Assembly: GCA_032358165.1 (NCBI GenBank)
Contig: JAALGY010000032.1
Coordinates: forward strand, 2,170,001 to 2,234,000
Length of the DNA stretch: 64,000 nucleotides
Origin: Diplosphaera chodatii
Taxonomy: Eukaryota; Chlorophyta; Trebouxiophyceae; Prasiolales; Stichococcaceae
Direction: 5' to 3'
Shown here: one piece after another, positions 1-64,000 of the stretch
Position numbering within the stretch: position 1 is the stretch's first letter
Layout of the letters: each line of letters begins with the position of its first letter
Program-made: the position numbers and the translations under genes
The notes under the pieces: generated by a model
What the model saw: the letters and a program-made list of their open reading frames with translations, nothing else
What the model was told of the DNA's origin: nothing
Database searches by the model: none

Positions 1-1541
1 TTGCACGAGACATCAGGCAAGAAGGGTTGGTGCGCACCAGCGGGAGGTCCGCGTCCTTGAGGCGGGGCGCAGCGACGTCGCCGCTGCCGATGAAGCTCAT
101 GACCAGCACGTGCATCTGCAGCTGGTGCGCGGCAGGACAGCGAATGCCGGCTTCAGCCAAGCGGATGAGGTTGCGCATCTCCTTCTCCGCCCACAGCTTG
201 ACCATCTTGCGCGGGTTGCTCTTGCTGTAGCCCTTGCGGAAGCGGAAGTCGCCCTTGACATACCTGCAGCCAGGATGCAGCAGGGGTGAAGGTGCTGTGT
301 AGCCCTGCCGCCGTCGCCACGAGTGGACGAAATGGTCGACACGTCCAGTCAGCGAATGCAGAGCTGGGGTGCCCAGGGTGGTGCGTTGCGTGGGAGCCGC
401 ACCGCTCGCGGTCCTTGAAGACGAGGATCGAGGTCTTGTACACCTTGACAGCCAGGCTGGACCCATCTGGGGCTGACGCATGGTACACGTTCGCCTCCTT
501 CCCCGTGGACACACACCCATTGATCTCTGTAAACACGCCTCTGTTGAGCATCTTGAACAAGACCAGCCGGGTGCGGGGATCAAGCGCCTGTGAACGGCAG
601 GCGCAAGGCGATGCACAGAGTGGCCAGTGAAATTGTCTTCTGCCAATCACAGCTGGACACAGACGCAGGAATGCACACTGACTCACAGCATGACAACAGC
701 CTGTCGCCAACCTGCTCCACGGTGGCGCGGTCACTCTTGTCCCGAGCACGGCCGCTGACGCTGGTCTGCTTGGAGGCCCCCACACGGAAGGCGGTGGCAA
801 CCTTGTTGGTCATGCTGAAGTCGTGGTCGTCCAGCGAATCCATGGCGTTGTCAGACACACTGGCGACAGCCCCACCCGGGTGCCACCGGGACTCGAGCTT
901 CTGCCATGCAGCGCCAGACAGCAGTACTCAACTCGGCTGGTCAGCGCAGTATGGTGGCAGTTCGTTGGTGCTGCATCAGCATAGCTCCTGGGTTGGGGTG
1001 CGTCGAGATGGTTGATCATCAGAGCTTCAGTTGCAGGAAGAGCACACACAGGTGGGACCGACCTGTAAGCTGTTGCTGGTGGGCTGCAGGGCACGCTGGC
1101 GCTGACGGCGCTGGCTGTTGGGCCCGCGGCCACTCGTGCCGACAGCCCCGACAGAGGCCAGACCGCCATGCCGCGCGTCTACAGGTCGGTTCGAGAGCTT
1201 GACGAGCGCTTGATGTATGACCTGCCGACACACCATGCAACATCAGAGCACAAACCCAGCATGCACGGCGCACCATCGTGCAGCTCTATGTACTCCAGCG
1301 CGCTGACGATGCGTTCGTCGTCAGAGTCGTCGGATGTTGAATCGGTGGCAGCTGTGTCTGCAGCGTTGGCAGCAGATGCCGTCGCGGCTGCATTGGCGGC
1401 GCTCAGATGGCGACTCATCAGTGTTGAAGCTGTATCCCCATTTGTAGCGGGTGTCCATGGCTGCTGTGTATGTTGGTCGTGAAGCGACACGGATTCTGCG
1501 AGCCCTGGTGCCCGAGGCGCCGTGGGCAGTGCCCGCGCCAT
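1..1541 (-). CDS. RIO1: RIO1-type atypical protein kinase, 5' part of gene, multi-exon
   Basis: RIO1 kinases act in late cytoplasmic maturation of the 40S ribosomal subunit (family knowledge). Minus-strand exons read at 900-712, 587-403 and 263-1, with GT-AG introns and matching phases (63 codons, then a CG|G arginine split). The protein shows the DRATVEQ lead-in, [12 protein letters not shown], the nucleotide-binding loop [11 protein letters not shown], the lysine segment [19 protein letters not shown], then [20 protein letters not shown] and HVLVMSFIG, all characteristic of RIO1. The catalytic HxDLSExN loop and DFG-like motif lie beyond the left edge, so the gene is cut by the window. N-terminal exons are less certain: an acidic stretch ending [18 protein letters not shown] (ATG at 1,541) and a segment at about 1,190-1,063 fit a RIO1 N-terminus, but their joining phase is unresolved. 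Confidence 0.87.
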
Positions 1542-2105
1542 GCGCAGCAGCGGATGGCAGCAAACCGACGCTGAAACTGCTGCTGAAGTTCCGACTGGAT
1601 GCTGCTGGCAGCGAGTGCGGTGCTGCTTAATGATGAGAAAAGCACGAGAGGGACCACGCTACTGGTGCAGCCTCTGGGTGTCGTCGTATGTGTAGCTGGC
1701 AGTGACCTTCCTCTCAGAGGGGCAGCGCCATATATATTCCACCTGAAGGCCCCTCATCATGCATGCATGACGCGCGGCAACAATGATCTTGTTGCAATGC
1801 TCTTTGCTGCTCGACAAGCCACCCACTGCTGCCGCTGCTGCTGCACCTCAAGCGTTCTGCACCGTTTGTCATCACGGTGGATCAGCTCCAGGATGCAGTT
1901 GTGCTTCTCGCGCGCGCCACCACACCCATGCAGGGTTGGCAACACGCACAGGGGACATCTGCAGCGTGTGTTCAGCGCAAAAGACGCAGACTCTGCGCCA
2001 CAGTCGGTGAGATGCATTGGCCAGGTGGCAGAGTGTAAGCAACTGGGCGCACAGCGGGGGCACCCCGCTGCTGCGTAGTGGATGATTGCTGCAGATGTCC
2101 AACCC
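1542..2105. other. Probable divergent intergenic region and 5' exons, not resolved
   Basis: This lies between the minus-strand RIO1 start and the plus-strand coiled-coil gene. A TATATAT run sits near 1,728-1,737. A plus-frame segment at about 1,830-1,925 reads like protein (FVITVDQLQDAVVLLARATT) and may be a 5' exon of the downstream gene, but I could not place consistent splice sites. Confidence 0.35.
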
Positions 2106-3591
2106 TGCAGGCGATTGACGCTGCGCGCGTCAGATTGGAGCAGGATCCCAGCACTCAGGCTCGACTGCAACGTATAGATGACGCGCAGCGTCGTGTGGTC
2201 GAGCTGCAGGCGAGCATACGCATTGTACCGCGCAGCTTGCAAGCTTCATTGATTTGACGTGGACTGCGTGTGTGCATGACAGCGTTTGACATTCGCGGTC
2301 AATGAGCATCAGTTCACAGTGCGTGTGCTTCCTGCTGCAGGCAGCGCAGCAGCAGATCCAGGCGGACATCGAGGCGGCGAGCAGCAGCAAGGACAGCAGC
2401 AGCGACGGGGAACAGCAGGAGCAGGTGGTCCCTGCTGCTGTCGTTGCAAGCAACTACACGAGAGACTTCATGTACAGTGACACGTGAGGCTTGCCTCTGC
2501 AAGCTGAAAGCTCATGATGCAGTTTGCGGCAGCGGCTGACGAGGTGTCAGCAGCAGCTCGCAACTTCAGTGCTGCGCGTGCTGAGCGCGACGTGGCCCAG
2601 GGCGAGCAGCGCCGCCTGCGCGCCGATCTGCAGAAGGTGCACGCGCCTGCCCGACAGCGTACACCAGTTGATGCCGTTGCAGGCAGGTCTCACCCTGAGC
2701 TTGTCCGCCGCAGGAAGAGGACCGTTTGCAGTCGGGCTTAGCAGGCGCTGTGGCTGCGGCGGGTGGCCTGCTGGTGCAGGTGCAGCATTCCTCGCATCCT
2801 GTGTGCTGCTACAGGTGCTGCACGTGCCTTTTGAAAGCCGGCTCGATCTCACACATAGCAATGGATTGTGGTTGCCCCGACCAAGCCCTGGTCACGTCAA
2901 CTCAGGTGCCTCTGCTGGCTGGGTCCCACCATCAGGGGCCTGTCAACCTAGCCACAATTGCCACTGTAGCCATCTCCAGCGGCCTGTTTGGCATCGTTTG
3001 GAGATACACCGTTCGAACGCAGGATGACGCTGCAGATCTACAGCTGAAGGTGTTGCACTTACGGGCATCAGACTGTCGACCTAGTACTGTTTTAGCACAA
3101 TGATGCTGATCGAAAGCTCAGCATAGCCACGTACCCCAGGCGCTGATGCTCCTGTGCAGGGTGGGTGCATTGCTGCATTTGGCTTGACATCGGTACGTCC
3201 CGCGCATCCCATGCATGCTGCTTGACGCATGTGCACATATCGCTCGTGGCATGCATTGCCTGTGTGTCGACCCACCGTGGTGGTGACTGCAGGGCCTCAG
3301 TCAGGCCAACACACTATTGGCAATGGCTGTCGAGTTCGGCGAGCCGCTTTCGGTCCAGATCCTTGCTCAGGCGGGTGGCTTGATGGCATGCTGCTGCTCC
3401 GAGGTGGGAATTCAGGCTTCAGGTAGACGTCCGAGCTTGGCATACCAGACGTGTCTGTGATCTTGCAGTTTGGTTTTGTGCAGGCTGCGCTGTGTTGCGG
3501 AGCCAGCATGCTGCAGTTTGCCGCAGCTGCAGCGCTGCTTGAGGCGTGCATAGCTCGTCAAATCATATCAAGGAGATCAACGGGGCAGTGA
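2106..3591 (+). CDS. Unknown multi-exon protein: coiled coil followed by small/hydrophobic C-terminal region
   Basis: Six consecutive exons join in one frame: 2523-2636, 2714-2773, 2936-3049, 3160-3192, 3293-3403 and 3484-3591 (stop TGA 3589-3591), together 540 nt. Each exon length is a multiple of three, so all five introns are phase 0. The product begins with a charged heptad-like region (DEVSAAARNFSAARAERD..) and continues into GLAGAVAAAGGLL, NLATIATVAISSGLFGIVWR and Ala/Leu-rich segments that could be membrane helices. Upstream coiled-coil-like exons at about 2106-2222 and 2341-2483 probably belong to it, but the 2483/2523 junction does not keep frame, so either a start at ATG 2514 or an unseen splice is needed. 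I do not recognise the family; the C-terminal layout is reminiscent of conserved plastid/cyanobacterial proteins of unknown function (memory, unverified). Confidence 0.55.
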
Positions 3592-4169
3592 CTTGATCGT
3601 CTGCGTGGACGCCACATGCGGGTGTTGCGTTGGTGTCGGCACCCTATTACAGGGTGGTTGTACTGCCAAGGCCTTTCCCTGTGTGGCATTGTGGGTGGCT
3701 AAGTGGGAGCACACCTGATTGGCAACCCCTACGGGACGAACAGATTGATCGGGAATGAACCAGTGTACCCGAGCACGCATGTGGTCTGCTTTTTCGAGGC
3801 ACACAGACACGCTCATATTCACGCCCAGTCACAGTTCTTCCAAGGTATTAAGCGTGGGCTTGCTGAGAGCGCTGACATTCTAGCTGCGGGGCATCTGCAC
3901 AGACTGGAAGCGTTGCACCTGCAGTGCCAAAAGACTCTGATTACACTTTCCGACACATTCCCACAGTAGTGACGCAGCTGGGCTACGCTCCAATACTTTG
4001 GAGCGTTTGTTACAACCTGCCGTGTTTGAAATTGTCAACATATCCATCAGCTAGTTGTTTCGCGCAGTGGTCCTGCCACACAGCTAGTCAGCAGAGCGCT
4101 GAGGCTTGTCCGTTGGTGCTTTCGATGAGCCCTGAGCAAAGGCAGAGAGTGGGATCGAAGCCATGATCC
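3592..4169. other. Intergenic; one weak ORF at 3703-3969 (+)
   Basis: No recognisable gene. An 88-codon plus-strand ORF (3703-3969) has a plausible helical C-terminal half (IKRGLAESADILAAGHLHRL) but no family match and no supporting splice structure. It may be an exon, or untranslated sequence between the two flanking genes. Confidence 0.3.
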
Positions 4170-5535
4170 ATGGTGGCGCAGCCTGCCAAGGGCTTGCGGG
4201 CGCCGTCGCCCCTGGCTATCACAGTTGTGCGGGCTTTTGTGGTCATCAGCCTGGTCAGCGCCGTTGTGCTGTCGCTCTTCGTCATCGATCTTCGGCTTCA
4301 GACGTCGAACCTGCTGACATGGATCCAAGCAAACCCCACGTCCGGGTTCTTCGTTTTTGTCGGCTTCTATGCCATCGCTACAGGTGACGCTAGGCAATTC
4401 ATGTGACATTAACAGGGCCTGCTGCAGCCCTTTGACGTACTTAGCCACGTCCTGAGTATCGAAAGGCCACTGTGCTCTGCCTCAGTGCTGCTACTGCCGG
4501 GTCTGGTGCTCTCGCTTGGTGCTGGAGCGGTGTTTGGCCTGCAGCTGGGCCTGCTTGCAGTGTGGTTGGGCGCCACGATTGGGGAGACCATCGCCTTCCT
4601 GCTCGGGCGGTAAGCGTTTTTGCATCATATAGCAGCCGAGCTGAGCTGCAGCATCTGACACATGACGGTGCATGGCCTTCATGCTGTGCAGGTTTTTGTT
4701 TCGCGAGCTTGTCGTGCACTTCACACATAGTCACGACTGGTGGCAAGCGCTGGAGCTAGCTATTGAAAGCGAAGGATGGAAGGTCAGTGGCACCTCGTGG
4801 ACTGCTCACCAACCATTCGAGCTGCTTTTCTTGGCCTAATACATGCATGTGACATGTGTGTGTGTTGAAGGCCTTTGTCATGGCATGCAGATTGTCCTCT
4901 TGTTGCGGTTGACACCACTGGTGCCGTTCAATCTGCTGAACTATGCGTTGGGTTGCACAGTGGTGAGCCACACTCATGACGATGCTGTGCTGGCGTTGTG
5001 TGGCAACCTGCATATGCCAACCGGACTTGCAAAAAGTGGTTGTCGACTGGATCAAACATGTGCAATGCAGGTTTCGTTCTGGGAGTATTCTTGGGCGTCC
5101 AGCGTGGGCGTCCTGCCAGGCATGGCCTTTTTCATTTACTTGGGCAGTCTCGCGCACAACCTGCTGGACATCGGGAGCAAGCAGCCGGCGCTAAACTCGC
5201 CTGCCGCAGTGGCTACCATCGCACTCTCGGGCGTCATGATTACACTGGTTGCCGCGCTCACAGGTGTTGTATCAGCTATTGTGGCATTCGGTGAGTTGCA
5301 CTGCTCCAGCCTCATTTGTCCATGCGTCTCAAATGAAGCAAGCATGGCGTCCCAGGTCAATACGGAACATCTGCTTGTAGGTATGTATGCCAAGAAGGCG
5401 GTTGCAATCAGGCTCAGGCAGCAGCAACTGCAGCAGCCAACAGATAGAGAAACTCAGCTACCATGTGGCGAGCAGCAGACTGAGCGAGACAGGCTGTTGT
5501 TCAGAGCAACGTTGCACACCACTAGCGAGCCTTGA
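4170..5535 (+). CDS. TVP38/TMEM64 family (VTT domain) membrane protein, six exons
   Basis: Exons 4170-4383, 4486-4609, 4692-4782, 4891-4962, 5071-5290 and 5381-5535 sum to 876 nt and close in frame to 291 residues plus TGA. All introns are GT-AG and 81-108 bp long. The N-terminus has one transmembrane helix (about residues 15-40). Then come family hallmarks: [20 protein letters not shown], the glycine-rich [21 protein letters not shown] loop, the re-entrant core [16 protein letters not shown], and [15 protein letters not shown]. This is the VTT (DedA/SNARE-associated) fold of TVP38/TMEM64 proteins, linked to lipid scrambling and ER/Golgi or plastid membranes in related proteins. The C-terminal tail is Gln-rich ([15 protein letters not shown]). 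Start chosen: the ATG at 4170 that keeps the first helix intact. Localisation cannot be judged. Confidence 0.85.
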
Positions 5536-5591
5536 TGGTGCAGTATGATAAACCACCGCAGGCAAGCTGCTCGATTGACCAGCCAGTGGGT

Positions 5592-5596
5592 TGTAA
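5592..5596 (+). terminator. Candidate poly(A) signal TGTAA
   Basis: TGTAA occurs 57 nt after the TVP38-like stop codon. TGTAA is the usual near-upstream polyadenylation element in chlorophyte algae (established knowledge). Cleavage would fall roughly 10-20 nt downstream. Confidence 0.5.
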
Positions 5597-5865
5597 CCCA
5601 AAGAATTCCATAGAAAAATCGTTGGAAACTACATACGGTACAAGCCCCAACAAAGCCTCTTGTCATGCAGAAATCCGAGCAGAAAGAAGGAAGGAAGCTT
5701 ACATGTATGCCTTGGCAAACCCTCATGGCCCATGCACGGGCCTCTGCTGAGGCGACATGCACAAACACGAAACAAAACAGAACAGAGAACAAAGCAGAAG
5801 GCGACGTGGACACATAAACAAGCAAAGCTTTGCACTCGACTCGCTGTGCATGTTGCTCAGGCATG
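5597..5865. other. 3' flank of the TVP38-like gene with an old repeat remnant
   Basis: No gene seen. The stretch around 5,715-5,860 (CATGGCCCATGCACGGGCCTCTG followed by A/C-rich CAAAC-like sequence) is loosely similar to 6,325-6,400, suggesting two decayed copies of one retroposon with an A/C-rich tail. Confidence 0.3.
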
Positions 5866-6150
5866 AAATTGACATGACATTAATTACATACGGTACTGGT
5901 GGTGCGCCATTTGTTTTGGCCTAGCCACAGGCTCTGGCGGAATAATCCCTGGCAGCCTTTTGGCGGGTTTGTCATGATCATTGTGCAGAGTTGGAGGGGT
6001 GTACATCCAACCTGGATTGAGTGAACCCATTCTGTCAGCGGGGAGTGAACGGTTTCGAACACGACTCGCTGTGCATGTTGCTCTGGGTTATTCCGCCAAA
6101 GCCTGTGGCTAGGCCAAAATGGCCCACCACCAGTATATAATTAATGCCAA
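5866..6150. mobile_element. LINE-A head-to-head (fold-back) 3' fragments
   Basis: Positions 5,878-5,947 are the last ~70 bp of LINE-A in minus orientation (TTAATTACAT..GGCCTAGCCACAGG). At 5,948 the sequence switches to plus-orientation LINE-A 3' sequence, from the end of the ORF through the 3' UTR, ending near 6,150. Both outer edges are 3' termini, so the structure is an inverted pair with ~70-bp complementary arms. Several substitutions suggest it is old. Confidence 0.7.
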
Positions 6151-6586
6151 TGTTATCTACATCAGGCGAACGAGAACAAACAAATCATGGCGAAGTTTAC
6201 AAGTATGAGCATCACGTGCGTGCTGGCAAATGACGGCAAAATTCAAATAGCATGCTGGGAATCACCATTCCATAGGCTAGTAATCAGTGTCAATGTCAAT
6301 GTCATCAGGGTACATGTGCTGCCCTGACAGAGCCCCATGGCTCATACAGGGGCCCCAGCAGAGCGAGAACAAACAAACGAAAAGGGAAACAAACCACAAC
6401 CCACTAACAATCACAGACAATGAACTGTACAAATACAACCCGATGTTTGTTTGTGTGTTTAAACCCCTCTTCAAACCAAGCGTACGTAAACTGCACAAAC
6501 GCACCACAGCGCTCCTCAGTGAGATCCTAAACCCGCGACCCACTTCCGCCCTGGAGCACTGCACCGGACTTGCCCATTATTGCTAA
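6151..6586. other. Non-coding spacer with a short LINE-A tail near 6,279-6,303
   Basis: The string GTAATCAGTGTCAATGTCAA at 6,279-6,302 matches the LINE-A 3' terminus with one change. No clear TSD was seen. The rest is A/C-rich, with a CAAAC-like remnant at about 6,365-6,400. No gene. Confidence 0.4.
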
Positions 6587-6953
6587 CGTGTCAGCGGTGT
6601 AGCTGCGGCGTGGTGGATGATGAGGCGCATATGGTCTGGGGGTGTCCAGCTCTAGTAGATCAGCGGATGCAGCATTCTGAGCTGTTTGAGGACAGCAACA
6701 TCACCACAGTGGCGAACTTTATGCAGCAGGATGCCGGGCAACTGGCAGCCTTTTTGCGGGTTTGTCATGATCATTGTGCAGAGTTGGAGGGGTGTACATC
6801 CAACCGGGACTGAGTGGAACCATTCTGTCAGCGGGGAGTGAACGGTTTCGGACACAACTCGTTGTGCACGTTGCTCGGGGTTATTCCGCCAGAGCCTGTG
6901 GCTAGGCCAAAATGGCCCACCACCAGCATGTAATCAATGTCAATGTCAAATGT
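6587..6953 (+). mobile_element. LINE-A, 5'-truncated copy (zinc-finger end plus 3' UTR)
   Basis: The copy begins inside the C-terminal zinc finger (CQRCSCGVVDDEAHMVWGC; ORF to 6,813) and runs through the 3' UTR to the AATGTC-repeat end. It encodes about 75 residues of ORF2 and is non-functional. Confidence 0.8.
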
Positions 6954-7500
6954 AACGCATGCAATGGGGCGCTGGCACTGCGTCTGGTATAGGTTTCGAA
7001 CGCCTCAAACTCCTCCCATCCTGTCTTCATGTTATATTCTCACAGGGTTTTATCCTTTAGTTATTTGTTTGTTTGTTTGTTACAAGTTCGTCTGTTTTTT
7101 TAACAACGGGCGTCCAGACCAGAACCAAGCTCAAGAACAAGGCTCTGCGGCACAATGCGGCGTCTCACGTGGGAACGTGAGGGCGGCTGAGTATGTCATC
7201 AAAACGTCCTGTTCGAAATATGTCGATGGAGGACACTGAAACCACAATGGGATGCAGGGCCCATGAGACCAGCGAGAGGCAATGATCCCGATGAGGAAGG
7301 CTACCTAATGGTCGTACAAATGCGGGGAGCTAGCGGCGGCGGCAGCAATGCCACGCACTCGCGGCGCAGTCGCACCGCTGCGGGTCTATCACTCTAGAAA
7401 TGTCGTAACGTCTGTCTGTCCACGTGCCACGGCACCCGCGAGTAAACCCAGAAAACCCCGCGCAGACATGCAGGGACCGGTTGCGTACAAGTACGCCGAG

Positions 7501-8467
7501 TACGCCCTCACACCTCACCTGCCCAGTCAGCACTGGGCCGAGATCAAGAACAAGAGCAAGAGCAAGACCAAGACCTTAGTAGCATGACAACACCTAGCAG
7601 CGGCCACCCGCGGAGCCCGCGCGGATGGGAGCACCTGCCTCAGAAGACCCTGGTGCCCGGTGTTGTGCATGTCGGACAGCTTGCGGCGTCAGCCGCCAGC
7701 CCTCTGTTGCTTGCCAGCGCCAGCCCTCAGTCCCTTTGGGTTTGGTTGCTTTCACCAGCATGCAGGGCGCCTCGCGGCGTGTCCGGTCCCAGCGGGCCCA
7801 GAGCTCGGCGTACTTGTACGCAACCGGTCCCTGCATGTCTGCGCGGGGTTTTCTGGGTTTACCCGCGGGTGCCGTGGCACGTGGACAGACAGACGTTTTG
7901 ACATTTCTAGAGTGATAGACCCGCAGCGGTGCGACTTCGCCGCGAGTGCGTGGCATTGCTGCCGCCGCCGCTAGGTCCCCGCACTTGTACGACCATTAGG
8001 TAGCCTTCATCATCGGGACTATTGCCTTTCGCTGGTCTCATGGGCCCTGCATTCCCTTGTGGTTTCAGTGTCCTCCATCGACATATTTCGAACATGGATG
8101 GAATGGATAGCGGTAAGGGAAGTGCAAATAGCGATGGAAAAGGACCTTTGACCGGAAGGCTGTTTGTGTATTGCGTTTTTCAACGACTTATATACACAAA
8201 CCATGGAGGGCAGATTGCCGAAGCAACCACTTGCATAGGGTGGGGTGGGTTGGTCCCACACGGAACTAGACCCGAAACTTCCGCCACCGCCAGGGATCGA
8301 ACCCGGTCCCTGAACGGTGTCCAATGAACATGACGTTTTGATGACATACTCAGCCGCCCTCACGTTCACACGTGAGAAGCCGCATTGTGCCGCAGAGCCT
8401 TGTTCTTGAGCTTGGTTCTGGTCTGGACGCCCTTTGTAAAAAACAAACAAACAAACAAACAAACAAA
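7501..8467 (+). mobile_element. Composite C element 2, inserted in element 1
   Basis: Near-complete body with only a stub of the 92-bp VNTR at its 5' end and an (AAAC)n tail at 8,446-8,467. It is flanked by the 11-bp TSD AGTACGCCGAG. It is itself interrupted by a SINE-D at 8,097-8,325. A 120-codon ORF lies antisense in the body (7,956-7,594) and recurs in other copies. Confidence 0.82.
8097..8325 (-). mobile_element. SINE-D copy 1, full length, inside composite C
   Basis: 229-bp SINE-D in minus orientation, with 7-bp TSD GAACATG at 8,090-8,096 and 8,326-8,332. Uninterrupted composite C copies contain GAACATG once at this point, confirming insertion. The head (8,325 downward) has the T-arm-like GGTTCGATCCC motif. 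Confidence 0.88.
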
Positions 8468-8857
8468 AAGTACGCCGAGCTCTGGGCCCGCTGGGACCGG
8501 ATACGCCGCGAGGCGCCCTGCATGCTGGTGAAAGCAACCACACCCAAAGTAGACTGAGGGCTGGCGCTGGCAAACAACAGAGGGCTGGCGGCTGACGCCG
8601 CAAGCTGTCCGATATGCACAACACCGGGCACCAGGGTCCTCTGTGGCAGGTGCTCCCATCCGCGCGGGTCCCGCGGGTGGCCGCTGCTAGGTGTCGTCAT
8701 GCTACTAAGGTCTTGGTCTTGCTCTTGCTCTTGTTCTTGATCTCGGTCCAGTGCTGACTGGGCAGGCGAGGTACAGGTGTATAGGTGAGGGTGAGTGGTG
8801 GTGGGGGTCCAAGATGGGACCGATAGTGAAGGTGAAGGCGACGGCGGGTGCTGGGAA

Positions 8858-9994
8858 GTTGACATTGACATTGATTACATACTGGTGGTGGGCCATTTTG
8901 GCCTAGCCACAGGCTCTGGCGGAATAACCCAGAGCAACATGCACAGCGAGTCGTGTCCGAAACCGTTCACTCCCCGCTGACAGAATGGGTCCACTCAATC
9001 CCGGTTGGATGTACACCCCTCCAACTCTGCACAATGATCATGACAAATCCGCAAAAAGGCTGCCAGTTGCCCGGCATCTTGCTGGATAGCGGTAAGGGAA
9101 GTGCAAATAGCGATGGAAAAGGACCTTTGACCGGAAGGCTGTTTGTGTATTGCGTTTTTCAACGACTTATATACACAAACCATGGAGGGCAGATTGCCGA
9201 AGCAACCACTTGCATAGGGTGGGGTGGGTTGGTCCCACACGGAACTAGACCCGAAACTTCCGCCACCGCCAGGGATCGAACCCGGTCCCTGAACGGTGTC
9301 CAATGATTGCTGCATAAAGTCCGCCACTGAGGTGATGTCGCTGTCCTGAAACAGCTCAGAATGCTGCACCCTCTGATCTACTAGAGCTGGACACCCCCAG
9401 ACCATGTGCGCCTCATCATCCACCACGCCGCAGCTACACCGCTGACACAGCCGCTCTGCCCGCGGCAGACGCTGCCACCTCCCTGTTTCCACCCCCAGCA
9501 TGTGACTGCCCATCCGGAACTGTGCTAACCGCCGACGACCGGTCTTGGAGGCGACTGCCTGCAAGTAGCCGGCCAGCTGGTAGTTGTCACCGTCGACAGG
9601 GCCCCTGACTCCCAGCCACTCACGCACTTTGCGCAAGTCGCTGCCATTCACAGCATCGAACGTGCGGCGCTGCAGGTGTGCACTGACAACCGAAGTGTCA
9701 ATGCGCTGCGGCACGCCGTCAACGATGGGTGACATGAAGTGCAGGAACGAGCACACCTGGGCAGCCCAGCATGCTGAGCTGGTCTTGCTGCGCCCCGGCC
9801 GGGTGGCCAGAGCACAGTTCTCCAGGAATGCCTGCTTGGTGAGGCGTGTGTCCGGCATCGCGACCAGCCGATTCCAGAACCGGCAGATGGCCAGCGTCGC
9901 CGTGTGTGCCACCAGGAATCGCCCAAGCTCCCCCAACACTGCCACGTTGGGAGTGCCTGTGCGCACACCAAGAACAGACCGAAGAAACTTCCGA
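8858..9994 (-). mobile_element. LINE-A, 5'-truncated, minus strand, carrying a SINE-D
   Basis: The 3' tail (TTGACATTGACATTGATTAC on plus) starts at about 8,858. The ORF2 C-terminal part is read 9,966-8,995, apart from the SINE-D at 9,085-9,306. Coding begins around RTGTPNVAVLGELGRF, downstream of the RT active site, so this copy cannot encode RT. It abuts a plus-strand LINE-A fragment at 9,995, forming a second head-to-head pair. Confidence 0.82.
9085..9306 (-). mobile_element. SINE-D copy 2, inside LINE-A
   Basis: Minus orientation. The 6-bp TSD TTGCTG is at 9,079-9,084 and 9,307-9,312; uninterrupted LINE-A copies have a single C-TGCTG-CATAAAG at this site. It is a full-length SINE-D, including the constant 5' end CATTGGACACCG. 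Confidence 0.85.
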
Positions 9995-10563
9995 AACTTC
10001 TGGCAGCGACTTGCGCAAAGTGCGTGAGTGGCTGGGAGTCGGGGGCCCTGTCAACGGTGACAACTACCAGCTGGCCGGCTACTTGCAGGCAGTCGCCTCC
10101 AGGACCGGTCGTCGGCGGTTAGCACAGTTTCGGATGGGCAGTCACATGCTGGGGGTGGAAACAGGGAGGTGGCAGCGTCTGCCGCGGGCAGAGCGGCTGT
10201 GTCAGCGGTGTAGCTGCGGCGTGGTGGATGATGAGGCGCACATGGTCTGGGGGTGTCCAGCTCTAGTAGATCAGAGGGTGCAGCATTCTGAGCTGTTTCA
10301 GGACAGCGACATCACCTCAGTGGCGGACTTTATGCAGCAAGATGCCGGGCAACTGGCAGCCTTTTTGCGGGTTTGTCATGATCATTGTGCAGAGTTGGAG
10401 GGGTGTACATCCAACTGGGCTTGAGTGGAACCATCCTGTCAGTGGGGAGTGAACGGTTTCGGACACGATTCGTGGTGCATGTTGCTCTGGGTTATTCCGC
10501 CAGAGCCTGTGGCTAGGCCAAAATGGCCCACCACCAGTATGTAACCAATGTCAATGTCAATGT
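9995..10563 (+). mobile_element. LINE-A, 5'-truncated, plus strand
   Basis: Starts at GSDLRKVREWLG of ORF2 (about 10,000), runs through the zinc finger to a stop near 10,424, and ends in AATGTC repeats at 10,548-10,562. Its 5' end is fused to the 5' end of the minus-strand LINE-A, with a short repeated AACTTCCGAAACTTC at the junction. Confidence 0.8.
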
Positions 10564-10568
10564 CCCCA

Positions 10569-10790
10569 TTGGACACCGTTCAGGGACCGGGTTCGATCCC
10601 TGGCGGTGGCGGAAGTTTCGGGTCTAGTTCCGTGTGGGACCAACCCACCCCACCCTATGCAAGTGGTTGCTTCGGCAATCTGCCCTCCATGGTTTGTGTA
10701 TATAAGTCGTTGAAAAACGCAATACACAAACAGCCTTCCGGTCAAAGGTCCTTTTCCATCGCTATTTGCACTTCCCTTACCGCTATCCAT
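10569..10790 (+). mobile_element. SINE-D copy 3
   Basis: Full-length SINE-D between a LINE-A tail and LINE-B sequence. CCATT occurs on both sides (10,566-10,570 and 10,791-10,795), a plausible short TSD within the LINE-B segment CCCCATCACACTCGAC. Confidence 0.78.
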
Positions 10791-11134
10791 CCATTACACT
10801 CGACATCATCCGACGCACGTACCACCTCGACGCCCACGCCCACGTCGCCGCCCACCACCAGGCACGCCTAGCATATCGGCAGGAACACCTCCTCGGCCTG
10901 GATGCACCACTTGGGCAGCACATCGCCATGTACAGCCTGCAGCTGATCGGAGACGCACTGGCATCCCAGGCGGCTGCCAGGCCCGACCCTCCGCCACCAA
11001 TCACCACAGCCGGTCACTCAACGACCTCGTCCAGCGCACCCAGCACTGCCATCACCACCGCCGCTGCCACCCGCAGCCGACGTCGCAACCGCAGTCCGCC
11101 TCGTACACAAGCCTCCCCACTAAGCCAAGTGCTT
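10791..11134 (+). mobile_element. LINE-B fragment (distal ORF2, proline-rich region)
   Basis: Matches the LINE-B region at about 47,685-48,000 (LDIIRRTYHLDAHAHVAAHH.., GHSTTSSSAPSTAITTAAAT). It carries a small local insertion (AGGCACGCCTAGCATATCGG) relative to other copies. Fragment only. Confidence 0.7.
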
Positions 11135-11262
11135 CCGGCGAAACGTCATGTTCGAAATATGTCAATGGAGGACACTGAAACCACAAGGGAATGCAGGGCC
11201 CATGAGACCAGCGCAAGGCAATAGTCCCGATGAGGAAGACTACCTAATGGTCGTACAAGTGG
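11135..11262 (-). mobile_element. Composite C fragment
   Basis: About 128 bp of the 3' part of the body, from AAACGTCATGTTCGAAATAT to GGTCGTACAAGTG, without its tail. Confidence 0.65.
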
Positions 11263-11267
11263 GAATC

Positions 11268-11362
11268 GAATGGATAGCGGTAAGGGAAGTGCAAATAGCG
11301 ATGGAAAAGGACCTTTGACCGGAAGGCTGTTTGTGTATTGCGTTTTTCAACGACTTATATGT
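11268..11362 (-). mobile_element. SINE-D copy 4, 5'-truncated at the internal hairpin
   Basis: Contains only the 3' ~95 bp of SINE-D. In sense orientation it begins at ATATAAGTCGTTG, within the SINE's 10-bp inverted repeat, and then abuts LINE-A. GTACAA occurs on both sides. Confidence 0.7.
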
Positions 11363-12619
11363 ACAACCGTCAACGTGAAGAAGACAAAGGTCGTGGTGTA
11401 TGCAGCCCAGGCTGCTGCACCACCGGTTCTCACCTACATGCATGCTCCCATCGAAGTGCTGGACTCGTTTACCTATCTGGGGGTTGATATCTCTACTCGT
11501 AGTTCTTTTGCTGCCGCTAGCATCGGCAGAGCGGCCTCCGCCCAGCGCGCCGCACTTGCATTGCAGCATCGTTGCCACGACCTGAGCCTGCATGACCCAG
11601 CATTGCAGCTGCATTTGTTTGATGCACTAGTACGTCCTGTTATGCTATATGGTGTCGAAACATGGGGACCTGGGGCGTTATGTGGTACTGGCATGGATAC
11701 TTGTGAGCTTGTCCATCGGAAGTTCCTTCGGTCTGTTCTTGGCGTGCGCACAGGCACTCCCAACGTGGCGGTGTTGGGGGAGCTTGGGCGGTTCCCAGTG
11801 GCGCACACGGCAACGCTGGCCATCTGCCGGTTCTGGAACCGGCTGGTCGCAATCCCGGACACCCGCCTCACCAAGCAGGCATTCCTGGAGAACTGTGCTC
11901 TGGCCACACGGCCGGGGCGCAGCACCAGCAGCTCAGCATGCTGGGCTGCCCAGGTGTGTTCGTTCCTGCACTTCATGTCACCCATCGTTGACGGCGTGCC
12001 GCAGCGCATTGACACATCTGTTGTCACTGCACACCTGCAGCGCCGCACCTTCGATGCTGTGAATGGCAGCGACTTGCGCAAAGTGCGTGAGTGGCTGGGA
12101 GTCAGGGGCCCTGTGAACAGTGACAACTACCAGATGGCCGGCTACTTGCAGGCAGTCGCCTCCAAGACCGGTCGTCGGCGGTTAGCACAGTTTCGCATGG
12201 GCAGTCACATGCTGGGGGTGGAAACAGGGAGGTGGCAGCGGCTGCCGCGGGCAGAGCGGCTGTGTCAGCGGTGTAACTGCGGCGTGGTGGATGATGAGGC
12301 GCATATGGTCTGGGGGTGTCCAGCCCTAGTAGATCAGAGGGTGCAGCATTCGGAGCTGTTTGAGGACAGCAACATCACATCAGTGGCGGACTTTATGCAG
12401 CAGGATGCCGGGCAACTGGCAGCCTTTTTGCGGGGTTGTCATGATCAATGTGCAGAGTTGGAGGGGTGTGCATCCAACCGGGATTGAGTGGAACCATTCT
12501 GTCAGCGGGGAGTGAACGGTTTCGTACACGACTCGTTGTGCATGTTGCTCTGGGTTTTTCCGCCAGAGCCTGTGGCTAGGCCAAAATGGCCCACCACCAG
12601 TATGTAATCAATGTCAAAT
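11363..12619 (+). mobile_element. LINE-A, 5'-truncated copy encoding the ORF2 C-terminal half
   Basis: ORF2 is open from TVNVKKTKVVVY to the stop at 12,487 (about 370 residues): RT thumb/connection region and the zinc finger CQRCNCGVVDDEAHMVWGC. The catalytic YADD is absent (upstream of the truncation). The sequence is closer to the full-length LINE-A at 40.4-45.8 kb (shares the NCGV and FEDSNIT variants) than to the other fragments. Confidence 0.82.
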
Positions 12620-12627
12620 GACAACCC

Positions 12628-12751
12628 ATGGAGGGCAGATTGCCGAAGCAACCACTTGCATAGGGTGGGGTGGGTTGGTCCCACACGGAACTAGACCCGA
12701 AACTTCCGCCACCGCCAGGGATCGAACCCGGTCCCTGAACGGTGTACAATG
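12628..12751 (-). mobile_element. SINE-D copy 5, head half only
   Basis: Keeps the 5' half (T-arm head to CCATGG) and lacks everything 3' of the first arm of the internal inverted repeat. Confidence 0.65.
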
Positions 12752-12969
12752 CAAGTGCGGGGACCTAGCGGCGGCGGCAGCAATGCCACGCACTCGCGGC
12801 GCAGTCGCACAGCTGCGGGTCTATCATCCTAGAAATGTCGTAACGTCTGTCTGTCCACGTGCCACGGCACCCGCGGGTAAACCCAGAAAACCCCGCGCAG
12901 ACATGCAGGGACCGGTTGCGTACAAGTATGCCGAGCTCTGGGCCCGCTTGGACCGGATACGCCGCGAAC
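12752..12969 (-). mobile_element. Composite C fragment
   Basis: A body segment from CAAGTGCGGGGACCTAGC to GGATACGCCGCGA, then an abrupt switch into VNTR-E. Neither tail nor VNTR of composite C is present. Confidence 0.65.
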
Positions 12970-15345
12970 GCCAGCCTGCCATCCTCACCACCATCCACAC
13001 CACCCTCAGCCTGCCACCTGCTGCACCCTCGTCTGAGTGCTGCCCACCGCCTGCCGCCGCCGCCACCACCAGCCTGCCTCCCTGCAGCATCCGCCACTAC
13101 CCTCAGCCTGCCACCTGCTGCACCCTGGTCTGAGTGTTGCCCATTGCGCCGCCGCCGCCATCACCAGCCTGCCGTCGTCACCACCATCCACCCTCAGCCT
13201 GCCGCCTGCTGCACCCTAACCTGGGTGCTGCCCACCGTCTGCCGCTGCTGCCAACATTAGCCTGCCGTCTTCACCACCATCCACACCACCTTCAGCCTGC
13301 CGCCTGTTGCACCCTGATCTGAGTGCTGCCCACCGCGCCTCCGCCGCCATCATCAGCCTGCCGTTGTCACCACCATCCACACCGCCCTCAGCCTGCCACC
13401 TGTTGCACCCTGGTCTGAGTGCTGCCCACCGCCTGCCGCCGCCGCCATCACCAGCCTGCCGTCTTCACCACCATCCACACACCCTCAGCCTGCCACCTGC
13501 TGCACCTCCACTTTCGGTCCCATCCTGGACTCCCACCGCCCCTCACCTTCGCCTACACCCTCACACCTCACCTGCCAGCACCCGCCGTCGCCTTCACCTT
13601 CATTTTCGGTCCCATCCTGGACACCCACCGCCGTTCACCTTCGCCTACAGCCTCACACCTCACCTGCCAACACCCGCCGTCGCCTTCACCTTCACTTCCG
13701 GACCCATCCTGGACTCCAACCGCCGCTCACCTTCGCCTACACCCTCACACCTCACCTGCCAGCACCCGCCGTCGCCTCCCCCTTACTTTCGGTCTCATCC
13801 TGGACTCCCACCGCCGCTCACCGTCAACTACACCCTCACACCTCATCTGCCGGCACCCGCTGTCGCCTTCACCTTCACTTTCGGTCCCATACCGAACTCC
13901 CACCGCCGCTCACCTTCACCTACACCCCCACACCTCACCTGCCAGCGCCCGCCATCGCCTTCACCTTCACTTCCGGTCCCATCTTGGACTCCCATCACCA
14001 CTCACCGTCACCTACACCCTCGCACCTCGCCTGCCAGCCCGCAGTCGCCTTCACCTTCACCTTCGGTCCCATCCTGGACTCCCACCACCACTCACCCTTA
14101 CCTATACGCCCGTACCTCATCTGCCCAGTCGGCACTGGGCCAAGATCAAGAACAAGAGCAAGAGCAAGACCAAGACCTTAGTAGCATGACAACACCTAGC
14201 AGCGGCCACCCGCGGAGCCCGCGCGGATGGGAGCACCTGCCTCAGAAGACCCTGGTGCCCGGTGTTGTGCATATCGGACAGCCTGCGGCGTCAGCCGCCA
14301 GCCCTCTGTTGTTTGCCAGCGCCAGCCCTCAGTCCCTTTGGGTTTGGTTGCTTTCACCAGCATGCAGGGCGCCTCGCGGCGTATCCGGTCCCAGCGGGCC
14401 CAGAGCTCGGCGTACTTGTACGCAACCGGTCCCTGCATGTCTGCGCGGGGTTTTCTGGGTTTACCCGCGGGTGCCGTGGCACGTGGACAGACAGACGTTT
14501 GGACATTTCTAGGATGATAGATCTGCAGCGGTGCGACTCAGCCGCGTGTGCGTGGCATTGCTGCCGCCGCCGCTAGGTCCCCGCACTTGTACGACCATTA
14601 CGTAGCCTTCCTCACCGGGACTATTGCCTTTCGCTGGTCTCATGGGCCCTGCATTCCCTTGTGGTTTCAGTGTCCTCCATTGACATATTTCGAACATGAC
14701 GTTTTGGTGACATACTCAGCCGCCCTCATGTTCACACGTGAGAAGCCGCATTGTGCCGCAGAGCCTCGTTCTTGAGCTTGGTTCTGGTCTGGACGCCGTT
14801 TGTAAAAAACAAACAAACAAACAAACAAACTGCTGCACCCTGGTCAGAGTGCTGCCCGCTGCCTGCCGCCGCCGCCATCACCAGCCTGCCGTCTTCACCA
14901 CCATCCACACCACCCACAGCCTGCCACCTGCTGCACCCTGGTCTGAGTGCTGCCCGCTGCCTGCCGCCGCCACCATCACCAGCCTGCCGTCTTCGCCACC
15001 ATCCACACACCCTCAGCCTGCCACCTGCTGCACCCTGGTCTGAGTGCTGCCCGCTGCCTGCCGCCGCCGCCAACACCAGCCTGCCATCTCCACCACCATC
15101 CACACCACCCACAGCCTGCCACCTGTTGCACCCTGATCTGGGTGCTGCCCGCTGCCTGCCGCCGCCGCCGACCCCAGCCTTTCGTCTTCGCCACCATCCA
15201 CCCCACCCTCAGCCTGCCGCCTGCTGCACCCTGGTCTGAGTGCTGCCCACCGCCTGCCGCCGCCGCCATCACCAGCCTGCCTCCCTCCAGCATCCGCCAC
15301 TACCCTCAGCCTGCCGCCTGCTGCACCTTGCTCTGAGTGCTGCCC
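12970..15345 (+). repeat. VNTR-E array 1 (98-bp units), split by a composite C insertion
   Basis: Units of about 98 bp carrying CCTCAGCCTGCC-ACCTGCTGCACCCTGGTCTGAGTGCTGCCC occupy 12,970-13,506 and 14,830-15,345. The gap is composite C element 5, bounded by a 10-bp duplication of array sequence, CTGCTGCACC. Some units are variant, with shorter spacers. Confidence 0.8.
13507..14829 (+). mobile_element. Composite C element 5, complete with VNTR, body and tail
   Basis: The 5' VNTR (13,507-about 14,110; units near 92 bp) is followed by the body (AAGATCAAGAACAAGAGCAA..) and an (AAAC)n tail ending at 14,829. The TSD CTGCTGCACC (13,497-13,506 and 14,830-14,839) shows that it jumped into the VNTR-E array. 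Together with element 2 it defines the full family structure. Confidence 0.87.
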
Positions 15346-15509
15346 AGCACTGCTGCCCAGCACTTGCCTGCCGCCCACGCCACAACCCTCCCTCCCCACC
15401 CCTTCAGCATGCTTCCCGCCACGCCCACCGCCCCCCAACCCCCAACAGCTAGGCCCTTGCCCACACATGGCCGCAGCAGCAGCCGCCATCGCCGCCATCG
15501 CCCCTCACC
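15346..15509 (+). other. Spacer between VNTR-E and LINE-A
   Basis: C-rich unique sequence (CAACCCTCCCTCCCCACC.., GCAGCAGCAGCCGCCATCG) with no coding signal. The same spacer recurs at 52,900-53,064, and its last bases CCTCACC precede LINE-A in both places. Confidence 0.5.
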
Positions 15510-16890
15510 TGTGGTGTGCAGGCACCTGCCCTCTTCTATGCAGATGATCTGGACCTGGTGTCCACATCCGTACGCGGCCTGCAGGCGCAGCTCGACCTGC
15601 TGGAGTCGTACTGCAAGCGGTGGCGCCTCATCATCAACGTGAAGAAGACTAAGGTCGTGGTGTACGGAGCCCAGGCTGCTGCACCACCGGTTCTCACCTA
15701 CATGCATGCTCCCATCGAAGTGCTGGACTCGTTTACATATTTGGGGGTTGACATTTCCAGTCGTAGTTCTTTTGCTGCCGCTAGCATTGGCAGAGCGGCC
15801 TCCGCCCAGCGCGCCGCACTTGCATTGCAGCATCGTTGCCATGACCTGAGCTTGCATGACCCAGCACTGCAGCTACACTTGTTCGATGCACTAGTACGTC
15901 CTGTTATGCTTTATGGTGTCGAAACATGGGGACCGGGGGCGTTGTGCGGTAGTGGCATGGACACTTGTGAGCTTGTCCATCGGAAGTTTCTTCGGTCTGT
16001 TCTTGGAGTGCGTACAGGCACTCCCAACGTGGCGGTGTTGGGGGAGCTTGGGCGATTCCCGGTGGCACACACGGCAACACTGGCCATCTGCCGGTTCTGG
16101 AACCGGCTGGTCGCAATGCCGGACACACGCCTCACCAAGCAGGCATTCCTGGAGAACTGTGCTCTGGCCACCCGGCCGGGGCGCAGCAAGACCAGCTCAG
16201 CATGCTGGGCTGCCCAGGTGTGCTCGTTCCTGCACTTCATGTCACCCATCGTTGACGGCGTGCCGCAGCGCATTGACACTTCGGTTGTCAGTGCACACCT
16301 GCAGCGCCGCACATTCGATGCTGTGAATGGCAGCGACTTGCGCAAAGTGCGTGAGTGGCTGGGAGTCAGGGGCCCTGTCAACGGTGACAACTACCAGCTG
16401 GCCGGCTACTTGCAGGCAGTCGCCTCCAGGACCGGTCGTCGGCGGTTAGCACAGTTCCGGATGGGCAGTCACATGCTGGGGGTGGAAACAGGGAGGTGGC
16501 AGCGTCTGCCGCGGGCAGAGCGGCTGTGTCAGCGGTGTAGCTGCGGCGTGGTGGATGATGAGGCGCACATGGTCTGGGGGTGTCCAGCTCTAGTAGATCA
16601 GAGGGTGCAGCATTCTGAGCTGTTTCAGGACAGCGACATCACCTCAGTGGCGGACTTTATGCAGCAGGATGCCGGGCAACTGGCAGCCTTTTTGCGGGTT
16701 TGTCATGATCATTGTGCAGAGTTGGAGGGGTGTACATCCAACCGGGATTGAGTGGAACCATTCTGTCAGCGGGGAGTGAACGGTTTCGGCCACGACTCGT
16801 TGTGCATGTTGCTCTGGGTTATTCCGCCAGAGCCTGTGGCTAGGCCAAAATGGCCCACCACCAGTATGTAATCAATGTCAAAAAAATGTC
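15510..16890 (+). mobile_element. LINE-A partial copy with RT active site to 3' end
   Basis: The ORF2 part is open from about 15,516 to the stop at 16,751 (411 residues). It starts just before the catalytic FYADDLDLVSTSV motif and continues to the C-terminal zinc finger. The 3' UTR follows, with the end GTAATCAATGTCA.. at about 16,867-16,890. It lacks endonuclease and upstream RT motifs. A near-identical copy is at 53,148-54,528. Confidence 0.85.
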
Positions 16891-17350
16891 TCACCCAACA
16901 CTTACACCAACGCCCACCACCACGGCCATCCTGCACCTCGCCCAGCCATGAGCCTCACGCTCTCGCTTGAGCAGCTGCGGCGCGGTGGCGCACCTAGGCT
17001 GCGGGCCGAACGTGCTGTCGACCTGGCAACCAGCCTTGCGCTACTGCCCATTGCAGTCAGGGTCGCCTTGCCAGCCACCGCTGACGCCAACACAGTCAAG
17101 CTCGAGCTCATCCAGCTGCTGGACAACCGCATTGGCACCTTCGACCTGATGGGCGCCCATGCTGTCGGTGATGGCGTCCTCACCGTCAAGCTCTTCGCCA
17201 CCGCTGCTCGAGGCGGCGTCGCCCACGTGGATGCCCTATTGCAGCAGCGCGGCTTCACCCTGCTGTCGCCTTCCACGGGCGCCGAGCTCCAAGTCACGGC
17301 CACTCAGTGTCAGCCCAGCGGCATGCTGCTGCCCCTCGGCACTACCGAGC

Positions 17351-17374
17351 ATGTAATCAATGTCAAATGTCAAT
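17351..17374 (+). mobile_element. 24-bp LINE-A micro-insertion (3' tail only)
   Basis: ATGTAATCAATGTCAAATGTCAAT is exactly the LINE-A 3' terminus. GAGC is duplicated on either side (17,347-17,350 and 17,375-17,378). The reading frame of LINE-B ORF1 is broken here. Confidence 0.75.
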
Positions 17375-17478
17375 GAGCTGATCGTCCACCACATGGCCAA
17401 CGCCGACAACGTTGCCGGAGTCACCCGGGCCCTCTTGCTCGCCTCAGGCTACAACGACTCGGACTTCCAGGTCCATTC

Positions 17479-17696
17479 ATTGGACACCGTTCAGGGACCG
17501 GGTTCGATCCCTGGCGGTGGCGGAAGTTTCGGGTCTAGTTCCGTGTGGGACCAACCCACCCCACCCTATGCAAGTGGTTGCTTCGGCAATCTGCCCTCCA
17601 TGGTTTGTGTATATAAGTCGTTGAAAAACGCAATACACAAACAGCCTTCCGGTCAAAGGTCCTTTTCCATCGCTATTTGCACTTCCCTTACCGCTA
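17479..17696 (+). mobile_element. SINE-D copy 6, in LINE-B ORF1
   Basis: Full-length copy with 7-bp TSD TCCATTC (17,472-17,478 and 17,697-17,703). An uninterrupted LINE-B at 33,98x reads straight through the site. The copy is duplicated at 55,117-55,334. Confidence 0.87.
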
Positions 17697-18577
17697 TCCA
17701 TTCCTGACCGAAATGTTGGGAGGCGCCCGCCTGCCTGCCCACCTGCAGACGGTTCACGGGAACACCACCGTCGTGAGGGCGATTGTGAGGATGGAGGACC
17801 CCGCACATGGTCTCTGCCCGCGGATGCGGGACATCGACCGCGGCGCCCACACCGGCCCTATCACGGTCACTGCCACCTTCTCCGGCGACAGGGACATCCT
17901 CATCACACCCCCCCGCCAGTCACACCACCAGCAACACCCCCCACCTCCGCAACCGCCGTCGCCACCGCCACCAGCTGCCGCCACCACACCGGCACCCGAC
18001 GTCGCCGGCAGGAGAGCTCCCTCTCGGACCACCGAGACGCCCGCCACCGCCCCCTCTGACGATGGTGCTTCATCCATGAGCGACACGGGGGCTCCTCCGG
18101 GCGACGATGGCGGCGCCCGCGATGCTGACCACCCCATGCTCGACAGCGACGGTGCACTGACACAGCATCAGTAGCCGATCAGCCACCTCCCCCAGCACAA
18201 CGGCGTCGCACAGGCGACCTCTTGGGCCCCTTGGGCCCCATGGGCCCCGCCGCTGCGGACGCTGACCCTCCCATTCAGGTGTTTCCCCAGTTGGCCCCAG
18301 CTCCAGCGACAGACGCTGGCGTCGCCGCCATGGAGACTGACCTTGCCACTTTGGACGGCTCCGCCCGAGCTGCACGACAGGTGTCCAGCTATGCGGCTGT
18401 CCACAGCCGCCTGAGGGCCCCCACCGCGGCCTCTACCCTCGGCCGCATTTGCGCAAGCCCCACTGGGCTTGGCTTCACGGGCGTCTCCACTCGTGCCCGC
18501 AGCCGTACAGCGACACCTCCGCTGCTAGCACCGCCGTCCGGCGGTCCAGCCGCACCGGCCCCCACCAGCCGGCACTC

Positions 18578-18657
18578 AAACAAACAAACAAACAAACAAA
18601 CAAACAAACAAACAAACAAACAAACAAACAAACAAACAAACAAACAAACAAACAAAC
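18578..18657 (+). repeat. (AAAC)20 tract flanked by a 9-bp TSD: tail-only composite C insertion
   Basis: 80 bp of pure AAAC units inside LINE-B ORF1. CCGGCACTC occurs on both sides (18,569-18,577 and 18,658-18,666), while uninterrupted LINE-B copies have it once. The simplest reading is a composite C insertion truncated down to its tail. Reading frames through it give KQTN repeats. Confidence 0.72.
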
Positions 18658-21008
18658 CCGGCACTCAGAGATGGTGCCTGATCCCATCCCCGAGGGCTTC
18701 GTCTCCCACCTGGTCGATCTGGCTCCGGCGCTCTCGCCACAGGCGGCTGCCGCCGCCCTGCAGGAGGTCCGCCAATCAGAGCCGGTGCTCTGGAACACCT
18801 GGACCACTTGCCGTAATGGACTTGCCATCCCTGGCGCGCTGCTGCCATCACTCGACCGCATCCTTCGCCGCCGCGACGACGGCTGCCCACCGGCCGGCCA
18901 CTGGGTCCCCCACACAGACGTCGACGTGGCCATCGCCTCGATGCCCGACAGCTGTGTCATGGCAGCGGGCCACTTGGCCCTGTTGTCGGAGGTATTGCAC
19001 ATGGACGGCACAGACGCTCACGCCCCTCTCCGCCTGCCAGCTGAGCTGTACGTCCAACTCTGGGACAAGCTCGGCCTCCCTCTCACACGAGCCTTCAATG
19101 CCTGCCACACGGCTGGTGCCCGGCCCACCATGTCGCCTCGTCAGCGCACCTCCGACTACACCCTCGTCCCAAAGCGAGGCGATGCCCGCGACCTCGCCAA
19201 CCGCCGACCTATTGCAGGCATCAACGCCGACGTCAAGATCGCCTCCCGCGCCTTTGCCACCCGCCTCGCCCACGCCCTTGGACCCGTCATCGACCCCACA
19301 CAGACTGGCTTCCTCCCCGGCCGCTGGATTGGCGACAACATCCTCAACCACACCGAGCTCGCCGACCTCCTCACCACCCATGACACCGATGGAGCCATGC
19401 TCTTCCTCGACTTCGCCAAGGCCTTCGACTGGATGGACCGAGCCTGGACATTGAGGGTCATGGAGGCCATGCGGTTTGGAGAGGGCGCCCAGCGCTGGGC
19501 TGCCCTCTTTATGACCGACACCCTTGGGCGCATCCGCGTCAACGGCGCCCCCACCGACCCCATTCCCATCAACAGCGGCGCACTCCAAGGCAGCCCCCCC
19601 TCGTCACTGCTCTACATCCTGCAGCTCCAGACTCTTGCCGCCCTCACGCGACGCATGGTCGCCGCTGGTGCCGTGCAACCCATCGCCCTCCCCTTTGGCG
19701 GAGCTGCTCCCCCTTGCCACCTGCACGCCGACGACACCACCATCCACGCCGCCTCCGCAGCGGACTGCGACAAGGTCATCGAAGGACCTGTTGCTGCCTT
19801 CGCTGCCGCCTCGGGCGCCCAGCTCAACCCCACCAAGACCAAGTCCCTGCTGTTCGGCTCGGCTGCCCGACAACCCGCCCACACCAGTGCCGCCACCGGC
19901 ATCACATATACCCCACACCACACATATGTCAACCACTTGGGCGTCATCGTCGGCTGCGGCAGCGACGCTATCGACGCTCGCCAGCACAAGATCAACTCCC
20001 GGATCGGCCTTATCGGCAAGGCGGTCCTGCAGTGGTCCAAGCACGCCATCTCCTTCTTTGGACGGGCGTACGTCGGCAAGCAGAACCTGCAGTCGCAGCT
20101 GGTGCACCTCCTCAGCTTCGACCCCCTCACAGCCACCCAACTGGCGAAGCTCAACACCCTCATCTACGGCTACATCAGTCGCAATCGCTACAACACCGAC
20201 CCCCTCTCCGCCAACTGCAACCCGAAGCGACTTGTGTGCGGCCTCTCCCGACGAGCTGGTGGCGCTGGCGCCCCCTCCCTTGAGCTCTTCGCCACCGCCC
20301 TGGCAGCGAAGCGAGCGTTCCGCCTGTTCCAGCCGACGCCAGCAGTGTGGAAGTCCATTCACGGCTTTCACCTCATGCGAGCTCCGGCATCCTCAATTGC
20401 CCACACCGACGCGCCAGCCCGAGCCCTTCACCGTTGGGGCCTCGGACCTGCCATCATGGCATCCACTCTCGACATCGCCACTGTGCCATCGCTCCCGCCA
20501 CGCCTGCGCGACGGCGTCGCGGCTGCTCACCGCATCGGGATTGGGCGCAAGCTGGACCCTGAGCAGCAGCATACGCACCGCCTCATCATGCGAGATCGCC
20601 TGTTCTTCAGCCAGCGTGCCATCGCTGACCCTATTGCCCACGACGCCGACCTCATCGGAGCTGCATCCCTTGGCCTCTGGTCCCTTGACGACTTGCGGGC
20701 AGCCATCGAGGGCGACCCCCAGTTCGCTGCCGTCGCACGCGGGGACCTTGCCGTCATCCGTGCCTCCCTTGATGCCACCATGCGGCTAGCGCTCGAGGCG
20801 AACACCAACCCGGCGCACATGGCAGCCCTTCCCGTCGCCCCATTGCCGCCTCGGCAGTCGACTCGCAGCGTCCCGCTGCCGGTGCCACCAGCCGCACCCC
20901 ATACACCTCGCCAGCCAGGCACACACCCTCCGGACCCTCCACCGACAACGCCGCCCACGACGACCAGCCCACGTGAGCCTGCACCCGCCGCAGACGCCTC
21001 AGCCGCAG
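18658..21008 (+). pseudogene. LINE-B ORF1-RT fusion frame created by internal deletion
   Basis: Open in one frame from the (AAAC)n tract through HSEMVPDPIPEGFVSHLVDL (ORF1), then directly into PAELYVQLWDKLG (RT) at about 19,030. Compared with the LINE-B at 33.9-38.2 kb, about 2.17 kb (ORF1 end plus the whole endonuclease) is missing. RT motifs remain: LFLDFAKAFDWMDRAW (motif A), GALQGSPPSSLLY (B), LHADDTTIHAAS (C) and QLNPTKTKSLLFG (D). It is cut at 21,009 by a composite C insertion. Confidence 0.75.
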
Positions 21009-21562
21009 TTTGTTTGTTTGTTTGTTTGTTTGTTTTTTACAAAGGGCGTCCAGACCAGAACCAAGCTCAAGAACAAGGCTCTGCGGCACAATGCGGCTTC
21101 TCACGTGTGAACGTGAGGGCGGCTGAGTATGTCATCAAAACGTCATGTTCGAAATATGTCGATGGAGGACACTGAAACCACAAGGGAATGCAGGGCCCAT
21201 GAGACCAGCGAAAGGCAATAGTCCCGATGAGGAAGGCTACCTAATGGTCGTACAAGTGCGGGGACCTAGCGGCGGCGGCAGCAATGCCACGCACTCGCGG
21301 CGAAGTCGCACCGCTGCGGGTCTATCACTCTAGAAATGTCAAAACGTCTGTCTGTCCGCGTGCCACGGCACCCGCGGGTAAACCCAGAAAACCCCGCGCA
21401 GACATGCAGGGACCGGTTGCGTACAAGTACGCCGAGCTCTGGGCCCGCTGGGACCGGATACGCCGCGAGGCGCCCTGCATGCTGGTGAAAGCAACCAAAC
21501 CCAAAGGGACTGAGGGCTGGCGCTGGCAAACAACAGAGGGCTGGCGGCTGACGCCGCAAGCG
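21009..21562 (-). mobile_element. Composite C element 6, 5'-truncated, with 10-bp TSD
   Basis: The (GTTT)n complement of the tail is at 21,009-21,038, followed by body to CGCCGCAAGCG. TSD TCAGCCGCAG is at 20,999-21,008 and 21,563-21,572. The copy lacks the VNTR. The duplicated LINE-B at 58.6 kb lacks this insertion. Confidence 0.9.
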
Positions 21563-21606
21563 TCAGCCGCAGCACCCTTGGCGGGCACCCCACTGCCGCT
21601 GCCACC

Positions 21607-21802
21607 TCCCTGGCGGTGGCGGAAGTTTCGGGTCTAGTTCCGTGTGGGACCAACCCACCCCACCCTATGCAAGTGGTTGCTTCGGCAATCTGCCCTCCAT
21701 GGTTTGTGTATATAAGTCGTTGAAAAACGCAATACACAAACAGCCTTCCGGTCAAAGGTCCTTTTCCATCGCTATTTGCACTTCCCTTACCGCTATCCAT
21801 TC
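21607..21802 (+). mobile_element. SINE-D copy 7, 5'-truncated inside the T-arm
   Basis: Begins at TCCCTGGCGGTGGCGG, so the first half of the T-arm is missing. It ends CGCTATCCATT. Flanks CCACCTC and CCACTCGCC suggest an imperfect TSD in LINE-B. Confidence 0.75.
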
Positions 21803-22259
21803 CACTCGCCCGCACGATCCTCCACTGACCCTTGCAACTCGGCCCACTCCGCCGACCACACAGCTCACTGGTCACCGACGACGAGCTGCCCGCCCCCCTA
21901 CCACCTGCCCCCCACCACAACGCCGCCGTTTCCCCTCCCTTGTGCCTGATTGCGTCGTCCACGACCACGCCACATTGCCAGCCTGCCGTCGCCCCACCAA
22001 CTCCTGGCTGTACATGCCTCTCATCCTCGACGCCGTCCACATGCCACTCGCCGCCCGCCCTGACGCCCACGCCTTCCCCCGCCCGCCAGCCTTCGTTCAG
22101 CATGTGCAGGCACTCAGAGGAGTGTTCGCACGACAACCTGTCCCCATTAACCTCGACATCATCCGACACACGTACCACCTTGACGCCCACGCCCACATCG
22201 CCGCCCACCACCAGGAGCACCTCCTCGGCCTGGATGCACCACTTGGGCAGCGCATCGCC

Positions 22260-22281
22260 CTGATGTAATCAATGTCAATGT
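22260..22281 (+). mobile_element. 22-bp LINE-A micro-insertion in LINE-B
   Basis: CTGATGTAATCAATGTCAAT.. is the LINE-A 3' terminus. The 7-bp TSD CATCGCC lies at 22,253-22,259 and 22,282-22,288. It shifts the LINE-B ORF2 frame. Confidence 0.82.
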
Positions 22282-23621
22282 CATCGCCTTGTACAGCCTG
22301 CAGCTGGTCAGAGACGCACTGGCATCCCAGGCGGCTGCCAGGCCCGACCCTCCGCCACCAATCACCACAGCCGGTCACTCAACGACCTCCTCCAGCGCAC
22401 CCAGCACTGCCATCACCACCGCCGCTGCCACCCGCAGCCGACGTCGCAACCGCAGTCCGCCTCGTACACACGCCTCCCCACTAAGCCAAGTGCTACCGCC
22501 ACCCCCGCCTCTGCCGCCACCCCCGCCTCTGCCGCCTACCCCACTTCAGCAGTCGGACGTCACGCCCTCCACCACAACCTTGGCCCTTGCCCCACACCAT
22601 GCGCCACGGCCACCACAACCCCCAGCGTGGGAAGTGTGCCTGCGTGCGGCTGGTGTCTGGCTCCCGCCATACCACCCGCCGCCCCCGCACCCGTGTGATG
22701 CGCCAGGCACAGGGCCACCTCCGTCTGTCGACGTCTCGGAGCAGTGGGAGGTTGACTCTGCCCACCGCTTCGTGCGCGCCAGGGCGATGGTCGACTCTAC
22801 CGCGTGCGCCTCGACCACAGCCTCGCTGCTCATGACGACGCTGCCTCACTCCTCGACGCCCAGCCCCCCTGGAGACCCTGCCATCTCGTCATGTGGTCAC
22901 CTCCCACACGCTGCACCATCACTGACACGGCGCCATCGGCCGACGGGAGCGATAGTGACGTGCCCGCTCACAAGAAGATGGATCGCCCCTACTTCCTTGC
23001 CGAGCTCGCCGACCTGACCATCGTCCCCGACATCTACGGCTACGGCGAAGAAGACCGCAACCTCATGGAGTACGAGGTCTCCCTTGGAACGGCGCACCTC
23101 CTGGAGTCGGAGCTTCTCCAGCAAGGCCGCATCACCTTGGCCACCACGCAGCCCACAGCCATCCCTCGCTGGTTCGCCCAGGCTACGCCCACGTTGAGGC
23201 CGCCGAGCATGCCGTCATCACCGAGGCCCAGCAGCACCGCACGGCTCAGCGGGACCACATCGACCACCCAGCCTGGGTTACACGCACCTCCCCGCAGGCA
23301 CCACTGGCGATAACAGCAGCTGCTGCACCCCACTCCACTTCTCCGACGCCCACTCAGCCGACTCAGCCGGACTCCCCACCCCCTGCCGACCAGCCCACAA
23401 CTAGTTCCCCACGCCCTGACTCGCCCTCGCCAACAGCAGCTCCACACCGTCTCCCATGCTTCATCGCCATCACAGGGCCCCAACCAAGCGTGGACGCTAT
23501 GGCGACACGGGCCCGCGACCCACAGCAGCGGCCCCAAGCACACGCTCGCCGGCCCCACCAACAACGCCATTCTCCTCAGGACAACACCACCCCTGCCGTC
23601 GCCTCCAAGTACCGCCGCTGC

Positions 23622-24317
23622 AAGACCAGCTCAGCATGCTGGGCTGCCCAGGTGTGCTCGTTCCTGCACTTCATGTCACCCATCGTTGACGGCGTGCCGC
23701 AGCGCATTGACACTTCGGTTGTCAGTGCACACCTGCAGCGCCACACATTCGATGCTGTGAATGGCAGCGACTTGCGCAAAGTGCGTGAGTGGCTGGGAGT
23801 CAGGGGCCCTGTCAACGGTGACAACTACCAGCTGGCCGGCTACTTGCAGGCAGTCGCCTCCAAGACCGGTCGTCGGCGGTTAGCACAGTTTCGGATGGGC
23901 AGTCACATGCTGGGGGTGGAGACAGGGAGGTGGCAGCGTCTGCCGCGGGCAGAGCGGCTGTGTCAGCGGTGTAGCTGCGGCGTGGTGGATGATGAGGCGC
24001 ACATGGTCTGGGGGTGTCCAGCTCTAGTAGATCAGAGGGTGCAGCATTCTGAGCTGTTTCAGGACAGCGACATCACCTCAGTGGCGGACTTTATGCAGCA
24101 GGGTGCCGGGCAACTGGCAGCCTTTTTGCGGGTTTGTCATGATCATTGTGCAGAGTTGGAGGGGTGTACATCCAACCGGGATTGAGTGGACCCATTCTGT
24201 CAGCGGGGAGTGAACGGTTTCGGACACGACTCGTTGTGCATGTTGCTCTGGGTTATTCCGCCAGAGCCTGTGGCTAGGCCAAAATGGCCCACCACCAGTA
24301 TGTAATCAAAGTCAAAA
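23622..24317 (+). mobile_element. LINE-A, 5'-truncated, in distal LINE-B ORF2
   Basis: Begins at KTSSACWAAQVCSF and stops at 24,185. The tail is GTAATCAAAGTCAAA. GCTGC flanks both sides (23,617-23,621 and 24,318-24,322). LINE-B coding resumes as CWEQLCGTNIRKADV. Confidence 0.82.
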
Positions 24318-25560
24318 GCTGCTGGGAACAGCTCTGCGGCACCAACATCCGCAAGGCCGATGTCGCCGTCGCCTGGCGAGCCCTTCACTGCCAACTTCGC
24401 ACACCATCCTTCCTCACCTACTGCCGCTATAAGCACGCCGCTGTCGACATGTCAGGTGACACCCCCATGCAGAGGGCCTGCTGCCGCTGGCCGGCTTGCC
24501 GTACCCCGCTCGTCAACAACCCCGCCACCCTGCAGCCCACCACCGTCGCCAACACCACCCACGTCCTCCTCCACTGCCCGCTCACACGCCCTGCCCTCCA
24601 GTGGGTCTGCGACTTGTGGGCTGCCATCGACGGCGGCCACACACCCCCAACCACTCCTGACGTCATCATCGCCGGCGACCCCACTGCCTGGCACCCTGGC
24701 CGCCTGGACCTTGAGCTGTGGACCCGGCTTCGGGTCACCTACCTACAGAAGGCCTGGGACGCCCACTGTGCTGTCCACCATGGTGGCCCCACACCCTCAT
24801 CTACGTCTGTTTGTTTGTTTGTTTTTTACAAAGGGCGTCCAGACCAGAACCAAGCTCAAGAACAGGGCTCTGCGGCACAATGCGGCTTCTCACGTGTGAA
24901 CGTGAGGGCGGCTGAGTATGTCATCAAAACGTCATGTTCGAAATATGTCGATGGAGGACACTGAAACCACAAGGGAATGCAGGGCCCATGAGACCAGCGC
25001 AAGGCAATAGTCCCGATGAGGAAGGCTACCTAATGGTCGTACAAGTGCGGGGACCTAGCGGCGGCGGCAGCAATGCCACGCACACGCGGCTGAGTCGCAC
25101 CGCTGCGGGTCTATCACTCTAGAAGATGTCAAAACGTCTGTCTGTCCTATCTACGTCTATCGCCGCCGCCACCCTCCACTCCGCCGTCCAGTCGATGCGC
25201 ACCGAGTTCACTGCCGCCTACACGTCCCCCACGGAGCTAGCACAGCAGTGCGACGCGCACATGACTGGAGCTCAGCGAGGCCAACAGATTGACGACGACA
25301 ACAACCCCATGACTGACTTCAAAAGGATCTGGGTCGCGAGCGGCCTCTGCAGCATGAACGGCCGAGACCTTGTCGTCCGCTGGACGGCCTCTCACCCAGT
25401 GCCGCTGCCAGCAATACGTCCACAGCCACAGCCACACTCACATCCACAGCCTCAGCGCCAACCTCAGCCCCAGCCTGAGTCCCGCCCTGGACCCCCGCCG
25501 CAAACATCGCAGCAACCACCCCCAACGGCTGCCTCCTCACCGCGCCTCCAACTCATCTGA
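24318..25560 (+). pseudogene. LINE-B ORF2 C-terminal domain, interrupted by composite C
   Basis: About 160 residues up to 24,798 with a Cys/His cluster (CCRWPACRTP, then H-x4-C in HVLLHC) and a helical RVTYLQKAWDAHC segment. It resumes after the composite C at 25,147 (IAAATLHSAVQSMRTEFTAAY) and ends at TGA 25,558-25,560 after a Pro/Gln-rich tail. This is the only copy in the window of the far C-terminus of LINE-B. Confidence 0.62.
24809..25146 (-). mobile_element. Composite C element 7, 5'-truncated, with 10-bp TSD
   Basis: Short 338-bp copy: (GTTT)n, then body to GTCTGTCTGTCCT. TSD ATCTACGTCT is at 24,799-24,808 and 25,147-25,156, within LINE-B. Confidence 0.9.
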
Positions 25561-25689
25561 AGCACTGCCTCGCACGACTACGGTAAATGCCCACACTCAC
25601 GCCGACGCACATCGCCTACACCCTCACACCTCACCTGCCAGCACCCGCCGTCATCTTCACCTTCACTTTCGGTCCCATCCTGGACTCCC

Positions 25690-26524
25690 GATTCCCGGTG
25701 GCACACACGGCAACGCTGGCCATCTGCCGGTTCTGGAACCGGCTGGTCGCAATGCCGGACACACGCCTCACCAAGCAGGCATTCCTGGAGAACTGTGCTC
25801 TGGCCACCCAGCCGGGGCGCAGCAAGACCAGCTCAGCATGCTGGGCTGCCCAGGTGTGCTCGTTCCTGCACTTCATGTCACCCATCGTTGACGGCGTGCC
25901 GCAGCGCAATGACACTTCGGTTGTCAGTGCACACCTGCAGCGCCACACATTCGATGCTGTGAATGGCAGCGACTTGCGCAAAGTGCGTGAGTGGCCGGGA
26001 GTCAGGGGCCCTGTGAACGGTGACAACTACCAGCTGGCCGGCTACTTGCAGGCAGTCGCCTCCAAGACCGGTCGTCGGCGGTTAGCACAGTTTCGGATGG
26101 GCAGTCACATGCTGGGGGTGGAGACAGGGAGGTGGCAGCGTCTGCCGCGGGCAGAGCGGCTGTGTCAGCGGTGTAGCTGCGGCGTGGTGGATGATGAGGC
26201 GCACATGGTCTGGGGGTGTCCAGCTCTAGTAGATCAGAGGGTGCAGCATTCTGAGCTGTTTCAGGACAGCGACATCACCTCAGTGGCGGACTTTATGCAG
26301 CAAGATGCCGGGCAACTGGCAGCCTTTCTGCGGGTTTGTCATGATCATTGTGCAGAGTTGGAGGGGTGTACATCCAACCGGGATTGAGTGGAACCATCCT
26401 GTCAGCGGGGAGTGAACGGTTTCGGACACGACTCGTTGTGCATGTTGCTCTGGGTTATTCCGCCAGAGCCTGTGGCTAGGCCAAAATGGCCCACCACCAG
26501 TATGTAATCAATGTCAATGTCAAT
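25690..26524 (+). mobile_element. LINE-A, 5'-truncated, inserted in the composite C VNTR
   Basis: Starts at FPVAHTATLAICRFWNRL, ORF stop at 26,387, tail AATGTCAATGTCAAT. The 7-bp TSD GACTCCC lies at 25,683-25,689 and 26,525-26,531. Confidence 0.88.
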
Positions 26525-28860
26525 GACTCCCACCGCCGCTCACCGCCACCTACACCCTCACATCTCACCTGCCAGCACCCGCCGTCGCCTTCACCTTCAC
26601 CTTCGGTCCCATCCTGGACTCCCACCGCCACTCACCCTCACCTACACCCTTACACCTCACCTGTCAGCACCCGCCGTCGCCTTCACCTTCACTTTCGGTC
26701 TCATCCTAGACTCCCACCATCACTCACCTTCACCTACACCCTCGCACCTCACCTGCCAGCACCCGCCGTCGCCTTCACCTTCACTTTCGGTCCCATCCTG
26801 GACTCCCACCGCCGCTCACCGTCACCTACACCCTCACACCTCGCCTGCCAGCACCCCCCGTCGCCATCACCCTCACTTTCGGTCCCATCCTGGACTCCCA
26901 CCGCCGCTCACCGTCACCTACACCCTCACACCTCGCCTGCCAGCACCCCCCGTCGCCATCACCTTCACTTTCGGTCCCATCCTGGACTCCCACCGCCGCT
27001 CACCGTCACCTACACCCTCACACCTCGCCTGCCAGCACCCCCCGTCGCCATCACCTTCACTTTCGGTCCCATCCTGGACTCCCACCGCCGCTCACCGCCA
27101 CCTACACCCTCACACCTCACCTGCCAGCACCCGCCGTCGCCTTCACCTTCACTTTCGGTCTCATCCTGGACTCCCACCATCACTCACCTTCACCTACACC
27201 CTCGCACCTCACCTGCCAGCACCCGCCGTCGCCTTCACCTTCACTTCCGGTCCCATCCTGGACTCCCACCGCCGCTCACCTTCGCCTACACCCTCACACC
27301 TCGCCTGCCAGCACCCCCCGTCGCCATCACCTTCACTTTCGGTCCCATCCTGGACTCCCACCGCCGCTCACCGTCACCTACACCCTCACACCTCGCCTGC
27401 CAGCACCCCCCGTCGCCATCATCTTCACTTTCGGTCCCATCCTGGACTCCCACCGCCGCTCACCGTCACCTACACCCTCACACCTCGCCTGCCAGCACCC
27501 CCCGTCGCCATCACCTTCACTTTCGGTCCCATCTTGGACTCCCACCACCACTCACCTTCACCTACACCCTCACACCTCGCCTGCCAGCACCCCCCGTCGC
27601 CATCACCTTCACTTTCGGTCCCATCCTGGGCTCCCACCGCCGCTCACCGTCACCTACACCCTCACACCTCGCCTGCCAGCACCCCCCGTCGCCATCACCT
27701 TCACTCTCGGTCCCATCCTGGGCTCCCACCGCCGCTCACCGTCACCTACACCCTCACACCTCGCCTGCCAGCACCCGCCGCCGCCTTCACCTTCACTTTC
27801 GGTCCCATCCTGGACTCCCACCGCCGCTCACCGTCACCTACACCCTCACACCTCGCCTGCCAGCACCCGCCGTCGCCTTCACCTTCACTTTCGGTCCCAT
27901 CCTGGGCTCCCACCGCCGCTCACCGTCACCTACACCCTCACACCTCGCCTGCCAGCACCCCCCGTCGCCATCACCTTCACTCTCGGTCCCATCCTGGGCT
28001 CCCACCGCCGCTCACCGTCACCTACACCCTCACACCTCGCCTGCCAGCACCCGCCGCCGCCTTCACCTTCACTTTCGGTCCCATCCTGGACTCCCACCGC
28101 CGCTCACCGTCACCTACACCCTCACACCTCGCCTGCCAGCACCCGCCGTCGCCTTCACCTTCACTTTCGGTCCCATCCTGGACTCCCACCGCCGCTCACC
28201 TTCACCTACATCCTCACACCTCACCTGCCAGCACCCGCCGTCACTACCACCTTCACCTTCAGTCCCATCGTGGACTCCCACCGCCGCTCACCTTCACCTA
28301 CACCCTCACACCTCACCTGCCAGCACCCGCCGTCACCATCACCTTCACCTTCGGTCCCATCCTGGACTCCCACCGCCACTCGCCTTCACCTGCACCCTCG
28401 CACCTCGCCTGCCAGCACCCGCCGCCGCCCTCACCTTCACCTTCGGTCCCATCTTGGACTTCCACCGCCACTCACCTTCACCTACACCCTCCACACCTCG
28501 CCTTCACCCGCCGTCGCCTTCACCTCCACCTTCGGTCCCATCCTGGACTCCCACCACCACTCACCTTCACCTGCACCCTCACACCTCACCTGCTAGCACC
28601 CGCCGTCGCCTTCACCTTCACTTTCGGTCCCATCCTGGACTCCCACCGCCGCTCACCGCCACCTACACCCTCACACCTCACCTGCCAGCACCCGCCGTCG
28701 CCTTCACCTTCACTTTCGGTCCCATCCTGGACTCCCACCACCGCTCACCGTCACCTACACCCTCACACCTCACCTGCCAGCACCCGCCGTCGCCTTCACC
28801 TTCACTTTCGGTCCCATCCTGGACTCCCACCGCCGCTCACCCTCACCTACACGCCCGTAC
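26525..28860 (+). repeat. 92-bp VNTR array (about 25 units) of composite C
   Basis: The period is 92 bp (for example GGTCCCATCC at 26,881 and 26,973). Each unit reads CACCTACACCCTCACACCTC.. CCATCCTGGACTCCCACC. Because 92 is not a multiple of 3 and the units lack forward stops, very long proline/threonine/histidine ORFs appear in more than one frame; I regard these as non-coding. Confidence 0.88.
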
Positions 28861-30379
28861 CTCATCTGCCCAGTCAGCACTGGGCCAAGATCAAGAACAA
28901 GAGCAAGAACAAGACCAAGACCTTAGTAGCATGACAACACCTAGCAGCGGCCACCCGCGGAGCCCGCGCGGATGGGAGCACCTGCCTCAGAAGACCCTGG
29001 TGCCCGGTGTTGTGCATATCGGACAGCTTGCGGCGTCAGCCGCCAGCCCTCTGTTGTTTGCCAGCGCCAGCCCTCAGTCCCTTTGGGTTTGGTTGCTTTC
29101 ACCAGCATGCAGGGCGCCTCGCGGCGTATCCGGTCCCAGCGGGCCCAGAGCTCGGCGTACCTGTACGCAACCGGTCCCTGCATGTCTGCGCGGGGTTTTC
29201 TGGGTTTACCCGCGGGTGCCGTGGCACGTGGACAGACAGACGTTTTGACATTTCTAGAGTGGTAGACCCGCAGCGGTGCGACTTCGCCGCGAGTGCGTGG
29301 CATTGCTGCCGCCGCCGCTAGGTCCCCGCACTTGTACGACCATTAGGTAGCCTTCCTCATCGGGACTATTGCCTTTCGCTGGTCTCATGGGCCCTGCATT
29401 CCCTTGTGGTTTCAGTGTCCTCCATTGACATATTTCGAACATGACGTTTTGATGCCATACTCAGCCGCCCTCACGTTCACACGTGAGAAGCCGCATTGTG
29501 CCGCAGAGCCTTGTTCTTGAGCTTGGTTCTGGTCTGGACGCCCTTTGTAAAAACAATCCAACAAACAACAAACAAAGCCATGAGCGACATGGAGGCTCCT
29601 CCGGGCGACGATGGCGGCGCCCACGATGCTGACCACCCCATGCTCGACAGCGACGGCACTGACACAGCATCAGTAGCCGACGACCAGCCACCTCCCCCAG
29701 CACAACTGCGTCGCACAGGCGACCTCTTGGGCCCCATGGGCCCCATGGGCCCCGCCGCTGCGGACGCTGACCCTCCCATTCAGGTGTTTCCCCAGTTGAC
29801 CCCAGTTCCAGCGACAGACGCTGGCGTCGCCGCCATGGAGACTGACCTTGCCACTCTGGACGGCTCCGCCCGAGCTGCACGACAGGTGTCCAGCTATGCG
29901 GCTGTCCACAGCCGCCTGAGGGCCCCCACCGCGGCCTCTACCCTCGGCCGCATTGGCGCAAGCCCCACTGGGCTTGGCTTCACGGGCGTCTCCACTCGTG
30001 CCCGCAGCCGTACAGCGGCACCTCCGCTGCTAGCACCGCCGTCCGGCGGTCCAGCCGCACCGGCCCCACCACCCGGCACTCAGAGATGGTGCCTGATCCC
30101 ATCCCTGAGGGCTTCGTCTCTCACCTGGTCGATCTGGCTCCGGCGCTCTCGCCACAGGCAGCTGCCGCCGCCCTGCAGGGGGTCCGCCAATCAGAGCCGG
30201 TGGTCTGGAACACCTGGACCACTTGCGGTAATGGACATGCCATCCCTGGCGCGCTGCTGCCATCACTCGACCGCATCCTTCGCCGCCGCGACGACGGCTG
30301 CCCACCGGCCGGCCACTGGGTCCCCCACACAGACGTCGACGTGGCCATCGCCTCGATGCCCGACAGCTATGTCATGGCA

Positions 30380-31803
30380 TTGACATTGACATTGATTACA
30401 TACTGGTGGTGGGCCATTTTGGCCTAGCCACAGGCTCTGGCGGAATAACCCAGAGCAACATGCACAACGAGTCGTGTCCGAAACCGTTCACTCCCCGCTG
30501 ACAGAATGGGTCCACTCAATCCCGGTTGGATGTACACCCCTCCAACTCTGCACAATGATCATGACAAACCCGCAAAAAGGCTGCCAGTTGCCCGGCATCC
30601 TGCTGCATAAAGTCCGCCACTGAGGTGATGTCGCTGTCCTGAAACAGCTCAGAATGCTGCACCCTCTGGTCTACTAGAGCTGGACACCCCCAGACCATAT
30701 GCGCCTCATCATCCACCACGCCGCAGCTACACCGCTGACACAGCCGCTCTGCCCGCGGCAGACGCTGCCACCTCCCTGTTTCCACCCCCAGCATGTGACT
30801 GCCCATCCGGAACTGTGCTAACCGCCGACGACCGGTCTTGGAGGCGACTGCCTGCAAGTAGCCGGCCAGCTGGTAGTTGTCACCGTTCACAGGGCCCCTG
30901 ACTCCCAGCCACTCACGCACTTTGCGCAAGTCGCTGCCATTCACAGCATCGAATGTGCGGCGCTGCAGGTGTGCACTGACAACCGAAGTGTCAATGCGCT
31001 GCGGCACGCCGTCAACGATGGGTGACATGAAGTGCAGGAACGAGCACACCTGGGCAGCCCAGCATGCTGAGCTGGTCTTGCTGCGCCCTGGCCGGGTGGC
31101 CAGAGCACAGTTCTCCAGGAATGCCTGCTTGGTGAGGCGTGTGTCCGGCATTGCGACCAGCCGGTTCCAGAACCGGCAGATGGCCAGCGTTGCCGTGTGT
31201 GCCACCGGGAATCGCCCAAGCTCCCCCAACACCGCCACGTTGGGAGTGCCTGTACGCACTCCAAGAACAGACCGAAGAAACTTCCGATGGACAAGCTCAC
31301 AAGTGTCCATGCCACTACCGCACAACGCCCCCGGTCCCCATGTTTCGACACCATAAAGCATAACAGGACGTACTAGTGCATCGAACAAGTGTAGCTGCAG
31401 TGCTGGGTCATGCAAACTCAGGTCATGGCAACGATGCTGCAATGCAAGTGCGGCGCGCTGGGCGGAGGCCGCTCTGCCGATGCTAGCGGCAGCAAAAGAA
31501 CTACGACTGGAAATGTCAACCCCCAAATATGTAAACGAGTCCAGCACTTCGATGGGAGCATGCATGTAGGTGAGAACCGGTGGTGCAGCAGCCTGGGCTC
31601 CGTACACCACGACCTTAATCTTCTTCACGTTGACGGTGAGGCGCCACCGCTTGCAGTACGACTCCAGCAGGTCGAGCTGCGCCTGCAGGCCGCGTACGGA
31701 TGTGGACACCAGGTCCAGATCATCTGCATAGAAGAGGGCAGGTGCCTGCACACCACACAGGGTGGGCAGGTCCAGGTCCGCGCCGGCAGCCTCCAGCTCC
31801 GCT
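30380..31803 (-). mobile_element. LINE-A partial copy, minus strand, from RT YADD to 3' end
   Basis: The tail is at 30,380 (TTGACATTGACATTGATTAC); the ORF is read 31,803-30,516 with FYADDLDLVSTSV and the zinc finger. TSD TGGCA is at 30,375-30,379 and 31,804-31,808. Just beyond the 5' junction a 15-bp LINE-B segment, GCGGGCCACTTGGCA, is tandemly duplicated (31,809-31,838). Confidence 0.85.
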
Positions 31804-31916
31804 TGGCAGCGGGCCACTTGGCAGCGGGCCACTTGGCCCTGTTGTCGGAAGTATTGCACGAGGACGGCACAGACGCTCACGCTCCTCTCGACCACATCCT
31901 CACCGAGTGGGCCTCC

Positions 31917-33734
31917 CATCCTGGACTCCCACCACCACTCACCGTCACCTACACCCTCACACCTCACCTGCCAGCACCCGCCGTCGCCTTCACCTTCACT
32001 ATCCGCCCCATCTTGGACCCCCACAACCACTCACCCTCACCTATACACCCGTACCTCGCCTGCCCAATCAGTACTGGACCAAGATCAAGAACATTTGACA
32101 TTGACATTGATTACATACTGGTGGTGGGCCATTTTGGCCTAGCCACAGGCTCTGGCGGAATAACCCAGAGCAACATGCACAACGAGTCGTGTCCGAAACC
32201 GTTCACTCCCCGCTGACAGAATGGGTCCACTCAATCCCGGTTGGATGTACACCCCTCCAACTCTGCACAATGATCATGACAAACACGCAAAAAGGCTGCC
32301 AGTTGCCCGGCATCCTGCTGCATAAAGTCCGCCACTGAGGTGATGTCGCTGTCCTGAAACAGCTCAGAATGCTGCACCCTCTGATCTACTAGAGCAGGAC
32401 ACCCCCAGACCATGTGCGCCTCATCATCCACCACGCCGCAGCTACACCGCTGACACAGCCGCTCTGCCCGCGGCAGACGCTGCCACCTCCCTGTTTCCAC
32501 CCCCAGCATGTGACTGCCCATCCGAAACTGTGCTAACCGCCGACGACCGGTCTTGGAGGCGACTGCCTGCAAGTAGCCGGCCAGCTGGTAGTTGTCACCG
32601 TTGACAGGGCCCCTGACTCCCAGCCACTCACGCACTTTGCGCAGGTCGCTGCCATTCACAGCATCGAATGTGCGGCGCTGCAGGTGTGCACTGACAACCG
32701 AAGTGTCAATGCGCTGCGGCACGCCGTCAACGATGGGTGACATGAAGTGCAGGAACGAGCACACCTGGGCAGCCCAGCATGCTGAGCTGGTCTTGCTGCG
32801 CCCTGGCCGGGTGGCCAGAGCACAGTTCTCCAGGAATGCCTGCTTGGTGAGGCGTGTGTCCGGCATTGCGACCAGCCGGTTCCAGAACCGGCAGATGGCC
32901 AGCGTTGCCGTGTGTGCCACCGGGAATCGCCCAAGCTCCCCCAACACCGCCACGTTGGGAGTGCCTGTACGCACTCCAAGAACAGACCGAAGAAACTTCC
33001 GATGGACAAGCTCACAAGTGTCCATGCCACTACCAGGACAAGTGTCCATGCCACTACAAGGACAAAAACAAGAGCAAGACCAAGACCTTAGTAGCACGAC
33101 AACACCTAGCAGCGGCCACCCGCGGGACCCGCGCGGATGGGAGCACCTGCCACAGAGGACCCTGGTGCCCGGTGTTGTGCATATCGGACAGCTTGCGGCG
33201 TCAGCCGCCAGCCCTCTGTTGTTTGCCAGCGCCAGCCCTCAGTCCCTTTGGGTTTGGTTGCTTTCACCAGCATGCAGGGCGCCTCGCGGCGTATCCGGTC
33301 CCAGCGGGCCCAGAGCTCGGCGTACCTGTACGCAACCGGTCCCTGCATGTCTGCGCGGGGTTTTCTGGGTTTACCCGCGGGTGCCGTGGCACGTGGACAG
33401 ACAGACGTTACGACATTTCTAGGATGATAGACCCGCAGCGGTGCGACTCAGCCGCGTGTGCGTGGCATTGCTGCCGCCGCCGCTAGGTCCCCGCACTTGT
33501 ACGACCATTAGGTAGCCTTCCTCCTCGGGACTATTGCCTTGCGCTGGTCTCATGGGCCCTGCATTCCCTTGTGGTTTCAGTGTCCTCCATTGACATATTT
33601 CGAACATGACGTTTTGGTGACATACTCAGCCGCCCTCATGTTCACACGTGAGAAGCCGCATTGTGCCGCAGAGCCTCGTTCTTGAGCTTGGTTCTGGTCT
33701 GGACGCCCTTTGTAAAAAAAAAAGTAAAAAAAAA
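31917..33734 (+). mobile_element. Composite C element 9, with a LINE-A inside
   Basis: VNTR stub (31,917-about 32,060), body (33,067-33,710) and an A-rich tail (AAAAAAAAAAGTAAAAAAAAA) instead of (AAAC)n. The TSD is GTGGGCCTCC (31,907-31,916 and 33,735-33,744). A minus-strand LINE-A occupies 32,094-about 33,066. Confidence 0.85.
32094..33066 (-). mobile_element. LINE-A, 5'-truncated, minus strand, in composite C
   Basis: Tail at 32,094; ORF read from about 33,030 to 32,231 (SGMDTCELVHRKFLRSVLGV to the zinc finger). At the 5' junction a ~20-bp segment, ACAAGTGTCCATGCCACTAC, is duplicated (33,014-33,033 and 33,038-33,057). Flanks AAGAACA/AAAAACA form an imperfect TSD. Confidence 0.8.
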
Positions 33735-33952
33735 GTGGGCCTCCTCCCTGCCAGCATCCGACCTCGACCGACACCGCTCAGCATCCGACCTCGACCGACA
33801 CCGCTCACACGGCGTCCCCCTGACGCCCGTCGCCCTCCATCTCCTCACGGCAACCACCAACCGCTGGCGTTGCCACTGGGCAGACCGCCAGACCACCCTC
33901 GCCGACATCGCCCGCTGCAACAAGGAGCGTTGCCGGAGTCACCCGGGCCCTC

Positions 33953-35746
33953 TTGCTCGCCTCAGGCTACAACGACTCGGACTTCCAGGTCTTGACCGAA
34001 ATGTTGGGAGGCGCCCGCCTGCCTGCCCACCTGCAGACGGTTCACGGGAACACCACCGTCGTGAGGGCGATTGTGAGGATGGAGGACCCCGCACATGGTC
34101 TCTGCCCGCGGGTGCGGGACATCGACCGCGGCGCCCACACCGGCCCTATTACGGTCACTGCCACCTTCTCCGGCGACAGGGACATCCTCATCACACCCCC
34201 CCGCCAGTCACCCCACCAGCAACGCCCCCCACCTCCGCAACCGCCGTCGCCACCGCCACCAGCTGCCGCCACCACACCGGCACCCGACGTCGCCAGCAGG
34301 AGAGCTGCCTCTCGGGCCACCGAGACGCCCGCCACCGCCCCCTCTGACGATGGTGCTTCACCCATGAGCGACACGGAGGCTCCTCCGGGCGACGATGGCG
34401 GCTCCCACGATGCTGGCCACCCCATGCTCGACAGCGACGGCACTGACACAGCATCAGTAGCCGACGACCAGCCACCTCCCCCAGCACAACGGCGTCGCAC
34501 AGGCGACCTCTTGGGCCCCATGGGCCCCATGGGCCCCGCCGCTGCGGACGCTGACCCTCCCATTCAGGTGTTTCCCCAGTTGCCCCCAGCTCCAGCGACA
34601 GACGCTGGCGTCGCCGCCATGGAGACTGACCTTGCCACTCTGGACGGCTCCGCCCGAGCTGCACGACAGGTGTCCAGCTATGCGGCTGTCCACAGCCGCC
34701 TGAGGGCCCCCACCGCGGCCTCCACCCTCGGCAGCATTGGCGCAAGCCCCACTGGGCTTGGCTTCACGGGCGTCTCCACTCGTGCCCGCAGCCGTACAGC
34801 GGCACCTCCGCTGCTAGCACCGCCGTCCGGCGGTCCAGCTGCACCGGCCCCCACCACCCGGCACTCAGAGATGGTGCATGATCCCATCCCCGAGGGCTTC
34901 CTCTCCCACCTGGTCGATCTGGCTCCGGCGCTCTCGCCACAGGCGGCTGCCGCCGCCCTGCAGGAGGCCCGCCAATCAGAGCCGGTGCTCTGGAACACCT
35001 GGACCACTTGCGGTACTGGACTTGCCATCCCTGGCGCGCTGCTGCCATCACTCGACCGCATTCTTCGCCGCCACGACGACAGCTGCCCACCGGCCGGACA
35101 CTGGGTCCCCCACACAGACGTCGACGTGGCCATCGCCTCGATGCCCGACAGCTGTGTCATGGAAGCAGGCCACTTGGCCCTGTTGTCGGAGGTATTGCAC
35201 ATGGACGGCACAGACGCTCACGCCCCTCTCGACCACATCCTCACCGAGTGGGCCTCCTCCCTGCCAGCATCCGACCTCGACCGACACCGCTCACACGGCG
35301 TCCCCCTGACACCCGTCGCCCTCCATCTCCTCACGGCAACCACCAACCGCTGGCGTTGCCACTGGGCAAACCGCCAGACCACCCTCGCCGACATCGCCCG
35401 TTGCAACAGGGAGCCGGGCCCCGTGCCCCTCACCACTTCGCCATCACCAGCCCCGCCGGAGCAGCCCTGGCTGCAGCCTCGCCGGCAGCGGACGCCCCGC
35501 ACATGCGCCGCTCGCCACGATGCCGACCTGCCGGGCACCTGGCGGTCGCATGCGGCCGTGACACGGAGCCAGGGCGCGCTGTCACCCTCCCCGACAGTCA
35601 CCAGGAGCGGCCGCCTCAGCAGCCGCCCCAGCGCCTACTGGCTACCCTCGCTGCCCCGCTGGGCTGCAGGCCGGGCATCCACCGCCGCCGGCTTCGACCC
35701 ACAGACTGGCCGCGGCGCCGCAGGGCGCCGCGGCGGGGCGCCATGA
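33953..35746 (+). CDS. LINE-B ORF1 protein (5'-truncated), Pro/Ala-rich
   Basis: Open frame of about 597 codons ending in TGA 35,744-35,746. The native ATG and first ~130 residues are missing; compare 16,948. Residues near the start (YNDSDFQVLTEMLGGARL) and the region to about 34,195 look folded. A long low-complexity Pro/Ala/Thr linker follows, then a conserved block HSEMVHDPIPEGFLSHLVDL at about 34,862 and an alpha-helical C-terminal block (LLTATTNRWRCHWANRQTTL). The likely role is RNA binding in the LINE RNP (inference from position). The stop codon overlaps the ORF2 start as ATGA. Confidence 0.72.
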   Translation: MLASGYNDSDFQVLTEMLGGARLPAHLQTVHGNTTVVRAIVRMEDPAHGLCPRVRDIDRGAHTGPITVTATFSGDRDILITPPRQSPHQQRPPPPQPPSPPPPAAATTPAPDVASRRAASRATETPATAPSDDGASPMSDTEAPPGDDGGSHDAGHPMLDSDGTDTASVADDQPPPPAQRRRTGDLLGPMGPMGPAAADADPPIQVFPQLPPAPATDAGVAAMETDLATLDGSARAARQVSSYAAVHSRLRAPTAASTLGSIGASPTGLGFTGVSTRARSRTAAPPLLAPPSGGPAAPAPTTRHSEMVHDPIPEGFLSHLVDLAPALSPQAAAAALQEARQSEPVLWNTWTTCGTGLAIPGALLPSLDRILRRHDDSCPPAGHWVPHTDVDVAIASMPDSCVMEAGHLALLSEVLHMDGTDAHAPLDHILTEWASSLPASDLDRHRSHGVPLTPVALHLLTATTNRWRCHWANRQTTLADIARCNREPGPVPLTTSPSPAPPEQPWLQPRRQRTPRTCAARHDADLPGTWRSHAAVTRSQGALSPSPTVTRSGRLSSRPSAYWLPSLPRWAAGRASTAAGFDPQTGRGAAGRRGGAP

Positions 35747-38160
35747 GCGCCCACGCCGACCGCCCCCGCCTGCGCCTGCTGTCACTGAACGTCAACGGGC
35801 TCGCCGACTTGGACAAGCGCCGCGCTCTCTTCGCAACGCTGACCAACGGGCCCTGGGACGTCATCTGCCTCCAGGAGACACATCAACGTGCCTCTGACGA
35901 CGGCAACCAGTGGGCGCAAATGGGGGCGGCCCCGGGCCAGCCCTGGCCAGGCTGGTCCTTCTGGCGGCGGGGCCCCGCCGCCACCACTGACCCCGGCGAA
36001 CGGCGCCGACGCGCCACCGCCGGGGTGGCCATCCTCATCCGCGAGTCCTGCGGCTGCACTGCTGTCGACGAAGTCGGCCCCAGCACAGACGACGGCCGCC
36101 GACTTCGCGTCGACTTCGCACTCCATGGTCACCTATACTCCGTCATCACCGCCTACACGCCATGCGATCAACACCCACGCCTCGCCTTCATCCCCACCCT
36201 TGCCGGAGACCTGCCGTCCGCCGACAGCCACCGCACGGTCCTCTTGTGCGGCGACTTCAACTGCATCGACACCGTCCATGATGCCACCCCCACCGCTAGC
36301 CAGCGATCCGGTCGACTGGTCGGCGCCCCTGAGCTGCAACACCTCGCCACCTCCGCCGGCTTGACTGACGCCTGGCGGCACTGCCACCCCCACCCTGCCA
36401 CCGACTTCTCTTTCGTCTCTCGCAACGCCGACCACGGCGCCTCTCGACTCGACAAGTGGCTAGTCGCTGAGGCCCTCCTCCACCATCAACCACACGCCAC
36501 CATCGTTGACGACTTCCACAGCGACCACCGCGGCGTCACCTTCGCCTTCACGCTCCCCGGTTCCGTGCTGCGGGCTCGCCCACCATGGCGCTTCCCCCTC
36601 CCCCTCCTCGCAGACGCCGACTTCGTCACTGAGCTGGAAAATGCCCTCGACCGCCTTATGGCCGACAGGCTCCATCAGCAAGACTCATCGCGCCGGGCCG
36701 CCGACTTCCTCCGCCTCCTGGCCGCCGCAAGCCGGCACGCCTCGCCCTCTCCCGACGGCGGCGCCGCCCCCCCGGAGCTGCGCGACACCGACCCGCAAGG
36801 GCTGTTGGAGGACATGCTTTCCTGCATCCGCCTGCTCGCCCAGCGGCGCACTGCCGCCGACACACGTCGCAGACGCCTGGAGCTTCGGCACCTGCAAGAG
36901 GCCGTCGCCTTTGCAGCTTCACAGCTGCCCATTGCTGCGACAGACAATGCTCGCGACGCCGCACGCGCCGCCTTCCACACCGCTGCCGACGCCCTGCAAG
37001 CCCACCACGACCGCCACGCCCAGCTTGCACTCGATCGCGCCCGGGCATTGGAGCTCATGTTCTTCGAGAAGCCCACTCACTACTTCCACGCTCGCTGCGA
37101 CCCCCGCCACTTCAGCGACACCACCTTCACCTCGGTGCTGGACTCCAGCAATGGCATGTATGTCGGCCTTGACACGGCCAACGGCCTCGCCCACGCCCAA
37201 CAGCTCATCGCCGACCACTACACCTGCCACTTCGCCGCCCGCCCAACATGCCGCGCCGCTCAGGACCAACTCCTTGCCTCCCTCGACGCCACCGTCGCTG
37301 CCGCCGATGCTGCCGCCTGCGGCGAGCCACTCACACACAAGGAGCTCACGGCCGCCGCCCGCGCGGCACAACGCGGCAAGAGCCCCGGTCCGGACGGCCT
37401 GCCAGCTGAGCTGTACGTCCAACTCTGGGACAAGCTCGGCCTCCCTCTCACACGAGCCTTCAATGCCTGCCACACGGCTGGTGCCCGGCCCACCATGTCG
37501 CCTCGTCAGCGCACCTCCGACTACACCCTCGTCCCAAAGCGAGGCGATGCCCGCGACCTCGCCAACCGCCGACCTATTGCAGGCATCAACGCCGACGTCA
37601 AGATCGCTTCCCGCGCCTTTGCCACCCGCCTCGCCCACGCCCTTGGACCCGTCATCGACCCCACACAGACTGGCTTCCTCCCCGGCCGCTGGATTGGCGA
37701 CAACATCCTCAACCACACCGAGCTCGCCGACCTCCTCACCACCCATGACACTGATGGAGCCATGCTCTTCCTCGACTTCGCCAAGGCCTTCGACTGGATG
37801 GACCGAGCCTGGACCTTGAGGGTCATGGAGGCCATGCGGTTTGGAGAGGGCGCCCAGCGCTGGGCTGCCCTCTTTATGACCGACACCCTTGGGCGCCTCC
37901 GCGTCAACGGCGCCCCCACCGACCCCATTCCCATCAACAGCGGCGCACTCCAAGGCAGCCCCCCCTCGTCACTGCTCTACATCCTGCAGCTCCAGACTCT
38001 TGCCGCCCTCACTCGACGCATGGTCGCCGCTGGTGCCGTGCAACCCATCGCCCTCCCCTTTGGCGGAGCTGCTCCCCCTTGCCACATGCACGCCGACGAC
38101 ACCACCATCCACGCCGCCTCCGCAGCGGACTGCGACAAGATCATCGAAGGACCTGTTGCC
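35743..38160 (+). CDS. LINE-B ORF2: APE endonuclease and reverse transcriptase (N-terminal 806 codons)
   Basis: The ATG at 35,743 overlaps the ORF1 stop (ATGA). Residues ~10-265 form an APE-type endonuclease: LLSLNVNGL, VICLQETH, VITAYTPCD, LLCGDFN and DDFHSDHRGV are the active-site motifs. The RT domain follows: GKSPGPDGLPAELY, DLANRRPIAGINADVKIASR, FLDFAKAFDWMD (motif A), GALQGSPPSS (B) and MHADDTTIHAAS (C). HADD replaces the usual Y/FADD. The frame continues past the nested insertion at 46,096 without a shift, so the ORF was intact before the composite C landed. Target-primed reverse transcription in the nucleus is the expected role. Confidence 0.85.
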
Positions 38161-38790
38161 CCCACCGCCGCTCAGCTTCACCTACACCCTCACACCTCAC
38201 CTGCCAGCACCCGCCGTCGCCTTCACCTTCACTTTCGGTCCCATCCTGGACTCCCACCGCCGCTCACCGTCACCTATCCCCTCACACCTCACCTGCCAGC
38301 ACCCGCCGTCGCCTTCGCCTTCACCTTCGGTCCCACCCTGGACTCCCACCGCTACTCACCTTCACCTACACCCTCACACCTCACCTGTCAGCACCCGCCG
38401 TCGCCTTCACCTTCACTTTCGGTCCCATCCTGGACTCCCACCGCCGCTCACCGTCGCCTACACCCTCACACCTCACCTGCCAGCACCCGCCGTCGCCTTC
38501 ACCTTCACCTTCGGTCCCGTCCTGGACTCCCACCGCCACTCATCCTCACCTATACGCCCGTACCTCATCTTCCCAGTCAGCACTGGGCCAAGATCAAGAA
38601 CAAGAGCAAGAGCAAGACCAAGACCTTAGCAGCATGACAACACCTAGCAGCGGCCACCCGCGGAGCCCGCGCGGACGGGAGCACCTGCCTCAGAAGACCC
38701 TGGTGCCAGGTGTTGTGCATATCGGACAGCTTGCGGCGTCAGCCGCCAGCCCTCTGTTGTTTGCCAGCGCCAGCCCTCAGTCCCTTTGGG

Positions 38791-40066
38791 TTTGTTTGTT
38801 TGTTTGTTTGTTTGTTTTTTACAAAGGGCGTCCAGACCAGAACCAAGCTCAAGAACAAGGCTCTGCGGCACAATGCGGCTTCTCACGTGTGAACGTGAGG
38901 GCGGCTGAGTATGTCATCAAAACGTCATGTTCGAAATATGTTGATGGAGGACACTGAAACCACAAGGGAATGCAGGGCCCATGAGACCAGCGCAAGGCAA
39001 TAGTCCCGATGAGGAAGGCTACCTAATGGTCGTACAAGTGCGGGGACCTGGCGGCGGCGGCAGCAATGCCACGCACTCGCGGCGAAGTCGCACCGCTGCG
39101 GGTCTATCACTCTAGAAATGTCGTAAACGTCTGTCTGTCCACGTGCCACGGCACCCGCGGGTAAACCCAGAAAACCCCGCGCAGACATGCAGGGACCGGT
39201 TGCGTACAAGTACGCCGAGCTCTGGGGCCCGCTGGGACCGGATACGCCGCGAGGCGCCCTGCATGCTGGTGAAAGCAACCAAACCCAAAGGGACTGAGGG
39301 CTGGCGCTGGCAAACAACAGAAAGCTGGCGGCTGACGCCGCAAGCTGTCCGATATGCACAACACCGGGCACCAGGGTCTTCTGAGGCAGGTGCTCCCATC
39401 CGCGCGGGCTCCGCGGGTGGCCGCTGCTAGGTGTTGTCATGCTACTAAGGTCTTGGTCTTGCTCTTGCTCTTGTTCTTGATCTTGGCCCAGTGCTGACTG
39501 GGCAGATGAGGTACGGGCGCATAGGTGAGGTTGAATGGTGGTGGGAGTCCAGGATGGGACTGAGAGTGAAGGTGAAGGCGACGGCGGGTGCTGGCAGGTG
39601 AGGTGCGAGGGTGTAGGCGAAGGTGAGCGGCGGTGGGAGTCCAGGATGGGACTAAATGTGAATGTGAAGGCGACGGCGGGCTCGCAAGCGAGGTGCGAGG
39701 GTGTAGGCGAAGGTGAGCGGCGGTGGGAGTCCAGGATGGGACTAAATGTGAAGGTGAAGGCGACGGCGGGTGCTGGCAGGTGAGGTGTGAGGGTGTAGGT
39801 GAAGGTGAGTGGCGGTGGGAGTCCAGGATGGGACCAAAGGTGAAGGTGAAGGCGACGGCGGGTGCTGGCAGGTGAGGTGTGAGGGTGTAGGCGAAGGTGA
39901 GCGGCGGTGGGAGTCCAAGATGGGACCGAAAGTGAAGGTGAAGGCGACGGCGGGTGCTGGCAGGTGAGGTGTGAGGGTGTAGGCGAAGGTGAGCGGCGGT
40001 GGGAGTCCAAGATGGGACCGAAAGTGAAGGTGAAGGCGACGGCGGGTGCTGGCAGGTGAGGTGTGA
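38791..40066 (-). mobile_element. Composite C element 11, inverted inside element 10
   Basis: Begins with the (GTTT)n complement of the tail (38,791-38,815), then a complete body, and ends in about six minus-orientation 92-bp VNTR units (39,510-40,066). The insertion point in element 10 is the sequence CCCTTTGGGTTTGGTTGC, with GGGTTT repeated at both edges. Confidence 0.82.
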
Positions 40067-40138
40067 GGGTTTGGTTGGGTTTGGTTGGGTTTGGTTGGGT
40101 TTGGTTGGGTTTGGTTGGGTTTGGTTGGGTTTGGTTGC
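40067..40138 (+). repeat. GGGTTTGGTT decamer repeat, about 6-7 units
   Basis: Tandem 10-mers at the junction between elements 11 and 10. Other composite C copies contain this decamer once (TTTGGGTTTGGTTGCTTTC), so the expansion is local to this junction. Confidence 0.85.
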
Positions 40139-40513
40139 TTTCACCAGCATGCAGGGCGCCTCGCGGCGTATCCGGTCCCAGCGGGCCCAGAGCTCGGCGT
40201 ACTTGTACGCAACCGGTCCCTGCATGTCTGCGCGGGGTTTTCTGGGTTTACCCGCGGGTGCCGTGGCACGTGGACGGACAGACGTTTGGACATTTCTAGG
40301 ATGATAGACCCGCAGCGGTGCGACTCAGCCGCGTGTGCGTGGCATTGCTGCCGCCGCCGCTAGGTCCCCGCACTTGTACGACATTGACATTGATTACATA
40401 CTGGTGGTGGGCCATTTTGGCCTAGCCACAGGCTCTGGCGGAAAAACCCAGAGCAACATGCACAACGAGTCGTGTACGAAACCGTTCACTCCCCGCTGAC
40501 AGAATGGTTCCAC

Positions 40514-43500
40514 TCAATCCCGGTTGGATGCACACCCCTCCAACTCTGCACATTGATCATGACAACCCCGCAAAAAGGCTGCCAGTTGCCCGGCATCCTG
40601 CTGCATAAAGTCCGCCACTGATGTGATGTTGCTGTCCTCAAACAGCTCCGAATGCTGCACCCTCTGATCTACTAGGGCTGGACACCCCCAGACCATATGC
40701 GCCTCATCATCCACCACGCCGCAGTTACACCGCTGACACAGCCGCTCTGCCCGCGGCAGCCGCTGCCACCTCCCTGTTTCCACCCCCAGCATGTGACTGC
40801 CCATGCGAAACTGTGCTAACCGCCGACGACCGGTCTTGGAGGCGACTGCCTGCAAGTAGCCGGCCATCTGGTAGTTGTCACTGTTCACAGGGCCCCTGAC
40901 TCCCAGCCACTCACGCACTTTGCGCAAGTCGCTGCCATTCACAGCATCGAAGGTGCGGCGCTGCAGGTGTGCAGTGACAACAGATGTGTCAATGCGCTGC
41001 GGCACGCCGTCAACGATGGGTGACATGAAGTGCAGGAACGAACACACCTGGGCAGCCCAGCATGCTGAGCTGCTGGTGCTGCGCCCCGGCCGTGTGGCCA
41101 GAGCACAGTTCTCCAGGAATGCCTGCTTGGTGAGGCGGGTGTCCGGGATTGCGACCAGCCGGTTCCAGAACCGGCAGATGGCCAGCGTTGCCGTGTGCGC
41201 CACTGGGAACCGCCCAAGCTCCCCCAACACCGCCACGTTGGGAGTGCCTGTGCGCACGCCAAGAACAGACCGAAGGAACTTCCGATGGACAAGCTCACAA
41301 GTATCCATGCCAGTACCACATAACGCCCCAGGTCCCCATGTTTCGACACCATATAGCATAACAGGACGTACTAGTGCATCAAACAAATGCAGCTGCAATG
41401 CTGGGTCATGCAGGCTCAGGTCGTGGCAACGATGCTGCAATGCAAGTGCGGCGCGCTGGGCGGAGGCCGCTCTGCCGATGCTAGCGGCAGCAAAAGAACT
41501 ACGAGTAGAGATATCAACCCCCAGATAGGTAAACGAGTCCAGCACTTCGATGGGAGCATGCATGTAGGTGAGAACCGGTGGTGCAGCAGCCTGGGCTGCA
41601 TACACCACGACCTTTGTCTTCTTCACGTTGACGGTGAGGCGCCAGCGCTTGCAGTACGACTCCAGCAGGTCGAGCTGCGCCTGCAGGCCGCGTACGGACG
41701 TGGACACCAGGTCCAGGTCATCTGCATAGAAGAGGGCAGGTGCCTGCACACCACACAGGGTGGGCAGGTCCAGGTCCCCGCCGGCGGCCTCCAGTTCCGC
41801 TTGGAAATCGTCAATGTAGATCCCGAAAAGGGTTGGAGATAGTGGACATCCCTGCTTAACGCCCAAAGTGCTCTGGAATGTATCGGACATTCCCCCCTCA
41901 AACTGCAATGCCATTGGCACATCAGCATACAGTGCCTGAACCCCCCTCAGAAACTCCCCATGCACCCCAATCCGCTGCAGCTTCTCCCAAAGCAAATCAC
42001 GAGGTACAGTATCGTATGCCTTCTTGAAATCGACAAAGCAAGAGTACAGAGGCTGCTTATCTGCCTTGGCCTTCTCGATGAGGGTGCGAACGACGAAGGT
42101 TTGATCGGTGGTGCGGTGGTCCTTGCGGAAGCCCGCCTGTCCGCGTGCGCGCAGCTGGTGCTGCTCGGTCCACCTCATAAGCTTTTCGTTAAGCATGCAA
42201 GCATATAGTTTTGCCAGCAGAGACCCAACAGCAATGCCACGGTAATTACCCGGATCAGATGTGTCGCCCCCCTTATGAATTGGCGTGATGCCGCACAATG
42301 CCCAGCTCCTTGGCAACGCTGCAACTCGTTGACACGAGTTAAAAATACATGCAAGACAGGGTGCAAGCTGCGCCGCTGCAACAGATAAAGCATCCAATTT
42401 GAGCAATCCCACCGTCGCTTTGCCTCCGCGCAGGGCTCCTATAGCCTCTTGCACGGCGCCGGCTGTGAAGGGCGAGTTGAGCTCGCTCCCGTCGGCAAAA
42501 GGTGGCGCAGCCCCACTACCCGAGGTACCTGCAGTGCTTGATGGAAGTGTGGGGGCATCCAGTAGTTTACGGAAGGACTCGAGCATCACATCATCTGCTA
42601 TGGGACAGGACCGCTTCTTAGCAGGTTTGAACTTCTGCCAGAACTTCTTGGAGTCGGTAGAGCGAGCCATTTCAGTGAGAGAAAGAGCCTGACTGCGGGT
42701 CCACTGGCGCTGTGTGCGGCGTAGCAGGTGCTGGTACTGCTGGCGCAGTGCGCGAGCAGCAGCTGACTGCGGGTCGCGACGCGCGGCTTGCCGCGCTGCG
42801 CGGCGCCCGCGGGCCAGTTCAGCGTCCCACCAGCGGGGCACAGCGTTGCGGTCACGCCCCCGCCCCTTGGCGGCCGGCGCTGTTGCAGCCACCTCAGCCT
42901 GCGTGGTCTCGATAAACTGGTCGAACTGCAAGCCCACAGCATGCATGTCATCAGGTACCTGGGCGGCGTCAGCTGCCGTTGCGATGTCGACCAGTTGGGC
43001 TGCTGCATCAAGCTGCTGCAGGCGCTGCTGCCACACTCCCAGCTGCGCTGCGCTGAGGCGCAGGGGCTGCTGGGTTGTGGGCTGCTGCGGTTGCTGCTGC
43101 TGATGGCGGCGGCGCTGGCGACGTGGGAGCGGCTGCTGGGCGGCGGTGGTCCTCTTGATGAGCAAGTGCAGGGCTGCGTGGTCCGACTCGGGAGCAGGGA
43201 GTACTGTTAGGGATTGAATCAGCGGGAATGCATCAGCACTTGCAAGCACATAGTCGATCAGGCTGCTGCCCACCTGACTGTGGCTGACAAAAGTGACTTG
43301 TCCCCCCTCATCTCCTGGGACACGACCGTTAGCAATCCTGAGGGATGTCTCAACACACATGTCAAGCAGAGCCCTGCCCCACTTGTTGGGCCGCTCCCTG
43401 CTGTCGCGGCTGTGCCGCTGTGACTGCACAGGAGGGGCAGTGGAGGGCAGGAACTCTTCTGTGACAGGGTGATCGACAGATCCCGGAAAGTCCGGGCAGG

Positions 43501-43972
43501 TGCTGGTGCGTGCGTTCAGGTCTCCAACAACAAACACATGCCCCATGCGGCAGGTGGCGCTCACCTCCTCACGTAACGCCTCCCAGACCGCAGGGCCTTT
43601 GCCATCAAATGATGGGCTGCCCTCTGGTGGAATGTAACATGCGAACATGTACGCATCCTCCTCCTGGCCAATGGCTTTGTCAAACCTCAAAACAGCGTAG
43701 CAGTTCTGGGGTCCAGTCGATAAGTGTGTTACCATTGGTGCCAGCTTGTCGGCGACGTAGACAGCGATGCCGCCACGTGCGCCGCCACGCTGCTGACGCC
43801 GGCTGCGCGGCAGGTGCAGGACGGACGTGAAGCCGTCCAGCTCCGGCGCATCGCTCCCCTCACGCGCCCACGTCTCGCTGAATGCCAGTACATCGAAGTC
43901 AGCCGCCTTGATGACCTGCGAAAGAGCAGATGCATCTCTGGACAGCCAGCCCTGGACGTTCAGGCTCAGCAC
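40514..43972 (-). CDS. LINE-A ORF2: APE endonuclease, reverse transcriptase, C-terminal zinc finger
   Basis: 1,152 codons from a GTG (VLSLNVQGW) to a stop at 40,514; the frame extends upstream to the ORF1 TAG. APE motifs: SLNVQGW, LAFSETW, CYIPPEG, VVGDLNART and ESDHAALHLL (about residues 1-275). RT motifs: SDPGNYRGIAVGSLLAKLY, QAGFRKDHRTTDQ, CFVDFKKAYDTVPRDLLW (motif A), GVKQGCPLSPTLFGIYIDDF (B) and LFYADDLDLVSTS (C), then VNVKKTKVVVY (D), about residues 540-810. The C-terminus has CQRCNCGVVDDEAHMVWGC, a CCHC-like finger. The first ATG-encoded Met is at about residue 80, after the catalytic Asn and Glu, so independent AUG initiation would give an inactive nuclease. Confidence 0.88.
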   Translation of the reverse strand: MLSLNVQGWLSRDASALSQVIKAADFDVLAFSETWAREGSDAPELDGFTSVLHLPRSRRQQRGGARGGIAVYVADKLAPMVTHLSTGPQNCYAVLRFDKAIGQEEDAYMFACYIPPEGSPSFDGKGPAVWEALREEVSATCRMGHVFVVGDLNARTSTCPDFPGSVDHPVTEEFLPSTAPPVQSQRHSRDSRERPNKWGRALLDMCVETSLRIANGRVPGDEGGQVTFVSHSQVGSSLIDYVLASADAFPLIQSLTVLPAPESDHAALHLLIKRTTAAQQPLPRRQRRRHQQQQPQQPTTQQPLRLSAAQLGVWQQRLQQLDAAAQLVDIATAADAAQVPDDMHAVGLQFDQFIETTQAEVAATAPAAKGRGRDRNAVPRWWDAELARGRRAARQAARRDPQSAAARALRQQYQHLLRRTQRQWTRSQALSLTEMARSTDSKKFWQKFKPAKKRSCPIADDVMLESFRKLLDAPTLPSSTAGTSGSGAAPPFADGSELNSPFTAGAVQEAIGALRGGKATVGLLKLDALSVAAAQLAPCLACIFNSCQRVAALPRSWALCGITPIHKGGDTSDPGNYRGIAVGSLLAKLYACMLNEKLMRWTEQHQLRARGQAGFRKDHRTTDQTFVVRTLIEKAKADKQPLYSCFVDFKKAYDTVPRDLLWEKLQRIGVHGEFLRGVQALYADVPMALQFEGGMSDTFQSTLGVKQGCPLSPTLFGIYIDDFQAELEAAGGDLDLPTLCGVQAPALFYADDLDLVSTSVRGLQAQLDLLESYCKRWRLTVNVKKTKVVVYAAQAAAPPVLTYMHAPIEVLDSFTYLGVDISTRSSFAAASIGRAASAQRAALALQHRCHDLSLHDPALQLHLFDALVRPVMLYGVETWGPGALCGTGMDTCELVHRKFLRSVLGVRTGTPNVAVLGELGRFPVAHTATLAICRFWNRLVAIPDTRLTKQAFLENCALATRPGRSTSSSACWAAQVCSFLHFMSPIVDGVPQRIDTSVVTAHLQRRTFDAVNGSDLRKVREWLGVRGPVNSDNYQMAGYLQAVASKTGRRRLAQFRMGSHMLGVETGRWQRLPRAERLCQRCNCGVVDDEAHMVWGCPALVDQRVQHSELFEDSNITSVADFMQQDAGQLAAFLRGCHDQCAELEGCASNRD

Positions 43973-43995
43973 AGACAGGGCGCTGTTAGGGGACC

Positions 43996-44032
43996 GGATT
44001 GCGCCGGGCGCAGCCCGGCCCCAGCACCCCTA
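43996..44032 (-). promoter_or_regulatory. Candidate stop-codon readthrough element between LINE-A ORF1 and ORF2
   Basis: TAG at 44,032-44,030 is followed by G and a 10-nt spacer, then a perfect GCCGGGC-TGC-GCCCGGC hairpin (44,019-44,003); a downstream GGTCCCC could pair with upstream Gs. Nineteen sense codons connect to the ORF2 reading in the same frame. The element is conserved at 48,554-48,590 and 59,895-59,931, with one spacer substitution. Confidence 0.6.
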
Positions 44033-45442
44033 GCAGACATGGTTGGAGGTGGGTTTGGGTGTGGCTGGCGCCTTTGCTGGAGAGGGTTGTGTGCCCTCAG
44101 CCAGTGTGGGGCCACCAGGTGATGTGTGAGAAGTGGGCTCAACAGGCAGCACAGCAAAGCGTGATGCAATGCCAAGGGGAGCAGCAGCAGGGTGAGGGCC
44201 AAGAGCGCTTGGCCGCCGCTGCCGGCGCGGCGCGAGGTGCTGCTGTGCAAATTGCACAGCATCCGCGGCTGCGCGGCGTGCATTCGCCACTGGAGCTGCA
44301 TCTTGGGCTGCCTGGTGTTGACTCCTGCGCAGCTGTGCCGCTGCGTCACGACGCTGCGGTGCCACGCTCTCAAAGATAGACACTCCGCAAGTGCGGGGAA
44401 GGCGCGCTTTCGCGCTGCACATCCTGCGCACAAACACAGCATCATCGATGCTGACAACAGCCAGGCCGGTCTTCTGCTTGCTGACACGCATGACAGTGAC
44501 ATGCTGTGCAGCATCTTGTAAGCAAAGCTTGCTGGTGCAGAAACCCTGTACTGCCGCTGCGGCAGCATCGCTGCTGCTGCCTGCTGCAAAATCCAGGCCG
44601 CTGAAAACCCACGTTGCTGACCCAGAGCTGCTGCTGCGCGCTGGAAGCCGCGGCTGCTGTTTTGGGTCAATGCTGGGCCGGCTGGTTGCTGCTGGCTGCT
44701 GTGGCAATGTTGCTGCTGGTGCCGTTGCTGGTGTTGCAGGCTGGCTGCTGGGAGCTGCTGGCGCGGTCGCTGCATGCTGCTCTGGGGCTGCATGCGTGGC
44801 CGGTGCCGTCTGCTGCTCCGGGCTGTTGCTGTTGAGCTGTGGCTGCTGCACATGTATCACAAGCTTGACTGACTGGCATTGCTGCTGCAGTGCCGCTTGC
44901 CGATATGTTGCTGCCTCGAGCTTCGACTGCTTCAGCTCGGCCTCAAGAGCCGCAATCCTGTGCAAGTATGGCGCAATGGCTGCGTTAGACGAGGGCTGTG
45001 GGACTGCACAGCCTGCACTGGAATCACCCTGGGCAGTCTGGGCAGTCACGTGATCCTGGTCAGCACCAACTGCAGTTGCATGCACGCATGCGTGTCCATG
45101 CAGGGGGGCCCTTGGTGGCCGCTGCTGAGCAGCAGGCTCTGTATAGGCCTCGCTGATGGGTGCCGCAGTAAGCGTGCAGGACTGCTGCGTCAAATCGGCG
45201 CTGGAGTCCGACACCGAAAACTCTGCAAGTGCAGCGTCCGCAATGCCGTCCATCGGCTCCATAACGGCGTGTATCTGGCGACGAACTGTTTCTGCGTTGG
45301 CACCCCTGCGAACAGATACGTTGTAACGTTTGGCGATCTTCCGGAGTTCGGTCACGTCACTCAGTGATGCAACCGTCGCCCAGTCCATCGCCGCATCTGT
45401 CGAGCACACAACGTCAGAGAACGAACGCGTGCAGATCGTCAT
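44030..45442 (-). CDS. LINE-A ORF1 protein: coiled coil plus RRM-like domain
   Basis: ATG at 45,442, 470 residues, stop TAG (44,032-44,030). The N-terminal ~60 residues contain a helix-turn-helix-like VTELRKIAKRYNVSVRRGAN (SAP-like). Residues ~165-205 are a coiled coil (IAALEAELKQSKLEAATYRQ). A Gln/Ala/Pro-rich linker follows, then an RRM-like region (TWVFSGLDFAAG .. HVTVMRVSKQKTGLAVVSI) at about residues 285-360 and a basic tail. This order resembles L1 ORF1p (coiled coil, RRM, basic C-terminus), suggesting an RNA-binding trimeric chaperone; that is inference. The same frame continues into ORF2 beyond the stop. Confidence 0.8.
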   Translation of the reverse strand: MTICTRSFSDVVCSTDAAMDWATVASLSDVTELRKIAKRYNVSVRRGANAETVRRQIHAVMEPMDGIADAALAEFSVSDSSADLTQQSCTLTAAPISEAYTEPAAQQRPPRAPLHGHACVHATAVGADQDHVTAQTAQGDSSAGCAVPQPSSNAAIAPYLHRIAALEAELKQSKLEAATYRQAALQQQCQSVKLVIHVQQPQLNSNSPEQQTAPATHAAPEQHAATAPAAPSSQPATPATAPAATLPQQPAATSRPSIDPKQQPRLPARSSSSGSATWVFSGLDFAAGSSSDAAAAAVQGFCTSKLCLQDAAQHVTVMRVSKQKTGLAVVSIDDAVFVRRMCSAKARLPRTCGVSIFESVAPQRRDAAAQLRRSQHQAAQDAAPVANARRAAADAVQFAQQHLAPRRQRRPSALGPHPAAAPLGIASRFAVLPVEPTSHTSPGGPTLAEGTQPSPAKAPATPKPTSNHVC

Positions 45443-46083
45443 GTTGTGATGTATAGAAGGTAGCTGGATGGTTGCAGCTTGGGCTGCTGCTGTAGGGTGA
45501 GTGTGACACAGATTGGGTGGTTGGAGTGAGTATGGGACGCCTCAAACGAGGTGCAATGGCCTCAAACGAGGTGCGATTGCTGCGAAATTGCAGCAGATGG
45601 ATGATGTGTGTGTGATGAGTCTGCTCGCAAGAGTTGCAAGCAGTTTGAGGGGGATAGAGCGTAGGGTTGCGGTGTTTCGCGTGGTTGGTTGGTTGGTTGG
45701 GTGCGGTTGGCCTCCTGAGAGCGCACTGCCGGACACCGGGCAGCGCGGGATCCTTCGCGCTTGGTACAGAGAGCCTGTATGTAGCCAGAGAGCGTGTTGA
45801 GAACGTGCGCAAGAAACCCTTCCGAGTATGCAAACGGAAGAATGTACGACCATTAGGTAGCCTTCCTCATCGGGACTATTGCCTTTCGCTGGTCTCATGG
45901 GCCCTGCATTCCCTTGTGGTTTCAGTGTCCTCCATTGACATATTTCGAACATGACGTTTTGGTGACATACTCAGCCGCCCTCATGTTCACACGTGAGAAG
46001 CCGCATTGTGCCGCAGAGCCTCGTTCTTGAGCTTGGTTCTGGTCTGGACGCCCTTTGTAAAAAACAAACAAACAAACAAACAA

Positions 46084-48255
46084 GGACCTGTTGCCGCCTT
46101 TGCTGCCGCCTCGGGCGCCCAACTCAACCCCACCAAGACCAAGTCCCTGCTGTTCGGCTCGGCTGCCCGGCAACCCGCCCACACCAGTGCCGCCACCGGC
46201 ATCACATACACCCCACACCACACATATGTCAACCACTTGGGCGTCATCGTCGGCTGCGGCAGCGACGCTATCGACGCTCGCCAGCACAAGATCAACTCCC
46301 GGATCGGCCTTATCGGCAAGGCGGTCCTGCAGTGGTCCAAGCACGCCATCTCCTTCTTTGGACGGGCGTACGTCGGCAAGCAGAACCTGCAGTCGCAGCT
46401 GGTGCACCTCCTCAGCTTCGACTCCCTCACAGCCACCCAACTGGCGAAGCTCAACACCCGCATCTACGGCTACATCAGTCGCAATCGCTACAACACCGAC
46501 CCCCTTTCCGCCAACTGCAACCCGAAGCGACTTGTGTGCGGCCTCTCCCGGCGAGCTGGTGGCGCTGGCGCCCCCTCCCTTGACCTCTTCGCCACCGCCC
46601 TGGCAGCGAAGCGAGCGTTCCGCCTGTTCCAGCCGACGCCAGCAGTGTGGAAGTCCATTCACGGCTTTCACCTCATGCGAGCCCCGGCATCCTCCATTGC
46701 CCACACCGACGCGCCAGCCCGAGCCCTTCACCGTTGGGGCCTTGGACCTGCCATTATGGCATCCACTCTCGACATCGCCACTGTGCCATCGCTCCCGCCA
46801 CGCCTGCGCGACGGCGTCGCGGCTGCTCACCGCATCGGGATTGGGCGCAAGCTGGACCCTGAGCAGCAGCATACGCACCGCCTCGTCATGCGAGATCGCC
46901 TATTCTTCAGCCGACGTGCCATCGCTGACCCTGTTGCCCACGACGCCGACCTCATCGGAGCTGCATCCCTTGGCCTCTGGTCCCTTGACGACCTGCGGGC
47001 AGCCATCGAGGGCGACCCCCAGTTCGCTGCCGTCGCACGCGGGGACCTTGCCGTCATCCGTGCCTCCCTTGATGCCACCATGCGGCTAGCGCTCGAGGCG
47101 AACACCAACCAGGCGGACATGGCAGCCCTTCCCGTCGCCCCACTGCCGCCTCGGCAGTCGACTCGCAGCGTTCCGCTGCCAGTGCCACCAGCCACACCCC
47201 ATACACCTCGCCAGCCAGGCACACATCCTCCGGACCCTCCAGCGACAGCACCGCCCACGACGACCAGCCCACGTGAGCCTGCACCCGCCGCAGACGCCTC
47301 AGCCGCAGCACCCTTGGCAAGCACCCCACTGCCGCCGCCACCTCGCCCGCACGATCCTCCACTGACCCTTGCAACTCGGTCCACTCCGCCGACCACACAG
47401 CTCACTGGTCACCGACGACGAGCTGCCCGCCCCCCTACCACCTGCCCCCCACCACAACGCCGCCGCCTCCCCTCCCTTGTGCCGCATTGCGTCGTCCACG
47501 ACCACGCCACACTGCCAGCCTGCCGTCGCCCCACCAACTCCTGGCTGTACATGCCTCTCATCCTCGACGCCGTCCACATGCCACTCGCCGCCCGCCCTGA
47601 CGCCCACGCCTTCCCCCGCCCGCCAGCCTTCGTTCAGCATGTGCAGGCACTCAGAGGAGTGTTCGCACGACAATCTGTCCCCATCACACTCGACATCATC
47701 CGACACACGTACCACCTGGACGCCCACGCCCACATCGCCGCCCGCCACCAGGAACACCTCCTCGGCCTGGATGCACCACTTGGGCAGCGCATCGCCATGT
47801 ACAGCCTGCAGCTGGTCAGAGACGCACTGGCATCTCAGGCGGCTGCCATGCCCGACCCTCCGCCACCAACCACCACAGCCGGTCACTCAACGACCTCCTC
47901 CAGCGCACCCAGCACTGCCATCACCACCGCCGCTGCCACCCGCAGCCGACGTCGCAACCGCAGTCCGCCTCGTATACACACCTCCCCACTAAGCCAAGTG
48001 CTTCCGCCACCCCCACCTCTGCCGCCACCCCCGCCTCTGCCGCCTCCCCCACTTCAGCAGCCGGACGTCACGCCCTCCACCACAGCCTTGGCCCTTGCCC
48101 CACACCAACCCCCAGCGTGGGAAGTGTGCCTGCGTGCGGCTGGTGTCTGGCTCCCGCCATACCACCCGCCGCCCCCGCACCCGTCTGATGCCCCAGGCAC
48201 AGGGCCACCTCCGTCTGTCGACGTCTCGGAGCAGTGGGAGGTTGACTCTGCCAGC
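46084..48255 (+). CDS. LINE-B ORF2, continuation (RT thumb and distal region)
   Basis: After the second TSD copy (46,084-46,095) the frame continues as AFAAASGAQLNPTKTKSLLF, then a long alpha-helical region (ISFFGRAYVGKQNLQSQLVH, RLVMRDRLFFSRRAIADPVA), a Pro-rich linker and a second ordered block (SWLYMPLILDAVHMPLAARP, ITLDIIRHTYHLDAHAHIAA). About 720 codons are open before LINE-B ends at the LINE-A fusion; the ORF then runs out of frame through LINE-A to 48,447. The C-terminal Cys/His domain seen at 24.3 kb is missing, so the protein is incomplete. Confidence 0.72.
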
Positions 48256-49518
48256 ACCATGCAGCCAGCACCATGCAGCCCAGGACGCAGCTCCGGTGGC
48301 GAACGCACGCCGCGCAGCCGCAGATGCTATGCAATTTGCACAGCATCACCTTGCGCCGCGCCGGCAGCGGCGGCCAAGCGCTCTTGGCCCTCACCCTGCT
48401 GTTGCTCCCCTTGGCATTGCATCACGCTTTGCTGTGCTGCCTGTTGAGCCCACTTCTCACACATCAGCTGGTGGCCCCACTTTGGCTGAGGACATATCAC
48501 CCTCTCCAGCAAAGGCGCCAGCCACCCCCAAACCCACCCCCAACCATGTCTGCTAGGGGTGTTGGGGCCGGGCTGCGCCCGGCGCAATCCGGTCCCCTAA
48601 CAGCGCCCTGTCTGTGCTGAGCCTGAACGTCCAGGGGTGGCTGACCAGAGATGCATCTGCGCTATCGCAGGTCATCAAGGCGGCTGACTTCGACGTGCTG
48701 GCCTTCAGCGAGACGTGGGCGCGGGAGGGGACCGACGCGCCGGAGCTGGACGGCTTCACATCCGTCCTTCACCTGCCGCGGAGCCGGCGTCAGCAGCGTG
48801 GCGGTGCACGTGGCGGCCTCGCTGTCTACGTCGCCGACAAGCTTGCATCATCGGTGACACACTTGTCAACTGGACCCCAAAACTGCTATGCTGTTTTGAG
48901 GTTTGACAAGGCTGTCGGTCAGGAGGAGGATGCTTACATGATTCCATGCTACATACCACCCGAGGGAAGCCCATCCTTTGATGGCAAGGGCCCTGCGGTC
49001 TGGGAGGCGTTACGTGAGGAGGTGAGCGCCACCTGCCGCATGGGGCATGTGTTTGTTGTTGGAGACTTGAACGCACGCACCAGCACCTGCCCGGACTTTC
49101 CGGGATCTGTCGATCACCCTGTCACAGAGGAGTTCCTGCCCTCCACCGCCCCTCCTGTGCAGTCACAGCGGCACAGCCGCGACAGCAGGGAGCGGCCCAA
49201 CAGGTGGGGCAGGGCTCTGCTTGACATGTGTGTTGAGACATCCGTCAGGATTGCTAACGGTCGTGTTTCAGGAGATGAGGAGGGACAGGTCACTTTTGTT
49301 AGCCAAAGTCAGGTGGGCAGCAGCCTGATTGACTATGTGCTTGCAAGTGCTGATGCATTCCCTTTGATTCATTCCCTAACAGTACTCCCCGCTCCTGAGT
49401 CGGACCATGCAGCCTTGCATCTGCTCATCAAGAGGACCGCCGCCGCTCAGCAGCCGCTCCCACGTCGCCAGCGCCGCCGCCATCAGCAGCAGCAACCGCA
49501 GCAGCCCACGACCCAGCA
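48256..49518 (+). mobile_element. LINE-A 5' half: ORF1 end plus endonuclease, fused to unrelated sequence
   Basis: Starts in the ORF1 C-terminal region, contains the TAG (48,554-48,556) and hairpin, and then the APE endonuclease frame (48,614-49,518: SLNVQGW, LAFSETW, VVGDLNART, ESDHAALHLL) up to RRRHQQQQPQQPTTQ. It breaks off before the RT; the frame runs on to 49,582 in foreign sequence. It is an endonuclease-only ORF in two tandem copies (again at 59,597-60,859). Confidence 0.82.
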
Positions 49519-49936
49519 CATACTCGTTTTCACTCTCAAAATCGCCCTCTGCAGCATTGCACACGGTGATTCACCACAGTGAGACGAGCAGTCCGCGAGA
49601 GCCGCGTGCCCAGCAGCCGCCGTGAGCGCCCAGCAGCCCCGTGCACAGCTGAGCCCTCCGTCGACCTTGCGCGCCGCGCCCCTCCCAAACGCCGCCCCCA
49701 TCCTGGACGCAACCACGTAGAGTGCCTCGTCTACACCCTTGCTCCTAGATCCGTCGACCATCTTGTCCGCGCGCCACACCGGGCGGCCTCGAGGCCAGCC
49801 TAGCGTGGGCCTTTGTGCCGCACACGGGCATCCGCCTGCTGCCTGCTTCCTACCGCCTGCCGTCGCTACATCCGGCCACCCCCGCCCTTCAGCCCACTGC
49901 CTGCTTCCTGCCGCCTACCCTTGCAGCTTCCTGCTG

Positions 49937-50006
49937 CCCTAAACCCTAAAATCCAAATATATCCGAGAAGCTATCTTGGAAAGTTGGAATTAGGGTTTAG
50001 GGTTTT
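49937..50006. repeat. Inverted telomere-like repeat
   Basis: CCCTAAACCCTAAAA (49,937-49,951) and TTAGGGTTTAGGGTTTT (49,990-50,006) face each other across a ~38-nt AT-rich loop, with 13 bp of perfect complement. TTTAGGG is the plant/green-algal telomere unit. The feature recurs at 61,278-61,347. Confidence 0.8.
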
Positions 50007-50289
50007 GGCACCCCACCCCCCACCCCCACCCCCTTAGCAGCGTGATAATCCCCACCGCGGGAATCCTTTGCTTTGCAGCCTACATAGTAAACGATTCCCA
50101 CTCCGACGGGGAATACCAACCGCACCCCGGCCAGCCACCCGCACCGGCTTCAGCTGTGCGTCAGTCGCGTTGCGCGCCGGCATCGGCAACGTTCATCGCC
50201 CGTCGCTGGGCTTTCCTGCTGTCGGTTGTCCTCCGCTTTGCTGCAGGCGCCCACTGAAGGCCCCCACCGTCCCCGTCATCCACACAGCC

Positions 50290-50395
50290 AGCAGCACGTG
50301 CTCGCACGTGCTGCTACTGCCACGTCAGCAGTCCGCCACCCAGTTTCCCAGCTCCCCCTTTCGATCGCCGTCCTCGGCACGTGCCTGCACGTGCC
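50290..50395. promoter_or_regulatory. Two perfect palindromes, each with two CACGTG cores
   Basis: AGCAGCACGTG-CTCG-CACGTGCTGCT (50,290-50,315, 11-bp arms) and GGCACGTGC-CT-GCACGTGCC (50,376-50,395, 9-bp arms). CACGTG is the G-box/E-box core bound by bZIP or bHLH factors. Either paired binding sites or cruciform-forming DNA would fit. Duplicated at 61,631-61,736. Confidence 0.5.
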
Positions 50396-50489
50396 ACCTG
50401 CCCCTCGGCGTTCTGCACTGCCCACACCAGCAGTGCCAGCTCCCCCATCAGCCCCTCTCGCCAGCCTCCCACCGCCTGCCATCACCATC

Positions 50490-52920
50490 AACACCCGCCG
50501 CCTGCCACTCGCTGCACCCTGGTCTGAGTGCTACCCACCGCGCCGCCGCCGCCGCCAACACCAGCCTGCCGCCTTCGCCAGCATCCGCACCACCCTCAGC
50601 CTGCCACCTGCTGCACCCTCGTCTGAGTGCTGCCCACCGCCTGCCGCCGCCGCCACCACCAGCCTGCCTCCCTGCAGCATCCGCCACTACCCTCAGCCTG
50701 CCACCTGCTGCACCTTGCTCTGAGTGTTGCCCATTGCGCCTCCGCCGCCATCACCAGCCTGCCGTCGTCACCACCATCCACCCTCAGCCTGCCGCCTGCT
50801 GCACCCTAACCTGGGTGCTGCCCGCTGCCTGCCGCCGCCGCCAACACCAGCCTGCCATCCTCACCACCACCCACACCACCCTCAGCCTGCCACCTGCTGC
50901 ACCCTGGTCTGAGTGCTGCCCGCTGCCTGCCGCCGCCGCCAACACCAGCCTGCCATCTTCACCACCATCCACACCACCCTCAGCCTGCCACCTGCTGCAC
51001 CCTGGTCTGAGTGCTGCCCGCTGCCTGCCGCCGCCGCCAACACCAGCCTGCCATCTTCACCACCATCCACACCACCCTCAGCCTGCCACCTGCTGCACCC
51101 TGATCTGAGTGCTGCCCGCTGCCTGCCGCCGCCGCCAACACCAGCCTGCCGTCTTCACCACCATCCACACCACCCTCAGCCTGCCACCTGCTGCACCCTG
51201 GTCTGAGTGCTGCCCGCTGCCTGCCGCCGCCGCCAACACCAGCCTGCCATCTTCACCACCATCCACACCACCCTCAGCCTGCCACCTGCTGCACCCTGGT
51301 CTGAGTGCCGCCCGCTGCCTGCCGCCGCCGCCAACACCAGCCTGCCGTCTTCGCCACCATCTACACCACCCTCAGCCTGCCACCTGCTGCACCCAGTATG
51401 TAATCAATGTCAATGTCACCCTGATCTGAGTGCTGCCCGCTGCCTGCCGCCGCCGCCAACACCAGCCTGCCATCCTCACCACCACCCACACCACCCACAG
51501 CCTGCCACCTGCTGCACCCTGGTCTGAGTGCCGCCCGCCGCCTGCCGCCGCCGCCAACGCCAGCCTGCCATCCTCACCACCACCCACACCACCCTCAGCC
51601 TGCAACCCGCTGCACCTTGATCTGAGTGCCGCCCACCGCCTGCCGCCGCCGCCAACGCCAGCCTGCCATCCTCACCACCATCCATACCACCCTCAGTCTG
51701 CAACCCGCTGCACCTCGATCTGAGTGCTGCCCGCCGCCTACCGCCGCCGCCGCCACCAGCCTGCCGTCGTCACCACCATCCACACACCCTCAGCCTGTCA
51801 TCTGCTGCACCCTCGTCTGAGTGCTGCCCACCGCCTGCCGCCGCCGCCAACACCAGCCTGCCATCCTCACCACCACCCACACCACCCACAGCCTGCCACC
51901 TGCTGCACCCTGGTCTGAGTGCCGCCCGCCGCCTGCCGCCGCCGCCAACACCAGCCTGCCATCCTCACCACCACCCACACCACCCTCAGCCTGCCACCTG
52001 CTGCACCTTGATCTGAGTGCCGCCCGCCGCCTGCCGCCGCCGCCAACGCCAGCCTGCCATCCTCGCCACCACCCACACCACCCTCAGCCTGCAACCCGCT
52101 GCACCTTGATCTGAGTGCCGCCCGCCGCCTGCCGCCGCCGCCAACGCCAGCCTGCCATCCTCACCACCATCCATACCACCCTCAGTCTGCAACCCGCTGC
52201 ACCTCGATCTGAGTGCTGCCCGCCGCCTACCGCCGCCGCCGCCACCAGCCTGCCGTCGTCACCACCATCCACACACCCTCAGCCTGTCATCTGCTGCACC
52301 CTCGTCTGAGTGCTGCCCACCGCCTGCCGCCGCCGCCACCACCAGCCTGCCTCCCTGCAGCATCCGCCACTACCCTCAGCCTGCCACCTGCTGCACCCTG
52401 GTCTGAGTGCTGCCCACCGCTTGCCGCCGCCGCCATCACCAGCCTGCCTCCCTGCAGCATCCGCCACTACCCTCGGCCTGCCACCTGCTGCACCTTGCTC
52501 TGAGTGTTGCCCATTGCGCCGCCGCCGCCATCACCAGCCTGCCGTCGTCACCACCATCCACACACCCTCAGCCTGCCGCCTGCTGCACCCTGACCTGACT
52601 GCTGCCCACCGCCTACCGCCGCCGCCAACACCAGCCTGCCATCTCCACCACCATCCACACCACCCACAGCCTGCCACCTGTTGCACCCTGATCTGGGTGC
52701 TGCCCGCTGCCTGCCGCCGCCGCCGACCCCAGCCTTTCGTCTTCGCCACCATCCACCCCACCCTCAGCCTGCCGCCTGCTGCACCCTGGTCTGAGTGCTG
52801 CCCACCGCCTGCCGCCGCCGCCATCACCAGCCTGCCTCCCTCCAGCATCCGCCACTACCCTCAGCCTGCCGCCTGCTGCACCTTGCTCTGAGTGCTGCCC
52901 AGCACTGCTGCCCAGCACTT
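50490..52920 (+). repeat. VNTR-E array 2 (98-bp units)
   Basis: About 24 units with a clear 98-bp step (for example 50,784, 50,882, 50,980, 51,078). It contains a 22-bp LINE-A tail at 51,395-51,416. Its right part matches 15,060-15,345. Compared with array 3 it has three extra units. Confidence 0.87.
51395..51416 (+). mobile_element. 22-bp LINE-A micro-insertion in VNTR-E
   Basis: AGTATGTAATCAATGTCAAT.. flanked by CACCC on both sides (51,390-51,394 and 51,417-51,421). It is absent from the duplicate array at 61.8-63.9 kb, so it postdates the duplication or was lost there. Confidence 0.85.
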
Positions 52921-53147
52921 GCCTGCCGCCCACGCCACAACCCTCCCTCCCCACCCCTTCAGCATGCTTCCCGCCACGCCCACCGCCCCCCAACCCCCAA
53001 CAGCTAGGCCCTTGCCCACACATGGCCGCAGCAGCAGCCGCCATCGCCGCCATCGCCCCTCACCAATACACAAACATCCTTCCGGTCAAAGGTTCTCTTT
53101 TCCATCGCTATTTGCAACTTCCCTTACCGCTTTCCATTCCACTCACC
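52921..53147 (+). other. Spacer between VNTR-E and LINE-A, carrying a truncated SINE-D
   Basis: Same C-rich spacer as 15,346-15,509, but with a SINE-D 3' fragment and its TSD inserted at 53,065-53,147. No gene. Confidence 0.6.
53065..53141 (+). mobile_element. SINE-D copy 8, 77 bp, 5'-truncated at the internal hairpin
   Basis: Starts AATACACAAACA, the 3' arm of the SINE inverted repeat, and ends GCTTTCCATTCCA. TSD CTCACC is at 53,059-53,064 and 53,142-53,147. The paralogous site at 15,504-15,509 has CTCACC once and no SINE. Confidence 0.88.
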
Positions 53148-54528
53148 TGTGGTGTGCAGGCACCTGCCCTCTTCTATGCAGATTATCTGGACCTGGTGTC
53201 CACATCCGTACGCGGCCTGCAGGCGCAGCTCGACCTGCTGGAGTCGTACTGCAAGCGGTGGCGCCTCACCATCAACGTGAAGAAGACTAAGGTCGTGGTG
53301 TACGGAGCCCAGGCTGCTGCACCACCGGTTCTCACCTACATGCATGCTCCCATCGAAGTGCTGGACTCGTTTACATATTTGGGGGTTGACATTTCCAGTC
53401 GTAGTTCTTTTGCTGCCGCTAGCATCGGCAGAGCGGCCTCCGCCCAGCGCGCCGCACTTGCATTGCAGCATCGTTGCCATGACCTGAGCTTGCATGACCC
53501 AGCACTGCAGCTACACTTGTTCGATGCACTAGTACGTCCTGTTATGCTTTATGGTGTCGAAACATGGGGACCGGGGGCGTTGTGCGGTAGTGGCATGGAC
53601 ACTTGTGAGCTTGTCCATCGGAAGTTTCTTCGGTCTGTTCTTGGAGTGCGTACAGGCACTCCCAACGTGGCGGTGTTGGGGGAGCTTGGGCGATTCCCGG
53701 TGGCACACACGGCAACACTGGCCATCTGCCGGTTCTGGAACCGGCTGGTCGCAATGCCGGACACACGCCTCACCAAGCAGGCATTCCTGGAGAACTGTGC
53801 TCTGGCCACCCGGCCGGGGCGCAGCAAGACCAGCTCAGCATGCTGGGCTGCCCAGGTGTGCTCGTTCCTGCACTTCATGTCACCCATCGTTGACGGCGTG
53901 CCGCAGCGCATTGACACTTCGGTTGTCAGTGCACACCTGCAGCGCCGCACATTCGATGCTGTGAATGGCAGCGACTTGCGCAAAGTGCGTGAGTGGCTGG
54001 GAGTCAGGGGCCCTGTCAACGGTGACAACTACCAGCTGGCCGGCTACTTGCAGGCAGTCGCCTCCAAGACCGGTCGTCGGCGGTTAGCACAGTTTCGGAT
54101 GGGCAGTCACATGCTGGGGGTGGAGACAGGGAGGTGGCAGCGTCTGCCGCGGGCAGAGCGGCTGTGTCAGCGGTGTAGCTGCGGCGTGGTGGATGATGAG
54201 GCGCACATGGTCTGGGGGTGTCCAGCTCTAGTAGATCAGAGGGTGCAGCATTCTGAGCTGTTTCAGGACAGCGACATCACCTCAGTGGCGGACTTTATGC
54301 AGCAGGATGCCGGGCAACTGGCAGCCTTTTTGCGGGTTTGTCATGATCATTGTGCAGAGTTGGAGGGGTGTACATCCAACCGGGATTGAGTGGAACCATT
54401 CTGTCAGCGGGGAGTGAACGGTTTCGGCCACGACTCGTTGTGCATGTTGCTCTGGGTTATTCCGCCAGAGCCTGTGGCTAGGCCAAAATGGCCCACCACC
54501 AGTATGTAATCAATGTCAAAAAAATGTC
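53148..54528 (+). mobile_element. LINE-A partial copy (RT active site to 3' end), duplicate of 15,510-16,890
   Basis: ORF2 portion to the stop at 54,389. The catalytic motif region reads FYADYLDLVSTSV: the second Asp of YADD is changed to Tyr (GAT to TAT at about 53,182), which would abolish RT activity. Otherwise it is nearly identical to the 15.5-kb copy. Confidence 0.85.
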
Positions 54529-54988
54529 TCACCCAACACTTACACCAACGCCCACCACCACGGCCATCCTGCACCTCGCCCAGCCATGAGCCTCACGCTC
54601 TCGCTTGAGCAGCTGCGGCGCGGTGGCGCACCTAGGCTGCGGGCCGAACGTGCTGTCGACCTGGCAACCAGCCTTGCGCTACTGCCCATTGCAGTCAGGG
54701 TCGCCTTGCCAGCCACCGCTGACGCCAACACAGTCAAGCTCGAGCTCATCCAGCTGCTGGACAACCGCATTGGCACCTTCGACCTGATGGGCGCCCATGC
54801 TGTCGGTGATGGCGTCCTCACCGTCAAGCTCTTCGCCACCGCTGCTCGAGGCGGCGTCGCCCACGTGGATGCCCTATTGCAGCAGCGCGGCTTCACCCTG
54901 CTGTCGCCTTCCACGGGCGCCGAGCTCCAAGTCACGGCCACTCAGTGTCAGCCCAGCGGCATGCTGCTGCCCCTCGGCACTACCGAGC

Positions 54989-55012
54989 ATGTAATCAATG
55001 TCAAATGTCAAT
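54989..55012 (+). mobile_element. 24-bp LINE-A micro-insertion (duplicate of 17,351-17,374)
   Basis: Identical sequence and flanking GAGC duplication; inherited by segmental duplication. Confidence 0.75.
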
Positions 55013-55116
55013 GAGCTGATCGTCCACCACATGGCCAACGCCGACAACGTTGCCGGAGTCACCCGGGCCCTCTTGCTCGCCTCAGGCTACAACGACTCGG
55101 ACTTCCAGGTCCATTC

Positions 55117-55334
55117 ATTGGACACCGTTCAGGGACCGGGTTCGATCCCTGGCGGTGGCGGAAGTTTCGGGTCTAGTTCCGTGTGGGACCAACCCACCCC
55201 ACCCTATGCAAGTGGTTGCTTCGGCAATCTGCCCTCCATGGTTTGTGTATATAAGTCGTTGAAAAACGCAATACACAAACAGCCTTCCGGTCAAAGGTCC
55301 TTTTCCATCGCTATTTGCACTTCCCTTACCGCTA
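55117..55334 (+). mobile_element. SINE-D copy 9 (duplicate of copy 6)
   Basis: Same site and TSD TCCATTC as 17,479-17,696; inherited by segmental duplication. Confidence 0.87.
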
Positions 55335-56218
55335 TCCATTCCTGACCGAAATGTTGGGAGGCGCCCGCCTGCCTGCCCACCTGCAGACGGTTCACGGGAA
55401 CACCACCGTCGTGAGGGCGATTGTGAGGATGGAGGACCCCGCACATGGTCTCTGCCCGCGGATGCGGGACATCGACCGCGGCGCCCACACCGGCCCTATC
55501 ACGGTCACTGCCACCTTCTCCGGCGACAGGGACATCCTCATCACACCCCCCCGCCAGTCACACCACCAGCAACACCCCCCACCTCCGCAACCGCCGTCGC
55601 CACCGCCACCAGCTGCCGCCACCACACCGGCACCCGACGTCGCCGGCAGGAGAGCTCCCTCTCGGACCACCGAGACGCCCGCCACCGCCCCCTCTGACGA
55701 TGGTGCTTCATCCATGAGCGACACGGGGGCTCCTCCGGGCGACGATGGCGGCGCCCGCGATGCTGACCACCCCATGCTCGACAGCGACGGTGCACTGACA
55801 CAGCATCAGTAGCCGACGATCAGCCACCTCCCCCAGCACAACGGCGTCGCACAGGCGACCTCTTGGGCCCCTTGGGCCCCATGGGCCCCGCCGCTGCGGA
55901 CGCTGACCCTCCCATTCAGGTGTTTCCCCAGTTGGCCCCAGCTCCAGCGACAGACGCTGGCGTCGCCGCCATGGAGACTGACCTTGCCACTTTGGACGGC
56001 TCCGCCCGAGCTGCACGACAGGTGTCCAGCTATGCGGCTGTCCACAGCCGCCTGAGGGCCCCCACCGCGGCCTCTACCCTCGGCCGCATTTGCGCAAGCC
56101 CCACTGGGCTTGGCTTCACGGGCGTCTCCACTCGTGCCCGCAGCCGTACAGCGACACCTCCGCTGCTAGCACCGCCGTCCGGCGGTCCAGCCGCACCGGC
56201 CCCCACCACCCGGCACTC

Positions 56219-56298
56219 AAACAAACAAACAAACAAACAAACAAACAAACAAACAAACAAACAAACAAACAAACAAACAAACAAACAAACAAACAAAC
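56219..56298 (+). repeat. (AAAC)20 tract, duplicate of 18,578-18,657
   Basis: Same 80-bp length and flanking CCGGCACTC. The unchanged length of a 20-unit microsatellite in both copies argues for a recent duplication. Confidence 0.75.
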
Positions 56299-59200
56299 CC
56301 GGCACTCAGAGATGGTGCCTGATCCCATCCCCGAGGGCTTCGTCTCCCACCTGGTCGATCTGGCTCCGGCGCTCTCGCCACAGGCGGCTGCCGCCGCCCT
56401 GCAGGAGGTCCGCCAATCAGAGCCGGTGCTCTGGAACACCTGGACCACTTGCCGTAATGGACTTGCCATCCCTGGCGCGCTGCTGCCATCACTCGACCGC
56501 ATCCTTCGCCGCCGCGACGACGGCTGCCCACCGGCCGGCCACTGGGTCCCCCACACAGACGTCGACGTGGCCATCGCCTCGATGCCCGACAGCTGTGTCA
56601 TGGCAGCGGGCCACTTGGCCCTGTTGTCGGAGGTATTGCACATGGACGGCACAGACGCTCACGCCCCTCTCCGCCTGCCAGCTGAGCTGTACGTCCAACT
56701 CTGGGACAAGCTCGGCCTCCCTCTCACACGAGCCTTCAATGCCTGCCACACGGCTGGTGCCCGGCCCACCATGTCGCCTCGTCAGCGCACCTCCGACTAC
56801 ACCCTCGTCCCAAAGCGAGGCGATGCCCGCGACCTCGCCAACCGCCGACCTATTGCAGGCATCAACGCCGACGTCAAGATCGCCTCCCGCGCCTTTGCCA
56901 CCCGCCTCGCCCACGCCCTTGGACCCGTCATCGACCCCACACAGACTGGCTTCCTCCCCGGCCGCTGGATTGGCGACAACATCCTCAACCACACCGAGCT
57001 CGCCGACCTCCTCACCACCCATGACACCGATGGAGCCATGCTCTTCCTCGACTTCGCCAAAGCCTTCGACTGGATGGACCGAGCCTGGACCCTGAGGGTC
57101 ATGGAGGCCATGCGGTTTGGAGAGGGCGCCCAGCGCTGGGCTGCCCTCTTTATGACCGACACCCTTGGGCGCATCCGCGTCAACGGCGCCCCCACCGACC
57201 CCATTCCCATCAACAGCGGCGCACTCCAAGGCAGCCCCCCCTCGTCACTGCTCTACATCCTGCAGCTCCAGACTCTTGCCGCCCTCACTCGACGCATGGT
57301 CGCCGCTGGTGCCGTGCAACCCATCGCCCTCCCCTTTGGCGGAGCTGCTCCCCCTTGCCACATGCACGCCGACGACACCACCATCCACGCCGCCTCCGCA
57401 GCGGACTGCGACAAGGTCATCGAAGGACCTGTTGCTGCCTTCGCTGCCGCCTCGGGCGCCCAGCTCAACCCCACCAAGACCAAGTCCCTGTTGTTCGGCT
57501 CGGCTGCCCGGCAACCCGCCCACACCAGTGCCGCCACCGGCATCACATACACCCCACACCACACATATGTCAACCACTTGGGCGTCATCGTCGGCTGCGG
57601 CAGCGACGCTATCGACGCTCGCCAGCACAAGATCAACTCCCGGATCGGCCTTATCGGCAAGGCGGTCCTGCAGTGGTCCAAGCACGCCATCTCCTTCTTT
57701 GGACGGGCGTACGTCGGCAAGCAGAACCTGCAGTCGCAGCTGGTGCACCTCCTCAGCTTCGACTCCCTCACAGCCACCCAACTGGCGAAGCTCAACACCC
57801 GCATCTACGGCTACATCAGTCGCAATCGCTACAACACCGACCCCCTTTCCGCCAACTGCAACCCGAAGCGACTTGTGTGCGGCCTCTCCCGGCGAGCTGG
57901 TGGCGCTGGCGCCCCCTCCCTTGAGCTCTTCGCCACCGCCCTGGCAGCGAAGCGAGCGTTCCGCCTGTTCCAGCCGACGCCAGCAGTGTGGAAGTCCATT
58001 CACGGCTTTCACCTCATGCGAGCCCCGGCATCCTCCATTGCCCACACCGACGCGCCAGCCCGAGCCCTTCACCGTTGGGGCCTTGGACCTGCCATTATGG
58101 CATCCACTCTCGACATCGCCACTGTGCCATCGCTCCCGCCACGCCTGCGCGACGGCGTCGCGGCTGCTCACCGCATCGGGATTGGGCGCAAGCTGGACCC
58201 TGAGCAGCAGCATACGCACCGCCTCGTCATGCGAGATCGCCTATTCTTCAGCCGACGTGCCATCGCTGACCCTGTTGCCCACGACGCCGACCTCATCGGA
58301 GCTGCATCCCTTGGCCTCTGGTCCCTTGACGACCTGCGGGCAGCCATCGAGGGCGACCCCCAGTTCGCTGCCGTCGCACGCGGGGACCTTGCCGTCATCC
58401 GTGCCTCCCTTGATGCCACCATGCGGCTAGCGCTCGAGGCGAACACCAACCAGGCGGACATGGCAGCCCTTCCCGTCGCCCCACTGCCGCCTCGGCAGTC
58501 GACTCGCAGCGTTCCGCTGCCAGTGCCACCAGCCACACCCCATACACCTCGCCAGCCAGGCACACATCCTCCGGACCCTCCAGCGACAGCACCGCCCACG
58601 ACGACCAGCCCACGTGAGCCTGCACCCGCCGCAGACGCCTCAGCCGCAGCACCCTTGGCAAGCACCCCACTGCCGCCGCCACCTCGCCCGCACGATCCTC
58701 CACTGACCCTTGCAACTCGGTCCACTCCGCCGACCACACAGCTCACTGGTCACCGACGACGAGCTGCCCGCCCCCCTACCACCTGCCCCCCACCACAACG
58801 CCGCCGCCTCCCCTCCCTTGTGCCGCATTGCGTCGTCCACGACCACGCCACACTGCCAGCCTGCCGTCGCCCCACCAACTCCTGGCTGTACATGCCTCTC
58901 ATCCTCGACGCCGTCCACATGCCACTCGCCGCCCGCCCTGACGCCCACGCCTTCCCCCGCCCGCCAGCCTTCGTTCAGCATGTGCAGGCACTCAGAGGAG
59001 TGTTCGCACGACAATCTGTCCCCATCACACTCGACATCATCCGACACACGTACCACCTGGACGCCCACGCCCACATCGCCGCCCGCCACCAGGAACACCT
59101 CCTCGGCCTGGATGCACCACTTGGGCAGCGCATCGCCATGTACAGCCTGCAGCTGGTCAGAGACGCACTGGCATCTCAGGCGGCTGCCATGCCCGACCCT

Positions 59201-59596
59201 CCGCCACCAACCACCACAGCCGGTCACTCAACGACCTCCTCCAGCGCACCCAGCACTGCCATCACCACCGCCGCTGCCACCCGCAGCCGACGTCGCAACC
59301 GCAGTCCGCCTCGTATACACACCTCCCCACTAAGCCAAGTGCTTCCGCCACCCCCACCTCTGCCGCCACCCCCGCCTCTGCCGCCTCCCCCACTTCAGCA
59401 GCCGGACGTCACGCCCTCCACCACAGCCTTGGCCCTTGCCCCACACCAACCCCCAGCGTGGGAAGTGTGCCTGCGTGCGGCTGGTGTCTGGCTCCCGCCA
59501 TACCACCCGCCGCCCCCGCACCCGTCTGATGCCCCAGGCACAGGGCCACCTCCGTCTGTCGACGTCTCGGAGCAGTGGGAGGTTGACTCTGCCAGC
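56299..59596 (+). pseudogene. LINE-B ORF1-RT fusion frame, longest uninterrupted version
   Basis: One frame runs from the (AAAC)n tract through ORF1, the deletion junction, RT (FLDFAKAFDWMD, GALQGSPPSS, MHADDTTIHAAS) and distal ORF2, about 1,100 codons, then continues out of frame into LINE-A to 59,788. There is no endonuclease. It could encode a stable RT-containing product only if transcribed from a neighbouring promoter. Confidence 0.65.
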
Positions 59597-60859
59597 ACCA
59601 TGCAGCCAGCACCATGCAGCCCAGGACGCAGCTCCGGTGGCGAACGCACGCCGCGCAGCCGCAGATGCTATGCAATTTGCACAGCATCACCTTGCGCCGC
59701 GCCGGCAGCGGCGGCCAAGCGCTCTTGGCCCTCACCCTGCTGTTGCTCCCCTTGGCATTGCATCACGCTTTGCTGTGCTGCCTGTTGAGCCCACTTCTCA
59801 CACATCAGCTGGTGGCCCCACTTTGGCTGAGGGCATATCACCCTCTCCAGCAAAGGCGCCAGCCACCCCCAAACCCACCCCCAACCATGTCTGCTAGGGG
59901 TGTTGGGGCCGGGCTGCGCCCGGCGCAATCCGGTCCCCTAACAGCGCCCTGTCTGTGCTGAGCCTGAACGTCCAGGGGTGGCTGACCAGAGATGCATCTG
60001 CGCTATCGCAGGTCATCAAGGCGGCTGACTTCGACGTGCTGGCCTTCAGCGAGACGTGGGCGCGGGAGGGGACCGACGCGCCGGAGCTGGACGGCTTCAC
60101 ATCCGTCCTTCACCTGCCGCGGAGCCGGCGTCAGCAGCGTGGCGGTGCACGTGGCGGCCTCGCTGTCTACGTCGCCGACAAGCTTGCATCATCGGTGACA
60201 CACTTGTCAACTGGACCCCAAAACTGCTATGCTGTTTTGAGGTTTGACAAGGCTGTCGGTCAGGAGGAGGATGCTTACATGATTCCATGCTACATACCAC
60301 CCGAGGGAAGCCCATCCTTTGATGGCAAGGGCCCTGCGGTCTGGGAGGCGTTACGTGAGGAGGTGAGCGCCACCTGCCGCATGGGGCATGTGTTTGTTGT
60401 TGGAGACTTGAACGCACGCACCAGCACCTGCCCGGACTTTCCGGGATCTGTCGATCACCCTGTCACAGAGGAGTTCCTGCCCTCCACCGCCCCTCCTGTG
60501 CAGTCACAGCGGCACAGCCGCGACAGCAGGGAGCGGCCCAACAGGTGGGGCAGGGCTCTGCTTGACATGTGTGTTGAGACATCCGTCAGGATTGCTAACG
60601 GTCGTGTTTCAGGAGATGAGGAGGGACAGGTCACTTTTGTTAGCCAAAGTCAGGTGGGCAGCAGCCTGATTGACTATGTGCTTGCAAGTGCTGATGCATT
60701 CCCTTTGATTCATTCCCTAACAGTACTCCCCGCTCCTGAGTCGGACCATGCAGCCTTGCATCTGCTCATCAAGAGGACCGCCGCCGCTCAGCAGCCGCTC
60801 CCACGTCGCCAGCGCCGCCGCCATCAGCAGCAGCAACCGCAGCAGCCCACGACCCAGCA
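59597..60859 (+). mobile_element. LINE-A 5' half, tandem duplicate of 48,256-49,518
   Basis: TAG at 59,895-59,897, the hairpin, and the endonuclease frame from 59,955. Differs from the first copy at very few positions (for example GAGGACATAT to GAGGGCATAT near 59,831). Confidence 0.85.
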
Positions 60860-61830
60860 CATACTCGTTTTCACTCTCAAAATCGCCCTCTGCAGCATTG
60901 CACACGGTGATTCACCACAGTGAGACGAGCAGTCCGCGAGAGCCGCGTGCCCAGCAGCCGCCGTGAGCGCCCAGCAGCCCCGTGCACAGCTGAGCCCTCC
61001 GTCGACCTTGCGCGCCGCGCCCCTCCCAAACGCCGCCCCCATCCTGGACGCAACCACGTAGAGTGCCTCGTCTACACCCTTGCTCCTAGATCCGTCGACC
61101 ATCTTGTCCGCGCGCCACACCGGGCGGCCTCGAGGCCAGCCTAGCGTGGGCCTTTGTGCCGCACACGGGCATCCGCCTGCTGCCTGCTTCCTACCGCCTG
61201 CCGTCGCTACATCCGGCCACCCCCGCCCTTCAGCCCACTGCCTGCTTCCTGCCGCCTACCCTTGCAGCTTCTTGCTGCCCTAAACCCTAAAATCCAAATA
61301 TATCCGAGAAGCTATCTTGGAAAGTTGGAATTAGGGTTTAGGGTTTTGGCACCCCACCCCCCACCCCCACCCCCTTAGCAGCGTGATAATCCCCACCGCG
61401 GGAATCCTTTGCTTTGCAGCCTACATAGTAAACGATTCCCACTCCGACGGGGAATACCAACCGCACCCCGGCCAGCCACCCGCACCGGCTTCAGCTGTGC
61501 GTCAGTCGCGTTGCGCGCCGGCATCGGCAACGTTCATCGCCCGTCGCTGGGCTTTCCTGCTGTCGGTTGTCCTCCGCTTTGCTGCAGGCGCCCACTGAAG
61601 GCCCCCACCGTCCCCGTCATCCACACAGCCAGCAGCACGTGCTCGCACGTGCTGCTACTGCCACGTCAGCAGTCCGCCACCCAGTTTCCCAGCTCCCCCT
61701 TTCGATCGCCGTCCTCGGCACGTGCCTGCACGTGCCACCTGCCCCTCGGCGTTCTGCACTGCCCACACCAGCAGTGCCAGCTCCCCCATCAGCCCCTCTC
61801 GCCAGCCTCCCACCGCCTGCCATCACCATC
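60860..61830 (+). other. Unique spacer, tandem duplicate of 49,519-50,489
   Basis: Contains the second telomere-like inverted repeat (61,278-61,347) and both CACGTG palindromes (61,631-61,656 and 61,717-61,736). One visible change is CTTCCTGCTG to CTTCTTGCTG near 61,271. Confidence 0.6.
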
Positions 61831-63940
61831 AACACCCGCCGCCTGCCACTCGCTGCACCCTGGTCTGAGTGCTACCCACCGCGCCGCCGCCGCCGCCAAC
61901 ACCAGCCTGCCGCCTTCGCCAGCATCCGCACCACCCTCAGCCTGCCACCTGCTGCACCCTCGTCTGAGTGCTGCCCACCGCCTGCCGCCGCCGCCACCAC
62001 CAGCCTGCCTCCCTGCAGCATCCGCCACTACCCTCAGCCTGCCACCTGCTGCACCTTGCTCTGAGTGTTGCCCATTGCGCCTCCGCCGCCATCACCAGCC
62101 TGCCGTCGTCACCACCATCCACCCTCAGCCTGCCGCCTGCTGCACCCTAACCTGGGTGCTGCCCGCTGCCTGCCGCCGCCGCCAACACCAGCCTGCCATC
62201 CTCACCACCACCCACACCACCCTCAGCCTGCCACCTGCTGCACCCTGGTCTGAGTGCTGCCCGCTGCCTGCCGCCGCCGCCAACACCAGCCTGCCATCTT
62301 CACCACCATCCACACCACCCTCAGCCTGCCACCTGCTGCACCCTGGTCTGAGTGCTGCCCGCTGCCTGCCGCCGCCGCCAACACCAGCCTGCCATCTTCA
62401 CCACCATCCACACCACCCTCAGCCTGCCACCTGCTGCACCCGGGTCTGAGTGCCGCCCGCTGCCTGCCGCCGCCGCCAACACCAGCCTGCCGTCTTCGCC
62501 ACCATCTACACCACCCTCAGCCTGCCACCTGCTGCACCCTGATCTGAGTGCTGCCCGCTGCCTGCCGCCGCCGCCAACACCAGCCTGCCATCCTCACCAC
62601 CACCCACACCACCTACTGCCTGCCACCTGCTGCACCCTGGTCTGAGTGCCGCCCGCCGCCTGCCGCCGCCGCCAACACCAGCCTGCCATCTTCACCACCA
62701 TCCATACCACCCTCAGTCTGCAACCCGCTGCACCTCGATCTGAGTGCTGCCCGCCGCCTACCGCCGCCGCCGCCACCAGCCTGCCGTCGTCACCACCATC
62801 CACACACCCTCAGCCTGTCATCTGCTGCACCCTCGTCTGAGTGCTGCCCACCGCCTGCCGCCGCCGCCAACACCAGCCTGCCATCCTCACCACCACCCAC
62901 ACCACCCACAGCCTGCCACCTGCTGCACCCTGGTCTGAGTGCCGCCCGCCGCCTGCCGCCGCCGCCAACACCAGCCTGCCATCCTCACCACCACCCACAC
63001 CACCCTCAGCCTGCCACCTGCTGCACCTTGATCTGAGTGCCGCCCGCCGCCTGCCGCCGCCGCCAACGCCAGCCTGCCATCCTCGCCACCACCCACACCA
63101 CCCTCAGCCTGCAACCCGCTGCACCTTGATCTGAGTGCCGCCCGCCGCCTGCCGCCGCCGCCAACGCCAGCCTGCCATCCTCACCACCATCCATACCACC
63201 CTCAGTCTGCAACCCGCTGCACCTCGATCTGAGTGCTGCCCGCCGCCTACCGCCGCCGCCGCCACCAGCCTGCCGTCGTCACCACCATCCACACACCCTC
63301 AGCCTGTCATCTGCTGCACCCTCGTCTGAGTGCTGCCCACCGCCTGCCGCCGCCGCCACCACCAGCCTGCCTCCCTGCAGCATCCGCCACTACCCTCAGC
63401 CTGCCACCTGCTGCACCCTGGTCTGAGTGCTGCCCACCGCTTGCCGCCGCCGCCATCACCAGCCTGCCTCCCTGCAGCATCCGCCACTACCCTCGGCCTG
63501 CCACCTGCTGCACCTTGCTCTGAGTGTTGCCCATTGCGCCGCCGCCGCCATCACCAGCCTGCCGTCGTCACCACCATCCACACACCCTCAGCCTGCCGCC
63601 TGCTGCACCCTGACCTGACTGCTGCCCACCGCCTGCCGCCGCCGCCAACACCAGCCTGCCATCTCCACCACCATCCACACCACCCACAGCCTGCCACCTG
63701 TTGCACCCTGATCTGGGTGCTGCCCGCTGCCTGCCGCCGCCGCCGACCCCAGCCTTTCGTCTTCGCCACCATCCACCCCACCCTCAGCCTGCCGCCTGCT
63801 GCACCCTGGTCTGAGTGCTGCCCACCGCCTGCCGCCGCCGCCATCACCAGCCTGCCTCCCTCCAGCATCCGCCACTACCCTCAGCCTGCCGCCTGCTGCA
63901 CCTTGCTCTGAGTGCTGCCCAGCACTGCTGCCCAGCACTT
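61831..63940 (+). repeat. VNTR-E array 3 (98-bp units)
   Basis: Same start and end as array 2 but 321 bp shorter: three 98-bp units (294 bp) plus the 27 bp of the LINE-A micro-insertion with its TSD. The window ends in the spacer that precedes LINE-A in the other copy. Confidence 0.87.
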
Positions 63941-64000
63941 GCCTGCCGCCCACGCCACAACCCTCCCTCCCCACCCCTTCAGCATGCTTCCCGCCACGCC

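Follow-up and report, generated by a model that had tools for sequence, protein, structure and literature searches.

It is not settled how LINEs draw small amounts of ORF2 protein from an RNA with two cistrons, and the question is raised again by a LINE family, LINE-A, found in the 64-kb window (the whole stretch of DNA analysed here, 64,000 nucleotides). In this element, which we take to belong to the L1 clade, ORF1 ends in a TAG that lies directly in frame with ORF2. The junction and its surroundings comprise the following features:

44033..45442, minus strand: ORF1, 470 codons with its ATG at 45442; a long helix (residues 152–186) and an RRM-like domain (residues 276–359) are predicted
44038..44040, minus strand: +1-frame AUG located 8 nt ahead of the TAG; it opens 24 codons only, is kept in 51 of the 53 copies that cover the position and is a possible decoy for reinitiation
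44030..44032, minus strand: TAG stop of ORF1, the proposed readthrough site; TAG in 54 of the 54 copies that cover the position
44023..44029, minus strand: 7-nt spacer GGGTGCT (GGGTGTT in other subfamilies), in which the GGG at +4 to +6 is invariant
40517..44029, minus strand: ORF2, 1171 codons, with an APE endonuclease (residues 21–284) and a reverse transcriptase (residues 584–839)
40516-40514, minus strand: TGA stop of ORF2, at the end of the 1171-codon APE/RT ORF

An initial annotation of this DNA had placed the ORF1 stop at TAG 44032-44030 and described the codons beyond it as open, in the same frame, into an APE/RT ORF without an ATG ahead of the endonuclease motifs. The sequence bears this out. 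The junction reads TAG-GGG-TGC-TGG-G, ORF2 runs on for 1171 codons, and its Pfam Exo_endo_phos match begins at residue 21. The first in-frame ATG is residue 99, within the APE domain, and not about residue 80 as had been stated. Reassignment of TAG as a sense codon was judged unlikely, as no internal TAG occurs within LINE-A ORF1 or ORF2 and all 117 Gln codons in these ORFs are CAA or CAG. The ORF1 protein bears a weak resemblance to a coiled coil plus RRM-like domain, Foldseek matches in a structural search were weak, and the protein is probably RNA-binding. From its sequence features, we consider it probable that LINE-A expresses ORF2 by programmed UAG readthrough of type III, which would yield an ORF1–ORF2 protein of ~1642 residues.

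Type III signals are found in gammaretroviral gag-pol (UAG-G), in Tombusviridae replicases (UAG-GGR) and in rice stripe necrosis benyvirus (UAG-GGG), and an AA just ahead of the stop promotes readthrough in many of the viral examples (PMC3542737). LINE-A resembles these signals in that G or purines follow its UAG, a structure is predicted ~8 nt downstream and a polymerase-type ORF lies in frame: its UAG lies between two ORFs of the same frame, and the predicted 3′ structure starts at the eighth nucleotide after the TAG. The octanucleotide after the stop, GGGUGYUG, has the adjacent G and an invariant GGG, but includes pyrimidines as well. LINE-A differs from the viral signals in residing in a LINE, in having a long interrupted stem-loop instead of a compact pseudoknot, and in carrying GC, not AA, just upstream of the TAG. 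The junction would be a readthrough signal of a known viral type, here in a LINE. A case for caution is the LTR element Tca2 of Candida, whose gag and pol are separated by a stop; like LINE-A, it has a purine-rich stop context and a predicted structure, and tests of readthrough in Tca2 gave no support for it (PMC7175516).

The stop context is constant across the genome. We fetched 57 distinct junction copies, 54 of which cover the stop, and the TAG and the following GGG are kept in all 54; a pattern scan of the genome, allowing three mismatches anywhere, likewise gave TAG-GGG at 57 of 57 sites. These sites are spread over 27 of the 55 contigs, leaving 28 without one, and on each site-bearing contig they are confined to a single stretch no longer than 69 kb, contigs not necessarily being equal to chromosomes. 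Many copies are fragments. The 470-codon ORF1 is present in 6 of the 23 distinct long-locus and window copies, 5 of which also have the full ORF2. These five intact ORF1–TAG–ORF2 copies lie in different flanks and are identical throughout 4929 nt, which means that the TAG belongs to the source element. Since the genomic copies are members of a single young family, recent descent accounts for part of the invariance of TAG-GGG. The constancy of the TAG and the +4 G across genomic copies had been proposed in the initial annotation as a check on its reading, and both are invariant; the outcomes that it had named as contrary (a sense codon, a majority with a different-frame junction or an ATG-started ORF2) did not appear among the copies examined.

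Two further junctions lie in the window:

48554..48556, plus strand: TAG junction in a copy of subfamily B that is truncated and duplicated
59895..59897, plus strand: TAG junction in the other copy of that duplicated block

As previously claimed, the arrangement is kept at 48,554 and 59,895, where the sole nearby downstream change is C→T at +8 (counting the T of TAG as 0), in the spacer. However, these are not two independent copies: each differs from the 44,032 copy at 94 positions in 1000 nt, with identical synonymous and nonsynonymous counts, and the repeat finder aligned both at 93% to the same stretch. Both are without the 470-codon ORF1, and their ORF2 frame is broken after 341 codons.

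Downstream of the TAG, two overlapping folds are predicted:

43990..44022, minus strand: predicted stimulatory stem-loop of 9 bp + 5 bp with a 1x1 internal loop and a 3-nt loop; fold −25.9 kcal/mol
44003..44019, minus strand: 7-bp hairpin, an alternative fold within the longer stem; one pair is lost in 2 of 8 distinct alignment rows

The initial annotation had proposed a 7-bp hairpin with a 3-nt loop after a 10-nt spacer. This perfect hairpin is present, but its distance of 10 nt from the TAG includes the G, and the longer 9 + 5 bp stem, 7 nt after the TAG, is more stable. In these fold predictions, the 14-bp interrupted stem is the more likely stimulatory structure. We aligned the stem pairs in 10 rows chosen for their variants out of the 57 copies, 8 of them distinct, and all 14 pairs of the longer stem are kept in the 8 distinct rows; a single change, G→A in L061 (C27) and L097 (C46), turns a G-U pair into A-U. 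The stem pairs are nearly invariant among copies, leaving no covariation to read.

Codon choice just past the stop is biased towards structure (z −4.55, rank 1 of 180 segments). The first 54 nt after the TAG fold at −37.8, compared with −21.9 (s.d. 3.6) for synonymous redraws, none of 2000 being as low; for the 40 nt that start 7 nt after the TAG, 1 of 2000 redraws was as stable. Within the 4.9-kb coding region, the 50-nt stretch with the greatest stability starts at +4 (first of 4878). Of 6396 stretches of 54 nt sampled across the 64-kb window, 2 were equally stable, a count that may include LINE-A itself, as was the stretch following 1 of 270 ORF stops, which may be LINE-A itself. Dinucleotide shuffling, a milder control, gave z of only −1.7 to −2.2. 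Synonymous-site conservation around the stem between subfamilies A and B was not significant over three ranges (P 0.06, 0.14 and 0.25), and an Rfam search at the junction returned sub-threshold matches only.

Selection on the frame beyond the stop was visible between subfamilies: pN/pS was 0.11 over the first 320 ORF2 codons in frame 0 from the stop on, and the relation was reversed in the other two frames. Among variants after the TAG common to two or more copies, 10 were synonymous and 2 were not. These substitution patterns indicate that ORF2 is selected in frame 0 from the stop onwards.

A scan of genome contigs for DNA relatives gave two contigs, L099 and L100, and scans of viral contigs gave none. 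L099 carries a distant LINE (33% identity) in which the ORF1 TAG is again directly in frame with ORF2, in the context TAG-GGG-TGT, and the first Met of ORF2 is residue 121. The TAG-GGG-TGY context and the in-frame layout are common to LINE-A and this single distant case, and no ORF1 homology was found between the two. The L099 TAG is followed by no local structure (z +0.13, +1.35 and +0.84). L100 shows that the in-frame layout is not universal: its RT ORF is preceded by an ORF with zinc-finger-like cysteines, and the two are in different frames. Searching the genome of LINE-A with L099 led back to the LINE-A family, plus weak or partial matches. NHVC is the C-terminal end of four of the five ORF1 relatives (P0025-P0028), which stop at the same residue as LINE-A ORF1, and none of the protein-search matches was a fused ORF1–ORF2 protein. 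Readthrough as initially proposed survived these comparisons (the TAG-GGG of all 54 copies, the codon bias, the frame-0 selection and L099), with the reservations that its stimulator is likely the longer stem and that L099 has no local structure.

The structure could instead hold the terminating ribosome, which would then restart close by to make ORF2, using either a codon other than AUG or the upstream AUG at −8 with a later change into the ORF2 frame. Such termination–reinitiation is reported for SART1, in which stop and start overlap and the coupling of ORF1 and ORF2 translation depends on an RNA structure downstream of the ORF1 stop, and is proposed for mammalian L1; the LINE cases reviewed are reinitiation-like (PMC5972666). 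Like SART1, LINE-A is a non-LTR element with a structure downstream of the ORF1 stop, and its stop region is overlapped by the conserved AUG, which has an A at −3; an AUG is also present in L099, at −23, where it opens 65 codons and is accompanied by a GGGCCCT heptamer at −12. Both AUGs, however, are in the +1 frame and not in that of ORF2, and the short frame of the LINE-A AUG closes after 24 codons. Unlike SART1, LINE-A has no in-frame start: the AUG at −8 is the only one within 60 nt upstream, and the next, at +97, is also in the +1 frame. A frameshift from the −8 AUG was judged unlikely, with no X XXY YYZ heptamer in its frame before its stop, and a shift at the L099 heptamer would enter frame 0 before the TAG, so that ribosomes would meet the TAG anyway. 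Frame-0 residues ahead of the endonuclease, like AIRSP..LSV, are kept in relatives P0006, P0008 and P0013, which argues against a restart, and direct in-frame abutment is required by readthrough but not by reinitiation. We regard reinitiation as unlikely. Still less probable is that a free ORF2 protein arises by non-AUG or internal initiation, the stop and hairpin being incidental or an internal entry element. ORF2 lacks a usable AUG, and in several relatives the start assigned by gene callers corresponds to residue 20, a GTG codon in LINE-A, but such initiation would not predict the invariant TAG-GGG, the same context in L099 or four ORF1 relatives with an identical end residue.

The sequence CTGCTAG-G at the LINE-A junction is presumably acceptor-like, a point in favour of splicing that takes out the TAG, with TAG-G as the 3′ splice acceptor and ORF2 made from the spliced mRNA. 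Against this, ORF1 continues unbroken for 111 nt or more upstream in 53 of the 54 TAG-covering copies; the remaining copy, L039, breaks off at −3 next to unrelated sequence, and three further copies truncated nearby begin at +7, +9 and +10, none at +4. This evidence is indirect, since spliced RNA need not leave genomic copies, and we consider splicing very improbable. The abundance of fragments and the rarity of the 470-codon ORF1 (6 of 23) would suit a chance layout in a family that is dead or dying, but five identical intact copies at different sites, purifying selection between subfamilies and the same layout in distant L099 make this scarcely credible.

Under readthrough, our preferred reading, LINE-A would be a recently active L1-type LINE in which the majority of ribosomes terminate at the UAG and release ORF1p. 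A few would decode UAG-GGG-UGY as sense, aided by the strong stem 7 nt downstream, and continue into ORF2, making the single ORF1–ORF2 protein in a small and constant proportion, like gammaretroviral gag-pol. Ribosomal readthrough itself, its efficiency, the amino acid inserted and the role of the stem as stimulator are what we infer. Human LINE-1 is similar in the APE and RT of its ORF2 and perhaps, the resemblance being weak, in an ORF1p with a coiled coil and an RRM-like domain, but has a 63-nt spacer between the ORFs and a separate ORF2 AUG (PMC5972666). Among the titles and opening abstract lines listed, which weakly test absence, we found no report of readthrough in LINEs or ZeppL ORFs.

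If a LINE uses readthrough, it would have converged on the retroviral gag-pol solution, and ORF1p and ORF2p would arrive as one fused protein. The chances are roughly even that a whole lineage of green-algal L1-type LINEs uses retrovirus-like UAG readthrough for its polymerase, with UAG-GGG-UGY kept beyond the point at which ORF1 is recognizable and the fused protein as a normal non-LTR product. Zepp and ZeppL are centromeric L1 LINEs of green algae; by description only, LINE-A resembles them in having APE and RT, many 5′-truncated copies, some of them nested in family copies, and perhaps one cluster per contig where found, and the portions of those descriptions covered contain nothing on readthrough (PMC3446292, PMC8226300). 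As LINE-A clusters resemble green-algal centromeres, the proportion in which the two products are made could matter for the upkeep of such regions.

LINE-A copies were collected by a DNA search of the genome, in which 40 of 70 candidates were scored, and by a protein search, which gave 94 matches. We took 60 loci besides the window, 20 of mostly 6.8 kb and 40 of about 500 bases; matches starting well inside ORF2, which cannot show the junction, were mostly left out. Six loci (L080, L082, L087, L088, L095 and L096) gave no junction row in the alignment, and the 59 aligned rows, less two same-copy overlaps, represent 57 copies. Three of these begin just 3′ of the TAG, and the other 54 all carry both TAG and GGG at +4 to +6 (counted from the TAG), which bears out the conservation of TAG and +4 G that the initial annotation had proposed as a check. 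A pattern scan for the junction with at most three mismatches found 57 sites (23 exact, 32 with one mismatch and two with two), none with a mismatch in TAG or GGG; in both double-mismatch sites the 7-bp stem was altered at its first base. Both ORFs were intact in 5 of the 23 distinct copies among the long loci and the window (the window copy, L049, L051, L052 and L054). These five showed no differences over 4929 nt and have unlike flanks, and the source element therefore has the TAG. In so young a family, invariance of the TAG reflects this source state more than long-term selection.

The sequence around the stop makes it probable that LINE-A ORF2 is expressed by UAG readthrough. In one review (PMC3542737), type III readthrough is described as UAG followed by G or a purine-rich stretch and a 3′ structure of some kind, often about 8 nt past the stop, with UAG-GGG and UAG-GGR among the viral contexts listed; the features of LINE-A match that class. 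Of 4878 50-nt segments of the LINE-A coding region, the one beginning at +4 is the most stable. The 54 nt immediately 3′ of the TAG had a predicted fold of −37.8, compared with −21.9 (sd 3.6) for synonymous redraws using the codon usage of ORF2 (0 of 2000 as low), and this segment ranked first for folding bias among 180 segments of ORF1 and ORF2 (z −4.55; runner-up −3.39). Dinucleotide shuffles gave a less striking result (z −1.7 to −2.2) because the stretch is GC-rich. Synonymous conservation around the stem between subfamily A, that of the main window copy, and subfamily B was not significant.

With the 7 nt after the UAG kept single-stranded, the preferred fold pairs GGGGCCGGG with UCCGGUCCC and adds an inner 5-bp stem, giving 14 bp. 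This longer stem is more likely than the perfect 7-bp hairpin of the initial annotation, which loses a pair through a G-U to A-U change common to L061 and L097; the same change keeps pairing in the longer stem. All 14 pairs are present in eight distinct alignment rows. A 6-nt in-frame insertion in the stem-loop region is common to L062, L064 and L086, one cluster on a single contig (C46), and as aligned these rows retain all 14 pairs. Pair retention in these variants is consistent support for the predicted 14-bp stem rather than covariation. Four 5′-truncated copies (L039, L059, L060 and L079), flanked by unrelated sequence, start at −3, +7, +9 and +10, no more than 14 nt apart around the TAG, possibly through reverse-transcriptase drop-off near the stem.

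Comparison of the main window copy with the window's own subfamily B fragments gave, for the 320 codons that follow the TAG, a frame-0 pN/pS of 0.11, and the pattern was reversed in the other two frames; across 378 nt of junction sequence, subfamily B shows about 95% identity. Variants common to at least two copies were 10 synonymous and 2 nonsynonymous 3′ of the TAG, and 8 and 7 5′ of it. Protein collections yielded 24 ORF2 relatives, and some of the 16 aligned (identity 95 to 42%) keep the peptide between stop and endonuclease:

Peptide between the stop and the endonuclease
Window copy: AIRSPNSALSV
P0006, ORF2 relative: SRSPDSPLSV
P0008, ORF2 relative: AIRSPPEHLSI
P0013, ORF2 relative: AARSGSRPLSV

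Retention of this peptide suggests translation of frame 0 upstream of residue 20, the position at which gene callers start other relatives. Either ATG or an alternative initiation codon may underlie the initial M in P0006, P0008 and P0013; if it is ATG, this would weigh against readthrough in these three.

Scanning contigs of prokaryote genomes turned up L099, a LINE in a cyanobacterial MAG whose contig is best read as a eukaryotic contaminant of that bin. Its ORF2 is 33% identical to that of LINE-A, and no similarity was detectable between the two ORF1 proteins. ORF1 of L099 also ends in TAG, with ORF2 in the same frame, no intervening stop and a first Met at residue 121; the stop contexts are TAG-GGG-TGT-GGG in L099 and TAG-GGG-TGY-TGG-GG in LINE-A. 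The folding test after the L099 TAG was negative (z +0.13, +1.35 and +0.84), so that either its stimulator lies elsewhere or the structure is lineage-specific. L100, on a contig binned in a deltaproteobacterial MAG that looks like eukaryotic contamination, has an out-of-frame ORF layout unlike that of LINE-A. The other LINE in the window has an ATG about 14 codons before the endonuclease motif; a missing ORF2 start is therefore not general among LINEs of this genome.

The main rival to readthrough is termination at the TAG followed by reinitiation, since SART1 also requires downstream structure (reviewed in PMC5972666). Of 53 copies, 51 retain the AUG nearest the LINE-A TAG, at −8 (window 44040–44038, minus strand), and an AUG is also present in L099, at −23 (L099 1069–1071). 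However, both lie in the +1 frame, and the −8 AUG opens only 24 codons, in which no −1 slip heptamer is present. Splicing of the LINE-A RNA, internal initiation of ORF2 at a non-AUG codon and reassignment of TAG from stop to sense fit less well than readthrough. A similar readthrough prediction for Tca2 of Candida was tested and found unsupported, according to PMC7175516, which is a warning for LINE-A.

No ORF1–ORF2 fusion was seen among the 24 ORF2 matches (7990 candidates scored). Their lengths run from 694 to 1220 residues, apart from two weak and distant matches of 1461 and 1360 residues with 21–26% coverage. A junction-spanning query (6919 candidates) gave five matches and no fusion; their 44–46% coverage is in keeping with its ORF2 part. 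NHVC, the ORF1 C terminus encoding the −8 AUG stretch, is kept in four of five ORF1 relatives (P0025–P0028, 89 to 74% identical); the fifth, P0029, has only 67% query coverage and differs in its C-terminal part.

The 57 junction sites lie on 27 contigs (including C26:2214003-2229895), and on each contig they fall within a single stretch no longer than 69 kb. The other two junctions in the window (48263–49518 and 59604–60859) are not independent copies and appear to be parts of one duplicated block. Repeat arrays with units of 92 nt and 98 nt occupy window 26433–28939, 50704–52983 and 62045–63649. The one-stretch-per-contig pattern, on contigs not proven to be chromosomes, resembles that of Zepp, which is reported to cluster at presumed green-algal centromeres (PMC3446292, PMC8226300). 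Readthrough as a process and L1-type LINEs as a kind are already known; to our knowledge, from a partial literature that does not include the original Zepp description, what is new is an L1-type LINE combined with readthrough and a conserved signal.
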